Made by a program: the position numbers and the translations under genes. DNA of 64,000 nucleotides from Pseudoxanthomonas kalamensis DSM 18571 (GTDB lineage: Bacteria; Pseudomonadota; Gammaproteobacteria; Xanthomonadales; Xanthomonadaceae), in NCBI RefSeq assembly GCF_010211745.1, contig NZ_PDWQ01000004.1:344618-408617 (forward strand). Direction: 5' to 3'. A model generated the notes under the pieces. It was not told where the DNA came from and ran no database searches. It saw only the letters and a list, made by a program, of their open reading frames with translations. Positions 1 through 64,000 of the stretch are shown here, piece by piece (the first letter of the stretch is position 1; each line of letters begins with the position of its first letter).

Positions 1-1
1 G

Positions 2-703
2 ATCGCTCTGGTTGGACTGGCCTTGCTGTTGTTGCGTCGAAATCTCGTGCTCGCCGCGCTCATCGGCCTGCTGATGGTGCCCGCGATCAGCCTGTTGCCG
101 GAAAGCGTCACTCAACGCGTGGCCGAGACTGAACAACAGGATGCAGTCGGTGAAGAGCAGCTGGATGTCAGCACCGCCAGCCGATTTGAAATCTGGGGTG
201 GCGCAATCCAGATGTGGAAAGAGCATCCTGCAGGCGTCGGTCTCAATCGATTCAAGCAGTACATTGGAAATTATGTCCCGCGCTATGCCGGCTACGATGC
301 CCACAGCATCTACTTCCTCATGCTTGGCGAATGCGGGCCATTGGGAGTATTCGCATTGTTCTATCTGCTTTGGCGACTATTGCGGATGGGCATGGGATTC
401 GTCAGGTCAGTGCCTGCCAGCGATACCGAAGCCAAAGCGCTGTCACTTGGCTTCGTACTGGTGGTCATATCCACCGCCTTGGGTAATGTGTACGGCAGCC
501 CGTTCTTCGAAGGCTCGGTCATGGCGAACTTCTGGGCCCTGTGCGGACTGATGGAGCACTACACAGGTCTCAAGCGACTTGGTGCCACGGCTACGAATCA
601 GACTGGCACCACCAAGCACCTGTCCACGGCGGAAGCAATCGGCCAGCGCTTTCCACTTGCCGCGAAAATCGCTCCCGGCAGATATGGTCCCAGAGAAACC
701 TGA
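2..703 (+). CDS. O-antigen ligase / Wzy-like polymerase, C-terminal part (5' truncated by window edge)
   Basis: The frame is open to the first base of the window, so only the C-terminal 233 or so codons are present. The visible protein has hydrophobic segments at its start, around residues 100-118 and around 140-160. Between them is a soluble loop with the Wzy_C/O-antigen-ligase pattern: a W-G-x-A segment followed by HPxGxGxxxF and then a conserved His in the AHSIYF stretch. Members of this family polymerise or ligate polyprenyl-linked glycans at the periplasmic face of the inner membrane. It points towards the divergent YdcF-like gene and probably ends a polysaccharide operon lying left of the window. 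Family assignment is good; whether it is a ligase or a polymerase cannot be told. Confidence 0.75.
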   Translation: MALVGLALLLLRRNLVLAALIGLLMVPAISLLPESVTQRVAETEQQDAVGEEQLDVSTASRFEIWGGAIQMWKEHPAGVGLNRFKQYIGNYVPRYAGYDAHSIYFLMLGECGPLGVFALFYLLWRLLRMGMGFVRSVPASDTEAKALSLGFVLVVISTALGNVYGSPFFEGSVMANFWALCGLMEHYTGLKRLGATATNQTGTTKHLSTAEAIGQRFPLAAKIAPGRYGPRET

Positions 704-745
704 GCCCCCTCACACCGAATGACGGGTGGAATCAATGTGGAAGAT

Positions 746-1519
746 TCATTCCTCCTCATTTCCCGCTTTTCCGCCTGCAAACCTCACCCGGTAATAGAGC
801 AACCCGACAATCTCGTGCAACGCCGATTCTGTCTTCCTGAGTCCCCCACTGCTCGGAATCAGATAGCTCAGTCGCCGGAAGGGAACGTAGTGCCAGTCGG
901 CTCTAAGGGCACAAACTTCAAACCCGGCCTTGCGCATCGAAAACTCGGCACGAGGCATGTGCATCGCCGAGGTCACTAGTACCACGCGACGCGGCAACAC
1001 AGGGCGCAGCGCTGCGACATTGAATGCGTTCTCCCAAGTGTCGCTGGACTCACCTTCTGTTGAGACCGCATCCGGATCGACGCCGAACCGAAGTGCGTAG
1101 TTGGCCAGCAACCGTCCCTCCGATGCCTCGCCCCCCCAACGACTGCCCCCAACGAAAACAAGCTTGCGTCCTGGCCGCTCTTGCCACCAAGCGATTGCCT
1201 TATCCGCGCGCCTGCGACTGGCAAGACTCAATACCGATATCTGATCGGAATCGTCCGGATAATGGTCGACACCTCCGGAAAGAACCACCGCAACACTCGG
1301 GGTTTCTCGCACGCAGAAGTCCGGTTTCGGAGGATACTCTTCCAGCCAGCCGACCAGCAGGTTCGCGAACATTGGGGTCATTGCCAAAAACGAGAATGTC
1401 GCCAAACCCACCGCCACGATTCGTACCCAGCGACACCACGCAGCTTGCGCAAACCAGACACTGGCCAAGCCGGCAAGAGCCGCGACAAGGAGCCAACTGA
1501 GCGGAGACAACAGGATCAA
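746..1519 (-). CDS. YdcF/ElyC/SanA family (DUF218) membrane protein
   Basis: The 257-residue protein begins with two membrane helices (about residues 1-55), followed by a DUF218 domain. The hallmarks are VVLSGG near residue 80, the run of polar residues leading to a second GG (VFVGGS), the glutamate in STEGESSDTWENA, and VTSAMHMPRA with its conserved His. Relatives such as ElyC act in envelope polysaccharide and undecaprenyl-phosphate metabolism. The start is TTG at 1519, preceded by GAGAGGG at suitable spacing. It lies 126 bp downstream of the flippase gene on the same strand, which fits a surface-glycan role, but its reaction is not known. Confidence 0.8.
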   Translation of the reverse strand: MILLSPLSWLLVAALAGLASVWFAQAAWCRWVRIVAVGLATFSFLAMTPMFANLLVGWLEEYPPKPDFCVRETPSVAVVLSGGVDHYPDDSDQISVLSLASRRRADKAIAWWQERPGRKLVFVGGSRWGGEASEGRLLANYALRFGVDPDAVSTEGESSDTWENAFNVAALRPVLPRRVVLVTSAMHMPRAEFSMRKAGFEVCALRADWHYVPFRRLSYLIPSSGGLRKTESALHEIVGLLYYRVRFAGGKAGNEEE

Positions 1520-1645
1520 TTCCGAACCCTCTCAATCACGCGTGTCACTACCCCATAGAGCGCACACATGATGATCATCAATCCTCTGGAGAGAGCATTA
1601 ACGTGCCGAGCCGAATGGGGTCTGTTCAATCGGCACGAACTCATC

Positions 1646-3205
1646 TCAACCACGCCCCAATCTTTCAAGCAGCATCCGGCGAAGTCGCGCATCAAAAGCC
1701 AGTACAGGCATCACGTAGAGTACCAGCCATAGCCCGCCTGCCGCGAACAAACGCGCCCATGGCGAAACCAGGCCAAACAAGTCACTGCTCTCCGCCACCA
1801 ATGCAAACAGCGCTGCTGCCGAGAATGACAACGCGAACGCACGCTTGTCGGGGCGATAGCGCAGATCCGCCGGACAAAACGCATAGAGGGAAAGGCCCAA
1901 TACGGCAAAGCTGATCACGGCAGCCCAGGTGGCGCCCATGTACGAGTGCTGGGGAATCAGCCACAGATTGAGAATCACGTTCAACGTTGTTGCAGCCAGG
2001 GTCAGGTACAAGACCGTTGTTGATCGCTTGTGAAGGAGCAGGCCGTATCCGCCGATCTCCAGCAGCGGATACAGCGCATACATCGACCCGATCCAGGCGA
2101 ATACCGGACCAGAACCAGCCTTGTCTGCGCCGCTGATCGCACGCACCGCCTCACTGCCGATGCATGCGATGGCTACCGCAATCCCGATTGCCGCATAGGT
2201 CATTGGAAACAGTACGCGTCGTTTGAGCTCGCGTACCGCGGCTGCGCCACCGTTCTCCCAACTTCGATTGGCGACCGGGATAAATGATTCGGACAGGGCT
2301 GTACTCATCAACAGACTGACCTGGAGCGCAAGCGAATAACCGATAGTGAATATGCCTACTGCAGCGAATTCTCCTGTCATACCCTTCAGCATCAGGCGTC
2401 CGATGGATATCAGAAGCACGGTGGCAACCTCGTTGACCACGAGCGGCATTCCATAACGCAGGGTAAGCCGCATCTGCGACCAGTCGAAAGTACGCGAGAA
2501 CTCCAGATTTCGACGCACCCAATACACGTAATACGCGACAACCAATGCTGCAGACAGCATTTTCCCGCCATAAGCCGCCACTGCCGTACGCTCCAGCAGC
2601 AACACCGCGCCAACCATCGTCACCAGTTCCAGCCAGCGCCAGACTACCCGGGTAACCATCAATAACGCCGAATGCTCGCCTGCTCGTAACACCATCTGCA
2701 CCAGGCTGACGAATACCTGCAGAGGCACCATCAACACCGCCATCCACAGCACCGGGGAGAACGAGGCGCCTCCGAACCAGTCAAGGCAGGCGAATACCGT
2801 TAGCCCGGCAGCCCATATTCCACAGGACACCAGCAACGGCAATAGAAAGAGATTGGTCGCGAAGCCGGACAACCCGCTGGCTTCGTCGTTATAGGGATAA
2901 AACCTCAGGATGGCGTGTTGTGCGCCCAGCTTGGCCACGCCGACCGCCAGCATCAACCAGGTTTCGTAGTAACCGAGGATTCCGTACTGGGTATTGTCCA
3001 GCAGGCGAGTGAGCAGAGGAAACGAAATCAGGCCCGCAAGCATCACCAATACGCTTGCAGTGGAGTAACGCAGGTAATGGGTGCCGACGCTGGTCTTTTT
3101 TGCGGGCAGCGGCGTAACGCCCGCAGCCGCCGGTTCGTCGGAAGGCGCGGTCATGACAAGAGTGCCGGCTCGCCCGTTCGGACCTGCTGAATTCCGTCCA
3201 GGCAT
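1646..3205 (-). CDS. Wzx-like oligosaccharide flippase (MATE/MOP superfamily)
   Basis: The 519-residue protein has about 12-14 hydrophobic segments spread along its length and an N-terminal pattern (SVGTHYLRYSTASVLVMLAG, then FPLLTRLL and QYG) typical of polysaccharide flippases of the MOP superfamily. Such proteins move lipid-linked oligosaccharides or related amphiphiles across the inner membrane. The gene follows the terminating NRPS gene by 52 bp on the same strand, so it is either the flippase of the surrounding exopolysaccharide locus or the exporter for the NRPS product. ATG at 3205 is used here; ATG at 3154 is a possible later start, and neither has a strong ribosome site. Confidence 0.85.
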   Translation of the reverse strand: MPGRNSAGPNGRAGTLVMTAPSDEPAAAGVTPLPAKKTSVGTHYLRYSTASVLVMLAGLISFPLLTRLLDNTQYGILGYYETWLMLAVGVAKLGAQHAILRFYPYNDEASGLSGFATNLFLLPLLVSCGIWAAGLTVFACLDWFGGASFSPVLWMAVLMVPLQVFVSLVQMVLRAGEHSALLMVTRVVWRWLELVTMVGAVLLLERTAVAAYGGKMLSAALVVAYYVYWVRRNLEFSRTFDWSQMRLTLRYGMPLVVNEVATVLLISIGRLMLKGMTGEFAAVGIFTIGYSLALQVSLLMSTALSESFIPVANRSWENGGAAAVRELKRRVLFPMTYAAIGIAVAIACIGSEAVRAISGADKAGSGPVFAWIGSMYALYPLLEIGGYGLLLHKRSTTVLYLTLAATTLNVILNLWLIPQHSYMGATWAAVISFAVLGLSLYAFCPADLRYRPDKRAFALSFSAAALFALVAESSDLFGLVSPWARLFAAGGLWLVLYVMPVLAFDARLRRMLLERLGRG

Positions 3206-3257
3206 CCATTGTAGTTAAGCATCCAGGAAGAACGCCGGTCGCGGGTGAAACCGGACA

Positions 3258-6200
3258 TCAGGGCCTGTCAAGTGCTTTGGCAATGCGCTGTTTCAGGCAG
3301 GCCGCGAGTTCGGGCTGGTCAACGAAGTTGTGATGACGGCCGGGCAACTGACTTATCTCGATGTTTCCGCCGACCCAATTCCGCCATCCCAGCGACACAT
3401 CTTCCTCCTCATTCTCAACTCGCGTACGGAACAACTGCATGTCCCCTGCGTATTTCTCCGGAACATAGGTGCTCAAAGCGTGATAGTTGGCTTTTTCGAC
3501 ACGATAGAGGCGTACGGCGAGCGGCAGCGCCGCGGATGGACGCCTGTTCCGTCGGTACCAGAATAGAGGCAGCTGCAACAACTGCAATACCCGCAAGCCA
3601 AGCCTATGCCAGAGCCCCATATACTGCGCTGCATCCATTCGCCAAAGTGACCGCCAGAAGTCACCCGGCGAACGATACGCCATGTAGTCCGGCCCGAACG
3701 TATCGAACATGGCCAACAGCACGACTTCACGTCCTTGTGCATGCAGCCGCCTCGCCGCTTCCAGCGCAAGAATGCCGCCCATGGAACCACCGCCAAGCAG
3801 GAACGGGCCAGCAGGATGGGCGCGCAAAAGGTATCCCACGTACAGGTCAGCCATCTCGGAAATGCTTTGCAGTGGCTGCTTCGCACCATCCAGTCCGGCT
3901 GACTGCAGTCCGTAGACTGGCTGATCGGCATCCAGTTCGTGCAGTAACGAGCAGTAGTTCATGACGTTGCCGCCCACGGCATGAAACAGGAACAGTGGCG
4001 GTTTCGCACCACCGGACTGGAGTGGGACCAGAATCTCTCCGTCTTCATTGCTCGCAGATCGCATTGCAGCGGACACTGCTTCGGCCAATGCCGCCACGCT
4101 GGGGTTCCCGATCAGTGTTGCCAACGGCAAATCGACGCCGTAACGCTGGTGCAGTTCAGTGAACATGCGTACGGCGAGAAGTGAATACCCTCCCAGCTCG
4201 AAAAAATCGTCCTCTACCCCGACTGGACCCGATTGCAATAGTCGCTGCCACAGTTCGCACAACTCTCGTTCCAGAGCATCCCGTGGCGCAATGCAAGTTC
4301 GTTGCGCTACCGCAACATTAGTGGAGGGAGCAGGAAGCGACTTTCGGTCGATCTTGCCATTGGGCGTCTTCGGAAGGTGGCTCATCACTTCCACGTACTG
4401 AGGGCGCATGTACGCCGGCAATTCTCGCCGCAAGCGCGCATGCAGGGCTTTAGACAGCCCTTCCTGTGGCGCATCACTGCCCACATACAACACCAGCACC
4501 TGATCTCCGCCCTGCAGCCGCCTGGCTACCGCAACGCATTCGAGTACGCCCTCTTCAGCTGTTGCTGCAGCTTCTATGTCCCCCGGCTCGATCCGGTAAC
4601 CACGCAACTTGATCTGCTCATCGACTCGCCCGTGAAAAGAAAGCTGCCCCTCATGCAGGCGGCCAAGGTCTCCGGTGCGATACATCCGGCTGCCATCAGC
4701 AATAAACGGATCCGGAATGAAACGCTCTTCACTCAACTCTCTACTATGCAGATAGCCATCCGCCACACCGGCGCCACCTATCCATATCTCACCCAATGCG
4801 TGTGGTGGCGTTGGCCGGTGCATCGTATCGAGCACATACATTCGTGTACGCGCAATAGGCTGCCCCAATGGCACTGACGTAGCTTCTAGCTGCATGCGTT
4901 GAATGCTCGACCAGACGGTGGTTTCCGTGGGTCCATACATGTTCCAAAGTTCCCGACATTGCGTCAGCAACAGCTTGGCTAGCGGCAGTGGCAGGGCCTC
5001 TCCGCCGACCAGCAAACGCAATGGCGCAAGGACCTGGGTGCGTCCAGTTTCCTGCAGAAGCGCGATCAGCGATGGCGTCGTCTGGAACACGCTGCAGCCA
5101 CTGCGTTCGATCAATCTGCACAAAGCTTCGGGATCACGATGCTCGTTGTCATCGGCAATGACCACGCGCCCCCCGCACAGCAACGGCAGGTAAAGCTCCA
5201 ATGCGGCGATGTCGAACGACAACGTTGTGGCAGCACAGATTGCGTCGTCACTGGAGAACCCCGGAGCCTCCCGCATTGCACACAAAAAATTCACCAGATT
5301 TCGATGAAGTATTCGAACCCCCTTGGGTTCGCCGGTGGATCCCGAGGTATACAGCACATAGGCGAGGTCGTCCGGCCGCACTTCCGGAAGCTCGACACTC
5401 CCCGAGCCGGAAGCCTCAAGCATGTCTACACGCCACAGCTTTCGCCCCTTGCAGAGTGATTCCGGCAATTCAGTGCCTTCTGCGACGATAATGCGCGCAA
5501 GACCTGAATGCTCCGCCATGCGCTGCAGGCGCTGCTCGGGGAATGCGGGATCCAGTGGCACATAAGCAGCACCCGCACGCATAGCAGCAACCACCGCGAC
5601 CAGCATGTCGATCGAGCGCGGCAATGCGATACCTATCAGTTCCCCATGCTTGACGCCACTCGCCAGCAAACCAGCAGCAAGCCGTCTGCTGCGCCGTTCC
5701 AATGTCGCATAATCGATCGAACCTCTACCACATTCGACGGCACGACGGCCTGCATGTCGATCAAACGCCGATTTCAACAATGCCGGAACCGATGCTGTAT
5801 CGCCAAACTCCGGAATCGAGTCATTTATCAATGCATAATCATTAGCAGGCAGTCGTGAAGTGATGTCCAGCTTTTCCAGGGACTCGTTGCAGCCATCGAC
5901 AATAATGCGCAACAACTCCATGTACATACTTGCCCAGTCACGCACGGTAGACTCATCGTACAGTTCACGCTGATACTGCACTTCCAGCAAGAGTGCTCCA
6001 GGCGTCTGTCGCCAATAAAAACCGAGCTCCCAAGCAGCAGCAATCCGCGGCATAACATTCAGTCCGCACTCCACCCCATCGAAGTGCAGCCTGTCCATTG
6101 CCGGAGCAAGGGTGACGATCGATTCCAGCAAAAGCATGCGGCCGGCTTCGCGCGGCAACTTGAGCGCATCGACGATGCGTCCGAGCGAGATATCCTGGTG

Positions 6201-7271
6201 TTCAGAGGCTTCCTTGAGTTTTTCATGCACGCGGTCGATTAGTGTCGACAAGGGCATGCCTGGGTCAACCTGCACGCGCAACGGCAAGGTGTTGTCGGTG
6301 TCGCCCACCACGCGCGCACCAGCACCTTGCGCTGCTCCCGCGAATGGGATTCCACAGACCAGATCCACTTGCCCGGTCAAGCGATGCAGGAGTGCGAAAT
6401 ATGCGCCTAGCAACACCGAAAAACGCGTCACCGTCAGACGCCGAGCCATATCGCGCAGCCCCTGCCACAAGTTCACATCGGCGTCGATGGAAAAACTGGA
6501 AGCAGCAAAGTCGATATGGGCAGTACGCGGTCGATCGGTCGGTAATCGCAATGGCTCTGGCAGCGTCTGGAACTGTTCCCGCCAATAGCGCAGGCAGCGC
6601 ACGCCTTCCTCCCCACCACGACGCAAGCGTTCGTTCCGTGCGTATTCTTCCCAGGAATCGGCTGCAGGAATCTTCGCCTGCGCCTGTGGCGTTTTTGCGT
6701 TGTAGTACGCAGCCATTTCCTTCAAGACGATGCGCAGAGACCATCCATCCATCACCAAGTGGTGTGCTGCCATGAACAAGTAGTGCCGTGTGGCCGACAG
6801 TCGGCACAAGCAGGTACGCACCAATGGGGCTTGTCCGAGATCGAATGGCTGCCCCATCTGTTCGCGGCAAAACCCAAGATATTCCGCCATCGGATCGCCG
6901 GAGGTGGACAGATCCATGTGCCGAAGGCGAACACGACGCGCAGGCTCATGGACTTGCGCTTGCCCGTCTGCGGTGAATCTCACGGCCAGGGCCTGATGCC
7001 TGGCAACCACGGCATCGAAAGCCGCCTGCAACCGTGCAACATCCAGACATCCCTCGAACCTGAGTTCGAAAGCCTCACCAAACGCCAATGCTGCCTGTGC
7101 GCTATACCGGCTCCCCAGCCATTTTTCCGCCTGAGCATCCGTCAGCGGAAAGCCTTCTCCTGCCTCTTTCCCTTCGCGCCCCGGCACGTCCCTACCAGTG
7201 CCATTCCCCAACGGTCCTTCCCCCTGCTTTAGATGGTCTACGCCGACCCGTGTCGAGTATAGGTGGATCAC
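3258..7271 (-). CDS. Terminating NRPS module, C-A-T-TE
   Basis: The 1337-residue protein has one full elongation and release module. The condensation domain (about 40-470) carries an intact HHLVMDG motif near residue 167. The adenylation domain (about 500-1000) has LYTSGSTGEPKG, YRTGDLGR, KLRGYRIE and NGKIDRK. The carrier domain has the attachment Ser in GGYSLL near 1022. The thioesterase (about 1070-1337) has GGSMGG near 1155 and a C-terminal His in GRHHNF. The binding-pocket residues read by eye give D-I-L-Q-L-V-M-V-W-K, nearest to glycine-type codes. It should take the chain from the bimodular NRPS and release the product. The start is GTG at 7271; upstream sequence is shared with a divergent secreted protein gene. 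Confidence 0.93.
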   Translation of the reverse strand: MIHLYSTRVGVDHLKQGEGPLGNGTGRDVPGREGKEAGEGFPLTDAQAEKWLGSRYSAQAALAFGEAFELRFEGCLDVARLQAAFDAVVARHQALAVRFTADGQAQVHEPARRVRLRHMDLSTSGDPMAEYLGFCREQMGQPFDLGQAPLVRTCLCRLSATRHYLFMAAHHLVMDGWSLRIVLKEMAAYYNAKTPQAQAKIPAADSWEEYARNERLRRGGEEGVRCLRYWREQFQTLPEPLRLPTDRPRTAHIDFAASSFSIDADVNLWQGLRDMARRLTVTRFSVLLGAYFALLHRLTGQVDLVCGIPFAGAAQGAGARVVGDTDNTLPLRVQVDPGMPLSTLIDRVHEKLKEASEHQDISLGRIVDALKLPREAGRMLLLESIVTLAPAMDRLHFDGVECGLNVMPRIAAAWELGFYWRQTPGALLLEVQYQRELYDESTVRDWASMYMELLRIIVDGCNESLEKLDITSRLPANDYALINDSIPEFGDTASVPALLKSAFDRHAGRRAVECGRGSIDYATLERRSRRLAAGLLASGVKHGELIGIALPRSIDMLVAVVAAMRAGAAYVPLDPAFPEQRLQRMAEHSGLARIIVAEGTELPESLCKGRKLWRVDMLEASGSGSVELPEVRPDDLAYVLYTSGSTGEPKGVRILHRNLVNFLCAMREAPGFSSDDAICAATTLSFDIAALELYLPLLCGGRVVIADDNEHRDPEALCRLIERSGCSVFQTTPSLIALLQETGRTQVLAPLRLLVGGEALPLPLAKLLLTQCRELWNMYGPTETTVWSSIQRMQLEATSVPLGQPIARTRMYVLDTMHRPTPPHALGEIWIGGAGVADGYLHSRELSEERFIPDPFIADGSRMYRTGDLGRLHEGQLSFHGRVDEQIKLRGYRIEPGDIEAAATAEEGVLECVAVARRLQGGDQVLVLYVGSDAPQEGLSKALHARLRRELPAYMRPQYVEVMSHLPKTPNGKIDRKSLPAPSTNVAVAQRTCIAPRDALERELCELWQRLLQSGPVGVEDDFFELGGYSLLAVRMFTELHQRYGVDLPLATLIGNPSVAALAEAVSAAMRSASNEDGEILVPLQSGGAKPPLFLFHAVGGNVMNYCSLLHELDADQPVYGLQSAGLDGAKQPLQSISEMADLYVGYLLRAHPAGPFLLGGGSMGGILALEAARRLHAQGREVVLLAMFDTFGPDYMAYRSPGDFWRSLWRMDAAQYMGLWHRLGLRVLQLLQLPLFWYRRNRRPSAALPLAVRLYRVEKANYHALSTYVPEKYAGDMQLFRTRVENEEEDVSLGWRNWVGGNIEISQLPGRHHNFVDQPELAACLKQRIAKALDRP

Positions 7272-7460
7272 CCCTCATCCGTCCTCCGAACAGTCCCGAA
7301 TGGCATTCAATCCACCCCTGCCTGCCGCCTCCCAGACCCAGACCACGTGAAATTCTCTTCACATACCGTTCCCGCGACCATGGGCCACATTCACGCGCGA
7401 CTGAAAACCGTGAACTCGAACTAAATCGGACCGGACCCAGCTAGCAAATCCGTGAGCCAA

Positions 7461-7490
7461 TAGACAGCACCGCGCATAACGTCGTATAGA
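7461..7490 (+). promoter_or_regulatory. Candidate sigma-70 promoter for the secreted propeller gene
   Basis: TAGACA at 7461-7466 and TATAGA at 7485-7490 are separated by 18 bp, and the start codon follows at 7563 after AGGAG at good spacing. The 291-bp gap between the divergent NRPS and propeller genes must hold promoters for both; no clear one for the NRPS direction was recognised. Confidence 0.35.
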
Positions 7491-7562
7491 CTCCGCAGCG
7501 GACACCTTCCCTAGTTTGAGTAGCTTGTTTCGTTCACCATACGGCCGACAGGAGCCGTTCTT

Positions 7563-9263
7563 ATGATTTCAGTGCTCCCCCGAACCCTTCATCGCCTGAG
7601 CCTCCTGCTGGCCGCGTTGTGCCTGCTGGCACCCGTTGCGAACGCCGAATCCTTGGGCGTGTGCAGCTCTTTCTATAACTCCAGCTTCACCCTGACCGAA
7701 GGCAAGGTCAATCCGACCATGACTTCACTGGCAAAGCCCGCCAAGGGCACTGTGCTCAAAGAGCCGAATTTCAACACCTGCCTGGTCCGGGCCACCGATC
7801 ATTCGTCGGAGGGGCTGGGAAGTTTCGCTCGTAACGATTATTCCCGCCGCCAAGCGTTCAATGCGAACAACACCTACTTCATCAGCTACACCCTCAACGG
7901 CTCGTGGCATCTCTACAACGCGGACACTCTGGCTCATATCCGCCAGCTGGGACCGTCTTCGGGACAGCGCCTGGCCGGCGATGCCGAGCCGCACTGGCAT
8001 CCGACAAACCCCAATATCCTCTACTACCTTCCCACCAATGGCGGCACCAAGCTGTACCAACTGAATGTGCAAACCAATACGCCAAGCCTGGCGGCCGACT
8101 TCGCCGGCAAGTTGCCATCATGGGGAGCGAGCGCAGCGCACATCTGGACCAAATCGGAAGGCTCGCCATCGGCCGATGGTCGCTATTGGGGCTTTCAGGT
8201 CGAAGACAGCAATTTCAAACTACTGGGATTCATGGTCTGGGATCTCCAGGAGAACAAGCTGATAGGTTCGCGTCAACACACCAGCCGACCGGACCATTCG
8301 AGCATGTCCGCAGCAGGGCGTTGGTTCGTCACGTCTTCAGACAGTGAAGGCACGTGGGCATGGTCGCCAAATTTCTCCGTGAAGAAAAAACTTTTGCACA
8401 AGAGTGAGCACTCCGACTTGGCGCTGGGACCCAATGGTGAGGACTACTATGTCTCCATCGACTACCAGAGCTCGTCCGGAGATGTGTTCTTCGTCGATAT
8501 CGACGCCTGTCCATCGGTACCAGCCAGCGCCACCAATGCCGATGTGTGCCCGCGAACCGTGTTATTTCCCACCTACATCAACGGTGCAGCTACCGCCATG
8601 CATTTTTCCGGTAAGGGCTTCAACAAGCCCGGCTGGTTGGTGTTAAGCACTTATGCCGCCTCCAATTCGCGCGATGGCAGTCGACCTTGGTACACGGACA
8701 AGGTTTATGCGATCGAATTGAAGAAAAATCCGCTTATATACACGCTGGCGTATACCCGTCGCGTTGGTGGCGGAACTTATTGGAGCGAGCCACATGCGAC
8801 GGTGAGCCGTGACTTCACCCGCATCGCCTTCAACAGCAACTGGGGTGTCAGCGGCGACGATATCGACACCTATATCATTCATATCCCGAAATCAGCTCTG
8901 CCCAGCGGAACCACCACGGCCAGCCGAGTCGTGACAGGCGGAAACATGCCTACCCGCCAGTCGTCGTCCAGTGGTTACACGACGGGCGCGTCCTCCGTTT
9001 TGCAGCGCAACGCCAGCACCGCAGTCACTACGACAGAAGAGAGCGCGACAACAACCGATACGGAAATCGTCGCTGATACCGAAGCACTGCCTGCTCCTGC
9101 CGCCATCCGAGTCGGGAACCCACATGCCCAGCGTCTGGCCCGTGTCGCTGCAGCCGAAGCCCGTCGTCTTTTCTCTACCCTCCTGTCGTTACGCAATTCC
9201 TCATGGCTGAATCGTTGGCTGTACCGGGAAGAGGACGAACTGGACGAGCCAACTTACCGATAA
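7563..9263 (+). CDS. Secreted beta-propeller-like protein of unknown function
   Basis: The 566-residue protein starts with a clear Sec signal peptide (basic start, hydrophobic LSLLLAALCLLAPVANA, cleavage after ANA). The body has repeated WxxP/W-containing beta segments of about 45-60 residues, such as SADGRYWGF, SAAGRWFV, HWHPTNPNILYYL and SRDFTRIAFNSNWG. These resemble TolB/WD-like propeller blades. The last 110 residues are Ser/Thr-rich and of low complexity. ATG at 7563 has AGGAG upstream. It is the only forward gene inside the NRPS cluster and converges with the GINT1-like gene. A role in sensing, modifying or binding an extracellular glycan or peptide is guesswork; no catalytic motif was recognised. 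Confidence 0.7.
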   Translation: MISVLPRTLHRLSLLLAALCLLAPVANAESLGVCSSFYNSSFTLTEGKVNPTMTSLAKPAKGTVLKEPNFNTCLVRATDHSSEGLGSFARNDYSRRQAFNANNTYFISYTLNGSWHLYNADTLAHIRQLGPSSGQRLAGDAEPHWHPTNPNILYYLPTNGGTKLYQLNVQTNTPSLAADFAGKLPSWGASAAHIWTKSEGSPSADGRYWGFQVEDSNFKLLGFMVWDLQENKLIGSRQHTSRPDHSSMSAAGRWFVTSSDSEGTWAWSPNFSVKKKLLHKSEHSDLALGPNGEDYYVSIDYQSSSGDVFFVDIDACPSVPASATNADVCPRTVLFPTYINGAATAMHFSGKGFNKPGWLVLSTYAASNSRDGSRPWYTDKVYAIELKKNPLIYTLAYTRRVGGGTYWSEPHATVSRDFTRIAFNSNWGVSGDDIDTYIIHIPKSALPSGTTTASRVVTGGNMPTRQSSSSGYTTGASSVLQRNASTAVTTTEESATTTDTEIVADTEALPAPAAIRVGNPHAQRLARVAAAEARRLFSTLLSLRNSSWLNRWLYREEDELDEPTYR

Positions 9264-9327
9264 CTCATACAAGCACAAGAAACGCAACCCGCCTACGAGA
9301 CACACAATAGGCCTGCCAGAGTCTGAT

Positions 9328-11058
9328 CTAAACTTGATCGGATTCTGTCACGCGTATTCTCATGGCCATTGAAGGCGGCTGGCCATGTGCATCCAGCACC
9401 TCCTGATTGCCTGTTGCATTGTATGTGTGACACCCATCCAACTGTTCCGACCAATACGGGGCCAAGCGAGAAACTGCCCGTTCCACATAATGGTCCGGAG
9501 ACAGCTCCAGCACTTCGTTGAACACTACTGCAGAACCATACTCGGGCGCGCAGCATTGTGCTGGCCGGAACAGGCAACCATCCCGGCGAAACAGCCGACC
9601 CGCCGGCCGCGCGTTGCGTACGTCTACCGAGACGGGATTGGCTGGATGCGGCAGGTACGGACCATGCAATGCATCGGCGACGAACAGAAAAAGCTCGTCC
9701 GAAGGGTTACCGCCACTCTCCGATACGTTGGCAAAGAGGTACCAGCGCCCATCGTGATACTCAAGCGTTGGATCCACGCAAACACGGCCATGAATCAGAT
9801 CACTCTCGTGCACCCATCGGAGTGGAAAATCTTCGGCGCGGTACAGGCTCACCCGGTTGGCGTCGCAGGACTCCACCGTCATGTACCAGGCGTCCTGCCA
9901 ACGGAATATCTGTGGATATGACAGATGAAAAGGCTCATCCAGCGCGACCCCAAGCTTGGTTGCGGTGCCGTCAGCGTCCAGTCGGATACAGACGATCACA
10001 CCCCGCTTGCACGCATCCACATACTGCTCGACAAACAGCAATAGTTGCCCGGAATGCTCCATCAAAAATGGATCGGCCCAGTAGTCCGGCTGGGGCGCAA
10101 GCAGATAACGGCACGCCCCAAGACTTGGCGCCTTCAGGTCCATGGCCTCGCCGGGTTCTGGCAACAATACAAACCAAGGCTGATTCACGGCAATTCGTCT
10201 CGATCGCGACTGCAGTGCAAGCTTTGCGGCAATCAGAACTGCACGCATGCCTGCACCGAAACCGCAGTTCGATGCCGAAGGCCCCACTTGAAGGTTTGCC
10301 ACCCTTCGAGCCGGTGTCTCCGGCAACTGGCGAAAGGCACGCAAAAGAAGAGAAGGAAGCTTGACCATAGCCAAATCGCGGTGCTGGTTGAAGGACACCG
10401 CGCGAGTGGCGCCCCAGCTTGTCGCGAGAACCTCCGGTACCGCATTGCCTTCGGATTCTGGCGAATTCAGCTCCAACACCAGTGGTGTGGCGATTTCACG
10501 TGCCAGTATCGGCGCCACCAATGCGGCGCCGGCATGGACAGGGTCCGTCAAATCACCATCCAGAACCCAGCAACCGTATTCAGTCGAGTCCGCCAGAATC
10601 CCGGCCCAGGCCCGTGGACCGTACAAGAGGACAAGATCGACCTGCATGGCTTCCAGTTGCGATCGGATCGCATGGGGATCCGCTGTCGGTTCCGGAAATG
10701 TCGAATCGACTCGACACTGCATCGGCAGTGACACCGGCGAGAGCGGCCCTTCCAGAGATCGACGACACAGACGCAAATATGTTCGTAACAGGGCCCGCTC
10801 TACCCACAGAAACAAGCGCAAATCCAGCGGCAAGCGTCTCGGTGAAGGATCCGCCGGAATATCCGCCACCAGCGCCTGCAAATCCACATCACCATGATCG
10901 CGGGCAAGCTCGAATAGCGTGGCAATCCAGCTTGGAACCTGCGATGGCCCGACTAACACGACACGCAGCGGATTGGCGCGGCGTTTCCGATATAGCGGCG
11001 TACGCTGCACAGTCGACTTCGCCGGCGTGGCTACGCTCATCACTGGCCGGCCTCGCAT
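9328..11058 (-). CDS. Formyltransferase-like / GINT1-N propeller two-domain protein
   Basis: The 576-residue protein has two parts. Residues about 30-275 look like a methionyl-tRNA-formyltransferase-type Rossmann fold (RVVLVGPSQVPSW at the start, then VDLVLLYGPRAWAG and YGCWVLDGDL). Residues about 300-576 match the five-bladed propeller known as the glucosamine inositolphosphorylceramide transferase 1 N-terminal domain, with YWADPF near 313, YPQIF, VDPTLEYHDGRWYLFAN and a final HTYN. Bacterial proteins of this build occur in surface-glycan and secondary-metabolite loci, and their reaction is not established. The gene follows the hydrolase pair by 22 bp in the same operon. ATG at 11058 is used; ATG at 11040 is also possible. 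Confidence 0.7.
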   Translation of the reverse strand: MRGRPVMSVATPAKSTVQRTPLYRKRRANPLRVVLVGPSQVPSWIATLFELARDHGDVDLQALVADIPADPSPRRLPLDLRLFLWVERALLRTYLRLCRRSLEGPLSPVSLPMQCRVDSTFPEPTADPHAIRSQLEAMQVDLVLLYGPRAWAGILADSTEYGCWVLDGDLTDPVHAGAALVAPILAREIATPLVLELNSPESEGNAVPEVLATSWGATRAVSFNQHRDLAMVKLPSLLLRAFRQLPETPARRVANLQVGPSASNCGFGAGMRAVLIAAKLALQSRSRRIAVNQPWFVLLPEPGEAMDLKAPSLGACRYLLAPQPDYWADPFLMEHSGQLLLFVEQYVDACKRGVIVCIRLDADGTATKLGVALDEPFHLSYPQIFRWQDAWYMTVESCDANRVSLYRAEDFPLRWVHESDLIHGRVCVDPTLEYHDGRWYLFANVSESGGNPSDELFLFVADALHGPYLPHPANPVSVDVRNARPAGRLFRRDGCLFRPAQCCAPEYGSAVVFNEVLELSPDHYVERAVSRLAPYWSEQLDGCHTYNATGNQEVLDAHGQPPSMAMRIRVTESDQV

Positions 11059-11080
11059 TTCCGGCTGGAGGTCGACGAAC

Positions 11081-11863
11081 TCATCCTTCCGCTACCCAGC
11101 GACAGATCCGAGTCATCAACTGCTCGCGATGTGTAGCGGAGAAAAACATGTGGTCGACATGTGGCCAGAAGTCCGCTTCCAGTCCATCATTCCACCGAAA
11201 CCTTCCAAAGGTATCATCCAGTTGCTTCGCATGAAGCAGGTAATACGAAATGCCCCCGGTGTACAGGGCAAGTATCCTCACCCCCCTGCTCAGCAACTCC
11301 TCCAATTGAGCAAGGAATTCAGGGTGTTCGGGCCAGTCACGAAAATCCTCCAGACCCGGAGCATTTTCATCCTTGGCGCGGAAAAATCTCAGCACCATGC
11401 CTGGCCATCGCAATGGAGACCGCGACAGCATCAGGCGCATTTGACCCATTCGGAACCAACGGCCCTGCACGGCCATCCCATCCAGCAGCAGTACGCCTTC
11501 CACGCGATTGTCGGCGATGGCAACACGCCAACCCTTATCCGCAGCACTGCAAATTCCGCCGACCACGAAGCGCTGAGCCCCTGTCGCATCATGTATGGCA
11601 TCGAATGCCGCACGGACGGTCGATTCCCCGCTAACCTTCGCTCCTCCTGCCTGCGCATCCCCAATGTTCGGCATGTCAAAGCGGAATACGTCGAAACCGT
11701 TCTCCGCGAGGCGTCGTGCGAGATTCACGTGCATGCGGAATGGTCCGACTCGATGGATCAGGCCCGCATTCAACAGAACCACGGCCTTGCCCTTCGGTGA
11801 TCCAGTCGCCCTCGTCAACAAGCCATACCCTCGTCCACCATCAAGCGAGATCACCTCATCCAT
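11081..11863 (-). CDS. Alpha/beta hydrolase, exosortase-A-associated hydrolase-1 type, Cys at nucleophile site
   Basis: This is a 260-residue alpha/beta hydrolase. The nucleophile elbow reads GGICSAA, placing Cys where Ser is usual, and a C-terminal VDHMFF supplies the likely catalytic His. The pattern resembles hydrolase 1 of the exosortase-A auxiliary gene set (TIGR03100 type). ATG at 11863 was chosen over an upstream in-frame ATG at 11920 because it overlaps the end of the preceding hydrolase gene by 8 bases, implying translational coupling. A thioesterase or acyl-transfer role towards carrier-bound intermediates is a reasonable inference beside NRPS genes, but it is not shown. Confidence 0.8.
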   Translation of the reverse strand: MDEVISLDGGRGYGLLTRATGSPKGKAVVLLNAGLIHRVGPFRMHVNLARRLAENGFDVFRFDMPNIGDAQAGGAKVSGESTVRAAFDAIHDATGAQRFVVGGICSAADKGWRVAIADNRVEGVLLLDGMAVQGRWFRMGQMRLMLSRSPLRWPGMVLRFFRAKDENAPGLEDFRDWPEHPEFLAQLEELLSRGVRILALYTGGISYYLLHAKQLDDTFGRFRWNDGLEADFWPHVDHMFFSATHREQLMTRICRWVAEG

Positions 11864-12644
11864 GGCACACCCGCTGAACCTGCTCGGACAATAGGCTACG
11901 GATTGTTGGCTCGGCTGCACGAAAAGGGATCAATCCATCAAGATCGATTTCCGTTGTCCAAGCCGCCAAGGCCTCTGGCAACTGGTAATGTGCGTCGGCA
12001 TGGATGCCCCTCCCTTCCCCACTCGCACTATCCACCACAACGGACGGAACGGAGATATCACTCGACAGCGTGCAGGCTGCCAATGCCTTGCGGAAATCAG
12101 GATTCAGGCGAAAGCCCATCAAGTCCTCGGGTTGTGCCGGCGCGGAGCCCCTCAGCAGTGGGTAACGGTTGTCTGAAGCCCGCTCGGAGCGGTCGCGCGC
12201 ATCCAGCGACTGGACGTAGGCAGCCGCGTCATCCACCGGCTGCCATAACCAAATGGCGGATGCCCCCAACGCAGGCACTTCCCGACAAACGAGCAATGCC
12301 GACGCACGCACGCCCATCACGATCATGGGCACATCGCCGGAAACTTCCCTCAATTCGAGGGCAGCAAGCTGCAAGTCCCGCGTCACTTGATCAGGATGGA
12401 ACTGCGAATCATCGCCCTCCGAGTCGCCGGTTCCGTAGTAGTCGAAGCGCAAGCAAGCCAAACCGTCATCTGCAAATCTAGAGGCGACTTGAGAAAAAAA
12501 ACGATAGCTTCTTACATGCTCGTGCAGAAGTGGCGGACATATCAGTACAGCCGCGCGAGGAGCGACACGGGGGATATGACGTACCCCGAACAATCGCCGA
12601 GACTCGGGGCCGAAGTATCCAGGCTTCAGCGTCGACTCACTCAT
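11856..12644 (-). CDS. Alpha/beta hydrolase, exosortase-A-associated hydrolase-2 type, degenerate elbow
   Basis: The 262-residue protein has an alpha/beta-hydrolase core: ICPPLLHE near the start and RFDYYGTGDSEG at the second strand. The elbow reads GVRASA, so Arg occupies the nucleophile position and the usual Ser is missing, as in the hydrolase-2 proteins of exosortase-A loci. It is probably non-catalytic, or works as a partner of the coupled Cys-type hydrolase. ATG at 12644 begins the conserved LKPGYFG stretch and has GGGAA upstream; an in-frame ATG at 12719 would add 25 residues. The gap to the bimodular NRPS is about 220 bp. Confidence 0.78.
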   Translation of the reverse strand: MSESTLKPGYFGPESRRLFGVRHIPRVAPRAAVLICPPLLHEHVRSYRFFSQVASRFADDGLACLRFDYYGTGDSEGDDSQFHPDQVTRDLQLAALELREVSGDVPMIVMGVRASALLVCREVPALGASAIWLWQPVDDAAAYVQSLDARDRSERASDNRYPLLRGSAPAQPEDLMGFRLNPDFRKALAACTLSSDISVPSVVVDSASGEGRGIHADAHYQLPEALAAWTTEIDLDGLIPFRAAEPTIRSLLSEQVQRVCHG

Positions 12645-12868
12645 TGAAGGCAATTCCCAGTCGCAGAGAACATTTTCAGCAATGCGTGGAATTCGTTTCG
12701 CTTGCATGGCTTCAACCACTGCATAACCGAAACATTACCCATTCAAATCGCCCGTCTTTATCTCGACCATGTCCAGCATCCCCATGCAGAAGTCGTTCCC
12801 ATCATCCCGAGCCTGACGCTACCCCACACATTACGACCACAGGCTTCACGCGCGCTCAACCACCTCAC

Positions 12869-15800
12869 CTACCGCCAACCCAGCCATCGCTTCATCCGAC
12901 TCCACAAATCGACCGTCGGAAATTGCTGCATGGGGGTATCAACCACAGATGCCGACTCTGGCAGATCGCTGGCTGCTTGCGCAAGAGTTTGCGTCGCCAA
13001 CGACAGCAGACGCAAGCGTACGCCAGTCTCGCGCAACACACGATTGGACATCTGCACCGCCAGCATGGAGTGACCACCAAGCTCGAAGAAATTGTCCTCG
13101 GAACCGGCTTCGGTTCCCAGTATCTCACTCCAGACTTTAACCAGATAAGCTACTCGTGCATCCGCGTGGCTTGCAGTCGATACCGGACCTGATTCAACCA
13201 TCCCACCAGGCAGGGGAAACGATTTGCGATCAATCTTTCCGTTTGGCAGCAGCGGAATCGCCGGCAACTGCACCAGATGCTGTGGAACCATATAGCCCGG
13301 CAACGCCTGCCGTAACGAAGCTGACAATCCGACTTCGTCAATCCGCTGGCCGGGCGCAGCCACGATGTAGGCCACCAGGCGCACGTCGCCGGGGCGATCC
13401 TCGCGCACAATGGCCAACGCACGCGATACCGACGGATCGGCCGTCAGCCTCGATTCGATCTCGCCCAGTTCGATTCGATAACCGCGTATCTTCACTTGAT
13501 GGTCGAGCCGGCCGAGGTGTTCCAGCACACCGTCGCCACGCCAGCGTGCGCGATCGCCGGTGCGATACAGGCGGGCGTCGTCGGAGGCCGTGGACGAGAA
13601 GCGATCCGGCACGAATTTCTCGGCAGTCAGTTCCGGGCGCCCCAGATAACCTTGGGTGACGCCCTCACCACCGATGTAGAGTTCGCCCACTACGCCCGGC
13701 GCGCAAAGCTGCCCGCGCGGATCCACCACCCAGACAGTGGTGTTGGCGATAGGCTTACCGATGTGGATGTCCGGCGCGCCACCATCCTGCGCCACGACGC
13801 GCGAACAGGTCGACCACACCGTGGTCTCGGTCGGGCCGTACATGTTCCACAGTTGCGGGCAACGCGACAGCAGCTCCGCCGCCAGGTCCTGCGGCAACGA
13901 CTCGCCGCCGCACAGCGCCTTGAACGACTTGGCGCCACGCCAGTCGGCTTCGAGCAGCAGCCGCCAGCTCGAGGGCGTGGCCTGCATGACGGTGATGCCG
14001 CGCTTCCGGATCAGGCCGGCCAGCGCCTGCCCGTCGAGCGCGTCCTCGCGCGAAGCTAGCACGACTTCGGCCCCCACCGAAAGCGGCAGGAACAGCTCCA
14101 GCACGGCGATGTCGAACGACGTGGTGGTCACCGCCAGCAGGCGGTCATCGGCTTGCAGGCCGGGCTCGCGCGCCATGCTGGCAAGGAAATTGACCACCGC
14201 GCCGTGCGGCACGCAGACGCCCTTGGGCTTGCCGGTGGAACCGGAGGTGTAGATGACGTAGGCAGTGCCGTCGGCAGCCCCGAGCGTGGCGTCGTGGATG
14301 GCCGGTATCGCGGGCGCCGATTCGATCGACGCGGCGTCGGCATCCAGCAACAGTACGCGCTCGCGCGACCATTGCAGCGGCTCGGCCAAGCTGCCTTCGC
14401 TGACAACCAGACGCAGGTTCGCGTCCTCGGCCATGAAGCGCAGGCGGTCCGGCGGATAGGCCGGATCCAGCGGCACGTAGGCCGCGCCGGCGCGCCAGAC
14501 CGCGAGCATCGTCGCGACCAGGTCGACGTGGCGGTCCAGGCAGATTCCCACCAAATCGCCCGGCACGACGCCGTGCGCGGCCAGCGCATCGGCGATGCGG
14601 CAACTGCGCGCCTGCAACTGCGCGTAGTCCAGGACCTGTCCACCGCTGCGCAGGGCGGTGCGGCCGGGCGTGCGCAGCGCCTGCGCATGCAGCAGCGCGT
14701 GGGTAGTGCGCTCGGCCGGCAGCGCCATCGCGGTGGCGTTCCATTCGTCCAGCTTCGCGCGGTCTTGCGCGGACAAGATTTCGGCATCGCCGATGGCCTG
14801 CTCCGGTTGATCGGCGAGCGACGCGAGCAGTGTCGTGAAACGGTCGGCGATGGAGCGCGCGCCTTCGTCGGTGAGGATGTCGGCGTTGAAGCCCATCGCG
14901 CCGGACAGGCCGGCCGGGTGCTCCAGGAACCAGATGCCCAGGTCGTGGCTCATGCCCTTCTGGAACATCAACAGATGCTCGTGCTGCAGTTCGCCCCAGC
15001 GCAGGTTGCGCGCGCGCACGTCCTGAAACGAGAACAGCGCCTGGTAGATCGGCGAACGGCCGGGATCGCGCTGCACCTTCAGTTCGCGCACGAGGTGCTC
15101 AAACGGGACGTCGGGATACTCGAACGCCTCCACCACGCCGCCCTTGATTTCCTTCAGCAGTTCCAGGAACGGCATCGACGGATCCAGCCTGCAGCGCAGC
15201 GGCAGGACGTTCACGAAGAAGCCCATCACCTTCTCGAGGGCTTCGGTATGGCGGTTGCGGTACGGCAGGCCGACCACCAGATCGTCCTGCCCGCTCAAGC
15301 GGTGCAGCAGCACGTAGTAGGCGGCCAGCAGAGTCATGAACAAGGTGGCGCCGGCGCGTGTGCCCACCTGGCGCAACGCCTCGGTGGTCGTGGTGTCCAC
15401 GTGCACCCAGTCGAGGCCGCCGTTGCCGGTGGACCTGGCCGGACGTGGCTTGTCCTCGGGCAGGTGCAGCGGTTCCAGGTCGCCGGCCAGGTGCCCGGTC
15501 CAGTGGCGGATCTGCTGTTGCAGCGCATCGCCTTCCAGGCGCTGCAGATGCCAGGCCGCGAAGTCCGCGTAGCTGGTTTCCAGTTCCGGCAGCGGCGAAG
15601 GCCGGCCGGCGGCGAACGCTTCGTACAGCGCCGACATCTCGACATACAACACGTCGAAGGACCACCCGTCCCAGATGACGTGGTGGGTCATGAAGTAGAG
15701 GACATGGTCGTCCTCGGCGAGCTTGTAGAACTTCGCGCGGAACAGTGGCGCCTGGTCCAGCGCGAACGGCCGCGCAGTCTGCGCTTCCAGGTCCTCCATC

Positions 15801-18800
15801 AGCGCGGCCATGCGCTCTGGTTCCGGCAGGTGCGACAGGTCGGTCGCCGGCAGCAATGGTGCGTCGACGTGGTCGAGTACCTTCTGCACCGCGGAATCAC
15901 CGTCCGCCACCAGGATCGTGCGCAGCGAAGCCTGCCGCCGCACCATTTCCTGGAAGGCGCGCTCGAAGGCTTGCTCGTTCATCGGGCCGTGCAGGCGGTG
16001 CGCCGACGGCGTGTTGTAGGTGACAGTGCCGGGCTCCATCTGCTCGAACACCCACAGACGCTGCTGCATCAGCGTCATCGGCGCGGTGGACTGGTCGGCG
16101 CGGCGCGGCACCGCCAGCGCGGTGGACGCGCGCTCCTCCGGCCTGGCCACGAGCGCGCGCAGCGCACCGGACAGGCGGCGCGCGGTGGGTGCGTCGAACA
16201 GTTGCCGCAGCGGCACCGGCACGTCCAGATCGCGGCCCAGGCGCGCGCACAACTGCGCCGCCAGCAGCGAATGGCCGCCGGCCTCGAAAAAGCCGTCGTC
16301 CAAGCCCAGGCCGGGACGTCCCAGGATCTCTTCCATCGCCTTCAGTACGCGCGCTTCGAGTTCATCGTGCGGCGACTCGGCAACGCGGACGGTTTCGGTC
16401 AAGGCCGCCTCGAGCACCGGTTCAGGCGCCGGCAGCGCCTTGCGGTCGACCTTGCCATTCGGCAGCAGCGTGATCGCCGGCAGGCGGACAAAGTGCTGCG
16501 GCACCATGTAGTCCGGCAGGTTGAGCTTCAGGTGCGCGGCCAGCGCGGCATCGTCGGGCTCCTGACCCGGCACCTGCACCAGATAAGCCACCAGCCGCAC
16601 ATCGCCCGGCCGGTCCTCGCGCGCCATTGCCACGGCGCGCTGGATGGCCGGATGGGCCAGCAGCTGGCTTTCGATCTCGCCCAGTTCGATGCGGTAGCCT
16701 CGCACCTTGACCTGGAAATCCAGGCGGCCGAGATGTTCGAGATTGCCATCGCTGCGCCAGCGACCGCGATCGCCGGTCCGGTACAGCGTGGGCGCAGCGA
16801 TCCCGGTACCGAAGCCGCGCTGCGGATCGGCGAAACGATCCGGCAGGAAACGGTCGGCCGTCAGTTCCGGTCGATCCAGATATCCCAGGGTCACGCCCTC
16901 GCCGCCGATGCAGATTTCGCCCGGCACCCCGCGCAGACAAGGCTGGGCGTTCTCGTCCAGTATCCACACTTGGGTATTGGCGATCGGCCGTCCGATGTGG
17001 ATGTCCGGAGCAGCGCCCTGCCCCGCCCGCACCCGCATTGCCGTCGACCACACCGTAGTCTCGGTCGGTCCGTACAGATTCCACAGCTCCGCGCACAGGG
17101 GCAGCAACGCTTGCGCGAGATCCGGCGGCAGCGGCTCGCCTCCGCACATCGCCTTAAAGCCCGACCGGCCTTCCCAGCCCGCTTCCAGCAGCAGGCGCCA
17201 GCTGGCGGGGGTCGCCTGCATCGCAGTGGCGTCGGTCGCGCGCAGCAGCTCGGCCAGCGCGACGCCGTCGATCACGGTGTCCTTGCCGGCCAGGATCACC
17301 TCGGCGCCCACGCTCAATGGCAGCATCAGTTCCAGCACGGCAATGTCGAACGACAGCGTGGTCACCGCGACCAGTCGGTCTTCCTGCCCCAGGCCCGGTT
17401 CGGCCTGCATGGCGGTGATGAAATTGGAAACCGCACGATGCGGTACCTGCACACCCTTCGGGCGCCCGGTCGAACCGGAGGTATAGATCACGTAGGCCGG
17501 CGACTCGGGATCGGCCGCATCGGTGTCGCGCCCGGGCCGGGCATCCGCCGCAGCCGCCAGCTCATCGACCAGCGCGTCCAGCGCCAGTATCGGCCGACCG
17601 CGCAGGTCGAACTGCGCCGCATGCTTGCGCTGGGTCACCAGGGCGGCCAGCCCGGCATCGCCGGCCATGTAGGCCAAGCGTTCGGCCGGGAACTGCGGGT
17701 CCAGCGGCACGTAGCCCGCGCCCGCCTTCAGGATCCCCAGCAGGGCGGCCAGCATGTCCGCACCGCGATCGACCGCCAGCCCGACCAGCGTTCCCTTGCG
17801 CACGCCGTTCGCACGCAGCAGGTGGGCGATGCGGTTGGCGTGGAGCTCCAAGTCGCGATAGCTCAGCGACGCATCGTCTGCACATACCGCCGGGCGGTCC
17901 GGGGTGCGGTCGCATTGCCGTTCGAAAAGTTCGTGCATCCGGCACTGACGGTCGAAGGCAACCGCCGTCGGCTGCAACGCCGCCAGCTCGGCGAACGACT
18001 CCCGGCCGATCAGGTTCAGTTCCGACACCCGCGTTTCCGGCGCTTCGCATGCCGAGCGCAGCAACGCCTCGAATGCCGAGAGCCAGCAGCGCACGGTTTC
18101 CGCGTCAAACAGCGCCGTGTTGTACTGGGTTTCCAGTCGCAGCTTGCCATCCACCTGCACCGCATTGATCGACAGTTCGAAGTTCTCGCAGCTGCGGGCG
18201 TTGGTGGAGAAATCCAGCTTCAGCCCGGGAAAACCGCTCTTCTCCAACTCGAGCGCCTGGTCGATGTTGAACATCACGCTGACCAGCGGCAGCCGCGCCG
18301 GATCGCGTTCGACGCGCAGTTTCTTCAGCAGGGTGCCGAAGGTGTAGCGCTGGTGTTCGATGGCGTCCAGCAGGGTCGATTGCGCGCCATCGAGCACGCT
18401 GGCGAAACTGTCGCCGGACTGGAACCCGAACTTCAGCGGCAGCAGGTTGACGCAATGGCCGACCAGATGATCGTGCCCGTCCACCGACTGCCCGGCGGCG
18501 GGGATGCCCACCACCACTTCGTCCTGCCCCGCGATCCGCGACAGCAGGGTTGCGAATCCGCCCAGCAGGGTCGCGAACAGACTGGCGCCGCGGCGCGCGC
18601 CCAGTCGACGCACCGCCGCGACCAGGTCCGCATCCAGCAGGTAGTCTTCGCGACGCGATGCAAACGTGCGGCGCGCCGGCCGCGGCCGATCAGTCGGCAA
18701 CTCCAGCACCGGCGTTTCGCCGGCGAAACGCGACAGCCAGTAACGCTCGTCGTCACGATACTGCGGTCCCGCCGGATGCAGGGCCTCGGCCAGCGCATAG

Positions 18801-19387
18801 TCCGAGAAACTGTCCGCCGGCGGCAGCATCGCCACCTCCCCGGCGGCTGCCGCATAGGCCGCGCCGAGCTCGCGCACGATCACCCACCACGACCAACCGT
18901 CGCAGACGATGTGGTGCGCATGCATCAGCAGCACGTGTTCCTGTGTCCCCAGCCGCAGCAATTCGGTGCGGAATAACCGTCCATGCAGCAGATCGAACGG
19001 CGTTTCCACCCCGGTGCGGCGGCGCTCCGCCCATTCCGCGGCGCGGGCCTCGTCGTCGAGCACGGACAGGTCGGCGAACGGCAGCGGCAGCGGCGCCGGC
19101 TGCAAGATACAGATCGTCTCGCCATCGGGACCGAAACAGGAGCGCAAGGCATCATGGCGCTGCACGACCGCCTGCAACGCGTCCTGCAGGCGCTGCGCAT
19201 CCAGCTCGCCCCGCAAATGCAGCGAGACGGACTCGTTGTAGGCCAGCGACGCCTCCTGTCCGAGCTGCGTCGCCAGCCAGACCTCGCGCTGCGGCTCGGT
19301 GGTCGGAACCACTCGGGCCAGCAGTCCGTCGGCGAAAGGATCGTAATCGACGGAGCGGCGCTGCCGCTCTGTCACCGCACTATTCAT
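12869..19387 (-). CDS. Bimodular NRPS, C-A-T-C-A-T
   Basis: The 2172-residue protein has two complete elongation modules. C1 has HHIVCDG near residue 161, A1 has YTSGSTGRPKG near 633, and T1 has GGHSLL near 1034. C2 has HHVIWDG near 1236, A2 has YTSGSTGKPKG near 1711, and T2 has GGHSML near 2102. No epimerase, methyltransferase or thioesterase is present. Pocket codes read by eye are D-I-L-Q-A-C-L-V-W-K and D-I-L-Q-A-C-M-V-W-K, almost identical, so both modules may load the same amino acid; no confident substrate can be given. Its ATG overlaps the stop of the hybrid NRPS-PKS (ATGA at 19384-19387), so it follows that enzyme in translation and very probably in biosynthesis. Confidence 0.95.
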   Translation of the reverse strand: MNSAVTERQRRSVDYDPFADGLLARVVPTTEPQREVWLATQLGQEASLAYNESVSLHLRGELDAQRLQDALQAVVQRHDALRSCFGPDGETICILQPAPLPLPFADLSVLDDEARAAEWAERRRTGVETPFDLLHGRLFRTELLRLGTQEHVLLMHAHHIVCDGWSWWVIVRELGAAYAAAAGEVAMLPPADSFSDYALAEALHPAGPQYRDDERYWLSRFAGETPVLELPTDRPRPARRTFASRREDYLLDADLVAAVRRLGARRGASLFATLLGGFATLLSRIAGQDEVVVGIPAAGQSVDGHDHLVGHCVNLLPLKFGFQSGDSFASVLDGAQSTLLDAIEHQRYTFGTLLKKLRVERDPARLPLVSVMFNIDQALELEKSGFPGLKLDFSTNARSCENFELSINAVQVDGKLRLETQYNTALFDAETVRCWLSAFEALLRSACEAPETRVSELNLIGRESFAELAALQPTAVAFDRQCRMHELFERQCDRTPDRPAVCADDASLSYRDLELHANRIAHLLRANGVRKGTLVGLAVDRGADMLAALLGILKAGAGYVPLDPQFPAERLAYMAGDAGLAALVTQRKHAAQFDLRGRPILALDALVDELAAAADARPGRDTDAADPESPAYVIYTSGSTGRPKGVQVPHRAVSNFITAMQAEPGLGQEDRLVAVTTLSFDIAVLELMLPLSVGAEVILAGKDTVIDGVALAELLRATDATAMQATPASWRLLLEAGWEGRSGFKAMCGGEPLPPDLAQALLPLCAELWNLYGPTETTVWSTAMRVRAGQGAAPDIHIGRPIANTQVWILDENAQPCLRGVPGEICIGGEGVTLGYLDRPELTADRFLPDRFADPQRGFGTGIAAPTLYRTGDRGRWRSDGNLEHLGRLDFQVKVRGYRIELGEIESQLLAHPAIQRAVAMAREDRPGDVRLVAYLVQVPGQEPDDAALAAHLKLNLPDYMVPQHFVRLPAITLLPNGKVDRKALPAPEPVLEAALTETVRVAESPHDELEARVLKAMEEILGRPGLGLDDGFFEAGGHSLLAAQLCARLGRDLDVPVPLRQLFDAPTARRLSGALRALVARPEERASTALAVPRRADQSTAPMTLMQQRLWVFEQMEPGTVTYNTPSAHRLHGPMNEQAFERAFQEMVRRQASLRTILVADGDSAVQKVLDHVDAPLLPATDLSHLPEPERMAALMEDLEAQTARPFALDQAPLFRAKFYKLAEDDHVLYFMTHHVIWDGWSFDVLYVEMSALYEAFAAGRPSPLPELETSYADFAAWHLQRLEGDALQQQIRHWTGHLAGDLEPLHLPEDKPRPARSTGNGGLDWVHVDTTTTEALRQVGTRAGATLFMTLLAAYYVLLHRLSGQDDLVVGLPYRNRHTEALEKVMGFFVNVLPLRCRLDPSMPFLELLKEIKGGVVEAFEYPDVPFEHLVRELKVQRDPGRSPIYQALFSFQDVRARNLRWGELQHEHLLMFQKGMSHDLGIWFLEHPAGLSGAMGFNADILTDEGARSIADRFTTLLASLADQPEQAIGDAEILSAQDRAKLDEWNATAMALPAERTTHALLHAQALRTPGRTALRSGGQVLDYAQLQARSCRIADALAAHGVVPGDLVGICLDRHVDLVATMLAVWRAGAAYVPLDPAYPPDRLRFMAEDANLRLVVSEGSLAEPLQWSRERVLLLDADAASIESAPAIPAIHDATLGAADGTAYVIYTSGSTGKPKGVCVPHGAVVNFLASMAREPGLQADDRLLAVTTTSFDIAVLELFLPLSVGAEVVLASREDALDGQALAGLIRKRGITVMQATPSSWRLLLEADWRGAKSFKALCGGESLPQDLAAELLSRCPQLWNMYGPTETTVWSTCSRVVAQDGGAPDIHIGKPIANTTVWVVDPRGQLCAPGVVGELYIGGEGVTQGYLGRPELTAEKFVPDRFSSTASDDARLYRTGDRARWRGDGVLEHLGRLDHQVKIRGYRIELGEIESRLTADPSVSRALAIVREDRPGDVRLVAYIVAAPGQRIDEVGLSASLRQALPGYMVPQHLVQLPAIPLLPNGKIDRKSFPLPGGMVESGPVSTASHADARVAYLVKVWSEILGTEAGSEDNFFELGGHSMLAVQMSNRVLRETGVRLRLLSLATQTLAQAASDLPESASVVDTPMQQFPTVDLWSRMKRWLGWR

Positions 19388-22300
19388 GCCCCACCTTCGG
19401 CCTTCAGGTACTGCCCCGGCTGTTCCGGATCGGGAACATACCAGCCCGGATGGCCTTGCGGATCGCGACCCAGGCGCGCGCCTGGCACCACCGGACGGGA
19501 AGCATCCATCACCGTCCTGGCGTTGGCCGCGTGCCGCGGCAGGAAGCCGGCTTCCTGCAACTCCATGACCGACTGCTTGAATGCATCGATGATGGCGCGG
19601 AAATCAGCCTCGCTGTGCGCGGTGGTGAAGAAGCAGGGGAAGTTGTCCAGGATGTGAACGCCGCGGCTGCGCATCATCGCGAACAGCAGATCCTGCAACG
19701 GATGGTCCTCTTCGAAGTGGGTGCGCCACAGCGAAGCGAAGTGCTTGATCCGGACCGGTGCGCCGACCTCGGCGCAGAAGGCATTGATTTCGCCTGCCAT
19801 CGCCGCGGTACGCTCGTTGAGCCGCTGCTGCATGGCTGCGCCGCTCTGCTTCATGTGCAGCAACGAGGCCCGGGCCGCCGCCAGCGTCAACGGATGGCGG
19901 ACGAAGGTGCCGGCGAAATAGGTCACGCCCACGGTCGGAATGGAATCGTCGCCGTAATCCCAGGCGCCGCCGTCCAGCGCATCCATGAATTCGCGCTTGC
20001 CGGCCATCGCGCCGATCGGGAAACCGCCGCCGATCACCTTGCCGTAGGTGGCGATATCGGCGCGGATGCCAAACAGTGCCTGCGCTCCGCCGGGATGCGA
20101 ACGGAAACCGGTGATGACCTCGTCGAAGATCAGCGCGGCGCCGGATTCGGCGGTGATCTTGCGCACCTCCTTCAGGAACTCGACCGGCTGGAAGTCCGGG
20201 CGCCGGCTCTGCACCGGCTCCACCAGCACCGCGGCCAGTTCGTGCGCACGCTCGCGGATCACCTGCAACGCTTCCGGCGTACCATAATCCAGCACCAGCA
20301 CCTTCTCCGCGGTATTGCGCAGGATCCCCGGCGCCGCCGGCACCGCGCGCAACTTCTTGGTGCCGCGCACGATCACTTCGTCGTTGATACCGTGATAGGA
20401 ACCTGAGAACACTGCGATGGTTTCACGTCCGGTCACCGTACGCGCGATGCGCATCGCGCCCAGCACCGCTTCCGAACCGGTATTGCACAGCGCCGCACGC
20501 TCGTGCCCGGTCAGCTCGCAGATCAGTTCGGACACCTCGCCCGCCAGCGGATGCATCGGGCCGATCTCGTAGCCGGCGTCGACTTGCTGCTTGACCGCAT
20601 CGATGACGAAATCCGGCTGCCAGCCGAACAGGCTGGTACCGAAGCCGTTCAGCGCATCGACGTACTCGTGGCCGTCGATGTCCCACACGTGCGAACCCTT
20701 CGAGCGTTCGACCACGATCTGGTAGACGATCTCCTTGGTCAGCGGGCGGAACCCGGTCACCACCCGTGGATCGGCCATGTGGCCGCGATGCTGGCGGGTA
20801 TAGGCCTTGGACTTCGGCGTCCGCGCCAGATAGCGCTGGATGAAGGCATCCAGGCGTTCGCGCTGATGCGCATCCAGCTCGATCCCGCCGGCACTGTCGA
20901 TACGGGCGATGGCGCCAAACGCCTTCTTCACGTCGTAACGGGTATGCGCCAGCGCAGCTTCCTCGTCGCCTGAGGCGGGCGCCGCAGCGTTCGTCGCCGG
21001 CGGCGGGATGGTGGTGGCCTCCGGTTGCATCGGCACGGCCGCAGTCGCGGTCGTGGCGGGCACGGCAGTCGCAGCCTGCCCCCCGAGTAGAGCGAGCTGA
21101 TGCGCCATCAACTGCATCTGCTGCTGGATCACGTCGCGGACAAGATCACCGGAAGCCGCCGCGCCTCCCGACTGCAATCCAGGCATGGCCACGGCCACGG
21201 CCACGGCCGGCGACGGCGAGACCGGAGCGGCCAATGACGATGCGACTGCAGGCACCGGGGACAGGACGGCCGCTGCCGCTTCGGCAGGCAGTTGCGCATC
21301 CAGGCTGGCGGCCAGCGACTGCAGGCTGGAGCATTCGCCCATCAGCTGGCGGAACGTGATCTTGACCGGGAAGGTCTTCTGCAGCTGCAGCGCGACTTGG
21401 GTCAGCATCAGGCTGTCCAGACCCAGTTCGATGAAGTTCGCGCCTTCGTCGGCCTCGGCCAGGTCGAAACCGGCCACATCCTCGAACACGTCCTTCAGCT
21501 GTGCGATCAGGCCCGGCATGCGGTCGGCGGCAGCAGTGGCAGGGGGTACGGACATCGACGACTCCGGAACAGGGGTGGAAACGGCAACGGGAAAAGGAAT
21601 GATCTTGCCGACCGCAGCGGCTGGCTCTACCCAGTAACGCTTTCTGTCGAAAGGATAGGTCGGCAGGCGCAAACGCCGGCGACGGCTTCGGCGGTCAAAA
21701 CCGGCCGGATCGGGACCGGTGCCATGGCACCAGAGCCTGCCGGCAGCTACCAGCAGACTGCCGGGCTCGTCGTCGCTGTTATCGGTCAACGACGCCACCA
21801 CGACGGTACGGCTCTTCTGCACTGCCGGATGCTGGCGCGACAACGTCGACAGCGTGGTACGCGGACCCACTTCCAGCAGGCAGCGCGATGGCAACTCGTC
21901 CTGAAGCAGCTGCGACAGCGCGGCGGCGAAGCGAACCGGCTCGCGCAGGTGGCGCGCCCAGTACTCCGGCGAGACGGCCTGCTCCGGATCCAGCCAGTCG
22001 CCGCTGGCAGTCGAGATGATCGGCAACCGTGGCGCATGCCGGACGATGGCTTCCACCTCGGCGCGGAACGGTTCGACCACCGCATCCATCATCGAAGAAT
22101 GGAAGGCGTGCGAAGTCTTCAGCGCGCGGCAGGCGATATCCTCGGCTTCCAGGCGTTTCTGGAATGCGGCGACGTCCTCGCGCGGGCCGGCCACCACACA
22201 GGCGCCGGGCGCGTTTTCGGCCGCCAACGACAGCGTGGAAGGCAACCGTGGCAACAGCGCATCCAGCGGCAGCCGCACCGACAGCATCGCGCCGGCCGGC

Positions 22301-25300
22301 TGCGCCTGCATCATGCGCCCGCGGGTGGCGACCAGCCGCATCGCGTCGGCCAGTTCGAACACCCCGGCCAGCGTCGCGGCGACGAATTCGCCGACGCTGT
22401 GGCCGATCATCGCCACCGGCTCGACGCCTTGCGCCATCCACCAGCGCGCCAGCGAGTATTCGATAGCGAAGATCGTCGGCTGCATCACTTCGGTCGGCAG
22501 CAACGCTTCGGCATCGTCGCCGAATGCCAGCGCCCGCAGGTCCATGCGGTCCTGCAAGGCGTCGGCGCAGGCATCGAAGGCCTCGCGGAACGCCGGTTCG
22601 CGCGCATACAGCTCGCGCCCCATGCCGGCGTACTGCGAGCCCTGGCCGGGGAACAGGAACACCACCTCGCCGGCATGCGCCGGGCGGCTGCGCGCCGCCA
22701 TCGACGTGGTCTCGGCGCTGCGCAGGCTGGCGACGGCCTCCTCCGCCGTACTTGCCGTCACGGCGAGACGGTGCCCGAACGCTTTGCGGCCCGCGGCCAG
22801 CGTCCAGGCCACATCAGCCAGGTTGACCTCCGCATCCTGCTGCAGATGTGCAGCCAGCCGCTCGGCGGCCTGTTCCAGCGCCGCCGGCGTGCGCGCCGAC
22901 AGCACCAGCAACTGCGGGCCGGAAGCGGGATCGGACGCCGGCAACTCCGGCGCCTGCTCCATCACCACATGAGCATTGGTGCCGCCAACCCCGAACGAAC
23001 TGACCCCGGCCCGGCGCGGTTGTCTCGGTTCGGCGGGCCAGTCGTGCAACTCGGCGTTGACCACGAACGGCGAATGTTCGAAGTCGATGTGCGGATTCGG
23101 CTGCCGGTAATGCACCGTGGCCGGGATGCGTCCTTCGGCCAGGGCGAGTGCAGTCTTGATGGTACTGGCCGCACCGGCGGCCATCAGCATGTGGCCGACA
23201 TTGCTCTTGACCGAACCCAGCCGACAGAACCCGCGGTCGGTAGTCTGCATGCGGAAGGCGCGGGTCAAGCCTTCCACTTCGATCGGATCGCCGACCGGGG
23301 TGGCGGTACCGTGGGTTTCCACGTAGCCGACGTCGCGCGGATCGATGCCGGCATCGGCATGCGCCATCGCGATCACCGCGGCCTGGCCATCGCTGCTGGG
23401 CGCGGTGAAACTGGCCTTGTTGCCGCCGTCGTTGTTCAGCGCGCGGCCGCGGATCAGTGCGAACACCGGGTTGCCGTCGGCCAGCGCGTCGGACAGTCGT
23501 TTCAGCAGCACGACGGCCGCACCGTCGCTGAACACCGTGCCCTTGGCGTCGGCGTCGAAGCTGCGGGTGTGCCCGTCCGGCGACAGCATGGCGCCTTCCT
23601 GGTACAGGTAACCGCTGCGCACCGGGTGGGTGATCGCAATGCCGCCGGCCAGGGCCATATCGCACTGGCCCGAGCGCAGGCTGTCGACCGCCTGGCAAAT
23701 CGCCACCAGCGAGGTCGAGCAGGCGGTATGCACGCTGACCGCCGGGCCGGTCAGGTTGAGCTTGTGCGCCACCCGGGTGGCAATGTAGTCCTTCTCGTTG
23801 CCCAACATGACCTGGAACTCGCCGACACGTTCGACCAGATCCGGGTGCGCAGACACGTTGCGCTGGAAATAGCTGGCGTTGTACATGCCGGCGAACACGC
23901 CCACCGGCCCGTTATCGGCGGCATCGGGCACGTGGCCAGCGCGTTCGATGCATTCCCAGCACAGCTCCAGGAACACCCGCTGTTGCGGGTCCATCAGTTC
24001 GGCCTCGCGCGGGGAAATACCGAAAAAACCGGCATCGAACAGGTCGTAGCCGTCGAACACCCCACGCGCCGGCACGTAGTCCGGGTCATCGCGCAGACCG
24101 GCCGGCACGCTGGCGTCGAGTTCGCCGGGGCCGAAACGGGTGATCGAGTCGCGCCCTTCGCACAGGTTGCGCCAGAACGCCTCCACGTCGTCCGCGCCGG
24201 GGAAGCGGCCGGCCATCGCCACGATCGCGATCGGGTCGTCGTGGCCGTCGCCTGCGCGCCCGCGCGCCAGACGGCGCGCATCTGGTGCAGCGTCGGTATC
24301 CTCGCTCAAGGCGCGCGCCAACGCCGCTGGCGCCGGATCGCGGAACAGGGTCAGGGTGGACAGCCGGCCAATGCCTTCGCGGCGGATCTGCTCTAGCGCG
24401 CGCGCCGCCAGCAGCGAGGTGCCGCCGAGGTCGAAGAAATTGTCGTGGCGACCGATCTTCTCCAGGTCCAGCGTCTCGGCCAGGATTCGACACAGCGCCG
24501 CCTCGGTGTCGCTCTGCGGCGGCTCGTAGGCGCCCAGCCAGTCGGGGCGTTGGCGTCCCGGTGCCGGCAAGGCGCGTCGGTCCAGCTTGCCATTGGGCGA
24601 CAGCGGCAACGATGCCATTTCCACATAAGCCACTGGTAGCATGTACTCGGGCAGCTGCGCGGACAGATGACTGCGCAAGGCATCCACCGATATCGACTCG
24701 GCGGGGTCACGTGGCGAATAGTAGGCCACCAGCCGCTTCAGCCCCGGACTATCCTCGCGCGCCAGCACGCCGGCCTCACGCACGCCGGGAACGGCCATCA
24801 ATTGCGCTTCGATTTCGCCCAGCTCGATGCGGTAGCCGCGGATCTTGACCTGGAAATCCTGGCGACCCAGATACTCCAGCGTTCCGTCCGGCAGCCAGCG
24901 CCCGAGGTCGCCGGTGCGGTACATGCGCGCACGACCGCCCACGAACGGATCGGGCAGGAAGCGCTCGGCGCTTTGCTCGGGGCGCTTCAGGTAACCGCGT
25001 GCCAACACCGGGCCCGCCAGGTACAACTCACCGACCACGCCACGCGGCACGGGATTGCCCTGCCCATCCAGCACGTAGACGCGGGCATTGGCGATCGGCT
25101 TGCCGATCGTCGGCAGCCGCGGCCAGTCCTGCGGATTTTCTGTCAGGGTCAGCGCGGTGACCACATGGGTTTCGGTCGGTCCGTAATGATTGTGCAGACG
25201 GCAGCCCGGCAGCTGCTCGAAGAAGCGGACGATCTTCGGCTCGATCCGCAGCTGTTCGCCAGCGGTGATGATTTCCCGCAGCTCACACTGCAGGCTTTCG

Positions 25301-26928
25301 CCCCCCGCGCTTGCCGCCAGATGGCTCTCCATGCCTTCGGCCAGCATCTGCAGGGCGAAGTATGGCAGGAACAGGCGCTCGATGCGATGAGCCCGCACGA
25401 ACTGGAACAGGTCGCTGCCACTGAGCCGGGTGTCCTGGTCGACCATGTGCAGCTCGCCGCCGGCAGCCAGGGTGGCGAAGGTCTCCTGGAAAGCCACGTC
25501 GAAGCCCAACGCGGCGAACTGCAGCGTGCGCAACGGCGCATCCGCGCCCGGTTCGCGCAACTGCCACTGGATCAGGTTGACCAGCGGCCCGTGCGGCATC
25601 GCCACGCCCTTGGGCTGGCCGGTGGAACCGGAGGTGTACAGCACGTAGGCCAGATGCTCCGCATCGGGCGCACACTCTTCCGACCCAAGGTCGTGCGAAG
25701 GCAGCCCCGCCCATTCCGGCGGCAGCGCGCACAGGTCGATCACCACCAGTTGCGCCGGCAGTTCGCCCAGCGCCTCGGCAGCCGGACGTTCCATCCCGGA
25801 CATCGTCAGCAGCACGCGGGGCTCGCTGTCGGCCAGCGTGTAGGCCAGCCGATCGGCCGGATAGGTCGGATCCAGCGGCACGTAGGCGCCGCCGGCCTTG
25901 AGCACCGCCAGCATGCCCAACACCACCTCGATGCCGCGCTCGACGTAGATAGCCACCCGCTGGTCGGAGCCGACGCCATGCTGGTGCAAGCCGCGTGCCA
26001 GGCGATTGGCGCGCTCGTTCAGTTCGGCGTAGCTCAGCCGGCGCTCGCCGTGCACCACGGCAATCGCATCGGGCGTGCGCGCCGCCTGCGCTTCGAACAA
26101 CCGGTGCACGCCAGCAACGGATTCGAAAGCCTGCTCGGTCGCGTTTCCGAATTCGATCGCTTCACGGCCGGCGGCGGCGTCGAGCATCGGAATCGCATCC
26201 AACCGGGTGCCGGCCTGTGCTGCGGCCATACCTTCGAACAGATGCTGCCAGCAACGCAGATAGCGTCGGACGGTATCCACATCGAACAGTGCGGCATCGT
26301 ATTGCAACGTGGCTGCGAGTCCCTGCCCTTCCTGCCGCACATGCAGCAACATCTCCGCCTGGCGCAATGCATCCGCGCCCAAGACCACGTCGTCACCGCA
26401 GACAAAGGCTTGCCGGAACAGCGGCTGCGACGACGATACCGACGGGTGACGCAGCAGCGACTCCAGTTCGTCAAGCGACTGGGGGGCGTTGGCGAGCATC
26501 GCCTCGACCTGCGCCTGCACCCCGGCGATCACCGCCGGCACTTCCGTTGTCGCAGACAGTTCCAACCGCAACGGCAATGCATTCCGCGCGCCGGCATCGT
26601 CGACGCCTGCAGACCCGATCGTCGCGTCGGTGCCCAGCAGCAGCTCGTCGCGACCGGACAAGCGGGACAACAGCAACGCCCACGCCGTCAGCAGGACCGT
26701 TTGCGGCGCGCAACCGGCATTGCCGGCCATCTCGAAAACGGCTGCGGCAACCGGATCATCCAGCCGGAATTCGAGGCTTTCCATTCGCGCGGTCGCAACG
26801 CCACGCGGACGATCAGCCGGCACTTCAAGTACGCCGGCCGCGGCCTGAGCGATGGCCGCCCTGTAGTCTTCCGGATTCGACAGTCCCGAGTTCACGCTAT
26901 CCCCCAAAGCGGACCAATCCTGATCCAT
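19384..26928 (-). CDS. Hybrid NRPS-PKS with fused aminotransferase: half-C, A, T, KS, AT, ACP, AMT
   Basis: The 2514-residue protein begins with only the C-terminal half of a condensation domain (about 1-250, no HHxxxDG). Next come an A domain with YTSGSTGQPKG near 427 and a T domain with GGTSLL near 833. The KS has its active Cys in HTACSTS near 1068, the AT has GHSVGE near 1509 and the malonyl-type HAFH motif, and the ACP Ser is in GLDSLM near 1833. After an Ala/Pro-rich linker there is a class-III PLP aminotransferase (about 2000-2450, Lys in YGKVIGGGFPIG near 2296). The A-domain code D-V-Q-F-I-A-H-V-V-K is of proline type. No KR is present, so the beta-keto group should be aminated, as in iturin or microcystin lines. 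It is the first gene of the operon; a GAGAG ribosome site precedes the ATG. Confidence 0.95.
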   Translation of the reverse strand: MDQDWSALGDSVNSGLSNPEDYRAAIAQAAAGVLEVPADRPRGVATARMESLEFRLDDPVAAAVFEMAGNAGCAPQTVLLTAWALLLSRLSGRDELLLGTDATIGSAGVDDAGARNALPLRLELSATTEVPAVIAGVQAQVEAMLANAPQSLDELESLLRHPSVSSSQPLFRQAFVCGDDVVLGADALRQAEMLLHVRQEGQGLAATLQYDAALFDVDTVRRYLRCWQHLFEGMAAAQAGTRLDAIPMLDAAAGREAIEFGNATEQAFESVAGVHRLFEAQAARTPDAIAVVHGERRLSYAELNERANRLARGLHQHGVGSDQRVAIYVERGIEVVLGMLAVLKAGGAYVPLDPTYPADRLAYTLADSEPRVLLTMSGMERPAAEALGELPAQLVVIDLCALPPEWAGLPSHDLGSEECAPDAEHLAYVLYTSGSTGQPKGVAMPHGPLVNLIQWQLREPGADAPLRTLQFAALGFDVAFQETFATLAAGGELHMVDQDTRLSGSDLFQFVRAHRIERLFLPYFALQMLAEGMESHLAASAGGESLQCELREIITAGEQLRIEPKIVRFFEQLPGCRLHNHYGPTETHVVTALTLTENPQDWPRLPTIGKPIANARVYVLDGQGNPVPRGVVGELYLAGPVLARGYLKRPEQSAERFLPDPFVGGRARMYRTGDLGRWLPDGTLEYLGRQDFQVKIRGYRIELGEIEAQLMAVPGVREAGVLAREDSPGLKRLVAYYSPRDPAESISVDALRSHLSAQLPEYMLPVAYVEMASLPLSPNGKLDRRALPAPGRQRPDWLGAYEPPQSDTEAALCRILAETLDLEKIGRHDNFFDLGGTSLLAARALEQIRREGIGRLSTLTLFRDPAPAALARALSEDTDAAPDARRLARGRAGDGHDDPIAIVAMAGRFPGADDVEAFWRNLCEGRDSITRFGPGELDASVPAGLRDDPDYVPARGVFDGYDLFDAGFFGISPREAELMDPQQRVFLELCWECIERAGHVPDAADNGPVGVFAGMYNASYFQRNVSAHPDLVERVGEFQVMLGNEKDYIATRVAHKLNLTGPAVSVHTACSTSLVAICQAVDSLRSGQCDMALAGGIAITHPVRSGYLYQEGAMLSPDGHTRSFDADAKGTVFSDGAAVVLLKRLSDALADGNPVFALIRGRALNNDGGNKASFTAPSSDGQAAVIAMAHADAGIDPRDVGYVETHGTATPVGDPIEVEGLTRAFRMQTTDRGFCRLGSVKSNVGHMLMAAGAASTIKTALALAEGRIPATVHYRQPNPHIDFEHSPFVVNAELHDWPAEPRQPRRAGVSSFGVGGTNAHVVMEQAPELPASDPASGPQLLVLSARTPAALEQAAERLAAHLQQDAEVNLADVAWTLAAGRKAFGHRLAVTASTAEEAVASLRSAETTSMAARSRPAHAGEVVFLFPGQGSQYAGMGRELYAREPAFREAFDACADALQDRMDLRALAFGDDAEALLPTEVMQPTIFAIEYSLARWWMAQGVEPVAMIGHSVGEFVAATLAGVFELADAMRLVATRGRMMQAQPAGAMLSVRLPLDALLPRLPSTLSLAAENAPGACVVAGPREDVAAFQKRLEAEDIACRALKTSHAFHSSMMDAVVEPFRAEVEAIVRHAPRLPIISTASGDWLDPEQAVSPEYWARHLREPVRFAAALSQLLQDELPSRCLLEVGPRTTLSTLSRQHPAVQKSRTVVVASLTDNSDDEPGSLLVAAGRLWCHGTGPDPAGFDRRSRRRRLRLPTYPFDRKRYWVEPAAAVGKIIPFPVAVSTPVPESSMSVPPATAAADRMPGLIAQLKDVFEDVAGFDLAEADEGANFIELGLDSLMLTQVALQLQKTFPVKITFRQLMGECSSLQSLAASLDAQLPAEAAAAVLSPVPAVASSLAAPVSPSPAVAVAVAMPGLQSGGAAASGDLVRDVIQQQMQLMAHQLALLGGQAATAVPATTATAAVPMQPEATTIPPPATNAAAPASGDEEAALAHTRYDVKKAFGAIARIDSAGGIELDAHQRERLDAFIQRYLARTPKSKAYTRQHRGHMADPRVVTGFRPLTKEIVYQIVVERSKGSHVWDIDGHEYVDALNGFGTSLFGWQPDFVIDAVKQQVDAGYEIGPMHPLAGEVSELICELTGHERAALCNTGSEAVLGAMRIARTVTGRETIAVFSGSYHGINDEVIVRGTKKLRAVPAAPGILRNTAEKVLVLDYGTPEALQVIRERAHELAAVLVEPVQSRRPDFQPVEFLKEVRKITAESGAALIFDEVITGFRSHPGGAQALFGIRADIATYGKVIGGGFPIGAMAGKREFMDALDGGAWDYGDDSIPTVGVTYFAGTFVRHPLTLAAARASLLHMKQSGAAMQQRLNERTAAMAGEINAFCAEVGAPVRIKHFASLWRTHFEEDHPLQDLLFAMMRSRGVHILDNFPCFFTTAHSEADFRAIIDAFKQSVMELQEAGFLPRHAANARTVMDASRPVVPGARLGRDPQGHPGWYVPDPEQPGQYLKAEGGA

Positions 26929-27032
26929 CGTCTCTCACATTTGATCTAACGCATTTGCGAACTCCCCGAGGACAATCCGGGCACGGGCTGCAAAACCTCG
27001 TGTGGGCGGCTAGGATGGCCCCCGTGGGCTGA

Positions 27033-27378
27033 GCCCCCTACGATTTCCAGCATCTCTATGCCCAGCCTGGCATCCACCCCGACAGCAGCCCGGAGAAATT
27101 CAGTCTGGCGCATGCGGATCGCAGAGTTGCACCCGAATCGCATCGGCACAACCGTAAGTAAGGGCTCGATCATGCCAATTCCCAAGTTGAATACGCTGTA
27201 TCGGGAAGCCCTGCGATTCCATCAGCTTCACGGACGGCTGCCCGGCGCCTGCCCCACCCGGGCTGGTGCCATGGCACTTGCTGAAACCGCCCGCCGGCAC
27301 GGAATGGCGCGATGCCGCAATGTCCCGTCCGCACTCCGGCTTGCGTTATCGGTGCATTCGAACCTGGTCCGTGGATGA
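27033..27378 (+). pseudogene. Frameshifted tandem duplicate of the downstream J-domain-like gene
   Basis: The first part, in the frame of 27039, reads YDFQHLYAQPG...EKFSLAH and parallels SDFSLLYSQLD...GELSRAY of the next gene. The match then continues in another frame as RMRIAELHPNR and LYREALRFHQLHGRLPG, against RKRVAELHPDR and LYKQAIQFHAAHGRLPG. The shift lies near 27105. The position of the start Met is occupied by a non-start codon, with a stop just before it. The two copies are offset by about 342 bp. The divergence is large, so the duplication is old and this copy is very likely dead. Confidence 0.65.
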
Positions 27379-28040
27379 ATAGCGACTTTTCCCTTCTGTA
27401 TTCCCAGCTTGATCTGGAGCCGGGCTGCAGTCTTGGCGAATTGAGCCGCGCCTACCGCAAGCGCGTGGCAGAACTGCATCCCGACCGGCAATGGGAACAG
27501 GAGCAGGAGACGTCCGAGCAACTGGCGACCCTTATCTCGCTGTACAAGCAGGCCATTCAGTTCCACGCCGCCCACGGCCGTCTGCCGGGCAGCCGATCCA
27601 CCCCGATACCGGTCCGCCTGGCACACACCGTCCCCTTGGACGGAACGCATTCCCCCGACCCGGATCAAGGGACATCTCCGCCGCCCAAGGCCGATGATCG
27701 GAAATCCTCTCGCAAGGGCGAGCACTGGCTGCTGATCCTGTCGCTGGGCCTGGTTTGCTGGCTGATGCTCCGTTCGTACTGGACCCCCGTTGGCGATACT
27801 CCGGATGCGCGACAAACTCCCCCGACGCACTCCGGCGAAAGCGCCACGCCGGGTTACCTGCATGCAGGCATGGACATGGACAGCGTACTCGCCATACAAG
27901 GGCCGCCGACCATGCGCAACGAGACACTGTGGGAATACGGCCCTTCCTGGCTACGCTTCGAGGAAGGCAAACTTGTGGACTGGTACAGCTCGCCGCTGTA
28001 TCGCCTGAAGATACGCGAACACTCTCCCCGCACCGACTGA
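27375..28040 (+). CDS. J-domain-like membrane-anchored protein
   Basis: The 221-residue protein starts with a J-like domain (about 1-75): YSQLDLEPGCSLGELSRAYR followed by RVAELHPDRQ with an intact HPD, then a third helix. A Pro/Ser-rich linker, one membrane helix (EHWLLILSLGLVCWLMLRSY, near residue 120) and a periplasmic tail with GMDMDSVLAIQGPP, a BamE/SmpA-like small repeat, complete it. J domains stimulate DnaK ATPase, but no zinc finger or CTD is present, so it is not DnaJ itself. ATG at 27375 was chosen because the domain begins there; the frame is open further upstream. It converges with the sugar transferase gene, ending only 6 bp from its stop. Confidence 0.72.
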   Translation: MNSDFSLLYSQLDLEPGCSLGELSRAYRKRVAELHPDRQWEQEQETSEQLATLISLYKQAIQFHAAHGRLPGSRSTPIPVRLAHTVPLDGTHSPDPDQGTSPPPKADDRKSSRKGEHWLLILSLGLVCWLMLRSYWTPVGDTPDARQTPPTHSGESATPGYLHAGMDMDSVLAIQGPPTMRNETLWEYGPSWLRFEEGKLVDWYSSPLYRLKIREHSPRTD

Positions 28041-28046
28041 TACTTC

Positions 28047-29447
28047 CTAGCGCGCGCCGCGGCCGAACAGCACGATCTCGACGGTCTGCAGCAGGATCAT
28101 CAGATCGAATACCAGACCGTGGTTCTTGACATAGAACAGGTCGAATTTCAGCTTTTCTTCGGCATCGCGTACCGAGGCGCCATACGGATAGCGCAATTGC
28201 GCCCAGCCGGTCAGTCCCGGCTTCACGCTGTGGCGGACGCTGTAGTAGCGGATCTCGTTATTGAGCAGGTCGACGAAATGCGGGCGCTCGGGTCGCGGGC
28301 CGACGAAGCTCATGTCGCCACGCAGCACGGCGAACAGCTGCGGCAATTCGTCCAGCCGCGTCTTGCGCATGAAGCGGCCGAAACGGGTGCTGCGATCGTC
28401 GTTCTTGCTGGCCCATTGGGCTACGCCGTTCTTTTCCGCGTCCACGCGCATGCTGCGGAACTTGGTCAGGGTGAATTCGCGACCGCGCTCGCCGACCCGT
28501 GTCTGCCGGTACAAAATCGGGAAGCCGGAATCGAGCAGAACGCCCAGCGCGGTCAGCAGCATCAGCGGCCAGGCCAGCAGCAGCAGCACGCTGGCGGCAA
28601 GCAGGTCGAAGAACCGCTTGCTCAGGCGGCGTGGTGTCGAGTAGTCGAAACCGCCGGAAAATACCAACCAGGAGGGGTCGACGACGTTCAGCTGCACCAT
28701 TCCGGCTTCGCGTTCGAAGAAGGTGGACAGATCGACAACCGAGACGCCCTGCTGCACGCAAGCCAGAATCTGCTCCATCGGCAACGCGCCACGGCGCTCG
28801 TCGGGAGCCACCACGATCTCGTCCACCTCCAGACGATCGACCAGATTGACCAGGTCACCATTCTTGCCCGCGCTTACCAGCAGATCTTCGCGCACAAGTA
28901 CCGGCTGCCCTTCCAGCGGCAGGAAACCCAGAATCGTGAACGAATGCCGGTCGGAGCGGCGGCGCAGGCGACTGTTGATGTTGTCGGCACTGCGACCTGC
29001 ACCAATTACCAGAACCCGTTGCTTGAATACCTCGACATGGAATACCTGCTGCAGCAACAGACGCAGCACGATCACGCCCAACAAGGCCAACGCTAGGGAA
29101 ATGGCCAGCACCCCGCGACCGATATAGGTCTGCGGCACCAGGTAATACAGCACCAGCACGGCGATGGCGCCCATCGCGAAGGACAGCACCAACCGGAGCA
29201 GGAAATCCATCGTGTTGTGGCGGACATGGACCTGGTACAGGCCGAAGGCCGCCATCGCGCCGGTGATGAATACCGCTACCAGCATGCCTCGAAGCAGGGC
29301 ATATTCCATGAAGACCTGGTAGGAATCCTCATCGCGCATGAAGCGCAGCCACGAGGCCGCCAGCACCGAGGTGACGATGATCACCATCTCCAGCAACCAC
29401 AGCAGTCGCGTGGCTCGCGATTTGCGGCTTTGCATGGCAAATCTCAT
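28047..29447 (-). CDS. XrtA/PEP-CTERM-type exopolysaccharide glycosyltransferase (EpsB_2 family)
   Basis: The 466-residue protein has an N-terminal block of four to five membrane helices, a central nucleotide-binding-like domain (RVLVIGAGRSADNI) and a C-terminal bacterial sugar transferase domain. The latter has KRFFDLLAASVLL, then FTLTKFRSMR, TRLDELPQLF and MSFVGPRPERPHF. This order matches the TIGR03013 glycosyltransferases that prime exopolysaccharide synthesis by moving a sugar phosphate to undecaprenyl phosphate at the inner membrane. ATG at 29447 has GGTGG upstream; the frame is open to 29537. It probably begins the polysaccharide pathway whose flippase and ligase-like genes lie on the other side of the NRPS cluster. 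Confidence 0.85.
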   Translation of the reverse strand: MRFAMQSRKSRATRLLWLLEMVIIVTSVLAASWLRFMRDEDSYQVFMEYALLRGMLVAVFITGAMAAFGLYQVHVRHNTMDFLLRLVLSFAMGAIAVLVLYYLVPQTYIGRGVLAISLALALLGVIVLRLLLQQVFHVEVFKQRVLVIGAGRSADNINSRLRRRSDRHSFTILGFLPLEGQPVLVREDLLVSAGKNGDLVNLVDRLEVDEIVVAPDERRGALPMEQILACVQQGVSVVDLSTFFEREAGMVQLNVVDPSWLVFSGGFDYSTPRRLSKRFFDLLAASVLLLLAWPLMLLTALGVLLDSGFPILYRQTRVGERGREFTLTKFRSMRVDAEKNGVAQWASKNDDRSTRFGRFMRKTRLDELPQLFAVLRGDMSFVGPRPERPHFVDLLNNEIRYYSVRHSVKPGLTGWAQLRYPYGASVRDAEEKLKFDLFYVKNHGLVFDLMILLQTVEIVLFGRGAR

Positions 29448-29745
29448 GCCGGCCACCCTGAAACCGTCATCGGCAGCACGCCAGTATGCGCTTGTCGAAT
29501 CGATCCGCGCTGCACGCAACCGCATGCCTCGATGCATCCCGGCATATGCGAATGAAATCTTGCCATTTCCCCCTGCTCCATCATGCGCCGCGGAACCATG
29601 CGAACATCCTGGACATCCGGTATCGCCCCAATGAACGCGGAATCCGATATCGGCCGGACAGAACGAAGACCGACGGTGGGAGTGAGTTGCCGATTGATTG
29701 GTGATAAATGTTCACATTAATACCCTGCAGAGCCCGGCTTCACCG

Positions 29746-30468
29746 TTAGCCCGGGAGCATGGGAACCATGCGAACTGTCGCCGCAACAGGTGCCGCCACT
29801 GCTCCCAGCCATCCTTCGCCAAGATCGAGCATTTCGATGCAGGCACAGCCGGCTGCATCAGGCATTAGCGACAAAGGCATCCCAGCCGGAGCCGGGAAAC
29901 TGTCCATCTCGCGGGCCAAGCCGATTCCGGCAGCCTTCAGCAAGGCTTCCTTGCGCACCCACAACTCGAGCAGGGCGCGATTCCGCACAGCAGCATCCAG
30001 ACCTGTCATGGTCTTCCACTCGTCCGGATGGCAAACCCGCTCGCCGATATCGGCAATTGCCGCGCAGCGGCTGAGCGGCTCGATGTCGCCGCCAACGGGG
30101 CCCATGGTGGACACGCACGCCAGAGCACGTCCGTCCGCATGACTGAGACTGACATGAACCTCACCCGAGCCGACACGCGGGCAACGATTCTCGTCGCGCC
30201 AGACCGGCACCTCCTCCGGCCGCATGCCAAGCACTCGTCCGGCACTCCACCTGAGCAGTGCATACGCCAGCAATGTGGTGCCGGCATCGCTGGCGATACG
30301 CTTGCGACGGATGCGCTCGGCTTCGGAATCGTCCAGCCACGCCCATGCCTGCTCCAGCACGGACTGCCAATCAGCAAGATCCGCATACGTCAGCAGAACG
30401 CCATCGTGCACCGCGGCCACCGCGTCGACATCCCCCAGCGCAAGATCGAACCGTCGTTGCAAGCTCAT
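29746..30468 (-). CDS. Sfp-type 4'-phosphopantetheinyl transferase
   Basis: The 240-residue protein has the two signatures of the Sfp superfamily: GGDIEPL (the metal-binding D-x-E) near residue 130 and WVRKEALLKAAG (the WxxKEA motif) near 185. It transfers the phosphopantetheine arm of CoA to carrier-domain serines and is the obvious activator of the NRPS and PKS carrier domains a few kilobases away. The length fits the family. ATG at 30468 was chosen; the longer frame to 30552 runs into the terminator of the tRNA genes. Confidence 0.9.
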   Translation of the reverse strand: MSLQRRFDLALGDVDAVAAVHDGVLLTYADLADWQSVLEQAWAWLDDSEAERIRRKRIASDAGTTLLAYALLRWSAGRVLGMRPEEVPVWRDENRCPRVGSGEVHVSLSHADGRALACVSTMGPVGGDIEPLSRCAAIADIGERVCHPDEWKTMTGLDAAVRNRALLELWVRKEALLKAAGIGLAREMDSFPAPAGMPLSLMPDAAGCACIEMLDLGEGWLGAVAAPVAATVRMVPMLPG

Positions 30469-30528
30469 GCCCAAGGCTTCGTCTCTTGCATCCGTGAAGC
30501 GTCGTCTGTGCGCATACGCCGGAAAACG

Positions 30529-30561
30529 ACGAAGCCGGCGACCTGAGGCCACCGGCTTCGT
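30529..30561 (-). terminator. Rho-independent terminator after tRNA-Arg
   Basis: A 10-bp perfect stem (ACGAAGCCGG at 30529-30538 with CCGGCTTCGT at 30552-30561) is followed, in the minus direction, by CGTTTTCC. It lies 11 bp beyond the 3' end of tRNA-Arg. Confidence 0.65.
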
Positions 30562-30571
30562 GATTCACAAC

Positions 30572-30648
30572 TGGCGCGCCCGGAGAGATTCGAACTCCCG
30601 ACCGCCTGGTTCGTAGCCAGGTACTCTATCCAGCTGAGCTACGGGCGC
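30572..30648 (-). tRNA. tRNA-Arg (anticodon ACG)
   Basis: The 77-nt minus-strand sequence folds as a full cloverleaf: acceptor GCGCCCG/CGGGCGC, discriminator G, encoded CCA, D-arm GCTCAGCTGGATAGAGT, anticodon loop with ACG in CTACGAA, and T-arm with GTTCGAATC. ACG is the inosine-modified Arg isoacceptor reading CGU/CGC/CGA. Confidence 0.96.
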
Positions 30649-30728
30649 GTAAAAAAGAAGCGGAATTTTGCCCGATTCGCGCCCCTTCCGTCAATCCATC
30701 GCGACGGACAAGGGAACAGGAACGGGGA

Positions 30729-30821
30729 TGGCGGAGTGAGAGGGATTCGAACCCTCGATAGAGCTTTTGACCCTATACTCCCTTAGCAGGGGAGCCCCTT
30801 CGGCCTCTCGGGCATCACTCC
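30729..30821 (-). tRNA. tRNA-Ser (anticodon GCT)
   Basis: The 93-nt minus-strand sequence has acceptor GGAGTGA/TCACTCC, discriminator G, encoded CCA, a long variable arm as expected for tRNA-Ser, anticodon GCT in CTGCTAA, and T-arm GTTCGAATC. It reads AGC/AGU codons. It follows csrA, the usual order in xanthomonads. Confidence 0.96.
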
Positions 30822-30906
30822 GGATGAACTCGGTGCCGCGCGCAGGCGACAGGCCGGAAAGGATACCGGTTGGGCCCGTTTCCGGCAAATGAAGGATGGA
30901 GCGGCT

Positions 30907-31116
30907 TCAGCTGGAGGATTCGGTTTCCGCCTGATCGACGGCCGGACTGGTCTCGCCGCGCTGGATGCGCTGGTAGATTTCCTCGCGATGCACGGCCACA
31001 TCCTTGGGCGCGGTAATGCCGATCCGCACCTGATTGCCTTTCACCCCCAGCACGGTGACCGTGACCGAATCGCCGATCATCAGGGTTTCGCCGACACGGC
31101 GGGTCAAAATGAGCAT
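30907..31116 (-). CDS. csrA: Carbon storage regulator CsrA/RsmA
   Basis: The 69-residue protein begins [16 protein letters not shown] and has the [11 protein letters not shown] and [12 protein letters not shown] segments that build the CsrA RNA-binding dimer. CsrA/RsmA binds GGA motifs in mRNA leaders and controls motility, biofilm and virulence traits. It lies downstream of alaS on the same strand with a 167-bp gap that can hold its own promoter. Confidence 0.98.
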
Positions 31117-31283
31117 CGCTCGCTATCTCCATGGACCGGCGACAATGGCCGGGGCGCCTACCTCGGCCGGACCGGGTAACGCTTCTCAATCTTAAGTATT
31201 AATGCTTTCCGGAATGGTAACGGCGCTTCCGCGCCCCCGCAAGCCGGTAGGCGCAGCAAAAAGTGACCGCAGCCGTGGCGCGA

Positions 31284-33938
31284 TCAGCCCAGACGTTCCT
31301 CGACCCAGCCACGGACCCCGCGGAGGGCAAACGCAAGGGCGGGCCCGTCCTCGCCACCACCCTGGGCCAAGTCCGGGCGACCGCCGCCCTTGCCCCCGAT
31401 CTGACCGGCGACATGGGACAACAGTTCCCCGGCCTTGACCTTGCCGGTTGGGCTGCCGTTCACGCCGGCGACCAGGGCTACCTTGCCTTCGCCGGCCCCG
31501 GCCAGCACGATCACCGCGTCGCCGAGCTGCTGCTTGAGCCGGTCCACCGCTTCGCGCAGGGCCTTGGCCTCCATGCCTTCCAGCCGGGCGGCCAGGATCT
31601 TGACCCCGCCAACCTCCTCGGCCGAGGCCGCCAGATCGCCAGTCGCGGCCGAAGCCGCCTTGGCGCGCAGGCCTTCCAGCTCGCGTTCCAGCTTCTTCTG
31701 CCGCTCGACCCACTGCCGCGCCTTGTCGACCACGTCGGCGGCATTGCCGCCCAGCAGGGCGGCCGCTTCGGCCAGCCGGGCCTCTTCGGCAGTCACCAGG
31801 TCCAGCGCGCCCTGCCCGGTCACCGCCTCGATCCGGCGCACGCCGGCGGAGACGCCGCCTTCGCTGACGATCTTGAACAGGCCGATATCGCCGGTGCGCG
31901 ACACATGGGTACCGCCGCACAGCTCGGTCGAGACCGGGCCAAAACGCAGGACTCGCACCCGTTCGCCGTATTTCTCGCCGAACAGCGCCATGGCGCCGAA
32001 ATCCAGCGCCTCCTGCATGCCCATGTGGCGGATTTCTCCCTCGTGGTTGGCGCGGACTTCCTCGTTGACCCGGCGCTCGATCCGCGCCAGTTCGTCGTGG
32101 CTGAGCGGCTGGAAGTGGGAGAAGTCGAAGCGCAGCCGGTCCGGCGCCACCAACGAGCCCTTCTGCTGCACGTGGGTACCCAGCACCTCGCGCAGGACCG
32201 CGTGCAGCAGATGGGTCGCCGAATGGTTGAGGATGACCGCGCTGCGGCGGGTACTGTCGATACGACCACCGATCAGGTCACCGACCGCCAAGCTGCCCTG
32301 CAGCAGCCGGCCGACATGACCGTGAAACTGGCCGGCCAGCTTGTGGGTGTCGGCGACCTCGAACTCGGCGCCCGGTGCCTGCAGGCGGCCGGTATCGCCG
32401 ACCTGGCCGCCGGATTCGGCGTAGAACGGGGTGCAGTCCAGCAGCGCCACCGCCTCGTCGCCGGCGCCGATCGAATCGACCGGGCGACCGTCCTTCAGCA
32501 GAGCCACCACCTTCAGGTCGGCGGCTTCGGCCTGCTCGTAGCCGAGGAACTGGGTCGGCTGCAGCTGGGCGACTAGCTCGGCCGGCAGGCCAGCGCCGGA
32601 ACCGAACTTGCCGGCCGCGCGTGCGGTTTCGCGCTGGCGCTCCATCGCCGCCTCGAAGCCATCCATATCCACTGCCAGCCCGCGCTCGCGGGCAATGTCG
32701 GCGGTCAGGTCGGCCGGGAAGCCGTAGGTGTCGTACAGGCGGAAAATGTCCTGCCCCGGAATCGTGCCCTCGGCGCGGGCGGCGACCTCGTCGAATATCT
32801 TCATGCCCGAGTCCAGCGTCTCGGCGAAACGCTCCTCCTCTGCCTTCAACGCACGCTCGACCAGCTCGCGCGCGGCCGGCAACTCCGGGTAGGCCTCGCC
32901 CATCAGCTTGCACAGGGTGCCGACCAGTTTGTGGAAGAACGGCTCGCGCACGCCCAGCATCCAGCCGTGGCGCAGGGCGCGGCGGATGATCCGACGCAGC
33001 ACGTAGCCGCGACCCTCGTTGGACGGCAGCACGCCATCGACGATCAGGAACGAGCAGGCACGGATGTGGTCGGCGATCACCCGCAGCGACTTGTTCTCAA
33101 GATCGGCGGTCGCCGTCAGTTCGGCCACCTTGCCGATCAGGTGCTGAAACAGGTCGATCTCGTAATTGCTGTGCACGTGCTGCAGCACCGCGACCAGGCG
33201 CTCCAGACCCATGCCGGTGTCCACGCACGGCGCCGGCAACGGCAGCAGGTTGCCGTCGGTCTGACGGTCGAACTGCATGAACACCAGGTTCCAGATCTCG
33301 ATGAAGCGATCGCCGTCCTCGTCCGGCGAACCGGGCGGGCCGCCGGGAATGTCCGGGCCGTGGTCGTAGAAGATTTCGGTGCATGGGCCGCAGGGCCCGG
33401 TGTCGGCCATCTGCCAGAAATTGTCCGAGGCGTACGGTGCGCCTTTGTTGTCGCCGATGCGGACGATGCGCTCGGCCGGCACCCCGATCATGTCGTGCCA
33501 CAAAGAATACGCCTCGTCGTCGGTGTGGTAGACCGTCACCAGCAGGCGCTCGGCCGGCAGCTTCCAGACCCCGGTCAGCAGCTCCCAGGCCCAGGCGATG
33601 GCTTCCTTCTTGAAGTAGTCGCCAAACGACCAGTTGCCCAGCATCTCGAAGAAAGTGTGGTGGCGGGCGGTGTAGCCGACCGAATCCAGATCGTTGTGCT
33701 TGCCGCCGGCGCGCAGGCAGCGCTGCACGTCGGCGCAGCGCACGTAGCTGCGCTTCTCGGCGCCGAGGAACACGTCCTTGAACTGGACCATGCCCGAATT
33801 GGTGAACAGCAGGGTCGGGTCGTTGCCCGGCACCAGCGGTGCCGACGGCACGATGGTGTGCGCCTTGCCGCGGAAGAACTCGAGGAAGTCGCTGCGGACC
33901 TGGGTGGTGGTGAACTTGGAGGGCTGGTGGCTGTTCAT
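31284..33938 (-). CDS. alaS: Alanyl-tRNA synthetase
   Basis: The 884-residue length is normal for the enzyme. The class-II catalytic core is at the N-terminus ([20 protein letters not shown], then [19 protein letters not shown]). The editing domain carries [16 protein letters not shown] and, further on, the zinc-ligand CGGTHV. The C-terminal C-Ala region ends the protein. It charges tRNA-Ala in the cytoplasm and hydrolyses mischarged Ser/Gly. Its place between recX and csrA is the usual xanthomonad arrangement. Confidence 0.98.
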
Positions 33939-34154
33939 CTGGCTGGCTGGGGCGGACGGTCGAAGCGGCCGGCCGCCGTCCCGGGGACGCGGCCGCCGCG
34001 GCGGGCTTGCAACCCGGAAACGGCTGTTCAGATTAGCAAACTCGCCGTCCTTCTGCCCTCCGGCATACCTGTAATGGCCGAAGCAGATCGAGCAACGCAG
34101 CCATTTCCGCGCAGACGGAAACCCAGTGGCGTCAATTCATTGAATGCAATGGGA

Positions 34155-34186
34155 TTGGATTCCCGCCTGCGCGGGAATGACGAGTC
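34155..34186. repeat. REP-like palindrome in the alaS-recX gap
   Basis: ATTCCCGCCTGCGCGGGAAT at 34159-34178 is an almost perfect hairpin, followed by GACGAG. This is the common REP core of many high-GC gamma- and betaproteobacteria. It lies just past the recX stop codon and could stabilise or end the recX transcript. Confidence 0.6.
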
Positions 34187-34192
34187 GGGGCG

Positions 34193-34663
34193 TCAATCGT
34201 CGCCGTCGAGTGCAGCTCGCGCTTGGCCGCTGTCGAAACCGCGGCGATACAGCAGGTCCAATGCCTTGCGTCGGCGGGCGGGATCGTCCGGCCCGCCTTC
34301 GCCGAAGCGACGACGGATCAGGTCGCGCGCGACCTGTTTCCAGTCGCCGTCGAACCCGTCCATCGCCACGGCAATCGCCTCGCCCGACAGCCCATGCGTA
34401 CCCAACTCGGCTCGGATGTACATCGGCCCATAGCCGCTGGCGGCACGGCTGCGCACCAGCGATTCGGCGAAACGCGCATCGTCCTGCCAGCCCTCCCCGG
34501 CCAACCGCTCGATCGCGGCCTTGGCCTCGTCGGCCTCCACCCCGCGTGCGGCCAGCTTGCGCGCCAACTCCTTGCGCGAATGCTCGCGGCGTACCAGCAG
34601 ACCCAGCGCACGCTGGGTCGGCGTCGGTTGCGGCCGTGACTTGCGGGCGGGATTGCGGCTCAT
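34193..34663 (-). CDS. recX: RecX regulatory protein
   Basis: The 156-residue protein has the alternating helical repeats of Rec[20 protein letters not shown], then [20 protein letters not shown] and GPMYIRAEL. RecX inhibits RecA filament extension. It usually follows recA directly in relatives, but here three genes lie between them. Its ATG overlaps the stop of the TfoX-like gene by 4 bases. Confidence 0.93.
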
Positions 34664-35043
34664 CGCTTGCCCCGTAGCGGCTTGGCCTCGGAAGGCGTCT
34701 TCTTTGCCGTGGCCTTGCCAGCCTTGGGTTTCTTCGGCTTCGGCGCCGGCAGTTCGGCAGCCGTGGCCTCGACCAGTCGTTGCAGCAGCTCGCCATCGTC
34801 AAGGAACTCGTCCAGCAGCAGGTACATCTTGGCGCCGGGATACGGCGGCCCTTCGGTCACCCGCGGCAGCAACGAACGACCGGCCGTGGTCGGTTTGAGG
34901 AACAGGCTGTTGTCGCAGGCGAAGGCGACGACCTTGCCGTCCAGGTACAGGGCGTACTCGCCGAACATGCGCTTGTATGTCAGCCGTTCGCCCAGCCCGG
35001 TCTGCTCATGCACGTAATCGACGAAATCGCGGTCGGTCGCCAT
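34660..35043 (-). CDS. TfoX/Sxy N-terminal domain protein
   Basis: The 127-residue protein has the TfoX-N pattern: [19 protein letters not shown], then FLKPT and [18 protein letters not shown]. The last 35 residues are a Lys/Ala/Pro-rich basic tail. Only the N-terminal TfoX domain is present, so it is not a full competence regulator Sxy. It is coupled to recX by an ATGA overlap and follows the DUF3224 gene by 5 bp. Its biochemical role is unknown. Confidence 0.85.
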
Positions 35044-35048
35044 GCGCC

Positions 35049-35453
35049 CTACTCGCCCTGTGGCAGGGTGTAGGAGAACTCGTAGAAGTGCTTGCCGCTT
35101 TCGATGATGATCCTGAAGTCGCCGGCGATGCCGGTCAGTCCGCCGTCGCCGGAGTCGGGGACGACTTTCACCGACAGGCTTTGCGCACCGCGATCCATGA
35201 CCCCGGTGTGGTACAGGGCAAACGAACCGGAGCGACCTTCCAGGGTACCGGTGACACGCTCGACGGCAACGTACACGGCCGAGCCCTTCTCCCCGCCCAT
35301 CGCGGTCAGCATCTGTCCCTGGGTGGTAGCCACCAGATCGCCGATGATTCGCTTGTCGATGCTCATGCGACCCAGACGCGCCGCCTCGTCCACGCCTTCG
35401 AATTCCAGCGGCTGCAACGATACGGTGAATTCGCCTTTGGCGAGCTTGGACAT
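35049..35453 (-). CDS. DUF3224 family protein
   Basis: The 134-residue protein matches the DUF3224 barrel: a KGEFTVSLQPLE start, MSIDKRIIGDLVATTQGQML, VAVERVTGTLEGRSGSF and a C-terminal GDFRIIIESGKHFYEFSYTL. The fold resembles allene-oxide-cyclase-like barrels; no activity is established. ATG at 35453 was chosen because GGAGG lies upstream. It is the first gene of the DUF3224-TfoX-recX operon. Confidence 0.85.
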   Translation of the reverse strand: MSKLAKGEFTVSLQPLEFEGVDEAARLGRMSIDKRIIGDLVATTQGQMLTAMGGEKGSAVYVAVERVTGTLEGRSGSFALYHTGVMDRGAQSLSVKVVPDSGDGGLTGIAGDFRIIIESGKHFYEFSYTLPQGE

Positions 35454-35497
35454 TGGCGCCTCCGTGAGCATTACAGCGGGTTACAGATCGAGTAACC

Positions 35498-35565
35498 GTA
35501 GGGCGGGCTCAAGCCCGTCATGATTTCAGTCAGGAGCCTACACCGCGTGCCTGAGCACGCCCTAC
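35498..35565. repeat. Palindromic repeat A (GTAGGGCG family)
   Basis: The left arm GTAGGGCGGGCTCAAGCCCG and the inverted right arm CGTGCCTGAGCACGCCCTAC bound a 68-bp element between DUF3224 and the HEPN-like gene. Each arm is itself partly palindromic (GGGCTCAAGCCC and GTGCCTGAGCAC). It looks like a paired REP/BIME-type unit. Confidence 0.55.
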
Positions 35566-35586
35566 TACATCCGGATACCGCAGCCT

Positions 35587-35697
35587 GCATAGGTTGGGGT
35601 GAGCTTGCGAACCCCAACGTCCACCTGCATGACTCATGAACACCCACCTGCATGACTCATGGTTGTTGGGGTTCACTCCGTTCACCCCAACCTATGC
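35587..35697. repeat. Palindromic repeat B, MITE-like, with internal direct repeats
   Basis: The 111-bp element has ends GCATAGGTTGGGGTGA and TTCACCCCAACCTATGC as terminal inverted repeats, plus nested AACCCCAAC/GTTGGGGTT. Inside, CCACCTGCATGACTCATG occurs twice (35621-35638 and 35644-35661) with a 23-bp period. No coding capacity is seen. It may be a small non-autonomous mobile element or a REP pair. Confidence 0.6.
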
Positions 35698-35714
35698 TCT
35701 GCTTGAATGCATCA

Positions 35715-36149
35715 TTAAACGTCACACCGATCCTTCCATACGTACATAGCCTCCGACAATAAAATGCCAGTCAGTGCCTCATGGTTGGCAATTGCGCGCT
35801 CCAGCATCTCAAGGCAATCGGAGCGAAGATCAAATTCAAGCGGCTCATCACCGGCGTAGTGCTTTAGCTCGTTTCTCGTACTGTTAAGCAGGTCGCCGAT
35901 GGTCTTTTCAAGATTGGCGTCGGTCTCACCCTCTTCTCTTGAAACAGCCACTATGAGGTTGCTCAACTGATCGAAGGACGGTTGTTGCCCAAGCTTGCAA
36001 AGGCGCTTACCCAAAATTTCCTCCGCAGCACCCGCCAGGGTAAGCGAGGATAGATAGTCTTTCTCGCGCAAAAGCTTGATGGCGGCGATCAGCTGATGCT
36101 CAGCAATTTGCTCTGCCGAGATTTTCGTAAAACTCACCGTGACACCCAA
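35715..36149 (-). CDS. Small helical protein with a HEPN-like RxxxxH motif
   Basis: The 144-residue, largely helical protein has no family I can name with certainty. It contains AGAAEEILGKRL near residues 40-50 and RNELKH at 92-97, an R-x4-H motif in the place expected for HEPN ribonuclease or nucleotide-handling domains. No MNT nucleotidyltransferase or other antitoxin partner lies beside it. Base composition is less GC-rich than the flanking genes. It sits between recA and recX next to two palindromic repeats. The start is TTG at 36149 or GTG at 36137; the latter has GGGTG upstream. Confidence 0.6.
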   Translation of the reverse strand: MGVTVSFTKISAEQIAEHQLIAAIKLLREKDYLSSLTLAGAAEEILGKRLCKLGQQPSFDQLSNLIVAVSREEGETDANLEKTIGDLLNSTRNELKHYAGDEPLEFDLRSDCLEMLERAIANHEALTGILLSEAMYVWKDRCDV

Positions 36150-36168
36150 CTATCTATTGAATGACAAA

Positions 36169-36190
36169 CCCTCCCCGTTCCGGGGAAGGG
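36169..36190 (-). terminator. Candidate terminator downstream of recA
   Basis: CCCTCCCC (36169-36176) can pair with GGGGAAGGG (36182-36190) around a short loop, with one bulged A. In the minus direction it is followed by TTTG only, so it is weak. It lies about 30 bp after the recA stop. Confidence 0.4.
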
Positions 36191-36221
36191 CTTGCCGTCA
36201 ACTTCGAGCTGGATGCCGCGA

Positions 36222-37259
36222 TCAGTCATCCGACGCTTCGTCGTCACCTTCGTCCCGACTGGCTTCGGCTGGCTGGAAGCGAGCGCGCAGTTCGGCTTCC
36301 AGCTTCTTCGCCACTTCCGGATTCTCGCGCAGGTAGTTGCGTGCGTTGTCCTTGCCCTGGCCAATGCGCTCGTCGCCGTAGCTGTACCAGGCGCCCGCCT
36401 TGTCGACCAGCTTGGCGTCCACGCCCATGTCGATCAGTTCGCCCTCGCGGCTGATGCCCTCGCCGTACAGGATTTCGGTGATGATCTGCTTGAACGGCGG
36501 CGCCATCTTGTTCTTGACCACCTTGATCTTGGTCTGGTTGCCGATGATCTCGTCGCCCTTCTTGATCGCACCGATGCGGCGAATGTCCAGCCGCACCGAG
36601 GCATAGAACTTCAGCGCGTTGCCGCCGGTGGTGGTCTCCGGGCTCTGGCCCGGCATCATCACCCCGATCTTCATGCGCAGCTGGTTGATGAACACCACGG
36701 TGGTGTTGGAACGCTTGATGTTGCCGGTCAGCTTGCGCAGCGCCTGGCTCATCAACCGCGCCTGCAGGCCCGGCAGCTGGTCGCCCATCTCGCCCTCGAT
36801 TTCGGCCTTGGGCGTCAGCGCCGCCACCGAGTCGATGACCACTATGTCCACCGAGCCCGAACGCACCAGCATGTCGGCGATTTCCAGCGCCTGCTCGCCG
36901 GTATCCGGCTGGCTGAGCAGCAGGTCGTCCACGTTGACGCCCAGCTTGGCCGCGTAGATCGGGTCCAGCGCATGCTCGGCGTCTATGAAGGCCGCGGTGC
37001 CGCCCTGCTTCTGGCATTGGGCGATAGCCTGCAGCGTCAACGTGGTCTTGCCGGAAGACTCCGGTCCGTAGATTTCCACCACCCGGCCGCGTGGCAGGCC
37101 GCCAATACCCAAGGCGATGTCCAGCATCAGTGAGCCGGTCGGAATGATCTCAACCGGCTCCACCACCCGGTCACCCATGCGCATCACCGAGCCCTTGCCG
37201 AACTGGCGCTCGATCTGGGTCAGGGCTGCGGCCAGGGCGCGCTTCTTGTTCTCGTCCAT
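36222..37259 (-). CDS. recA: Recombinase RecA
   Basis: The 345-residue protein has Walker [14 protein letters not shown], the MAW-type N-terminal helix ([23 protein letters not shown]), the L1/L2 loop regions with [17 protein letters not shown], and an acidic C-terminal tail. It carries out strand exchange and stimulates LexA self-cleavage. It lies 179 bp after lexA on the same strand. I see no LexA palindrome in that gap, so SOS control probably comes from the lexA promoter or a site I cannot recognise. Confidence 0.99.
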
Positions 37260-37438
37260 CGTGGTGTCCTCTGTCTGAATGGGAAAGTCTGGAATGGATT
37301 CAGGCTAGCGGCCGCCCATCGCAGGGGCTGAGACATGCCGGCCTGTCGGCAAAAATAGGTGCGGAGAAGCGCCACGGACATCGGCCGATGCCGGGGCGGC
37401 GTGTCGGAGAAAGCCGCAGCCGCCTGTCTCTTGTCCGA

Positions 37439-38080
37439 TCACCGGTTGGGCCTCACCAGGCCGCAATACAGGCCTTCGATGGCGAAGTTCTGGTCGGGCA
37501 GCACCTCGATGGGGGAATAGTCCGGGTTGCGCGGCAGCAGACGAATGCGGTCCTTGCCGATCTTCAGCAACTTGACAGTGATCTCGTCGTCGATCCGCGC
37601 CACCACGATCTGGCCGTTGCGGGCGTCGCGGGTACGGTGCACGCCGATCAGGTCACCGTCGAAGATACCTTCGTCGCGCATCGAGTCGCCGCTGACCTTG
37701 AGCAGGTAATCCGGCGAGGGCGAGAAGAACACCCGGTCCAGCACCACGTAGTCGTGGTGATCGGCATCGGCCCCGATCGGCGCACCGGCAGCCACACGCC
37801 CCAGCACCGGCAGGCGCAGGGCGTCGTCGTTGGCGGCGGCCAGTTCCAGCTCCCGCTGCGGCGCCTGCGGGGCGTGCAGCAGGCGGATGCCGCGCGCGCG
37901 GCCGGGAATCTTCTCGATGGCCCCGGCCGCTTCCAATGCGTCCAGGTGGTACTGCGCGGCGCGCACGCCCTTGAAGCCGAAGGCCTTGGCGATCTCGGTC
38001 TGCGACGGCGGCATGCCCTCGGCCTCGATCCGCTCGGCGATCATGGCCAGGATGGCCTGCTGAGTGTCGGTCAGGTTCAT
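37439..38080 (-). CDS. lexA: SOS repressor LexA
   Basis: The 213-residue protein has the N-terminal winged-helix domain (LTDTQQAILAMIAERIEAEG, then PSQTEIAKAFGFKGVRAAQYH), the Ala-Gly cleavage site in GRVAAGAPIG, the catalytic Ser in KVSGDSMRDEG and the catalytic Lys in DEITVKLLK. The YHLDALEAAG variant after the recognition helix is the xanthomonad form, which binds TTAG-N6-TACTA-like operators. Such an operator lies right in front of the start codon, so it is autoregulated. Confidence 0.98.
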   Translation of the reverse strand: MNLTDTQQAILAMIAERIEAEGMPPSQTEIAKAFGFKGVRAAQYHLDALEAAGAIEKIPGRARGIRLLHAPQAPQRELELAAANDDALRLPVLGRVAAGAPIGADADHHDYVVLDRVFFSPSPDYLLKVSGDSMRDEGIFDGDLIGVHRTRDARNGQIVVARIDDEITVKLLKIGKDRIRLLPRNPDYSPIEVLPDQNFAIEGLYCGLVRPNR

Positions 38081-38082
38081 GA

Positions 38083-38101
38083 TTAGTAGTAATACTACTA
38101 A
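38083..38101 (-). promoter_or_regulatory. LexA operator of lexA
   Basis: TTAGTAGTAATACTACTAA is a perfect 19-bp palindrome and is the known Xanthomonadales LexA box type. It ends two bases before the lexA ATG, so it must overlap the core promoter or the very start of the transcript. Confidence 0.9.
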
Positions 38102-38135
38102 CGGCGAACAGGCGCAACCCCTTCTCTCTTCAAAG

Positions 38136-39815
38136 CTACTTCCGGCCGCTGCGCCAGATCGACCACAGGATCCAGAATCCGCCGAGGACCGCGCCGGAGA
38201 AGCCCAGTACTGCCATCGCGGTGACCCAGCGGCTGGAAAAGCCGCCGGCGCTGTTGATGACGATGGACGAGCCGATGATCAGCGCCGCAGTGACGATACC
38301 CATGGTCAGGCGGTTGCTGGCGCGGTCGATCTGGTCGCCGAACGCCTTCAGGCTGCTGACCTGTATCTGCATCTGCAGCTTGCCGCGCCGGGCCGAGCGC
38401 AGCAGCTGGTGCACGTCGCGCGGCAGGTCGTGCAGCAGGTCGACCAGCCCGCTCAAGGTGCGCTTGCCACGCCGCACCAGCACCTGCGGCGAATAGCGCT
38501 GCAGCATCGCCCGCCGCAGGAACGGCCGCGCCTCGGCGGCCATGTCGAAGTCCGGGTCGAGCTGGCGTCCCATGCCCTCCAGGGTCAGGAAGGCCTTGAT
38601 CATCAGCGCCAGGTCGGCCGGCAGCACCAGTCCGTTGTCACGCAGGATCACGGTCACGTCGGTGAGCATGTTACCCATCCGCAGTTGCTTCAGCGGCACC
38701 CCGCGATACTGGTCGACGAAGGCGTCGACGTCTTCCTGCAGGCGCGCCTCGTCGACATCGCCCTGTCCCTCGGTCCAGCCCAGCAGCACATCGGCCACCG
38801 ATTCGGCATCGTGGTCGACCAGTCCGTGCAGCAGGCGCACGATCTGGAAGCGGCGCGGCTCGGACACACGCCCGACCATGCCGAAGTCGATCACGCCGAT
38901 GCGGCCGTCGAGCATGTAGAAGATGTTGCCGGGGTGCGGATCGGCATGGAAATAGCCGTCTTCCAGCACCATCTTCATCACTATCGCTGCGCCGGTGCGC
39001 GCCAGCTGGCAACGGTCCAGCCCGGCCGCATCAACCGCCGCCAGGTCGCGACCGGGAATGCCGTCCAGGCACTCCTGCACGTTCAGCCGCTCGCTGGTCC
39101 ATTCCCAGTAGACGCGCGGGATGACGATTTCGTCGTGGCCGGCGAAGTTGGCGGCGATGCGTTCGGCATTGCGGCATTCGGCGGCGAAGTCCAGTTCCCG
39201 GCGCAGCGACTGCGCGAACTGGCGCACCATCATCCGCGGCTGGTAGCGGCGCAGCTCCTGCACCTGTTCCTCGGCGATCGCGGCCAGGTGACCGAGCAGG
39301 CGCAGGTCGGCTTCGACCACCTCGCGGATGCCGGGCCGGCGCACCTTCAGTATCACCGCGCTGCCGTCGGCCAGCCAGGCGCGATGCGCCTGCGCCAGCG
39401 AGGCCGCGGCGACCGGTCGCTGCTCGACGCTGACGAAGATCTCGTCCGGCTCGGCGCCGAGGTCTTCGCTCAGTTGCGGCAGGATCTCCTCGTACGGCAG
39501 CGCCGGTACCGCGCTCTGCAGCCGGCTCAGTTCCTCGATCCAGCGCGGCGGCAACAGGTCGACGCGGGTGGCCAGCACCTGGCCGAGCTTGACGAAGGAC
39601 GGGCCAAGGTCCTGCAGCGCGCAGCGCACCCGCGACGGCACGTCCATCGCCAGCAGCTCGCCGTTGGTCTGCCAGTGCAGCAGCTTGCCGGCGCGTTCCA
39701 GCGCACCGGCCATGCCCAGCCGGCGGACCATGTCGCCGAAACCGTAGCGGATCAGCACGCCGGCAATTTCCTGCAGGCGGCCAAGGTCGCGAACCGTACC
39801 CAGCTTCTCCCACAT
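38136..39815 (-). CDS. UbiB/ABC1/AarF family atypical kinase
   Basis: The 559-residue protein has the ABC1 signatures: the KxGQ motif in SFVKLGQVLATR, the Ala-rich nucleotide loop region, AECRNAERIAANF, and DPHPGN with the following IDFGMVGR. Two membrane helices end the protein. UbiB-type proteins are ATPases needed for ubiquinone synthesis or lipid transport. It is not beside ubiE/ubiJ here, so it may be a paralogue rather than the ubiB of the ubiquinone operon. It lies between cinA and lexA. Confidence 0.9.
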   Translation of the reverse strand: MWEKLGTVRDLGRLQEIAGVLIRYGFGDMVRRLGMAGALERAGKLLHWQTNGELLAMDVPSRVRCALQDLGPSFVKLGQVLATRVDLLPPRWIEELSRLQSAVPALPYEEILPQLSEDLGAEPDEIFVSVEQRPVAAASLAQAHRAWLADGSAVILKVRRPGIREVVEADLRLLGHLAAIAEEQVQELRRYQPRMMVRQFAQSLRRELDFAAECRNAERIAANFAGHDEIVIPRVYWEWTSERLNVQECLDGIPGRDLAAVDAAGLDRCQLARTGAAIVMKMVLEDGYFHADPHPGNIFYMLDGRIGVIDFGMVGRVSEPRRFQIVRLLHGLVDHDAESVADVLLGWTEGQGDVDEARLQEDVDAFVDQYRGVPLKQLRMGNMLTDVTVILRDNGLVLPADLALMIKAFLTLEGMGRQLDPDFDMAAEARPFLRRAMLQRYSPQVLVRRGKRTLSGLVDLLHDLPRDVHQLLRSARRGKLQMQIQVSSLKAFGDQIDRASNRLTMGIVTAALIIGSSIVINSAGGFSSRWVTAMAVLGFSGAVLGGFWILWSIWRSGRK

Positions 39816-39855
39816 CAGGTACCGACTCCATCATGGCGCACGCGCATGGCCGTGC

Positions 39856-40359
39856 TCACGACAACAGTTCTCCCAGCCCCTCGAGCGCGGCGACCACGGT
39901 CTGTCGGCGCACCGCGTCACGGTCGCCTTCGAAATGGAACACCTCGGCCCTGGCATAGCCGCCACGACGTTTCCACGCCACCCAGACCGTGCCGACCGGC
40001 TTGTCCGGCGCGCCGCCGCCGGGACCGGCGATGCCGGTCACCGCCACCGCGATGCTGCCGCCCGAATTGGCCAGCGCACCGGCGACCATTTCGATCGCCG
40101 TTTCGCGGCTGACCGCACCATGCGCTTCCAGCGTCTGCGGACGCACGCCCAGCAGCGCCTGCTTGGCCTCGTAGCTGTACGCGGCCATGCCGCAGTCGAA
40201 CCACTCCGACGAGCCAGCCACGTCGGTCACGCACTTGGCGATCCAGCCGCCGGTGCAGCTTTCGGCGGTGACCAGCATCAGGCGTTCGGCCCGCAAGCGT
40301 TCGCCGAGGGATCGCGCCAGTTCGCGCAGGGCTTCGTCGCCGGGAATCGTGGGGGACAT
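39856..40359 (-). CDS. pncC: CinA C-terminal family nicotinamide-nucleotide amidohydrolase (PncC)
   Basis: The 167-residue protein is the stand-alone CinA C-terminal domain: LMLVTAESCTGGWIAK, GMAAYSYEAKQALLGV, GAVSRETAIEMVAGAL and VTGIAGPGGG. It deamidates NMN to NaMN in pyridine nucleotide salvage. ATG at 40359 begins the domain; the frame is open further upstream but without family similarity. It lies close to lexA/recA, as cinA often does. Confidence 0.93.
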   Translation of the reverse strand: MSPTIPGDEALRELARSLGERLRAERLMLVTAESCTGGWIAKCVTDVAGSSEWFDCGMAAYSYEAKQALLGVRPQTLEAHGAVSRETAIEMVAGALANSGGSIAVAVTGIAGPGGGAPDKPVGTVWVAWKRRGGYARAEVFHFEGDRDAVRRQTVVAALEGLGELLS

Positions 40360-40436
40360 GTCGAAAATGCATTGCGGCCGGGGATACGTCCGCAGTTGTA
40401 ACCCAATTCGCCGCGGTTGTCGTCCCGCCCCAAAGC

Positions 40437-40470
40437 GAAGCCCGCGCACCCTTGCGGATACGCGGGCTTC
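40437..40470 (-). terminator. Hairpin terminator of the TonB receptor gene
   Basis: GAAGCCCGCG and CGCGGGCTTC form a perfect 10-bp stem with a 14-base loop, starting 15 bases after the receptor stop. In the minus direction it is followed by GCTTTGG, a weak T stretch. Confidence 0.6.
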
Positions 40471-40484
40471 CGGAATTGCCGGAC

Positions 40485-43061
40485 TCAGTAACGCAAACGC
40501 AAGGTCATGCCGTACATGCGCGGCGCGCCAAGGAAGGCGTCGTAGGTATTGAACGGATTACCCGGCACCGGCGAGACGTTCTGCAGCGGACCGTCGAAGC
40601 CGACCTGCACGTACTCGGTATCGGTCAGGTTCTGCGCCCACAGCTCGACCATCCAGCGCCCGCTGCTGGAACCGAAACCGACCCTCGCATTGACGATGGT
40701 GTAGGCATCCTGATCCTTCTCCACGTCCAGGTCGGAGCCGGTGTTGTAGTCGCCCATGTACTTGGCGCCGATGTTGAAGCGGCCGATCAGGGTGTCGGAG
40801 AAATCCCATTCGTAGGTGACCGCCAGCGAACCGGACCATTCCGGCGCGAACGGCATGGTTGCCCCCGGCAGCTTGTACAGCGCGCCGGTCGGCTCGACGA
40901 AGTCGCCGCCCGGGATGCTGTCGCCGAACGTGCTGTCGGTGTACATCAGGCCGCCCTGCAGCATCAGCCCGGGCACCGCGCGCGGCTGCCACAGGATCTC
41001 GCTGTCCAGGCCCTGCGACACCACTTCCGGAATCGAGCGCACGACGAAGCTGGTGCCCAGGAAGCTGTTGAGCTGGAAGTCCTCGTACTTCTGGTAGAAC
41101 AGCGTGGCGTTCAGCAGCAAGGTGCCGTCGGCCCAGGTGGTCTTGGCGCCCAGCTCGTAGCTGTCGACGAACTCGCCGGGGAACGAGGTGTCGTTGACCG
41201 GCACGATGCCGGTGCCGCCGCTGGACAGGCCGTCGGACGACTGCACCCGATCCAGGTTGAAGCCGCCGCCCTTGTAGCCGCGCGCCGCCGAGACGTAGGT
41301 CATCACCTTCTCGTTCCAGCGGTAGGCCGCCTTCAGCGTGCCGGACCACTCCTTGTCCTCGCTCTCCTGATGGGTGACGCGACCGTTGTGCAGCGGATTC
41401 GCCCACGGCAGGCAACCGTAACCGATGACCTGCGGAATGACCTGCGGCAGCGCCGCTGCCGGCACGCCCCGTGCCAGCAGCGCGGCGGAGATGCCGGCCT
41501 GTCCGTTCGGCCCGAGCATCGCCGAGCAGCCCGGACTGCCGTTCGGGTTGCTGTACGCCGAGTCCAGCGTCTTCTCGTCGCGGGTGTAACGCAGGCCCAG
41601 GGTCAGGTCCAGCGCATCGGTGGCATGCCAGGTGTTGTTGGTGAACAGCGCCGTGCTCTTGGCATTCTGCTTGTATTGATCGTCCGCGCCCAGGCCGGCG
41701 AATACCGTGCCGAACGGCAGGCCGGTGGCTTCCGACAGGAACAACGGCGCGGTCGGCGAAGCCGCCAATGCCGGATTGACCAGCGACAGCAAGGCGACCG
41801 ACAGGTAAGGCTCGTAATGCGCGCCGATCCGGTAGGTCTCGGTCCGATCCAGATCCTCGTCCGAATAGAACAGGCCGACCATCCAGTCGATGCGGTCGGT
41901 GGAACCGGTCAGGCGGAACTCCTGGCTGAAAGTGTCAAAGCCGGTGAAGGACTCGTCCTCCTCCGGGCTGCGGTACAGGATGTCGGCCGTGCTGAAGTCG
42001 TAATCCAGGCCGTTGACCGACTGCCATTCGCGTTGCGCAGTGATCGAGGTCAGCGTCGCCCCGCCCATCCACGGCAAGGTCCAGTTGACCTCGGCCGATA
42101 CGCCCTTGTCCTCGATCGACTGGCTCGTGGGGCGGTTGCTGTAGGCCACGTGGTCGAACGGATCGTCGCCCGGCGCCGCCACCGCCTGTCCGCCGACCAG
42201 CGCATTGAGAATGGCGGCCGTGCCACCGACCGTGGTCTGCACCGCGGTACAGCAGTTCTCGTCGCGGCTGGTGAAATCGCCGGAGAGCAGGATCTCGAGG
42301 TCCTCGTTCGGTTCGATCAGCAGCTTGCCGCGCAGGGTATGGTAGTTCTGATCGTAGTCGTCGGTCTCGCTGCGCGGACCGCTGCCGGTCTCGACGTCCA
42401 TCCAGCCGTCGCGCTTGCGCTTGGCTGCGTACACGCTGAAAGCGGCGCTGTCGTTGAACGCATCGTTGTAGCTGCCGGCCAAGCCCACCGCACCGTAGTT
42501 GCCGACCGTCACCTCGCCTTCGGCGCTCTGGGTGAAACTGGGCCGCCGGGTGACCACGTTGATGACGCCGGCGGAAGTGTTCTTGCCGAACACGGTGCCC
42601 TGCGGCCCCTTCAGCACCTCGACCCGCTCGAGCTGGCCGAGGTCGCCGAAGCCGACGCTGTTGCGCGGACGGTATACGCCATCGATGACCACGCCGACCG
42701 ACGATTCCAGACCGACGTTGTCGCCGACCGTGCCGATGCCGCGGATGCGCGCGGTGGTGATGGCTTCGTTCTGGGTACTGGTGACGGTCAGGCCCGGCAC
42801 CAGGATCTGCATGTCCTTGATGTCGCGCACGCCGGTGTCCTGCAGCAATTGCTCGGGCAGCGTGGTGACCGAAATCGGCACGTCCTGGATGGCTTCCTCG
42901 CGCTTCTGCGCGGTGACGGTCATGGTCGCCAGCGTCGTGGCCTCCTTGTCGCCGTCGGACTGTGCGGCCGCATCATCCTGCGCCCAGGCCTGCGGCGTCG
43001 CGCAAAGGGCCGCGATGACGGCCAGCGAAAGCAGCCTGGGCTGCGGCTTGGAATGGACCAT
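40485..43061 (-). CDS. TonB-dependent outer-membrane receptor
   Basis: The 858-residue protein has a signal peptide (LLSLAVIAALCATPQAWAQ), a TonB-box-like MTVTAQKREE, and a plug domain with DVPISVTTLPEQLL and ERVEVLKGPQGTVFGKNTSAG. A long beta-barrel ends in the aromatic-terminated RLRY. It imports a substrate across the outer membrane using TonB energy. This VTAQKR/VPISV type is common among receptors for plant or algal carbohydrates and other carbon sources, but the ligand cannot be told. ATG at 43061 was chosen because GGGGAGGGGAG precedes it; the longer frame to 43196 is not supported. Confidence 0.95.
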   Translation of the reverse strand: MVHSKPQPRLLSLAVIAALCATPQAWAQDDAAAQSDGDKEATTLATMTVTAQKREEAIQDVPISVTTLPEQLLQDTGVRDIKDMQILVPGLTVTSTQNEAITTARIRGIGTVGDNVGLESSVGVVIDGVYRPRNSVGFGDLGQLERVEVLKGPQGTVFGKNTSAGVINVVTRRPSFTQSAEGEVTVGNYGAVGLAGSYNDAFNDSAAFSVYAAKRKRDGWMDVETGSGPRSETDDYDQNYHTLRGKLLIEPNEDLEILLSGDFTSRDENCCTAVQTTVGGTAAILNALVGGQAVAAPGDDPFDHVAYSNRPTSQSIEDKGVSAEVNWTLPWMGGATLTSITAQREWQSVNGLDYDFSTADILYRSPEEDESFTGFDTFSQEFRLTGSTDRIDWMVGLFYSDEDLDRTETYRIGAHYEPYLSVALLSLVNPALAASPTAPLFLSEATGLPFGTVFAGLGADDQYKQNAKSTALFTNNTWHATDALDLTLGLRYTRDEKTLDSAYSNPNGSPGCSAMLGPNGQAGISAALLARGVPAAALPQVIPQVIGYGCLPWANPLHNGRVTHQESEDKEWSGTLKAAYRWNEKVMTYVSAARGYKGGGFNLDRVQSSDGLSSGGTGIVPVNDTSFPGEFVDSYELGAKTTWADGTLLLNATLFYQKYEDFQLNSFLGTSFVVRSIPEVVSQGLDSEILWQPRAVPGLMLQGGLMYTDSTFGDSIPGGDFVEPTGALYKLPGATMPFAPEWSGSLAVTYEWDFSDTLIGRFNIGAKYMGDYNTGSDLDVEKDQDAYTIVNARVGFGSSSGRWMVELWAQNLTDTEYVQVGFDGPLQNVSPVPGNPFNTYDAFLGAPRMYGMTLRLRY

Positions 43062-43511
43062 GGTTCTCCCCTCCCCGGGAATGTCGTAGTCGTTCGTTCG
43101 TGTTGTCTGTCTTGCTTGTGTGCGTTGTCGCGTCCTGCCTGTCCTGCTCCCGAATAACTTGAACGTGATGCCTAAAACTTCAAGCGAAGCTAGCATCTTC
43201 TTGAATCCGCTTCATTTTGCAGCGCATCCATACGCCATCCCGCTGCCGGGAACGGAGATTCACGCTGACCAGTGCCGCCACTGCCCCTTCCCGCCGAAGA
43301 CAATCCGGCGTCCGCGGCGAGTCCGGCATCGGTCATGTCGTCGTCATGGCCTGCGCCGGCCAATGCCGGTTCGACAGTCAATGTCGCGATTTCATACAAT
43401 CGAATCGCACCGACGGGGGAAGGTTTTTCCTTCGCTATTCAACGAATCAAGCACCTGCCATCTGCGCGGCGTTGTTCCAGCCGGCACCGGCGCCTTGCAG
43501 ACCCACCGCCC
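43062..43511. other. Intergenic region between TonB receptor and mutS
   Basis: This 450-bp gap separates divergent genes and must hold both promoters. It contains a run of short GTT/CGT-rich words near 43090-43130, upstream of the receptor. No convincing promoter, small gene or repeat was recognised. Confidence 0.5.
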
Positions 43512-46115
<2,604 letters not shown>

Positions 46116-46128
46116 GCGACGGCGGGAA

Positions 46129-47346
46129 ATGCCTTCCCATACCGCACCGGGCAGCGATCGCATCGACGGCGAGCAGGACGTCGCCGTCATCGGCGCCGGC
46201 GCGGCCGGGCTGATGTGCGCGATCACCGCCGGCGCGCGCGGGCGCCGCGTGCGCGTGCTCGACCACGCCAACAAGGTCGGCAAGAAGATCCTGATGTCCG
46301 GCGGCGGCCGCTGCAATTTCACCAATACCGGCACCGGGCCGGCGAATTTCCTGTCCGCCAACCCGCATTTCTGCAAGTCGGCGCTGGCCCGCTACACCCC
46401 GGCGGACTTCATCGCCCTGGTCGAGCGTCACCACATCAACTACCACGAGAAGGAACTCGGCCAGCTGTTCTGCGATGAATCCTCGAAGCAGATCGTGCGC
46501 ATGCTGCTGGACGAATGCGCGGTCGTCGGCGCCGACGTACATACGCAGTGCACGGTGAACGGCATCGAGCGCATCGGCGACCATCATTTCCGCCTGGACA
46601 CCACGCTGGGCGTTGTCGAGTGCGAATCGCTGGTGATTGCCAGCGGCGGATTGTCGATTCCCAGCCTGGGCGCCAGCGGTTTCGGCTACGACATCGCGCG
46701 CCGCTTCGGCCACACGGTGCTGCCAACCCGTGCCGGCCTGGTGCCGCTGACCCTGAGCGGCAAGCATCAGGAACGCCTGCAGGACCTGTCCGGGGTGTCG
46801 TTCGAGGTCGAAGCGCGCTGCAACGGCGCCGCCTTCCGCAACCAGTTGCTGATTACCCATCGCGGCATCAGCGGGCCGGCGATCCTGCAGATTTCCTCGT
46901 ACTGGCAACCCGGCGACGACCTGCTCCTGGATCTGCTGCCCGACGAAGATGCGTTCGGCTGGCTGCAGGCGCAACAACAACGCCGGCCGGACGCGGAACT
47001 GAAGACCGCGCTGGCCGAGGTACTGCCGAAACGTTTCGCCCAGCGCTTGTGCGAGGTCTGGCTGCCGAACCGGCCGCTGAAGCAGTACACCCCGGCGCAA
47101 CTGCGCGAAGTGGCCGCCGTGCTGTCCGCATGGCCGCTGGTCGCCAGCGGCACCGAAGGCTACCGCACCGCGGAAGTCACCTTGGGCGGGGTGGATACGC
47201 GCGAGATTTCTTCCAGCACGATGATGTCGCGCAAAGTGCCGGGGCTGTTCTTCGTCGGCGAAGTGCTCGACGTCACCGGCTGGCTGGGCGGATACAACTT
47301 CCAGTGGGCCTGGGCGTCCGGCCATGCCGCCGGCAGTGTGGCCTGA
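46129..47346 (+). CDS. HI0933/YhiN-family flavoprotein (BaiN-like)
   Basis: The 405-residue protein has the N-terminal dinucleotide fold GAGAAGLMCAITAGARG, then KVGKKILMSGGGRCNFTN, which is diagnostic for the HI0933 family. It ends with GLFFVGEVLDVTGWLGGYNF and the FAD-contacting stretch after it. Members are FAD-dependent oxidoreductases of mostly unknown substrate. It follows mutS by 13 bp and may be co-transcribed. A second, more divergent member lies at 52257-53486. Confidence 0.92.
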   Translation: MPSHTAPGSDRIDGEQDVAVIGAGAAGLMCAITAGARGRRVRVLDHANKVGKKILMSGGGRCNFTNTGTGPANFLSANPHFCKSALARYTPADFIALVERHHINYHEKELGQLFCDESSKQIVRMLLDECAVVGADVHTQCTVNGIERIGDHHFRLDTTLGVVECESLVIASGGLSIPSLGASGFGYDIARRFGHTVLPTRAGLVPLTLSGKHQERLQDLSGVSFEVEARCNGAAFRNQLLITHRGISGPAILQISSYWQPGDDLLLDLLPDEDAFGWLQAQQQRRPDAELKTALAEVLPKRFAQRLCEVWLPNRPLKQYTPAQLREVAAVLSAWPLVASGTEGYRTAEVTLGGVDTREISSSTMMSRKVPGLFFVGEVLDVTGWLGGYNFQWAWASGHAAGSVA

Positions 47347-47422
47347 CGCCGGCTTTCGATCATCATTTCACGGAATGCTGCAGTGCGAGAGATTGGCTGC
47401 GGCATGCTTTTGCGTGCATTCG

Positions 47423-49767
<2,345 letters not shown>

Positions 49768-49787
49768 GACCCGTCGATGGGTTGGCC

Positions 49788-49818
49788 GGCGGGCGGACCG
49801 ATCACCGGTCCGCCCGCC
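49788..49818 (+). terminator. Hairpin behind katG
   Basis: GGCGGGCGGACCG and CGGTCCGCCCGCC form a 13-bp stem with a 5-base loop, 20 bp after the katG stop. No T-run follows, so it may be a processing or rho-assisted end. Confidence 0.55.
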
Positions 49819-49932
49819 GCCGTCTCACGTTAGTCGCGGTTTTCCAAAATCCGAACCTTCCCGCGGTAGGATGGCGCCAGGCCGGCACCCGGCCTGGACA
49901 TCCCATTCCATCGCCCAGGAGGGCAACCCGAC

Positions 49933-50550
49933 ATGAGTCAATCCTCGCTCGCCGAAGAGCTTTTCACCCAGTTGCAGGGTGCCCCGCTGCAGCAGCTGTC
50001 GCAGCAACTCGGCGCCGGCCAGATGCAGACCTCGAGCGCCATTGGCGCGGCCCTGCCGCTGCTGCTCGGTGCGCTGGGCAAGAACGCCGCGCAGCCCTCC
50101 GGAGCCGAGGCCCTGCTCGGTGCGCTGCAGAAGGACCACAACACCGGCATGGATCTGGGCGGCCTGCTCGGCGCCGTGCTCGGCAGCGGCGCGCCGTCCC
50201 GACAGACCAATGGCGAAGCCATCCTCGGCCACGTGCTGGGCGGTCGCCAAGGCACGGCCGCAGCCAGCCTCGGCGAAGCCACCGGCCTGGGCAGCGACAA
50301 GGCCGGCCAGCTGATGAAGCTGCTGGCGCCGATCGTGATGTCGTTCCTGGCCCAGCGCTTCCTGTCCGGCAACAGCGGCAACGCCAGCGCCGGCGACCTC
50401 GGCAGCCTGCTCGGCCAGGAGCGCCAGGTCGCGCAGCAGCAGGGCGGCCTGGGCGGCGGCCTGCTGGGCGCGGTGCTGGATCAGGACGGTGACGGCCAGC
50501 TTGGCCTCGGCGATCTGCTCAAGCTGGGCGGCCTGTTCGGCAAGCGCTGA
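49933..50550 (+). CDS. DUF937/YidB-like protein
   Basis: The 205-residue protein is rich in Gly, Leu, Ala and Gln and has the DUF937 pattern of repeated short helices with GG-L-L-G (ALPLLLGALGKNA, GGLLGAVLGSG, GEAILGHVLGG). Near the end, DQDGDGQLGLGDLL looks like an EF-hand calcium loop. No function is known for the family. It has its own ribosome site (AGGAGGG) and ends at a bidirectional terminator shared with the cold-shock gene. Confidence 0.85.
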   Translation: MSQSSLAEELFTQLQGAPLQQLSQQLGAGQMQTSSAIGAALPLLLGALGKNAAQPSGAEALLGALQKDHNTGMDLGGLLGAVLGSGAPSRQTNGEAILGHVLGGRQGTAAASLGEATGLGSDKAGQLMKLLAPIVMSFLAQRFLSGNSGNASAGDLGSLLGQERQVAQQQGGLGGGLLGAVLDQDGDGQLGLGDLLKLGGLFGKR

Positions 50551-50569
50551 GCGCCGCCGGTTCAGGCAC

Positions 50570-50602
50570 AAAAAAAGCGCCGGGCATTGCCCGGCGCTTT
50601 TT
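50570..50602. terminator. Bidirectional rho-independent terminator
   Basis: The stem GCGCCGGGC/GCCCGGCGC around ATT has A7 on its left and T5 on its right, so it can end the DUF937 transcript (plus) and the cold-shock transcript (minus). Confidence 0.9.
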
Positions 50603-50623
50603 CGTTCGCGTTGCCGCGAAACC

Positions 50624-50833
50624 TTACAGCGGCTGCACCTGGTCGGCTTGCATGCCTTTCTGGCCCTGCACGGCGACGAAGGTGACCTGCTGGCCTTCCT
50701 GCAACGACTTGAAGCCGTTGCCCACGATGGAACGGTAGTGGACGAACAGGTCGGGGCCTTCGCTCTGGGTGATGAAACCAAAACCCTTGGCGTCGTTGAA
50801 CCACTTGACGGTGCCGGTCTGACGGTCGGACAT
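50624..50833 (-). CDS. CspA-family cold-shock protein
   Basis: The 69-residue single cold-shock domain has [17 protein letters not shown] (RNP1) and DLFVHYRSI (RNP2-like, Tyr in the usual Phe place). It ends [13 protein letters not shown]. It binds single-stranded nucleic acid and acts as an RNA chaperone. AGGAG lies upstream of the ATG, and a roughly 195-bp gap to trhO leaves room for the long leader usual for csp mRNAs. Confidence 0.97.
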
Positions 50834-51028
50834 CTGATGTAACTCCTGAAACGGATGAAAAAAATCACGGCCTGGACCTTCCGGACCGAGACTGGGTTTG
50901 CAGGCGCAGGTAACGCGGTGAGATGTAGCCGATCGTCGGATCTACTGCATCGGGTCACGATTCACTGTGGCCCAGGCAAGCACAGTGCCGCGCACGATAC
51001 GCAGGTTCGGGCAAAAAAGCGAGCCCGT

Positions 51029-51775
51029 TCAGGAAACGGCCGCCGGCTCGGCCAGCGGCCGCAGGGCCGGGTCCAGCGCCACCCGCTGGTCGAACACGAA
51101 ACAGCGGCCGTCGTAGCCCTGCCCGCCGACCCGCTCGAAATACCCCAGGATGCCCCCGTCCAGCTGCAGCACATTGTCCATGCCGGACTGGCGCATCCAC
51201 AGCGCCGCCTTCTCGCAGCGGATGCCGCCGGTGCAGAAACTGACCACGGTGGCCACGGCCAGCGCCTCGCGGTGCGGCTCCAGCGCCTGCGGCAGGTCGG
51301 TGAACTTGGCGATCGGCAGGGTCAGCGCGCCTTCGAAGGTGCCGTAGGCCACCTCCTGCGCATTGCGGGTATCCAGCATCACCAGCGGCCGGCCATCGTC
51401 GTCATGCCCCTGCCGCAGCCAGCCTGCCAGGGTTTCCGGCGCCACCGCCGGCGCCCGCTGCCGCAGCGGGTCGGCCTGCGGGCGGTCGAAGCGGATGATC
51501 TCCGGCTTGAGCTTGACCTTGAGCCGGGCGAACGGGCACGCCTGGCTCCAGCTGCGCTTGACCTGCAGGGCGGCGAAGCGCGGATCGGTGGTCAGCCGCT
51601 GCAGGAGTCCGTCCACCGCCGCCTCGTCACCGGCCAGGAACAGGTTGATCCCCTCGCCCGCCACCAGCACCGTGCCGCGCAATTCCAGCGCCTCGGCCGC
51701 TTCGCGCAACTGCGCGGCCAGCGCCGACGGGTCGTCGATGCGGACGAAATGGTAGGCGGCGATGTTCAATATCAT
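51029..51775 (-). CDS. trhO: tRNA uridine-34 hydroxylase TrhO (rhodanese-family)
   Basis: The 248-residue protein has the N-terminal acylphosphatase-like domain (YHFVRIDDP, GTVLVAGEGINLFLAG) and a rhodanese domain whose loop FCTGGIRCEKA is diagnostic for TrhO/YceA. It uses oxygen to form 5-hydroxyuridine at the wobble position of tRNA. It is the shorter form without a long C-terminal extension. The start is ATG at 51775. Confidence 0.92.
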   Translation of the reverse strand: MILNIAAYHFVRIDDPSALAAQLREAAEALELRGTVLVAGEGINLFLAGDEAAVDGLLQRLTTDPRFAALQVKRSWSQACPFARLKVKLKPEIIRFDRPQADPLRQRAPAVAPETLAGWLRQGHDDDGRPLVMLDTRNAQEVAYGTFEGALTLPIAKFTDLPQALEPHREALAVATVVSFCTGGIRCEKAALWMRQSGMDNVLQLDGGILGYFERVGGQGYDGRCFVFDQRVALDPALRPLAEPAAVS

Positions 51776-51812
51776 CCGCGCATTCTACCGGCGCCGACGC
51801 CCGGCGGCCGCT

Positions 51813-52178
51813 TCAGCGCAGCAGCAGGTACGGCAGGGCCAGGGTCAGGCCCAGTATCGCCAGCATCGCCGCCAGCATGCCCAGCACGTAGCCTGGACGC
51901 GCCCGCAGCAGGCCGAGGAAGGTTTCCGCACGCCCTTCCCTCAACGCCTGTTCGCGCTCGGCTTTCGCCGTTCGGCTGCGCGCGGCCTGGTAGTCGCGCA
52001 TCAGCTCACGCGCCTGCGGCAGTTTCGCTTCGTCGGAAATCCAGATGCCGCCGGCCGTGATCCCCCACATGCCGGGCCGGGTTTCGTAGAAGGCGATGCC
52101 GTGTTCGTCGAGCCAGGCGCGCACCTCGTCGGCCTCGTCGTCGGGAACGTTGCGCAGGTTGAGCAGCAATCGGGACAT
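51813..52178 (-). CDS. DUF6164 family small membrane protein
   Basis: The 121-residue protein begins MSRLLLNLRNVPDDEADEVR, has ETRPGMWGITAGGIWISD, a charged helix (RELMRDYQAARSRTAKAERE) and one or two C-terminal membrane helices (YVLGMLAAMLAILGLTLALP). Proteins of this type are common and uncharacterised in Xanthomonadaceae. ATG at 52178 was chosen as the start of the conserved part. It is divergent from the flavoprotein gene, 78 bp away. Confidence 0.82.
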   Translation of the reverse strand: MSRLLLNLRNVPDDEADEVRAWLDEHGIAFYETRPGMWGITAGGIWISDEAKLPQARELMRDYQAARSRTAKAEREQALREGRAETFLGLLRARPGYVLGMLAAMLAILGLTLALPYLLLR

Positions 52179-52256
52179 CGTCGGCAGCATAGCCGATCGA
52201 CCGTCCGCACCAGCCGCCGGCCATAATGCATGGATGCATACCGCCTGCCGCATTCG

Positions 52257-53486
52257 ATGAAACCCGCCCGCGTCGCCGTGGTCGGCGCCGGCCCGGCCGG
52301 GCTGATGGCCGCCGAAACGATCCGTGCCGCCGGCCATGCGGTCGACCTGTACGAGGCCAAGGGTTCGGGCGGACGCAAGTTCCTGATCGCCGGCAAGGGC
52401 GGGTTGAACCTGACCCATTCGGAACCGCTGGACGCCTTCGTCTCCCGCTACCGCGAACGCGCCGACGCCGTCGGCGACTGGTTGCGCGAGTTCGGCCCCG
52501 ACGCCCTGCGCGACTGGGCGCGCAGTCTGGGCGTGGAAACCTTCGTCGGCAGTTCCGGACGCGTGTTCCCCGCCGACCTGAAAGCCGCGCCGCTGTTGCG
52601 CGGCTGGATCCGCCGCTTGCGCGAACAGGGCGTGCGCTTCCACGTTCATCATCGCTGGCAGGGCTGGGACGACGCCGGCCGCCTGCATTTCGACACCCCG
52701 GAGGGCGACCTCCGCGTCGATGCCGACGCCACGGTGCTGGCGCTGGGCGGCGGCAGTTGGCCGCAACTCGGCTCGGACGGCACCTGGCCATCGCTGCTGC
52801 AGGCACATGGGGTGGAGGTGGCGCCACTGCGGCCGTCCAACTGCGGTTTCGACATCGGCTGGAGCGAACACTTCGCCCAGCGCCATGCCGGCGCACCGCT
52901 GAAACCGGTGGTGGCGCACTGGCAGGACGAGCACGGCCAACCGCACACCCTGCAAGGCGAATGCGTGCTGACCGCGACCGGCATCGAAGGCAGCCTGATC
53001 TACGCGCTGTCGGCGCCGTTGCGCGAGCAGATAGAACGCGATGGCCATGCGCGGCTGGAACTGGACCTGGCACCGGGACGAACGCAGCAACGACTGCACG
53101 CCGACTTGCAACGCCCGGCCAACGGTCGCAGCTTCAGCGAACGCCTGCGCCGTCAGGCCGGCCTGGGCGGCGCCCGTGCCGCCCTGCTGCGCGAATGCAC
53201 GGATCAAGCGCAGCGCGAAGATCCCGCCACGCTGGCGCAACTGATCAAGCGGCTGCCGTTGCGTCTGCGCCAACCGCGACCGCTGGCCGAAGCGATCAGC
53301 AGCGCCGGCGGCGTGCGGCTGGAGGCGATGGACGCGACGCTGATGCTGCACGCATTGCCCGGCATATTCTGCGCCGGCGAAATGCTCGACTGGGAAGCGC
53401 CGACCGGCGGCTACCTGCTTACCGCCTGCTTCGCCAGCGGACATCGCGCCGGGCATGGCGTGCTGCACTGGTTGCAGTCGCGATAG
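52257..53486 (+). CDS. TIGR03862-type flavoprotein (HI0933 superfamily)
   Basis: The protein of about 409 residues starts with the FAD fold VAVVGAGPAGLMAAETIRAAG and has GSGGRKFLIAGKGGLNLTHS, which is the form seen in the TIGR03862 subgroup rather than the GGGRCNFTN of YhiN. It ends with IFCAGEMLDWEAPTGGYLL. It is a presumed FAD-dependent oxidoreductase of unknown substrate. ATG at 52230 or 52257 could be used; the latter is nearer the fold start. Confidence 0.9.
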   Translation: MKPARVAVVGAGPAGLMAAETIRAAGHAVDLYEAKGSGGRKFLIAGKGGLNLTHSEPLDAFVSRYRERADAVGDWLREFGPDALRDWARSLGVETFVGSSGRVFPADLKAAPLLRGWIRRLREQGVRFHVHHRWQGWDDAGRLHFDTPEGDLRVDADATVLALGGGSWPQLGSDGTWPSLLQAHGVEVAPLRPSNCGFDIGWSEHFAQRHAGAPLKPVVAHWQDEHGQPHTLQGECVLTATGIEGSLIYALSAPLREQIERDGHARLELDLAPGRTQQRLHADLQRPANGRSFSERLRRQAGLGGARAALLRECTDQAQREDPATLAQLIKRLPLRLRQPRPLAEAISSAGGVRLEAMDATLMLHALPGIFCAGEMLDWEAPTGGYLLTACFASGHRAGHGVLHWLQSR

Positions 53487-53712
53487 CCGGTCGAAGCAAC
53501 GGCATCGCCCGGAAAGTGGTCGCCCGCATTGGCCGCGAATGGCGTCGTTGGACGGCCATCGCGCGGCGGATGCGGGCGTGCGAACAAGGTAACGGCCGCG
53601 CCGTTGAATTTGGGTTAGCGAACGCGGTCAATTCGATGACAAGCTGAACATGTGATTCATGCACCTGCGCGTTTTTCGCAACGCAACATGGCGTTCAATA
53701 CCATCGGGACGT

Positions 53713-53979
53713 TCAGCGCAGCTGGCTGTCCTTGCTGCCGCGACGGTTGTAGCCGCCATGCGAACCCTCCTCCGCATCCTCAGCTTCCTGGCACGCCACG
53801 CACAGACGCACGCCGGGTACCGCCTTGCGTCGCGCTTCCGGAATCGGCGCATCACATTCTTCGCAGCGGCTCAGGCCCGGTCCACGCGCCATCCGGCTGC
53901 GAGCGCGCTGGATGGCGTCCTTCACCGTCGCATCGATCTGGTCCTGCACCGCGCCGTCGCCGGCCCATCCGGTCGCCAT
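53713..53979 (-). CDS. Short DksA/TraR-type C4 zinc-finger protein
   Basis: The 88-residue protein has a helical N-terminal part (GAVQDQIDATVKDAIQRARS) and the zinc finger CEECDAPIPEARRKA...CVACQ, with C-x2-C and C-x2-C pairs. It lacks the long coiled-coil arm of DksA, so it resembles YbiI/TraR-like small proteins that may bind in the RNA polymerase secondary channel. ATG at 53979 follows GGGGGAA. It is convergent with the second flavoprotein gene. Confidence 0.88.
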   Translation of the reverse strand: MATGWAGDGAVQDQIDATVKDAIQRARSRMARGPGLSRCEECDAPIPEARRKAVPGVRLCVACQEAEDAEEGSHGGYNRRGSKDSQLR

Positions 53980-54152
53980 GATGTTCCCCCGGCCTTGTGG
54001 AAGTGCATCAGCATACCTCCCGCCCATGCGCGCAGCATCCCGGCAAGATGAACGCGGAGGTCTCCGCCAGCCGTTCATCGCATGTTGCGCCGCCATACTC
54101 CCCGACGCCGGATTCGCAGTATGCTGCGCATGCGGCAGGGAGGAACCCCGGC

Positions 54153-55238
54153 ATGTTCGGTCTGGCATTGCTCGCGGCGTTGACAGTCGCCAACATGGCT
54201 CCCGTGGAAGCACCACGGGCGATGGCAGAGTCCGTCCCGCCGACACCGGACCAGATACTGGCCATTCCCGACGCCCTGCGCGAGCAACTGCAGCAACGGG
54301 TCATCGACCCCACCCAATCCAGGGAACAGCGCCTGGAAAGGCTGGCCGACTTCCTGTTCCACGAGGACGGTCTCGGCATGACCTACGAATACGACGCCAG
54401 CTACACGGTGGCCGAAGCCTTCCAGACCCGTCGCGCGAATTGCCTGACCTTCACCCTGCTGACGGTCGCATTGGCGCGCGAGGCCGGCCTGGAGGCCTAC
54501 GGCCAGCAGATCGAGGAAACCCTGTCCTGGCGCCAGGAAGCCAATACCGTCTATCGCACCAACCACGTCAATGCCGGCGTGCGCATCTACCAGCGCAAGC
54601 TCAGCGTCGATGTGGCGCAGGATTCGGTGATCGCACGCAACCCGCCCGAACGCATCGCCGACAACCGCCTGCTGGCGCACTACTACAACAATCGCGCTGC
54701 CGAGCTGCTCGCCGAAGGCCGGATGGACGCCGCCTGGGCGTACTCCGTGCGTTCGCTGGAGCTGGACCCCGACTACGCCACCAGCTGGAGCAATGCCGGG
54801 GTCGTGCAACTGCGCATGGGGCATGGCGACGAGGCCGAGCGTTATTACCTACACGCGCTGTCGTTGCAACCTTCGCACGAGGGAACGCTGTTCAATCTGG
54901 CGGCCTATTACCAGCGCAGCGAACAGACACGCAAGGCTGCCTCGATCAACCGGCGCTTGAATGCGGTGCAGGCGCGCGATCCCTTCTTCCAGTACGTCCG
55001 TGCTTCCGAATACGAGCGCCAAGGCAACTATGCCGACGCCGTGAAGTACTACAAGCGCGCAATCGACCTGTACGCCGGCGAACACCGCTTCCACTTCGGG
55101 CTCGCTCGTGCCTACCTGCTGATGGGCGATACTCGTCGCGCCAGCCATGCCCTGGTTCGCGCCAGCGAACTCAGCCAGGGCGAGGCTCGACAGCATTACC
55201 AGGCCAAGCTGGATACGCTGCGCAAGCGCCTCAACTGA
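54153..55238 (+). CDS. Exported transglutaminase-like and TPR protein
   Basis: The 361-residue protein has an N-terminal export signal (MFGLALLAALTVANMAP). A transglutaminase/papain-like segment follows, with Cys in RRANCLTFTLLTVALAREAG and His in TNHVNAG. At least four TPR units come after it (NRAAELLAEGRMDAAWAY, NAGVVQLRMGHGDEAERYY, ASEYERQGNYADAVKYYKRA, AYLLMGDTRRASHAL). Such proteins are often periplasmic scaffolds or peptidases. ATG at 54153 was chosen because GGGAGGA lies upstream; the longer frame has no similarity. It diverges from the zinc-finger gene. Confidence 0.82.
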   Translation: MFGLALLAALTVANMAPVEAPRAMAESVPPTPDQILAIPDALREQLQQRVIDPTQSREQRLERLADFLFHEDGLGMTYEYDASYTVAEAFQTRRANCLTFTLLTVALAREAGLEAYGQQIEETLSWRQEANTVYRTNHVNAGVRIYQRKLSVDVAQDSVIARNPPERIADNRLLAHYYNNRAAELLAEGRMDAAWAYSVRSLELDPDYATSWSNAGVVQLRMGHGDEAERYYLHALSLQPSHEGTLFNLAAYYQRSEQTRKAASINRRLNAVQARDPFFQYVRASEYERQGNYADAVKYYKRAIDLYAGEHRFHFGLARAYLLMGDTRRASHALVRASELSQGEARQHYQAKLDTLRKRLN

Positions 55239-55303
55239 TCACAGGCAGCCGGCATGGCTGCCCCCCCCCGAGTCACAACACTCGACACAAACCGCCCCGG
55301 CAA

Positions 55304-56257
55304 TCATAACTCCGGCGTGGAATCGGCAATGATCTCCATCGCCTCCTTGGCACGCTGCTCCTGTCGGCGGATTTCTTCCGGCGTCCATTGCTTCGATGTC
55401 GACGGAGCGGCAGATGGCTCGGCCGGCCGGCTCCCTGCCGACATGGGCACTGCCCTTGCCTGTGTTGAGGAAGATCGCGCCTGAACCGGCATCTCATGGA
55501 CAACCGGAACCTCCGTCTTCCCCGCCCGGGCCGTGATCGAAGTCAACCCATGTGTCAACACGGAAACTGCAACCCAGACTACCAACAGGAACAAGCCAAA
55601 CGACACGACCAACCCCAGCAACTTTCCCCCGGCCAGATACAGCAACGCTTGCGCACCATGACCACGACCACGACCACGGCTTCGCCCCCCATATCGGATC
55701 CGGTCTTCCAGTGCTCCGAGCATGCGCTCGCTTATTCCAGCGGCCAGCTTTCCTGCCTGCTGCACCCTGTCCTGTCCAAACTCGCCATTGCGAGTCTCTC
55801 GCCCCGGTGCAAACCGCATGATTTCGTCAGTGGGCAACGGCCCCAACATCTCCCGCAAGTCATTGCCGTCAACCAATTGGACGTGGCCCAGCTTGGTCGC
55901 CGACTCAATGGCCTTGCGGGTAAATTCACCGGTCGTGACCAGGATGGCTCCCGTGGCTCCTTCGTTGACCATCAGCCCGATGAGTTGATGTACCTCATTG
56001 TGTGGTACCTGATAAGCATTCCAGCCCTTGCACTGGACCAGTATGTATTGGTCGTCCTGTCGCAGCTTGAGATCGATTCCACCATCGAATCGTTGGCCGC
56101 TGGCACCCGTACCCACGTGTTCGACCCGATATCCCTGCTGGCGGTAATGCTCGGCCAGCAGAACCTCCAGGCGGTCCCAGCGCAATCTGGACACGCCATC
56201 GTCCCGGCGAATTTTGACCTGCTTGAGCCCCTGTCGCTTCATGTTTCCATCTGCCAT
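55304..56257 (-). CDS. Mrr-type PD-(D/E)xK endonuclease with membrane helix
   Basis: The 317-residue protein has an Mrr-catalytic-type domain at the N-terminus: LEVLLAEHYRQQGYRVE, then the nuclease core FDGGIDLKL...YILVQCKGW with the Asp and Gln-x-Lys ligands, and GATGAILVTTGEFT. Two Arg/Gly-rich repeats follow, then a membrane segment (LLGLVVSFGLFLLVVWVAV) and a low-complexity tail. Membrane-anchored Mrr-like nucleases are widespread and are thought to handle modified or foreign DNA. No methylase or other restriction partner is nearby. Confidence 0.82.
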   Translation of the reverse strand: MADGNMKRQGLKQVKIRRDDGVSRLRWDRLEVLLAEHYRQQGYRVEHVGTGASGQRFDGGIDLKLRQDDQYILVQCKGWNAYQVPHNEVHQLIGLMVNEGATGAILVTTGEFTRKAIESATKLGHVQLVDGNDLREMLGPLPTDEIMRFAPGRETRNGEFGQDRVQQAGKLAAGISERMLGALEDRIRYGGRSRGRGRGHGAQALLYLAGGKLLGLVVSFGLFLLVVWVAVSVLTHGLTSITARAGKTEVPVVHEMPVQARSSSTQARAVPMSAGSRPAEPSAAPSTSKQWTPEEIRRQEQRAKEAMEIIADSTPEL

Positions 56258-56377
56258 CTCCCCTGCACTCCATGAAACGGGAACGAACGCTGCAAATCAA
56301 GAACAGGCCCTTCCTCGGGAGGTGGCACGAAGACCCACTACGGCATGGTGGCCTGATCCGAGTCGGGCCGCGCAGCC

Positions 56378-56722
56378 TCAAACCACCGCGGTCACCACGA
56401 TCTCGACCTTCCACGCCGGATTGGCCAGCTTCGCTTCCACCGTTGCGCGCGATGGCGCGCTGCCTGCGACCACCCAGGCATCCCAGGCCCGGTTCATGCC
56501 GTCGAAATCGGCGATGTCGGCCAGGTAGATCTGCGCGCGCAGGATCTTCGTCTTGTCACTGCCGACCTGTGCCAGCAAGTCATCGATGGCCGCCAGCACT
56601 TCGGCCGTCTGCACCTCGATGCCCGCGTCGGGACTCTCGGGAATCTGCCCGGCCAGATAGACCACACCGTTGTGGATGCTGGCCTCGGACATGCGCGGGC
56701 CGGCGTCGATGCGCTGGATCAT
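56378..56722 (-). CDS. RidA/YjgF family enamine/imine deaminase
   Basis: The 114-residue protein has the RidA pattern: an AGPRMSEASIHNGVVYLAGQ start, QTAEVLAAIDDLLAQVGSDK, LRAQIYLADIADF and a final ATVEAKLANPAWKVEIVVTA. The active-site Arg of RidA proteins is expected in the ILRAQIYL segment. It hydrolyses reactive enamines made by PLP enzymes. ATG at 56722 gives the family length. It follows the M14 peptidase gene by 70 bp. Confidence 0.9.
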   Translation of the reverse strand: MIQRIDAGPRMSEASIHNGVVYLAGQIPESPDAGIEVQTAEVLAAIDDLLAQVGSDKTKILRAQIYLADIADFDGMNRAWDAWVVAGSAPSRATVEAKLANPAWKVEIVVTAVV

Positions 56723-56792
56723 TCTGGATACTCGTTGCAGGAAAGGGACCGGCACGGTAGCCGGCGCGCCTTCGCAAGACAAGCGCGCCGTG

Positions 56793-57710
56793 TCAGCGGT
56801 GGCCCAGCGCGTAATCCAGTGCGGCACGGACCGCGGCCACCTGGGCGTCGTTGCACTGGGCCGGGGTCGCGCGCGGGCTGTCCGGGTAGACCTCGGTAGT
56901 GGTGCGGTAGCGGGCGTCGGTGACGCTGGCGCACAGGCCCAGCACGTTGCAGTCGTATTCGATCACGCCCGGCGCCACCACCGGCGAACCGATGATCTCG
57001 CCGTTGTCGTCGGCCGGGGCGATGTGGGTCACTTCGGCCACCGCTGCATTGACCGCTTGCTGGAAGGCCGGCTCCGGCGCCGCGCTGTCGGCGCACAGGT
57101 AGAACCCGTCCGGAATGGTTCCCGGCACGAACGGCTTGCCATCGCGCGCGGCCAGCGCCGGCCGGAATTCGCTTTCGTCGCTGTCGGTGGTCTCGTGCAG
57201 GTCAATGTGCAGCAGAAAGCGGCCCCGCAGCGGTGCCACCAGGGCCATCAGCGCAGCGGATTCCTGCACCGTGCTGCCGACGCGGAACGAGCGGTTCGGG
57301 TCCACCGCATCGGCATTCCAGCGCTGGATGCGCTCGTAGCCCCAGGGACTGACGCAGGGCGCGACCAGCAGGTTGATCCGCCCGGCATGGTCTTCGCCAC
57401 GGGTTTCCAGAAACTGCAACGCGCCATGCACGCCGCTGGTTTCGTAACCGTGCACGCCGCCTGTCACCAGCGCGCAGGGCAAGGCCTCGTCCCAATCCTT
57501 GCTGCGCACCGCGAACAACGGCAGGCGCTGCGGCGGATAGTCGAGTTCGCCGTATTGCGCCACGTCGAAGCGGCCGCGCAAAGCATCGATGCGCAACAGC
57601 ACCTCGTCGGCGTAACTGCGCTGTGGTTGCTGGCGCGCCCGCCATGCCGAAACCTCGGCCTCGCCCCAGGCCACGCCGGGGCTGCCGATCGGATAGAAAC
57701 CGGTACTCAC
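56793..57710 (-). CDS. M14-family metallocarboxypeptidase
   Basis: The 305-residue protein has the zinc motif H-x-x-E in GGVHGYETSG, the second zinc His in LLHIDLHETTD, the substrate Arg in DPNRSF, and the general base Glu in TTTEVYPDSP. Family members remove C-terminal residues or amidated acyl groups. The start is GTG at 57710. It is in the gene series slyD-M14-ridA, downstream of the borosin-like locus, but with separate promoters likely. Confidence 0.88.
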   Translation of the reverse strand: MSTGFYPIGSPGVAWGEAEVSAWRARQQPQRSYADEVLLRIDALRGRFDVAQYGELDYPPQRLPLFAVRSKDWDEALPCALVTGGVHGYETSGVHGALQFLETRGEDHAGRINLLVAPCVSPWGYERIQRWNADAVDPNRSFRVGSTVQESAALMALVAPLRGRFLLHIDLHETTDSDESEFRPALAARDGKPFVPGTIPDGFYLCADSAAPEPAFQQAVNAAVAEVTHIAPADDNGEIIGSPVVAPGVIEYDCNVLGLCASVTDARYRTTTEVYPDSPRATPAQCNDAQVAAVRAALDYALGHR

Positions 57711-57779
57711 GTCGGGAAGATTCCGCTTGTCGAATGGAAACCCGACTTTACACCCGAGGACCGGCCTGCCGTCCCTGCC

Positions 57780-58244
57780 TCAGGCTTCGACCTGTCCCGT
57801 CTGCTTTTCCTGTTCGGTGGCATCGCGCACCTCGGCCACTTGCACATCGAAGTGCAGGGTCTTGCCGGCCAGCGGATGATTGCCGTCGATCCTGACTTCG
57901 TTCTCGCCGACGTCCATCACCGTCACCAGCACCGGGCCGCGCTGGCTCTGGGCCTGGAACTGCATGCCCGGCTCGACCTTGTCCACCCCCTTGAAGGCAT
58001 CCCGCGGCAGGGTCTGCACCAGCGCATCGTTGCGCACGCCATAAGCTTCTTCCGGCTTGACCTCGACCTTCAGCGCATCGCCGGCCTGCTTGCCTTCCAG
58101 CGCCTTCTCCAGGCCCGGAATGATGTTGCCGGCGCCGTGGAAATAGCGCAGCGGCTGCGATTCCGGCGATTTGTCGAGCACCTGGCCGGCATCGTCGGTC
58201 AGGGTGTAATGAATGCTGGCAACACGGGCAGCGGTGATCTCCAT
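57780..58244 (-). CDS. slyD: FKBP-type peptidyl-prolyl isomerase SlyD
   Basis: The 154-residue protein has the SlyD order: FKBP half (VASIHYTLTDDAGQVLDKS, FHGAGNIIPGLEKALEGKQAGD), the insert-in-flap chaperone domain with VEVKPEEAYGVRN and GMQFQ, and the last FKBP strand HPLAGKTLHFDVQV. The His-rich metal-binding tail of the E. coli protein is missing. It is a proline isomerase and chaperone in the cytoplasm. Confidence 0.95.
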   Translation of the reverse strand: MEITAARVASIHYTLTDDAGQVLDKSPESQPLRYFHGAGNIIPGLEKALEGKQAGDALKVEVKPEEAYGVRNDALVQTLPRDAFKGVDKVEPGMQFQAQSQRGPVLVTVMDVGENEVRIDGNHPLAGKTLHFDVQVAEVRDATEQEKQTGQVEA

Positions 58245-58409
58245 GGATGATCTCCTTGGTATTCGAGAAAAGGGAAATGCGGTATCCGACCTGCACCGGC
58301 AGACTCACGATGCAGCAATGGAAACGCCGCACGGACACCTTAATGGCTGCACTGCCGATACGCAAACCGCGCAATCGATGCAGGCGGATTCGTCCGCGGA
58401 TCGCCGGTT

Positions 58410-60956
58410 CTAGGCCGGAATGGAACCGGCGACGGCTTCGGCATCATCGCCATCGTCAACGGTTTCGCGCCCGCGAGGCAACGGTGGAATGACCAGGGTG
58501 GTGCATTCCTCGTAGCGCGCCGATGGCAGATCGCGCAACGGCAGGCGATCGGCGCGGAAGCTTTCGATCGGCAGACGTGCCGCTTCGTACAGGATCACTT
58601 CGTGCCCGGGCGGATACCAGCGCAGCAACCGATCGACCAAGGCCTGCAAGGCTTCGCTGTCGGCGTGGAACCGACTGCACGACAGATCGCCCGACAGGGT
58701 CACCTGCCACAACAGGACCAGTCCGCCGGTATCGGGGCAACGGTCGTCGACCATGAACTGGGTCGCCTCCATCGACTGCACGCCACGCTGGCCGGGATCG
58801 ATGCCGAGATCGGCATACAGACAGGCCTCGGCGGAAACGCCCGGCTCCATCCGCGCCGGGATGCCTTCGGCGCGCGCCTTGCGCACCACCGCATGCGGCA
58901 CGTCGGCGAACACGCCCGGATGTCCGTAGAACGCCGCGCACACCCGCTTGCCGGCGCGCACTTCGGCCATGATCGCCGCCTCCATCTCGCGATAGGTCTG
59001 CCTGCGGTCCTTGCCGGGGGCGTAATGGGCGCCGAGGTTGATCGCATCGGGGCGGAAATCGCGGATCATCGCCAACGCGAACGGATCGACCAGGCAGAAC
59101 ACCACCTCGGCCTCGCGGATTTCCGACAGGCAGCGCTCGCTGGCATGGCGACCGAAATCGATGCCGCACCCCACCACCACCAGGCCCGCCCCCGACTCCA
59201 CGGCTTCGGACTCGCCAGCGCGGACCGTGCGGTCGCGGCCTTCCTGCTTGGCCCGGTACAACGCCTGGTCGGCCTGGTGGATCAGCTGTTCCAGCGTGGC
59301 GGCATTGCCGTTCGCCTGGCAGACCCCGTAGCTGATGCTGAAGTGCACGGTCTGCCCGAACACGCTGATCGGTTCGATGCGCTCGCGCAGGCGTTGCAGC
59401 AGGGCCTCGGCCTGCGCGGCATCGGCTTCCAGCAGGATGGTGAATTCGTCGCCGCCGCTGCGACCGGCAATGCCCCGGTCGCCGACGATTTCGCCGATCC
59501 AGGCACCGAGCGAACGCAAGGCCTCGTCGCCGGCGGCATGGCCATGATGGTCGTTGACGCCCTTGAAACGGTCGATGTCGGCCACGATCGCGGTGAACGG
59601 CTGCCCGGTCTTGCGGGTGCGGGCGAAGGCCTCCTCGCCCAGCTTGCGCGCCTGCTGGTAGTTGTACAGGCCGGTCAGGCTGTCGTGCTCGGACTGCCAA
59701 CGGTAGCGGCGGCGATCGCGGAACGAACGCCGCAGGATGCTGATCAGCAGGGCGGCGAGTAGCAGCAAGCTGCCGATGCCGGCGACCAGCAGCCACTGCC
59801 GGCGCTTGGTCGTGGCGATCTGCAGTTCGGACAGCTCCTTTTCCGCTTCCAGCCGGGCGATCTGCTGTTCCTTCAGCTCGGTGTCGAACTCGACCTGCAG
59901 ATACGCCAGCCGCCGCTCGCGCGCCTCCGCCTCGGCCACCTCGGCCGCAGCCATCGCACGCTTGGTCCAGGACAACGCTCCCGTCAGATCGTCACGTCGC
60001 TCGGCCAACTTGGCGAGCAGGCTCTGGATCTCGGCGAGCGCAGTATGCGACTCCCTGGACGAATAATGATCCAACGCGCCGGTCAAGTACGCCTGCGCCT
60101 GGTCGAAATCCCGACCCAGCTCGATCATGCTTTCGGCCATGACCAACTTGTCGCTCCAGGCGCCGTCCTGATAGCCAATCGCTTCAAAATCAGCCAGCGC
60201 CTGCCGCGCCCAGTGCAGTGCCTCGGCTTGGCGGCCCTGCCGCAGCGCCATCTTGCCGATGCCGTATTTGCCGTTGGCGACAAAAATGCGATCGTCGACC
60301 TTTGCACACAACTCGACCTGGCGTCGCCGCCAGCGTTCCGATTCACGAAAGTTGCCGGAATATTCTTCAGCCAGCGCCACATCCCCCGCAGCCAGACACA
60401 GCGCCCGGGGCTCACCCTCGGCTTCGGCCGCCTCCAGCCCGCGACGCGCCAGCTCCCGCGCCTTGACGTACTCGCCGACCAGAACGTGCAGATAGCTAGC
60501 CACCCCCATCAGCCCTGCCGACGCCTCCGGAGCCGCGGACACGGAAGACAGACCCTCATTCAGCCAGGCAAAGGCCTGTGGCCATCTCTCGCTGTTGGCG
60601 GCGATGCTGATGGCGGTGGTATAGGCGCGCAAGCGCAGGTCCGCCGGCAGGTCCTGCTGCTGCAACAAATCGCCGAAGCCGTCCAGGGCCGCCGCATTTT
60701 CGCCGGCGATGCCGAGGTTGCGCAGGCGGACGTATTCGATGCGCCGGTGCTGTTCGGGCGAAAGCTGCGCTTGTCCCTCATTCAGCGCCGCAATCTTCTC
60801 GTTGGATTCGCGCCAGTGCGCGGCGATCCCCAGCCGCTCGATTTCCCTGACCTGCGGTTCCAGCGCTTCGTTGGCGAACGCCGGCTTGCCGGCGAACGTC
60901 AGCAGGAAAAGGGAAACCGCGGTGAATGCCTGCCTGCGCATGCGCTGACCGTCCAT
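58410..60956 (-). CDS. TPR sensor-GGDEF cyclase fused to a borosin-type alpha-N-methyltransferase
   Basis: The 848-residue protein has a signal peptide (1-28), TPR-like helical repeats (about 35-335), a coiled coil (345-385), one membrane helix (387-408), and a GGDEF domain (about 412-578) with intact GGDEF at 501-505. From about 590 to 830 there is a tetrapyrrole-methylase-fold domain: SAM-site VVGCGIDFG, HYAPGKDRRQTYREM (Y645, R651/R652, Y655), FYGHPGVF (676-683), PGVSAE (705-710) and MEATQF. These motifs match borosin backbone N-methyltransferases rather than cobalamin enzymes. The inhibitory I-site RxxD before GGDEF is absent. Cyclase and methylase should both lie in the cytoplasm, with the TPR part outside. 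It follows a SonA-like precursor gene by 13 bp. Confidence 0.88.
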   Translation of the reverse strand: MDGQRMRRQAFTAVSLFLLTFAGKPAFANEALEPQVREIERLGIAAHWRESNEKIAALNEGQAQLSPEQHRRIEYVRLRNLGIAGENAAALDGFGDLLQQQDLPADLRLRAYTTAISIAANSERWPQAFAWLNEGLSSVSAAPEASAGLMGVASYLHVLVGEYVKARELARRGLEAAEAEGEPRALCLAAGDVALAEEYSGNFRESERWRRRQVELCAKVDDRIFVANGKYGIGKMALRQGRQAEALHWARQALADFEAIGYQDGAWSDKLVMAESMIELGRDFDQAQAYLTGALDHYSSRESHTALAEIQSLLAKLAERRDDLTGALSWTKRAMAAAEVAEAEARERRLAYLQVEFDTELKEQQIARLEAEKELSELQIATTKRRQWLLVAGIGSLLLLAALLISILRRSFRDRRRYRWQSEHDSLTGLYNYQQARKLGEEAFARTRKTGQPFTAIVADIDRFKGVNDHHGHAAGDEALRSLGAWIGEIVGDRGIAGRSGGDEFTILLEADAAQAEALLQRLRERIEPISVFGQTVHFSISYGVCQANGNAATLEQLIHQADQALYRAKQEGRDRTVRAGESEAVESGAGLVVVGCGIDFGRHASERCLSEIREAEVVFCLVDPFALAMIRDFRPDAINLGAHYAPGKDRRQTYREMEAAIMAEVRAGKRVCAAFYGHPGVFADVPHAVVRKARAEGIPARMEPGVSAEACLYADLGIDPGQRGVQSMEATQFMVDDRCPDTGGLVLLWQVTLSGDLSCSRFHADSEALQALVDRLLRWYPPGHEVILYEAARLPIESFRADRLPLRDLPSARYEECTTLVIPPLPRGRETVDDGDDAEAVAGSIPA

Positions 60957-60969
60957 GCCGCGACGCAGG

Positions 60970-61185
60970 TCAGTCGTAGGCCTTGATGATGTGGTTGATG
61001 GCGAACATCCCGTCCTCCAGGCCGGTCAACCGCTTGATTGTCTCGTAATCCTTTTCGAGCATGGCCTTGCGCTCCTCATCCGACAATCCGGCATGCCGCA
61101 TCACGCCATCCGGATCCTTCTCGTACTCTGCGGCCAGCGCCGCGTCGCGGCCGAGCCGCTTCATCAGATCAAGCAGTTTCGACAT
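60970..61185 (-). CDS. Split-borosin-type precursor peptide (SonA-like)
   Basis: The 71-residue peptide has an N-terminal helical domain and a short C-terminal tail. The pattern LGRDAALAAEY, then DPDGVMRHAGLSDEE, then KRLTG follows, nearly position by position, what I remember of the Shewanella SonA precursor (L-G-x-D-A-x-L, then N-P-E-x-V-M-R-x-x-G-L-T-D-E). The likely core is residues 59-71, GMFAINHIIKAYD, with beta-branched I66/I67 and I63 as probable N-methylation sites. ATG at 61185 follows AGGGG at good spacing; an upstream frame to 61314 has no similarity. It lies directly before the methyltransferase fusion, implying co-translation. Confidence 0.85.
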   Translation of the reverse strand: MSKLLDLMKRLGRDAALAAEYEKDPDGVMRHAGLSDEERKAMLEKDYETIKRLTGLEDGMFAINHIIKAYD

Positions 61186-61389
61186 GTGGTTCGCCCCTAA
61201 TCGACACGCATCCACCGCCATCGCCAGCGGACTAGGCAACGCGGTCCATGCGCCACGATCAGCCGAGGGTGCGGGAGCCTCCCACCGCGCCTTCGAGACC
61301 TGCGACATTAGCACAGGAAAACGGCCACGCCGCCGCCCGCGATGCCGGAAAACCGGACCGGTTTCGCAAACGGCGTCATTCGGGACCGA

Positions 61390-62430
61390 TCAGCCGCGGA
61401 ACACCGGCTCCAGCATGCGGAACGTGCCGGCGTCGGCGTCCATCTCCACCATGCCGCCCACCGGCACGATGAACTGCTCGCGGATGTGGCCGATCAGCGC
61501 GCCGCGGTAGGCTGGAATGCCGAGCGGCTTGACGTGGTCGTCGAGAATCTGCGCCAGGTTCAGCGAACCGTAGCCGTCGCCGGGCGTGCAGTCGGAGCAT
61601 TCGCCGAAGATCAGCCCGGCGATCCGGTCCAGCGCGCCCATCAGCTTGAGCGTGCTGAACATGCGGTCGATCCGGTACGGCGCTTCCGACACGTCTTCCA
61701 GGAACAGGATCTTGCCGTCGAAGTCCGGCAGGTACGGCGAACCGGCCAGCGCGGTCAGCACGGTCAGGTTGCCGCCGAACAGTTCGCCGCGCGCCTTGCC
61801 GCCGGTGACGGTCACGGTCCGGTTGCGGCGCGGCACCAGCTCGTCCTTGTCCTCGACCGGGTTGCGGTACTGCATCAGCTTGCGTTCGAAGAACAGTTCG
61901 CGGAACTGCTCGGCATTGAAGCGATTCCAGCTGCCGGTGCCCATCGGCCCGTGGAAAGTGACCAGACCGGTCTGCGCCTGCAGCGCGCAATGCAGGGCGG
62001 TGATGTCGGAATAGCCCAGCAGCACCTTCGGATTGCGGCGAATCATGCCGTAATCGAGCATCGGCAGCAGCCGGGCCGCGCCGGAACCGCCGCGCAGGCA
62101 GATCACGGCCTTGACTTCGTCGTCGGCGAAGGCGGCGTTGAGATCGGCGGCGCGCTCGGCGTCGGAACCGGCCAGGTGGCCGTAACGCGCGCCCAGATGC
62201 GCACCGGGCCGAACCTTGAACCCCAGCGCCTCGACCGTCTCGCGCGCCAGTTGCAGGCTGAACGGGTCGTCGACCGCCGCCGACGGACTGACCAGGGCCA
62301 CGGTATCGCCGCGCTTGATCGGCGGCGGCAGCAAACGGCCGTGTTCAGCCGCCAGTGCCGTGCCGCCACGCACCAAGGGCAGCATCAATGCCGTCAACGC
62401 CGCGCTGCCGATGAATCCTCGCCTGTCCAT
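61390..62430 (-). CDS. S66-family LD-carboxypeptidase
   Basis: The 346-residue protein has a Tat-like signal (MDRRGFIGSAALTALMLPL) and the S66 fold with catalytic Ser in LLGYSDITAL, Glu in FLEDVSEAPYRIDRM and His in IGHIREQF. Family members trim the terminal D-Ala of tetrapeptide muropeptides or act on immunity-type peptides such as microcin C. A twin-arginine-type signal on an S66 enzyme is unusual, since LdcA is normally cytoplasmic. It lies upstream of the borosin-like operon with a gap of about 200 bp. Confidence 0.9.
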   Translation of the reverse strand: MDRRGFIGSAALTALMLPLVRGGTALAAEHGRLLPPPIKRGDTVALVSPSAAVDDPFSLQLARETVEALGFKVRPGAHLGARYGHLAGSDAERAADLNAAFADDEVKAVICLRGGSGAARLLPMLDYGMIRRNPKVLLGYSDITALHCALQAQTGLVTFHGPMGTGSWNRFNAEQFRELFFERKLMQYRNPVEDKDELVPRRNRTVTVTGGKARGELFGGNLTVLTALAGSPYLPDFDGKILFLEDVSEAPYRIDRMFSTLKLMGALDRIAGLIFGECSDCTPGDGYGSLNLAQILDDHVKPLGIPAYRGALIGHIREQFIVPVGGMVEMDADAGTFRMLEPVFRG

Positions 62431-62594
62431 TCCACCGCCTGCCTGTTCGAAGGGCGATGCAGGATAACAACCGACATGACCCCCAACAATCCGAAGCAGG
62501 CACTCGGATTCGCCCCGAACATATCCCGATGCGTCCCGGAACTTGTAGTCTCCACCGGACGCGCCTCGCGAAACCCGCTCACCGGAGCATGACC

Positions 62595-63074
62595 ATGACC
62601 CACAAGAACACCATCTGCCTGTGGTTCGACGGCACCGCGCTCGAAGCGGCGACCTTCTATGCCGAGACTTTTCCCGACAGCGCAGTCACCGCTGTCCACC
62701 ATGCACCGGGCGACTACCCCTCCGGCAAAACGGGCGATGTGCTGACCGTCGAGTTCACCGTGCTCGGCATCCCCTGCCTGGGCCTCAACGGCGGACCGGT
62801 CTTCCGCCACAGCGAAGCGTTCTCGTTCCAGGTGACCACCGACGATCAGGCCGAAACCGACCGCTACTGGAACGCCATCGTCGGCAACGGCGGCCAGGAA
62901 AGCGCCTGCGGCTGGTGCAAGGACAAGTGGGGCCTGTCGTGGCAGATCACCCCGCGCGCACTGACCGAGGCCATCGCCGATCCCGACCCCGCGGCGGCCA
63001 AACGCGCCTTCGAGGCGATGATGACGATGGGCAAGATCGACATCGCGACCATCGAGGCCGCGCGACGCGGCTGA
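62595..63074 (+). CDS. VOC-family (PhnB-like) protein
   Basis: The 159-residue protein matches the PhnB/3-demethylubiquinone-methyltransferase-like VOC group: CLWFDGTALEAATFYAETFPDS, VEFTVLGIPCLGLNGGP and CGWCKDKWGLSWQITP. Glyoxalase-fold proteins of this group have no fixed activity. ATG at 62595 has GGAG 7 bases upstream; ATG at 62589 is also in frame. It diverges from the S66 gene. Confidence 0.9.
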   Translation: MTHKNTICLWFDGTALEAATFYAETFPDSAVTAVHHAPGDYPSGKTGDVLTVEFTVLGIPCLGLNGGPVFRHSEAFSFQVTTDDQAETDRYWNAIVGNGGQESACGWCKDKWGLSWQITPRALTEAIADPDPAAAKRAFEAMMTMGKIDIATIEAARRG

Positions 63075-63087
63075 AACGCCGCACCCG

Positions 63088-63116
63088 ATCCGGGCGGACT
63101 TGCATCCGCCCTGCAT
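63088..63116. terminator. Hairpin between VOC and DUF2892 genes
   Basis: GGGCGGA (63092-63098) and TCCGCCC (63105-63111) form a 7-bp stem between two convergent genes. No T-run follows on either side. Confidence 0.35.
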
Positions 63117-63128
63117 GCACTGATGGTT

Positions 63129-63311
63129 TCAGCGCTTGCAGGTATTGACGCCGATCAGCCGGTACAGCGGGCAGAAGTTGAACAGGCCGGTGGCCAGCGG
63201 CAGCACGCCGATCCAGGCCCATACCGGTCCGCCGGTTGCGGCCCACGCGATCAATGCCACGCCCACCAGGATGCGGACCCACTTGTCGATGCCGCCCACG
63301 TTCGCTTTCAT
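63129..63311 (-). CDS. DUF2892 inner-membrane protein
   Basis: The 60-residue protein begins MKANVGGIDKWVRILVGVAL, has two membrane helices and ends FNFCPLYRLIGVNTCKR, which is the DUF2892 (YgaP transmembrane-like) form. GGAGG lies 8 bases before the ATG at 63311. It may help sulfur or thiol transfer when linked to a rhodanese, but no rhodanese gene is adjacent here. Confidence 0.9.
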   Translation of the reverse strand: MKANVGGIDKWVRILVGVALIAWAATGGPVWAWIGVLPLATGLFNFCPLYRLIGVNTCKR

Positions 63312-63549
63312 CTGCGTATCCTCCGGTAAGGAGCGGGCAGTATCGCACCGTGGGGAACCACTGCATGCGTCGGCGTGCGAAGCGATTCCGGCGAGGGTTT
63401 TGCTGAACCCCGCCCCCTGCGCCACGACCGCCATTGTTGGCAGGCGCCGGGAACAGGCCTCATCATGATGCGGCGCATCAGGCAACACATCTTCCCTTCC
63501 CTCTTACCTCCGCGATGAAGGCCCGTACCCACGACGCCCCCAAGCCGGC

Positions 63550-64000
63550 ATGAGTCGCGCGCCGGACCGCGCAGACGCCAGGGCCGCATCCAGGATGGAA
63601 CGCTTGCAGTCGCCCATCGCCGCACTGGCGAGCGCGTTGCTGCACGTGCTGTTCTTCATCCTGCTGCTGTTGTCCGCCAAGCCGCTGCTGACCCCGCCGC
63701 AGGGCGCCAGCAGCGGTGGCCGGGTCAAGGTGGACTTCATCGGCCAGCCGCGCGAGGCCGATCCCGGCCCGGTCACGCCGCCGGCGGCGAACAAGCCCGC
63801 CGACAAGCGCGACCGTCCGCGCCCCACCCGGCCGCGCCCGGCCGCCTCGCCGGTGCAATCGACCCTGGTCGAACACACCGAGAATCCATTGCCGCCGCCG
63901 GAGGCCGCCGACACCCCCGAGCCGGCGGCGCCCAGCCCCGAGGACGAAGCCGCCGCGCAACGCCGCGCCCAGTCCGCGCCCGCGACCAGCCCACCCGCCC
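63550..64000 (+). CDS. TonB/TolA-like energy transducer, N-terminal part (truncated by window end)
   Basis: The frame stays open to the end of the window. The encoded protein has a short cytoplasmic start, one membrane helix (ALLHVLFFILLLLSA, near residue 37) and then a Pro/Ala/Glu-rich periplasmic stretch (PPAANKPADKRDRPRPTRP and PPPEAADTPEPAAPSP). That layout is the N-terminal half of a TonB- or TolA-type protein. ATG at 63550 is used; ATG at 63595 is closer to the helix. Confidence 0.6.
   Translation, partial: MSRAPDRADARAASRMERLQSPIAALASALLHVLFFILLLLSAKPLLTPPQGASSGGRVKVDFIGQPREADPGPVTPPAANKPADKRDRPRPTRPRPAASPVQSTLVEHTENPLPPPEAADTPEPAAPSPEDEAAAQRRAQSAPATSPPA

What the first reader, a model, noticed from the sequence alone, without database searches (positions are those of the whole stretch)
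58410..61185. A split-borosin locus whose N-methyltransferase is fused to a membrane GGDEF sensor
A 71-residue SonA-like precursor is followed 13 bp later by one uninterrupted frame that fuses TPR sensor, membrane helix, GGDEF cyclase and a borosin-type methyltransferase. Known split borosins use a stand-alone methyltransferase of about 260 residues. I know of no described case where backbone alpha-N-methylation is joined to c-di-GMP signalling. The motifs (YGHPGVF, PGVSAE, Y-R-Y cluster) are visible. The biological link between signal, c-di-GMP and peptide methylation is inference.
Basis: partly seen in the sequence, partly recalled or inferred. Interest (0 to 1): 0.96.

Follow-up and report, generated by a model that had tools for sequence, protein, structure and literature searches.

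The report
Sensor cyclase fused to peptide methylase
A bacterium carries a small peptide gene directly in front of one gene whose protein joins a predicted membrane sensor, a domain that likely makes the signal molecule c-di-GMP, and an enzyme part predicted to methylate that peptide's backbone; the same parts lie side by side in many related bacteria, so a role in signalling is likely and can be tested.

Summary
A 71-residue SonA-like precursor (61185..60970, -) is followed on the same strand by one open frame (60956..58410, 848 aa; 843 aa from the likelier second ATG) with predicted signal peptide, TPR region, membrane helix, GGDEF domain and borosin N-methyltransferase (MT) domain. The MT domain matches SonM at E 1.8e-68 and keeps SonM's Y58/R67/Y71.

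"No described case" is too strong: a 2024 figure legend lists GGDEF among borosin architectures (figure not held). I file the locus as a new member of a known kind.

New here is the context. Of 80 stand-alone MT loci with enough DNA, 75 have a same-strand GGDEF gene just downstream and 72 the order MT - precursor - GGDEF gene. A locus 78% identical to SonM has it too. The nearest stand-alone relative adds a TPR histidine kinase, and one unfused locus has a degenerate GGDEF, which suggests that TPR sensor plus peptide is the constant part. Methylation, c-di-GMP synthesis and peptide signalling remain untested.

The parts
60970..61185 (-). Precursor peptide gene, 71 aa, SonA-like
   Evidence: (SonA sequences E 5.6e-9 to 3e-8)
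61021..61185 (-). Borosin-binding-domain (BBD) part, residues 1-55
   Evidence: Alignment to SonA 1-56; five helices 3-54 in the model; 1.0 A over 53 columns to SonA chain 9ch7_H
60973..61005 (-). Predicted core tail, residues 61-71 (FAINHIIKAYD)
   Evidence: Model disordered at 64-71; family consensus F-A-T-N-H-x-[IV]-x-A-Y-[DE] in 114 precursors. That this is the methylated stretch is inferred from SonA
61194..61198 (-). AGGGG, ribosome-binding-like site of the precursor
   Evidence: Sequence
58410..60956 (-). Fusion gene, 848 aa from the first ATG; second ATG at 60941 (843 aa) is likelier
60873..60941 (-). Predicted signal peptide, residues 6-28 (RR, hydrophobic run, AFA)
   Evidence: Read from the sequence by eye; no signal-peptide program was available
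59922..60869 (-). TPR sensor region, residues 30-345, predicted periplasmic
   Evidence: TPR_12; helical array in the model; side of the membrane inferred
59733..59792 (-). Membrane helix, residues 389-408, inside a long helix 324-423
59220..59687 (-). GGDEF domain, residues 424-579
   Evidence: PF00990 E 1e-35
59442..59456 (-). GGDEF motif, residues 501-505, no RxxD inhibitory site before it
   Evidence: GGDEF (117) or GGEEF (3) in 120 of 120 fusions read; RxxD absent in 118 of 120
58476..59189 (-). Borosin N-methyltransferase domain, residues 590-827
   Evidence: SonM E 1.8e-68, OphMA 1.7e-38
58992..59024 (-). Catalytic Y645, R651, Y655 (SonM Y58, R67, Y71)
   Evidence: Alignment columns

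Best explanation
The locus encodes a SonA-like precursor peptide and, directly behind it, one protein that joins a TPR region, a membrane helix, a GGDEF domain with an intact motif and a SonM-like backbone N-methyltransferase domain, which is predicted to methylate the precursor's tail and likely belongs to a peptide-signalling unit. Proposed working: (1) the precursor's N-terminal helical bundle docks on the cytoplasmic MT domain (inferred from SonM-SonA); (2) the MT domain, active as a dimer, adds methyl groups to backbone amides in residues 61-71 (predicted); (3) the tail, or a product cut from it, is the signal that the periplasmic TPR region reads (inferred, weakest step); (4) the TPR state passes through the membrane helix and the long helix to the dimeric GGDEF domain and sets c-di-GMP (predicted). 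The fusion is likely a late form of a conserved set of separate genes: MT, precursor and TPR sensor-cyclase.
For: Parts. Active-site letters: SonM Y58, R67, Y71, Y93 and F99 kept in 27 of 27 fused rows, 81 of 81 stand-alone rows and 6 of 6 others; GGDEF or GGEEF motif in 120 of 120 fusions read, the wider metal/substrate motif in 119 of 120. Link: precursor next to the fusion in 25 of 25 fused loci that hold the DNA, 22 if contigs held twice are counted once. In stand-alone MT loci a GGDEF domain lies 1.0-2.5 kb downstream on the same strand in 73 of 80, against 0-6 loci in each of the other nine same-strand bins and 0-8 in the opposite-strand bins (72-84 loci each); order MT-precursor-cyclase in 72 of 80. 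The window's genome has only 12 GGDEF matches, genus-mates 9-38. Unfused precursor-cyclase-MT order: L009 and L150. TPR sensor constant, output less so: L142, the sister of the fused clade in the larger tree, has a TPR-histidine-kinase-receiver protein between precursor and MT, in addition to a TPR-GGDEF protein; L150 has a degenerate GGDEF (GAAEF). Weak hint: in 71 stand-alone loci core distances follow those of the cyclase (partial r 0.12 for TPR, 0.145 for GGDEF) and not of the MT (-0.08), while BBD distances follow the MT (0.27).
Against: No methylation, c-di-GMP or peptide binding was measured. Beyond precursor and fusion no gene family recurs in more than 7 of 23 fused loci (an S66 peptidase, 2 genera); I did not annotate all neighbours, so an exporter is neither found nor excluded, yet step 3 needs export, since the MT domain is predicted to be cytoplasmic and the TPR region periplasmic. 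The core-cyclase correlation is weak and does not single out the TPR part over GGDEF, and the BBD too correlates with the TPR part (0.18). L150's GGDEF looks inactive, so c-di-GMP synthesis is not required everywhere. Of 20 MT loci outside the family, 9 have no same-strand adjacent GGDEF gene, and 5 of 80 inside it have none within 3.5 kb.
Confidence: 0.45

Rival explanations
1. Signal-gated synthesis: the TPR-membrane stalk switches the attached MT domain, and the GGDEF domain reports the same stimulus; the peptide is an end product (for example an inhibitor or metallophore), not the signal.
For: MT and GGDEF domains both work as dimers by established knowledge, and here share one stalk; the fusion is found in 7 genera of the family.
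Against: In the commoner unfused form the MT is a separate protein; in the two scanned with Pfam (L009, L153) it carries no further domain that would read the stalk or c-di-GMP, so gating in cis does not explain the wider unit.
Confidence: 0.25
2. Co-location only: the enzymes of a split borosin pathway and a sensor cyclase are kept together for joint expression, with no direct regulation between peptide and cyclase.
For: Operon-like order on one strand in 72 of 80 stand-alone loci.
Against: Fusion into one chain, the conserved tail, and TPR proteins with two different outputs in L142.
Confidence: 0.2
3. The small protein is not a methylation substrate but a BBD-type regulatory subunit of the fused enzyme; the tail is a docking element.
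For: The tail is about as conserved as the BBD (mean column entropy 1.00 against 0.86 bits), unlike many diversifying peptide products; BBD-like folds cap dioxygenases (PMC8429565, passages read).
Against: All five catalytic residues checked are kept; SonA, also 71 residues, has its methylated residues at 63 and 65 (PMC11285071, passage read).
Confidence: 0.08
4. The methylase-like domain is a cobalamin-type or RsmI-type enzyme and the small ORF is a LigA-like dioxygenase subunit.
For: Pfam calls the two TP_methylase and, below its cut-off, LigA.
Against: SonM 1.8e-68 against 2.2e-5 for the best cobalamin-type chain; own RsmI no match; no LigB hit among the ten neighbouring proteins scanned.
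Confidence: 0.01

Closest known systems
SonM-SonA, type IV split borosin of Shewanella oneidensis (PMC8429565; passages and one section read)
   Same: MT domain 49% identical, catalytic residues kept; precursor of the same length with the same five-helix BBD; adjacent genes.
   Different: Here the MT is the C-terminal part of a TPR-membrane-GGDEF protein, the precursor comes first, and the tail is unlike SonA's (alignment ends at residues 55-60). A locus whose MT is 78% identical to SonM has a separate TPR-GGDEF gene next to it; the S. oneidensis locus itself was not examined.
GGDEF-bearing borosin architecture in the published type scheme (PMC11395268; introduction, Fig. 1 legend and passages read)
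   Same: A GGDEF domain is listed as part of a borosin architecture.
   Different: Figure not held; whether it is fused, which type, and whether a TPR sensor is drawn could not be seen. The paper does not hold the term c-di-GMP.
Fungal fused borosins (OphMA, dbOphMA, MroMA)
   Same: Same MT family (E 1.8e-40 to 2e-32).
   Different: There MT, clasp and core are one chain; here the core lies on a separate peptide.
TPR receptors of peptide pheromones (RRNPP group; recalled)
   Same: Helical-repeat sensor encoded beside a small peptide gene.
   Different: RRNPP receptors are cytoplasmic; their peptides are not known to be backbone-methylated (recalled). A likeness of working only.

Membership tests
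Split borosin | MT domain of the SonM/OphMA family with the Tyr-Arg-Tyr set | tested here: met
Split borosin | Precursor encoded separately from the MT and adjacent to it | tested here: met
Split borosin | Precursor leader is a five-helix BBD | tested here: met
   (TM-score 0.92 by target length to 9ch7_H; Foldseek E only 0.02, probability 1.00)
Split borosin | Backbone alpha-N-methylation of the core | not testable with these tools
   Needs co-expression and mass spectrometry
Split borosin, type IV in the narrow sense | MT is a discrete protein of about 260 aa | tested here: not met
   MT is residues 590-827 of an 843-848 aa chain
GGDEF-bearing borosin type of the published scheme | Domain order and type definition | not testable with these tools
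   Legend only; figure and 2022 paper not held
Active diguanylate cyclase | GG[DE]EF and surrounding active-site letters | tested here: met
   120 of 120 and 119 of 120 fusions read
Active diguanylate cyclase | c-di-GMP synthesis | not testable with these tools
   Enzyme assay needed
Cobalamin or RsmI methylases | Closest sequence relatives | tested here: not met
LigA subunit of LigAB dioxygenases | Pfam cut-off reached and LigB partner nearby | tested here: not met
   23.7 bits against 25.3; no LigB hit in the ten neighbouring proteins scanned
RRNPP peptide-TPR systems | Cytoplasmic TPR receptor that binds the mature peptide | tested here: inconclusive
   TPR present but predicted periplasmic; binding not testable

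The most novel reading that the evidence does not exclude
SonM-type bacterial borosins are a class of backbone-methylated peptide signals with dedicated membrane TPR receptors. The receptor's output is exchangeable (diguanylate cyclase, hybrid histidine kinase), and in one clade, the window's, peptide maker and receptor cyclase have fused into one protein.
Probability: 0.28. Interest if true: 0.87.

Novelty: new member of a known kind. Interest (0 to 1): 0.63.

Why it matters
To my knowledge (recalled) the biological job of most bacterial borosins is unknown. If their genes are tied to a membrane sensor with c-di-GMP or kinase output, as the neighbourhood counts suggest, there is at once a phenotype to test (c-di-GMP level, biofilm, motility) and a candidate receptor. 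The fused protein puts maker and sensor into one expressible construct. It would also give c-di-GMP research a new kind of input: a ribosomal peptide with a methylated backbone.

Tried and rejected
Cobalamin/RsmI assignment: rejected. LigA dioxygenase subunit: rejected. Peptidase or transporter partner of the fused form: the most frequent further family is an S66 peptidase upstream of the precursor, 7 of 23 fused loci clustered, 2 genera; the others reach at most 5 loci and were not annotated. Two prolyl-oligopeptidase-like ORFs beside L003-L005 were seen by eye and not followed. Full-length model as proof of the MT fold: not used, because its MT part superposes poorly on SonM (rmsd 14 A, target TM-score 0.45) although SonM is the top match. 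The coordinates were wrong (profile instead of sequence positions) and are not used; one search replaces it. The first clustering of neighbours was full of overlapping shadow frames; one search replaces it. The genome-contig scan with one sequence gave 10 loci, 8 of them relevant, L002-L009; L010 and L011 match other parts and were dropped. Of 21 MT places outside the family one (G1015) was not fetched. In the family search two second copies (G020, G160) were not fetched. The gene trees were built by FastTree on a short domain; several deep branches have low support, and the sister of the fused clade changed from L096-L098 to L142 when more rows were added.
Full report
CHECK. The frame list and DNA confirm the two genes on the minus strand: a 71-aa ORF at 61185..60970 and an 848-aa ORF at 60956..58410, 13 bp apart by the first ATG. 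The database protein for this window starts at the second ATG (843 aa). An in-frame start lies 25-33 bp behind the precursor's stop in 9 of the 12 loci L099-L110, while the group around L003-L005 has one at 8 bp. I therefore think 28 bp likelier than 13 bp; neither is shown.

PARTS. Pfam finds TPR_12, GGDEF and TP_methylase in the long protein, and LigA just under its cut-off in the short one. Against solved structures the MT part (residues 590-827) matches SonM at E 1.8e-68, fungal borosins at 1.8e-40 to 2e-32 and a precorrin methylase only at 2.2e-5. The short protein matches SonA over residues 1-56 or so at E 5.6e-9 to 3e-8, and its tail is not aligned to SonA's. A model of the short protein from 41 sequences shows helices at 3-13, 15-23, 25-32, 36-43 and 47-54 and a disordered tail at 64-71. 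Its best structural matches are SonA chains (1.0 A over 53 columns for 9ch7_H, E 0.02). The full-length model (40 sequences, mean pLDDT 81) has a helix array, one helix from 324 to 423 that contains the hydrophobic stretch, a GGDEF domain and the MT domain; the MT part superposes poorly on SonM. The genome holds two TP_methylase proteins, this one and an RsmI (named from its sequence, recalled), and the RsmI gives no match to the MT part at E <= 100.

FUSION FAMILY. A search with the MT part, restricted by length to proteins of the fusion's size class, gave 325 proteins, of which 120 are listed; I read those, some named from Luteimonas, Pseudoxanthomonas or Rubrivivax. Of these, 117 have GGDEF and 3 GGEEF; 119 have the pattern D-x-D-x-F-K-x-x-N-D-x-x-G-H-x-x-G-D-x-x-L; only 2 have an RxxD inhibitory site; 114 have YGHPGVF. 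The search with the precursor gave 114 proteins, the window's own among them. Their tail follows F-A-T-N-H-x-[IV]-x-A-Y-[DE]; Y70 is kept in 113 of 114, and the window departs by I at position 63, where 94 of 114 have T. The tail is about as conserved as the leader (1.00 against 0.86 bits). The search needs shared words, so distant precursors are missed.

GENOMES. Of 297 genomes of the window's family 118 match the whole fusion at E <= 1e-30, some only through TPR-GGDEF. I fetched 105 places from that list that cover the MT part. 19 are fusions, in 7 genera; 83 are stand-alone MTs (including L118), in 22 genera; two genomes (G097, G049) have both. Among the 19, L116 is cut by a contig end, L117 has its TPR part in another frame and L108's match holds a stop. 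The remaining three (L096-L098, genus g7) have an MT followed by a long C-terminal part and no GGDEF or precursor hit within the DNA fetched. With the named loci, 25 of 25 fused loci that hold the upstream DNA (window included) have a BBD-type precursor upstream. L003/L114, L004/L115 and L005/L112 have equal contig lengths and are counted twice, so 22 distinct ones; L007 and L116 are cut.

THE WIDER UNIT. For 86 stand-alone MTs (including L096-L098 and L118), 80 have at least 2.5 kb downstream. 73 of 80 have a GGDEF domain 1.0-2.5 kb downstream on the same strand; the other nine same-strand bins hold 0 to 6 loci each and the opposite-strand bins 0 to 8, of 72-84 loci. 75 of 80 have one within 3.5 kb on the same strand, and 72 of 80 show MT, precursor, GGDEF gene in this order; the eight others are L068, L083, L089, L091 and L095-L098. 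All 75 nearest GGDEF domains carry GGEEF, 65 an RxxD site, 72 a hydrophobic stretch before the domain. As a yardstick, the window's genome has 12 GGDEF matches and its genus-mates 9-38. The precursors of these loci are BBD-like with a hydrophobic stretch around M-x-C and an acidic end. Their profile was seeded with weak hits (E up to 0.1) of the fused-precursor profile and iterated; built from stand-alone sequences only, it finds the fused precursors back at E 3e-4 to 5e-11.

BEYOND THE FAMILY. MT relatives at E <= 1e-25 are rare: 9 of 369 genomes in a class sample and 15 of 398 in a phylum sample, window genome included. I fetched 20 of 21 places outside the family. 11 of 20 have a same-strand neighbouring GGDEF gene (L142, L143, L150-L155, L157-L159) and 9 do not; of these L156 has one on the other strand 1.8 kb off and one on the same strand 3.2 kb upstream. 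L153 has an MT 78% identical to SonM, a SonA-like precursor and a TPR-GGDEF protein of 592 aa. In the tree of 135 rows the fused MTs form one clade (27 of 27 rows, support 0.89), joined by L142 and then by L150. L142 has precursor, a 986-aa TPR-HisKA-HATPase-receiver protein, MT and TPR-GGDEF, in that order on one strand. L150 has precursor, TPR-GGDEF with a degenerate GAAEF, MT. L009, a Rhodoferax MAG, has precursor, TPR-like region-membrane-GGDEF (582 aa; only GGDEF is called by Pfam) and MT (284 aa) as three genes with 15 bp between the last two. The fused order is thus found unfused in L009 and L150; that a fusion arose from such an order is inference.

OTHER PARTNERS. A GNAT acetyltransferase lies within 1.5 kb upstream of the stand-alone MT, same strand, in 45 of 83 loci, 15 of 22 genera, in 41 of the 45 within 110 bp; a pepsin-like aspartic protease in 13 of 83, 5 genera. 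At fused loci the most frequent further family is an S66 peptidase, 7 of 23, 2 genera; two others reach 5 of 23 and were not annotated.

MECHANISM. Shown: the parts, their letters and their neighbourhood. From established knowledge of SonM-SonA: BBD docking and methylation of the tail are expected. Inferred: the TPR region lies in the periplasm; the GGDEF domain is active; the peptide is the TPR region's signal. For the last step speak the TPR sensor beside a second kind of output in L142, the degenerate GGDEF in L150, and a weak partial correlation in 71 loci: core with cyclase (TPR part 0.12, reached by 7 of 500 shuffles; GGDEF part 0.145, 0 of 500), core with MT -0.08 (474 of 500), BBD with MT 0.27 (0 of 500), BBD with TPR part 0.18 (7 of 500). 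Against it: no exporter identified, the two sides of the membrane, and no preference for TPR over GGDEF in that correlation.

LITERATURE. 'borosin' with 'GGDEF' finds one paper, PMC11395268; its only mention is in the legend of Fig. 1. 'borosin' with 'c-di-GMP', 'borosin' with 'Luteimonas', 'backbone N-methyltransferase' with 'diguanylate cyclase' and 'tetrapyrrole methylase' with 'GGDEF' find none; 'RiPP' with 'diguanylate cyclase' and 'precursor peptide' finds two actinomycete reviews, seen in the listing only. Three papers were opened: PMC8429565 (passages, section 6), PMC11395268 (passages, section 3) and PMC11285071 (two passages); the rest are listings. Only open-licence papers are held, so this says nothing about subscription papers.

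VERDICT. Its architecture is probably within a published borosin type; the conserved tie of SonM-type borosins to TPR sensors is the part I would follow.

Noticed in passing
L142:7713-10670 (-): A TPR-histidine-kinase-receiver hybrid stands between a BBD-type precursor and a SonM-like MT, in the closest stand-alone relative of the fused clade.
   Followed up: partly
stand-alone loci among L014-L094, e.g. L082:7766-8335 (-): GNAT acetyltransferase upstream of stand-alone borosin MTs in 45 of 83 loci; a possible second tailoring enzyme.
   Followed up: partly
L062:5055-6338 (+): Pepsin-like aspartic protease upstream of stand-alone MTs in 13 of 83 loci, a possible maturation protease.
   Followed up: partly
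L096-L098: Genus g7 genomes carry an MT domain with a long C-terminal extension, no GGDEF neighbour; another borosin architecture.
   Followed up: no
L065, L032, L076: Two or three BBD-type precursors at one MT.
   Followed up: no
L003-L005, e.g. L004:3372-5480 (-): Two prolyl-oligopeptidase-like ORFs, divergent to the fused borosin locus; assigned by eye from the ends printed.
   Followed up: no
window 61390-62430 (-): S66 LD-carboxypeptidase with a Tat-like N-terminus (by eye) just upstream of the precursor; found in 7 of 23 fused loci.
   Followed up: partly
window 55304-56257 (-): Mrr-type restriction endonuclease domain with a C-terminal hydrophobic stretch.
   Followed up: no
window 53997-55235 (+): Transglutaminase-like core joined to TPR repeats.
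   Followed up: no
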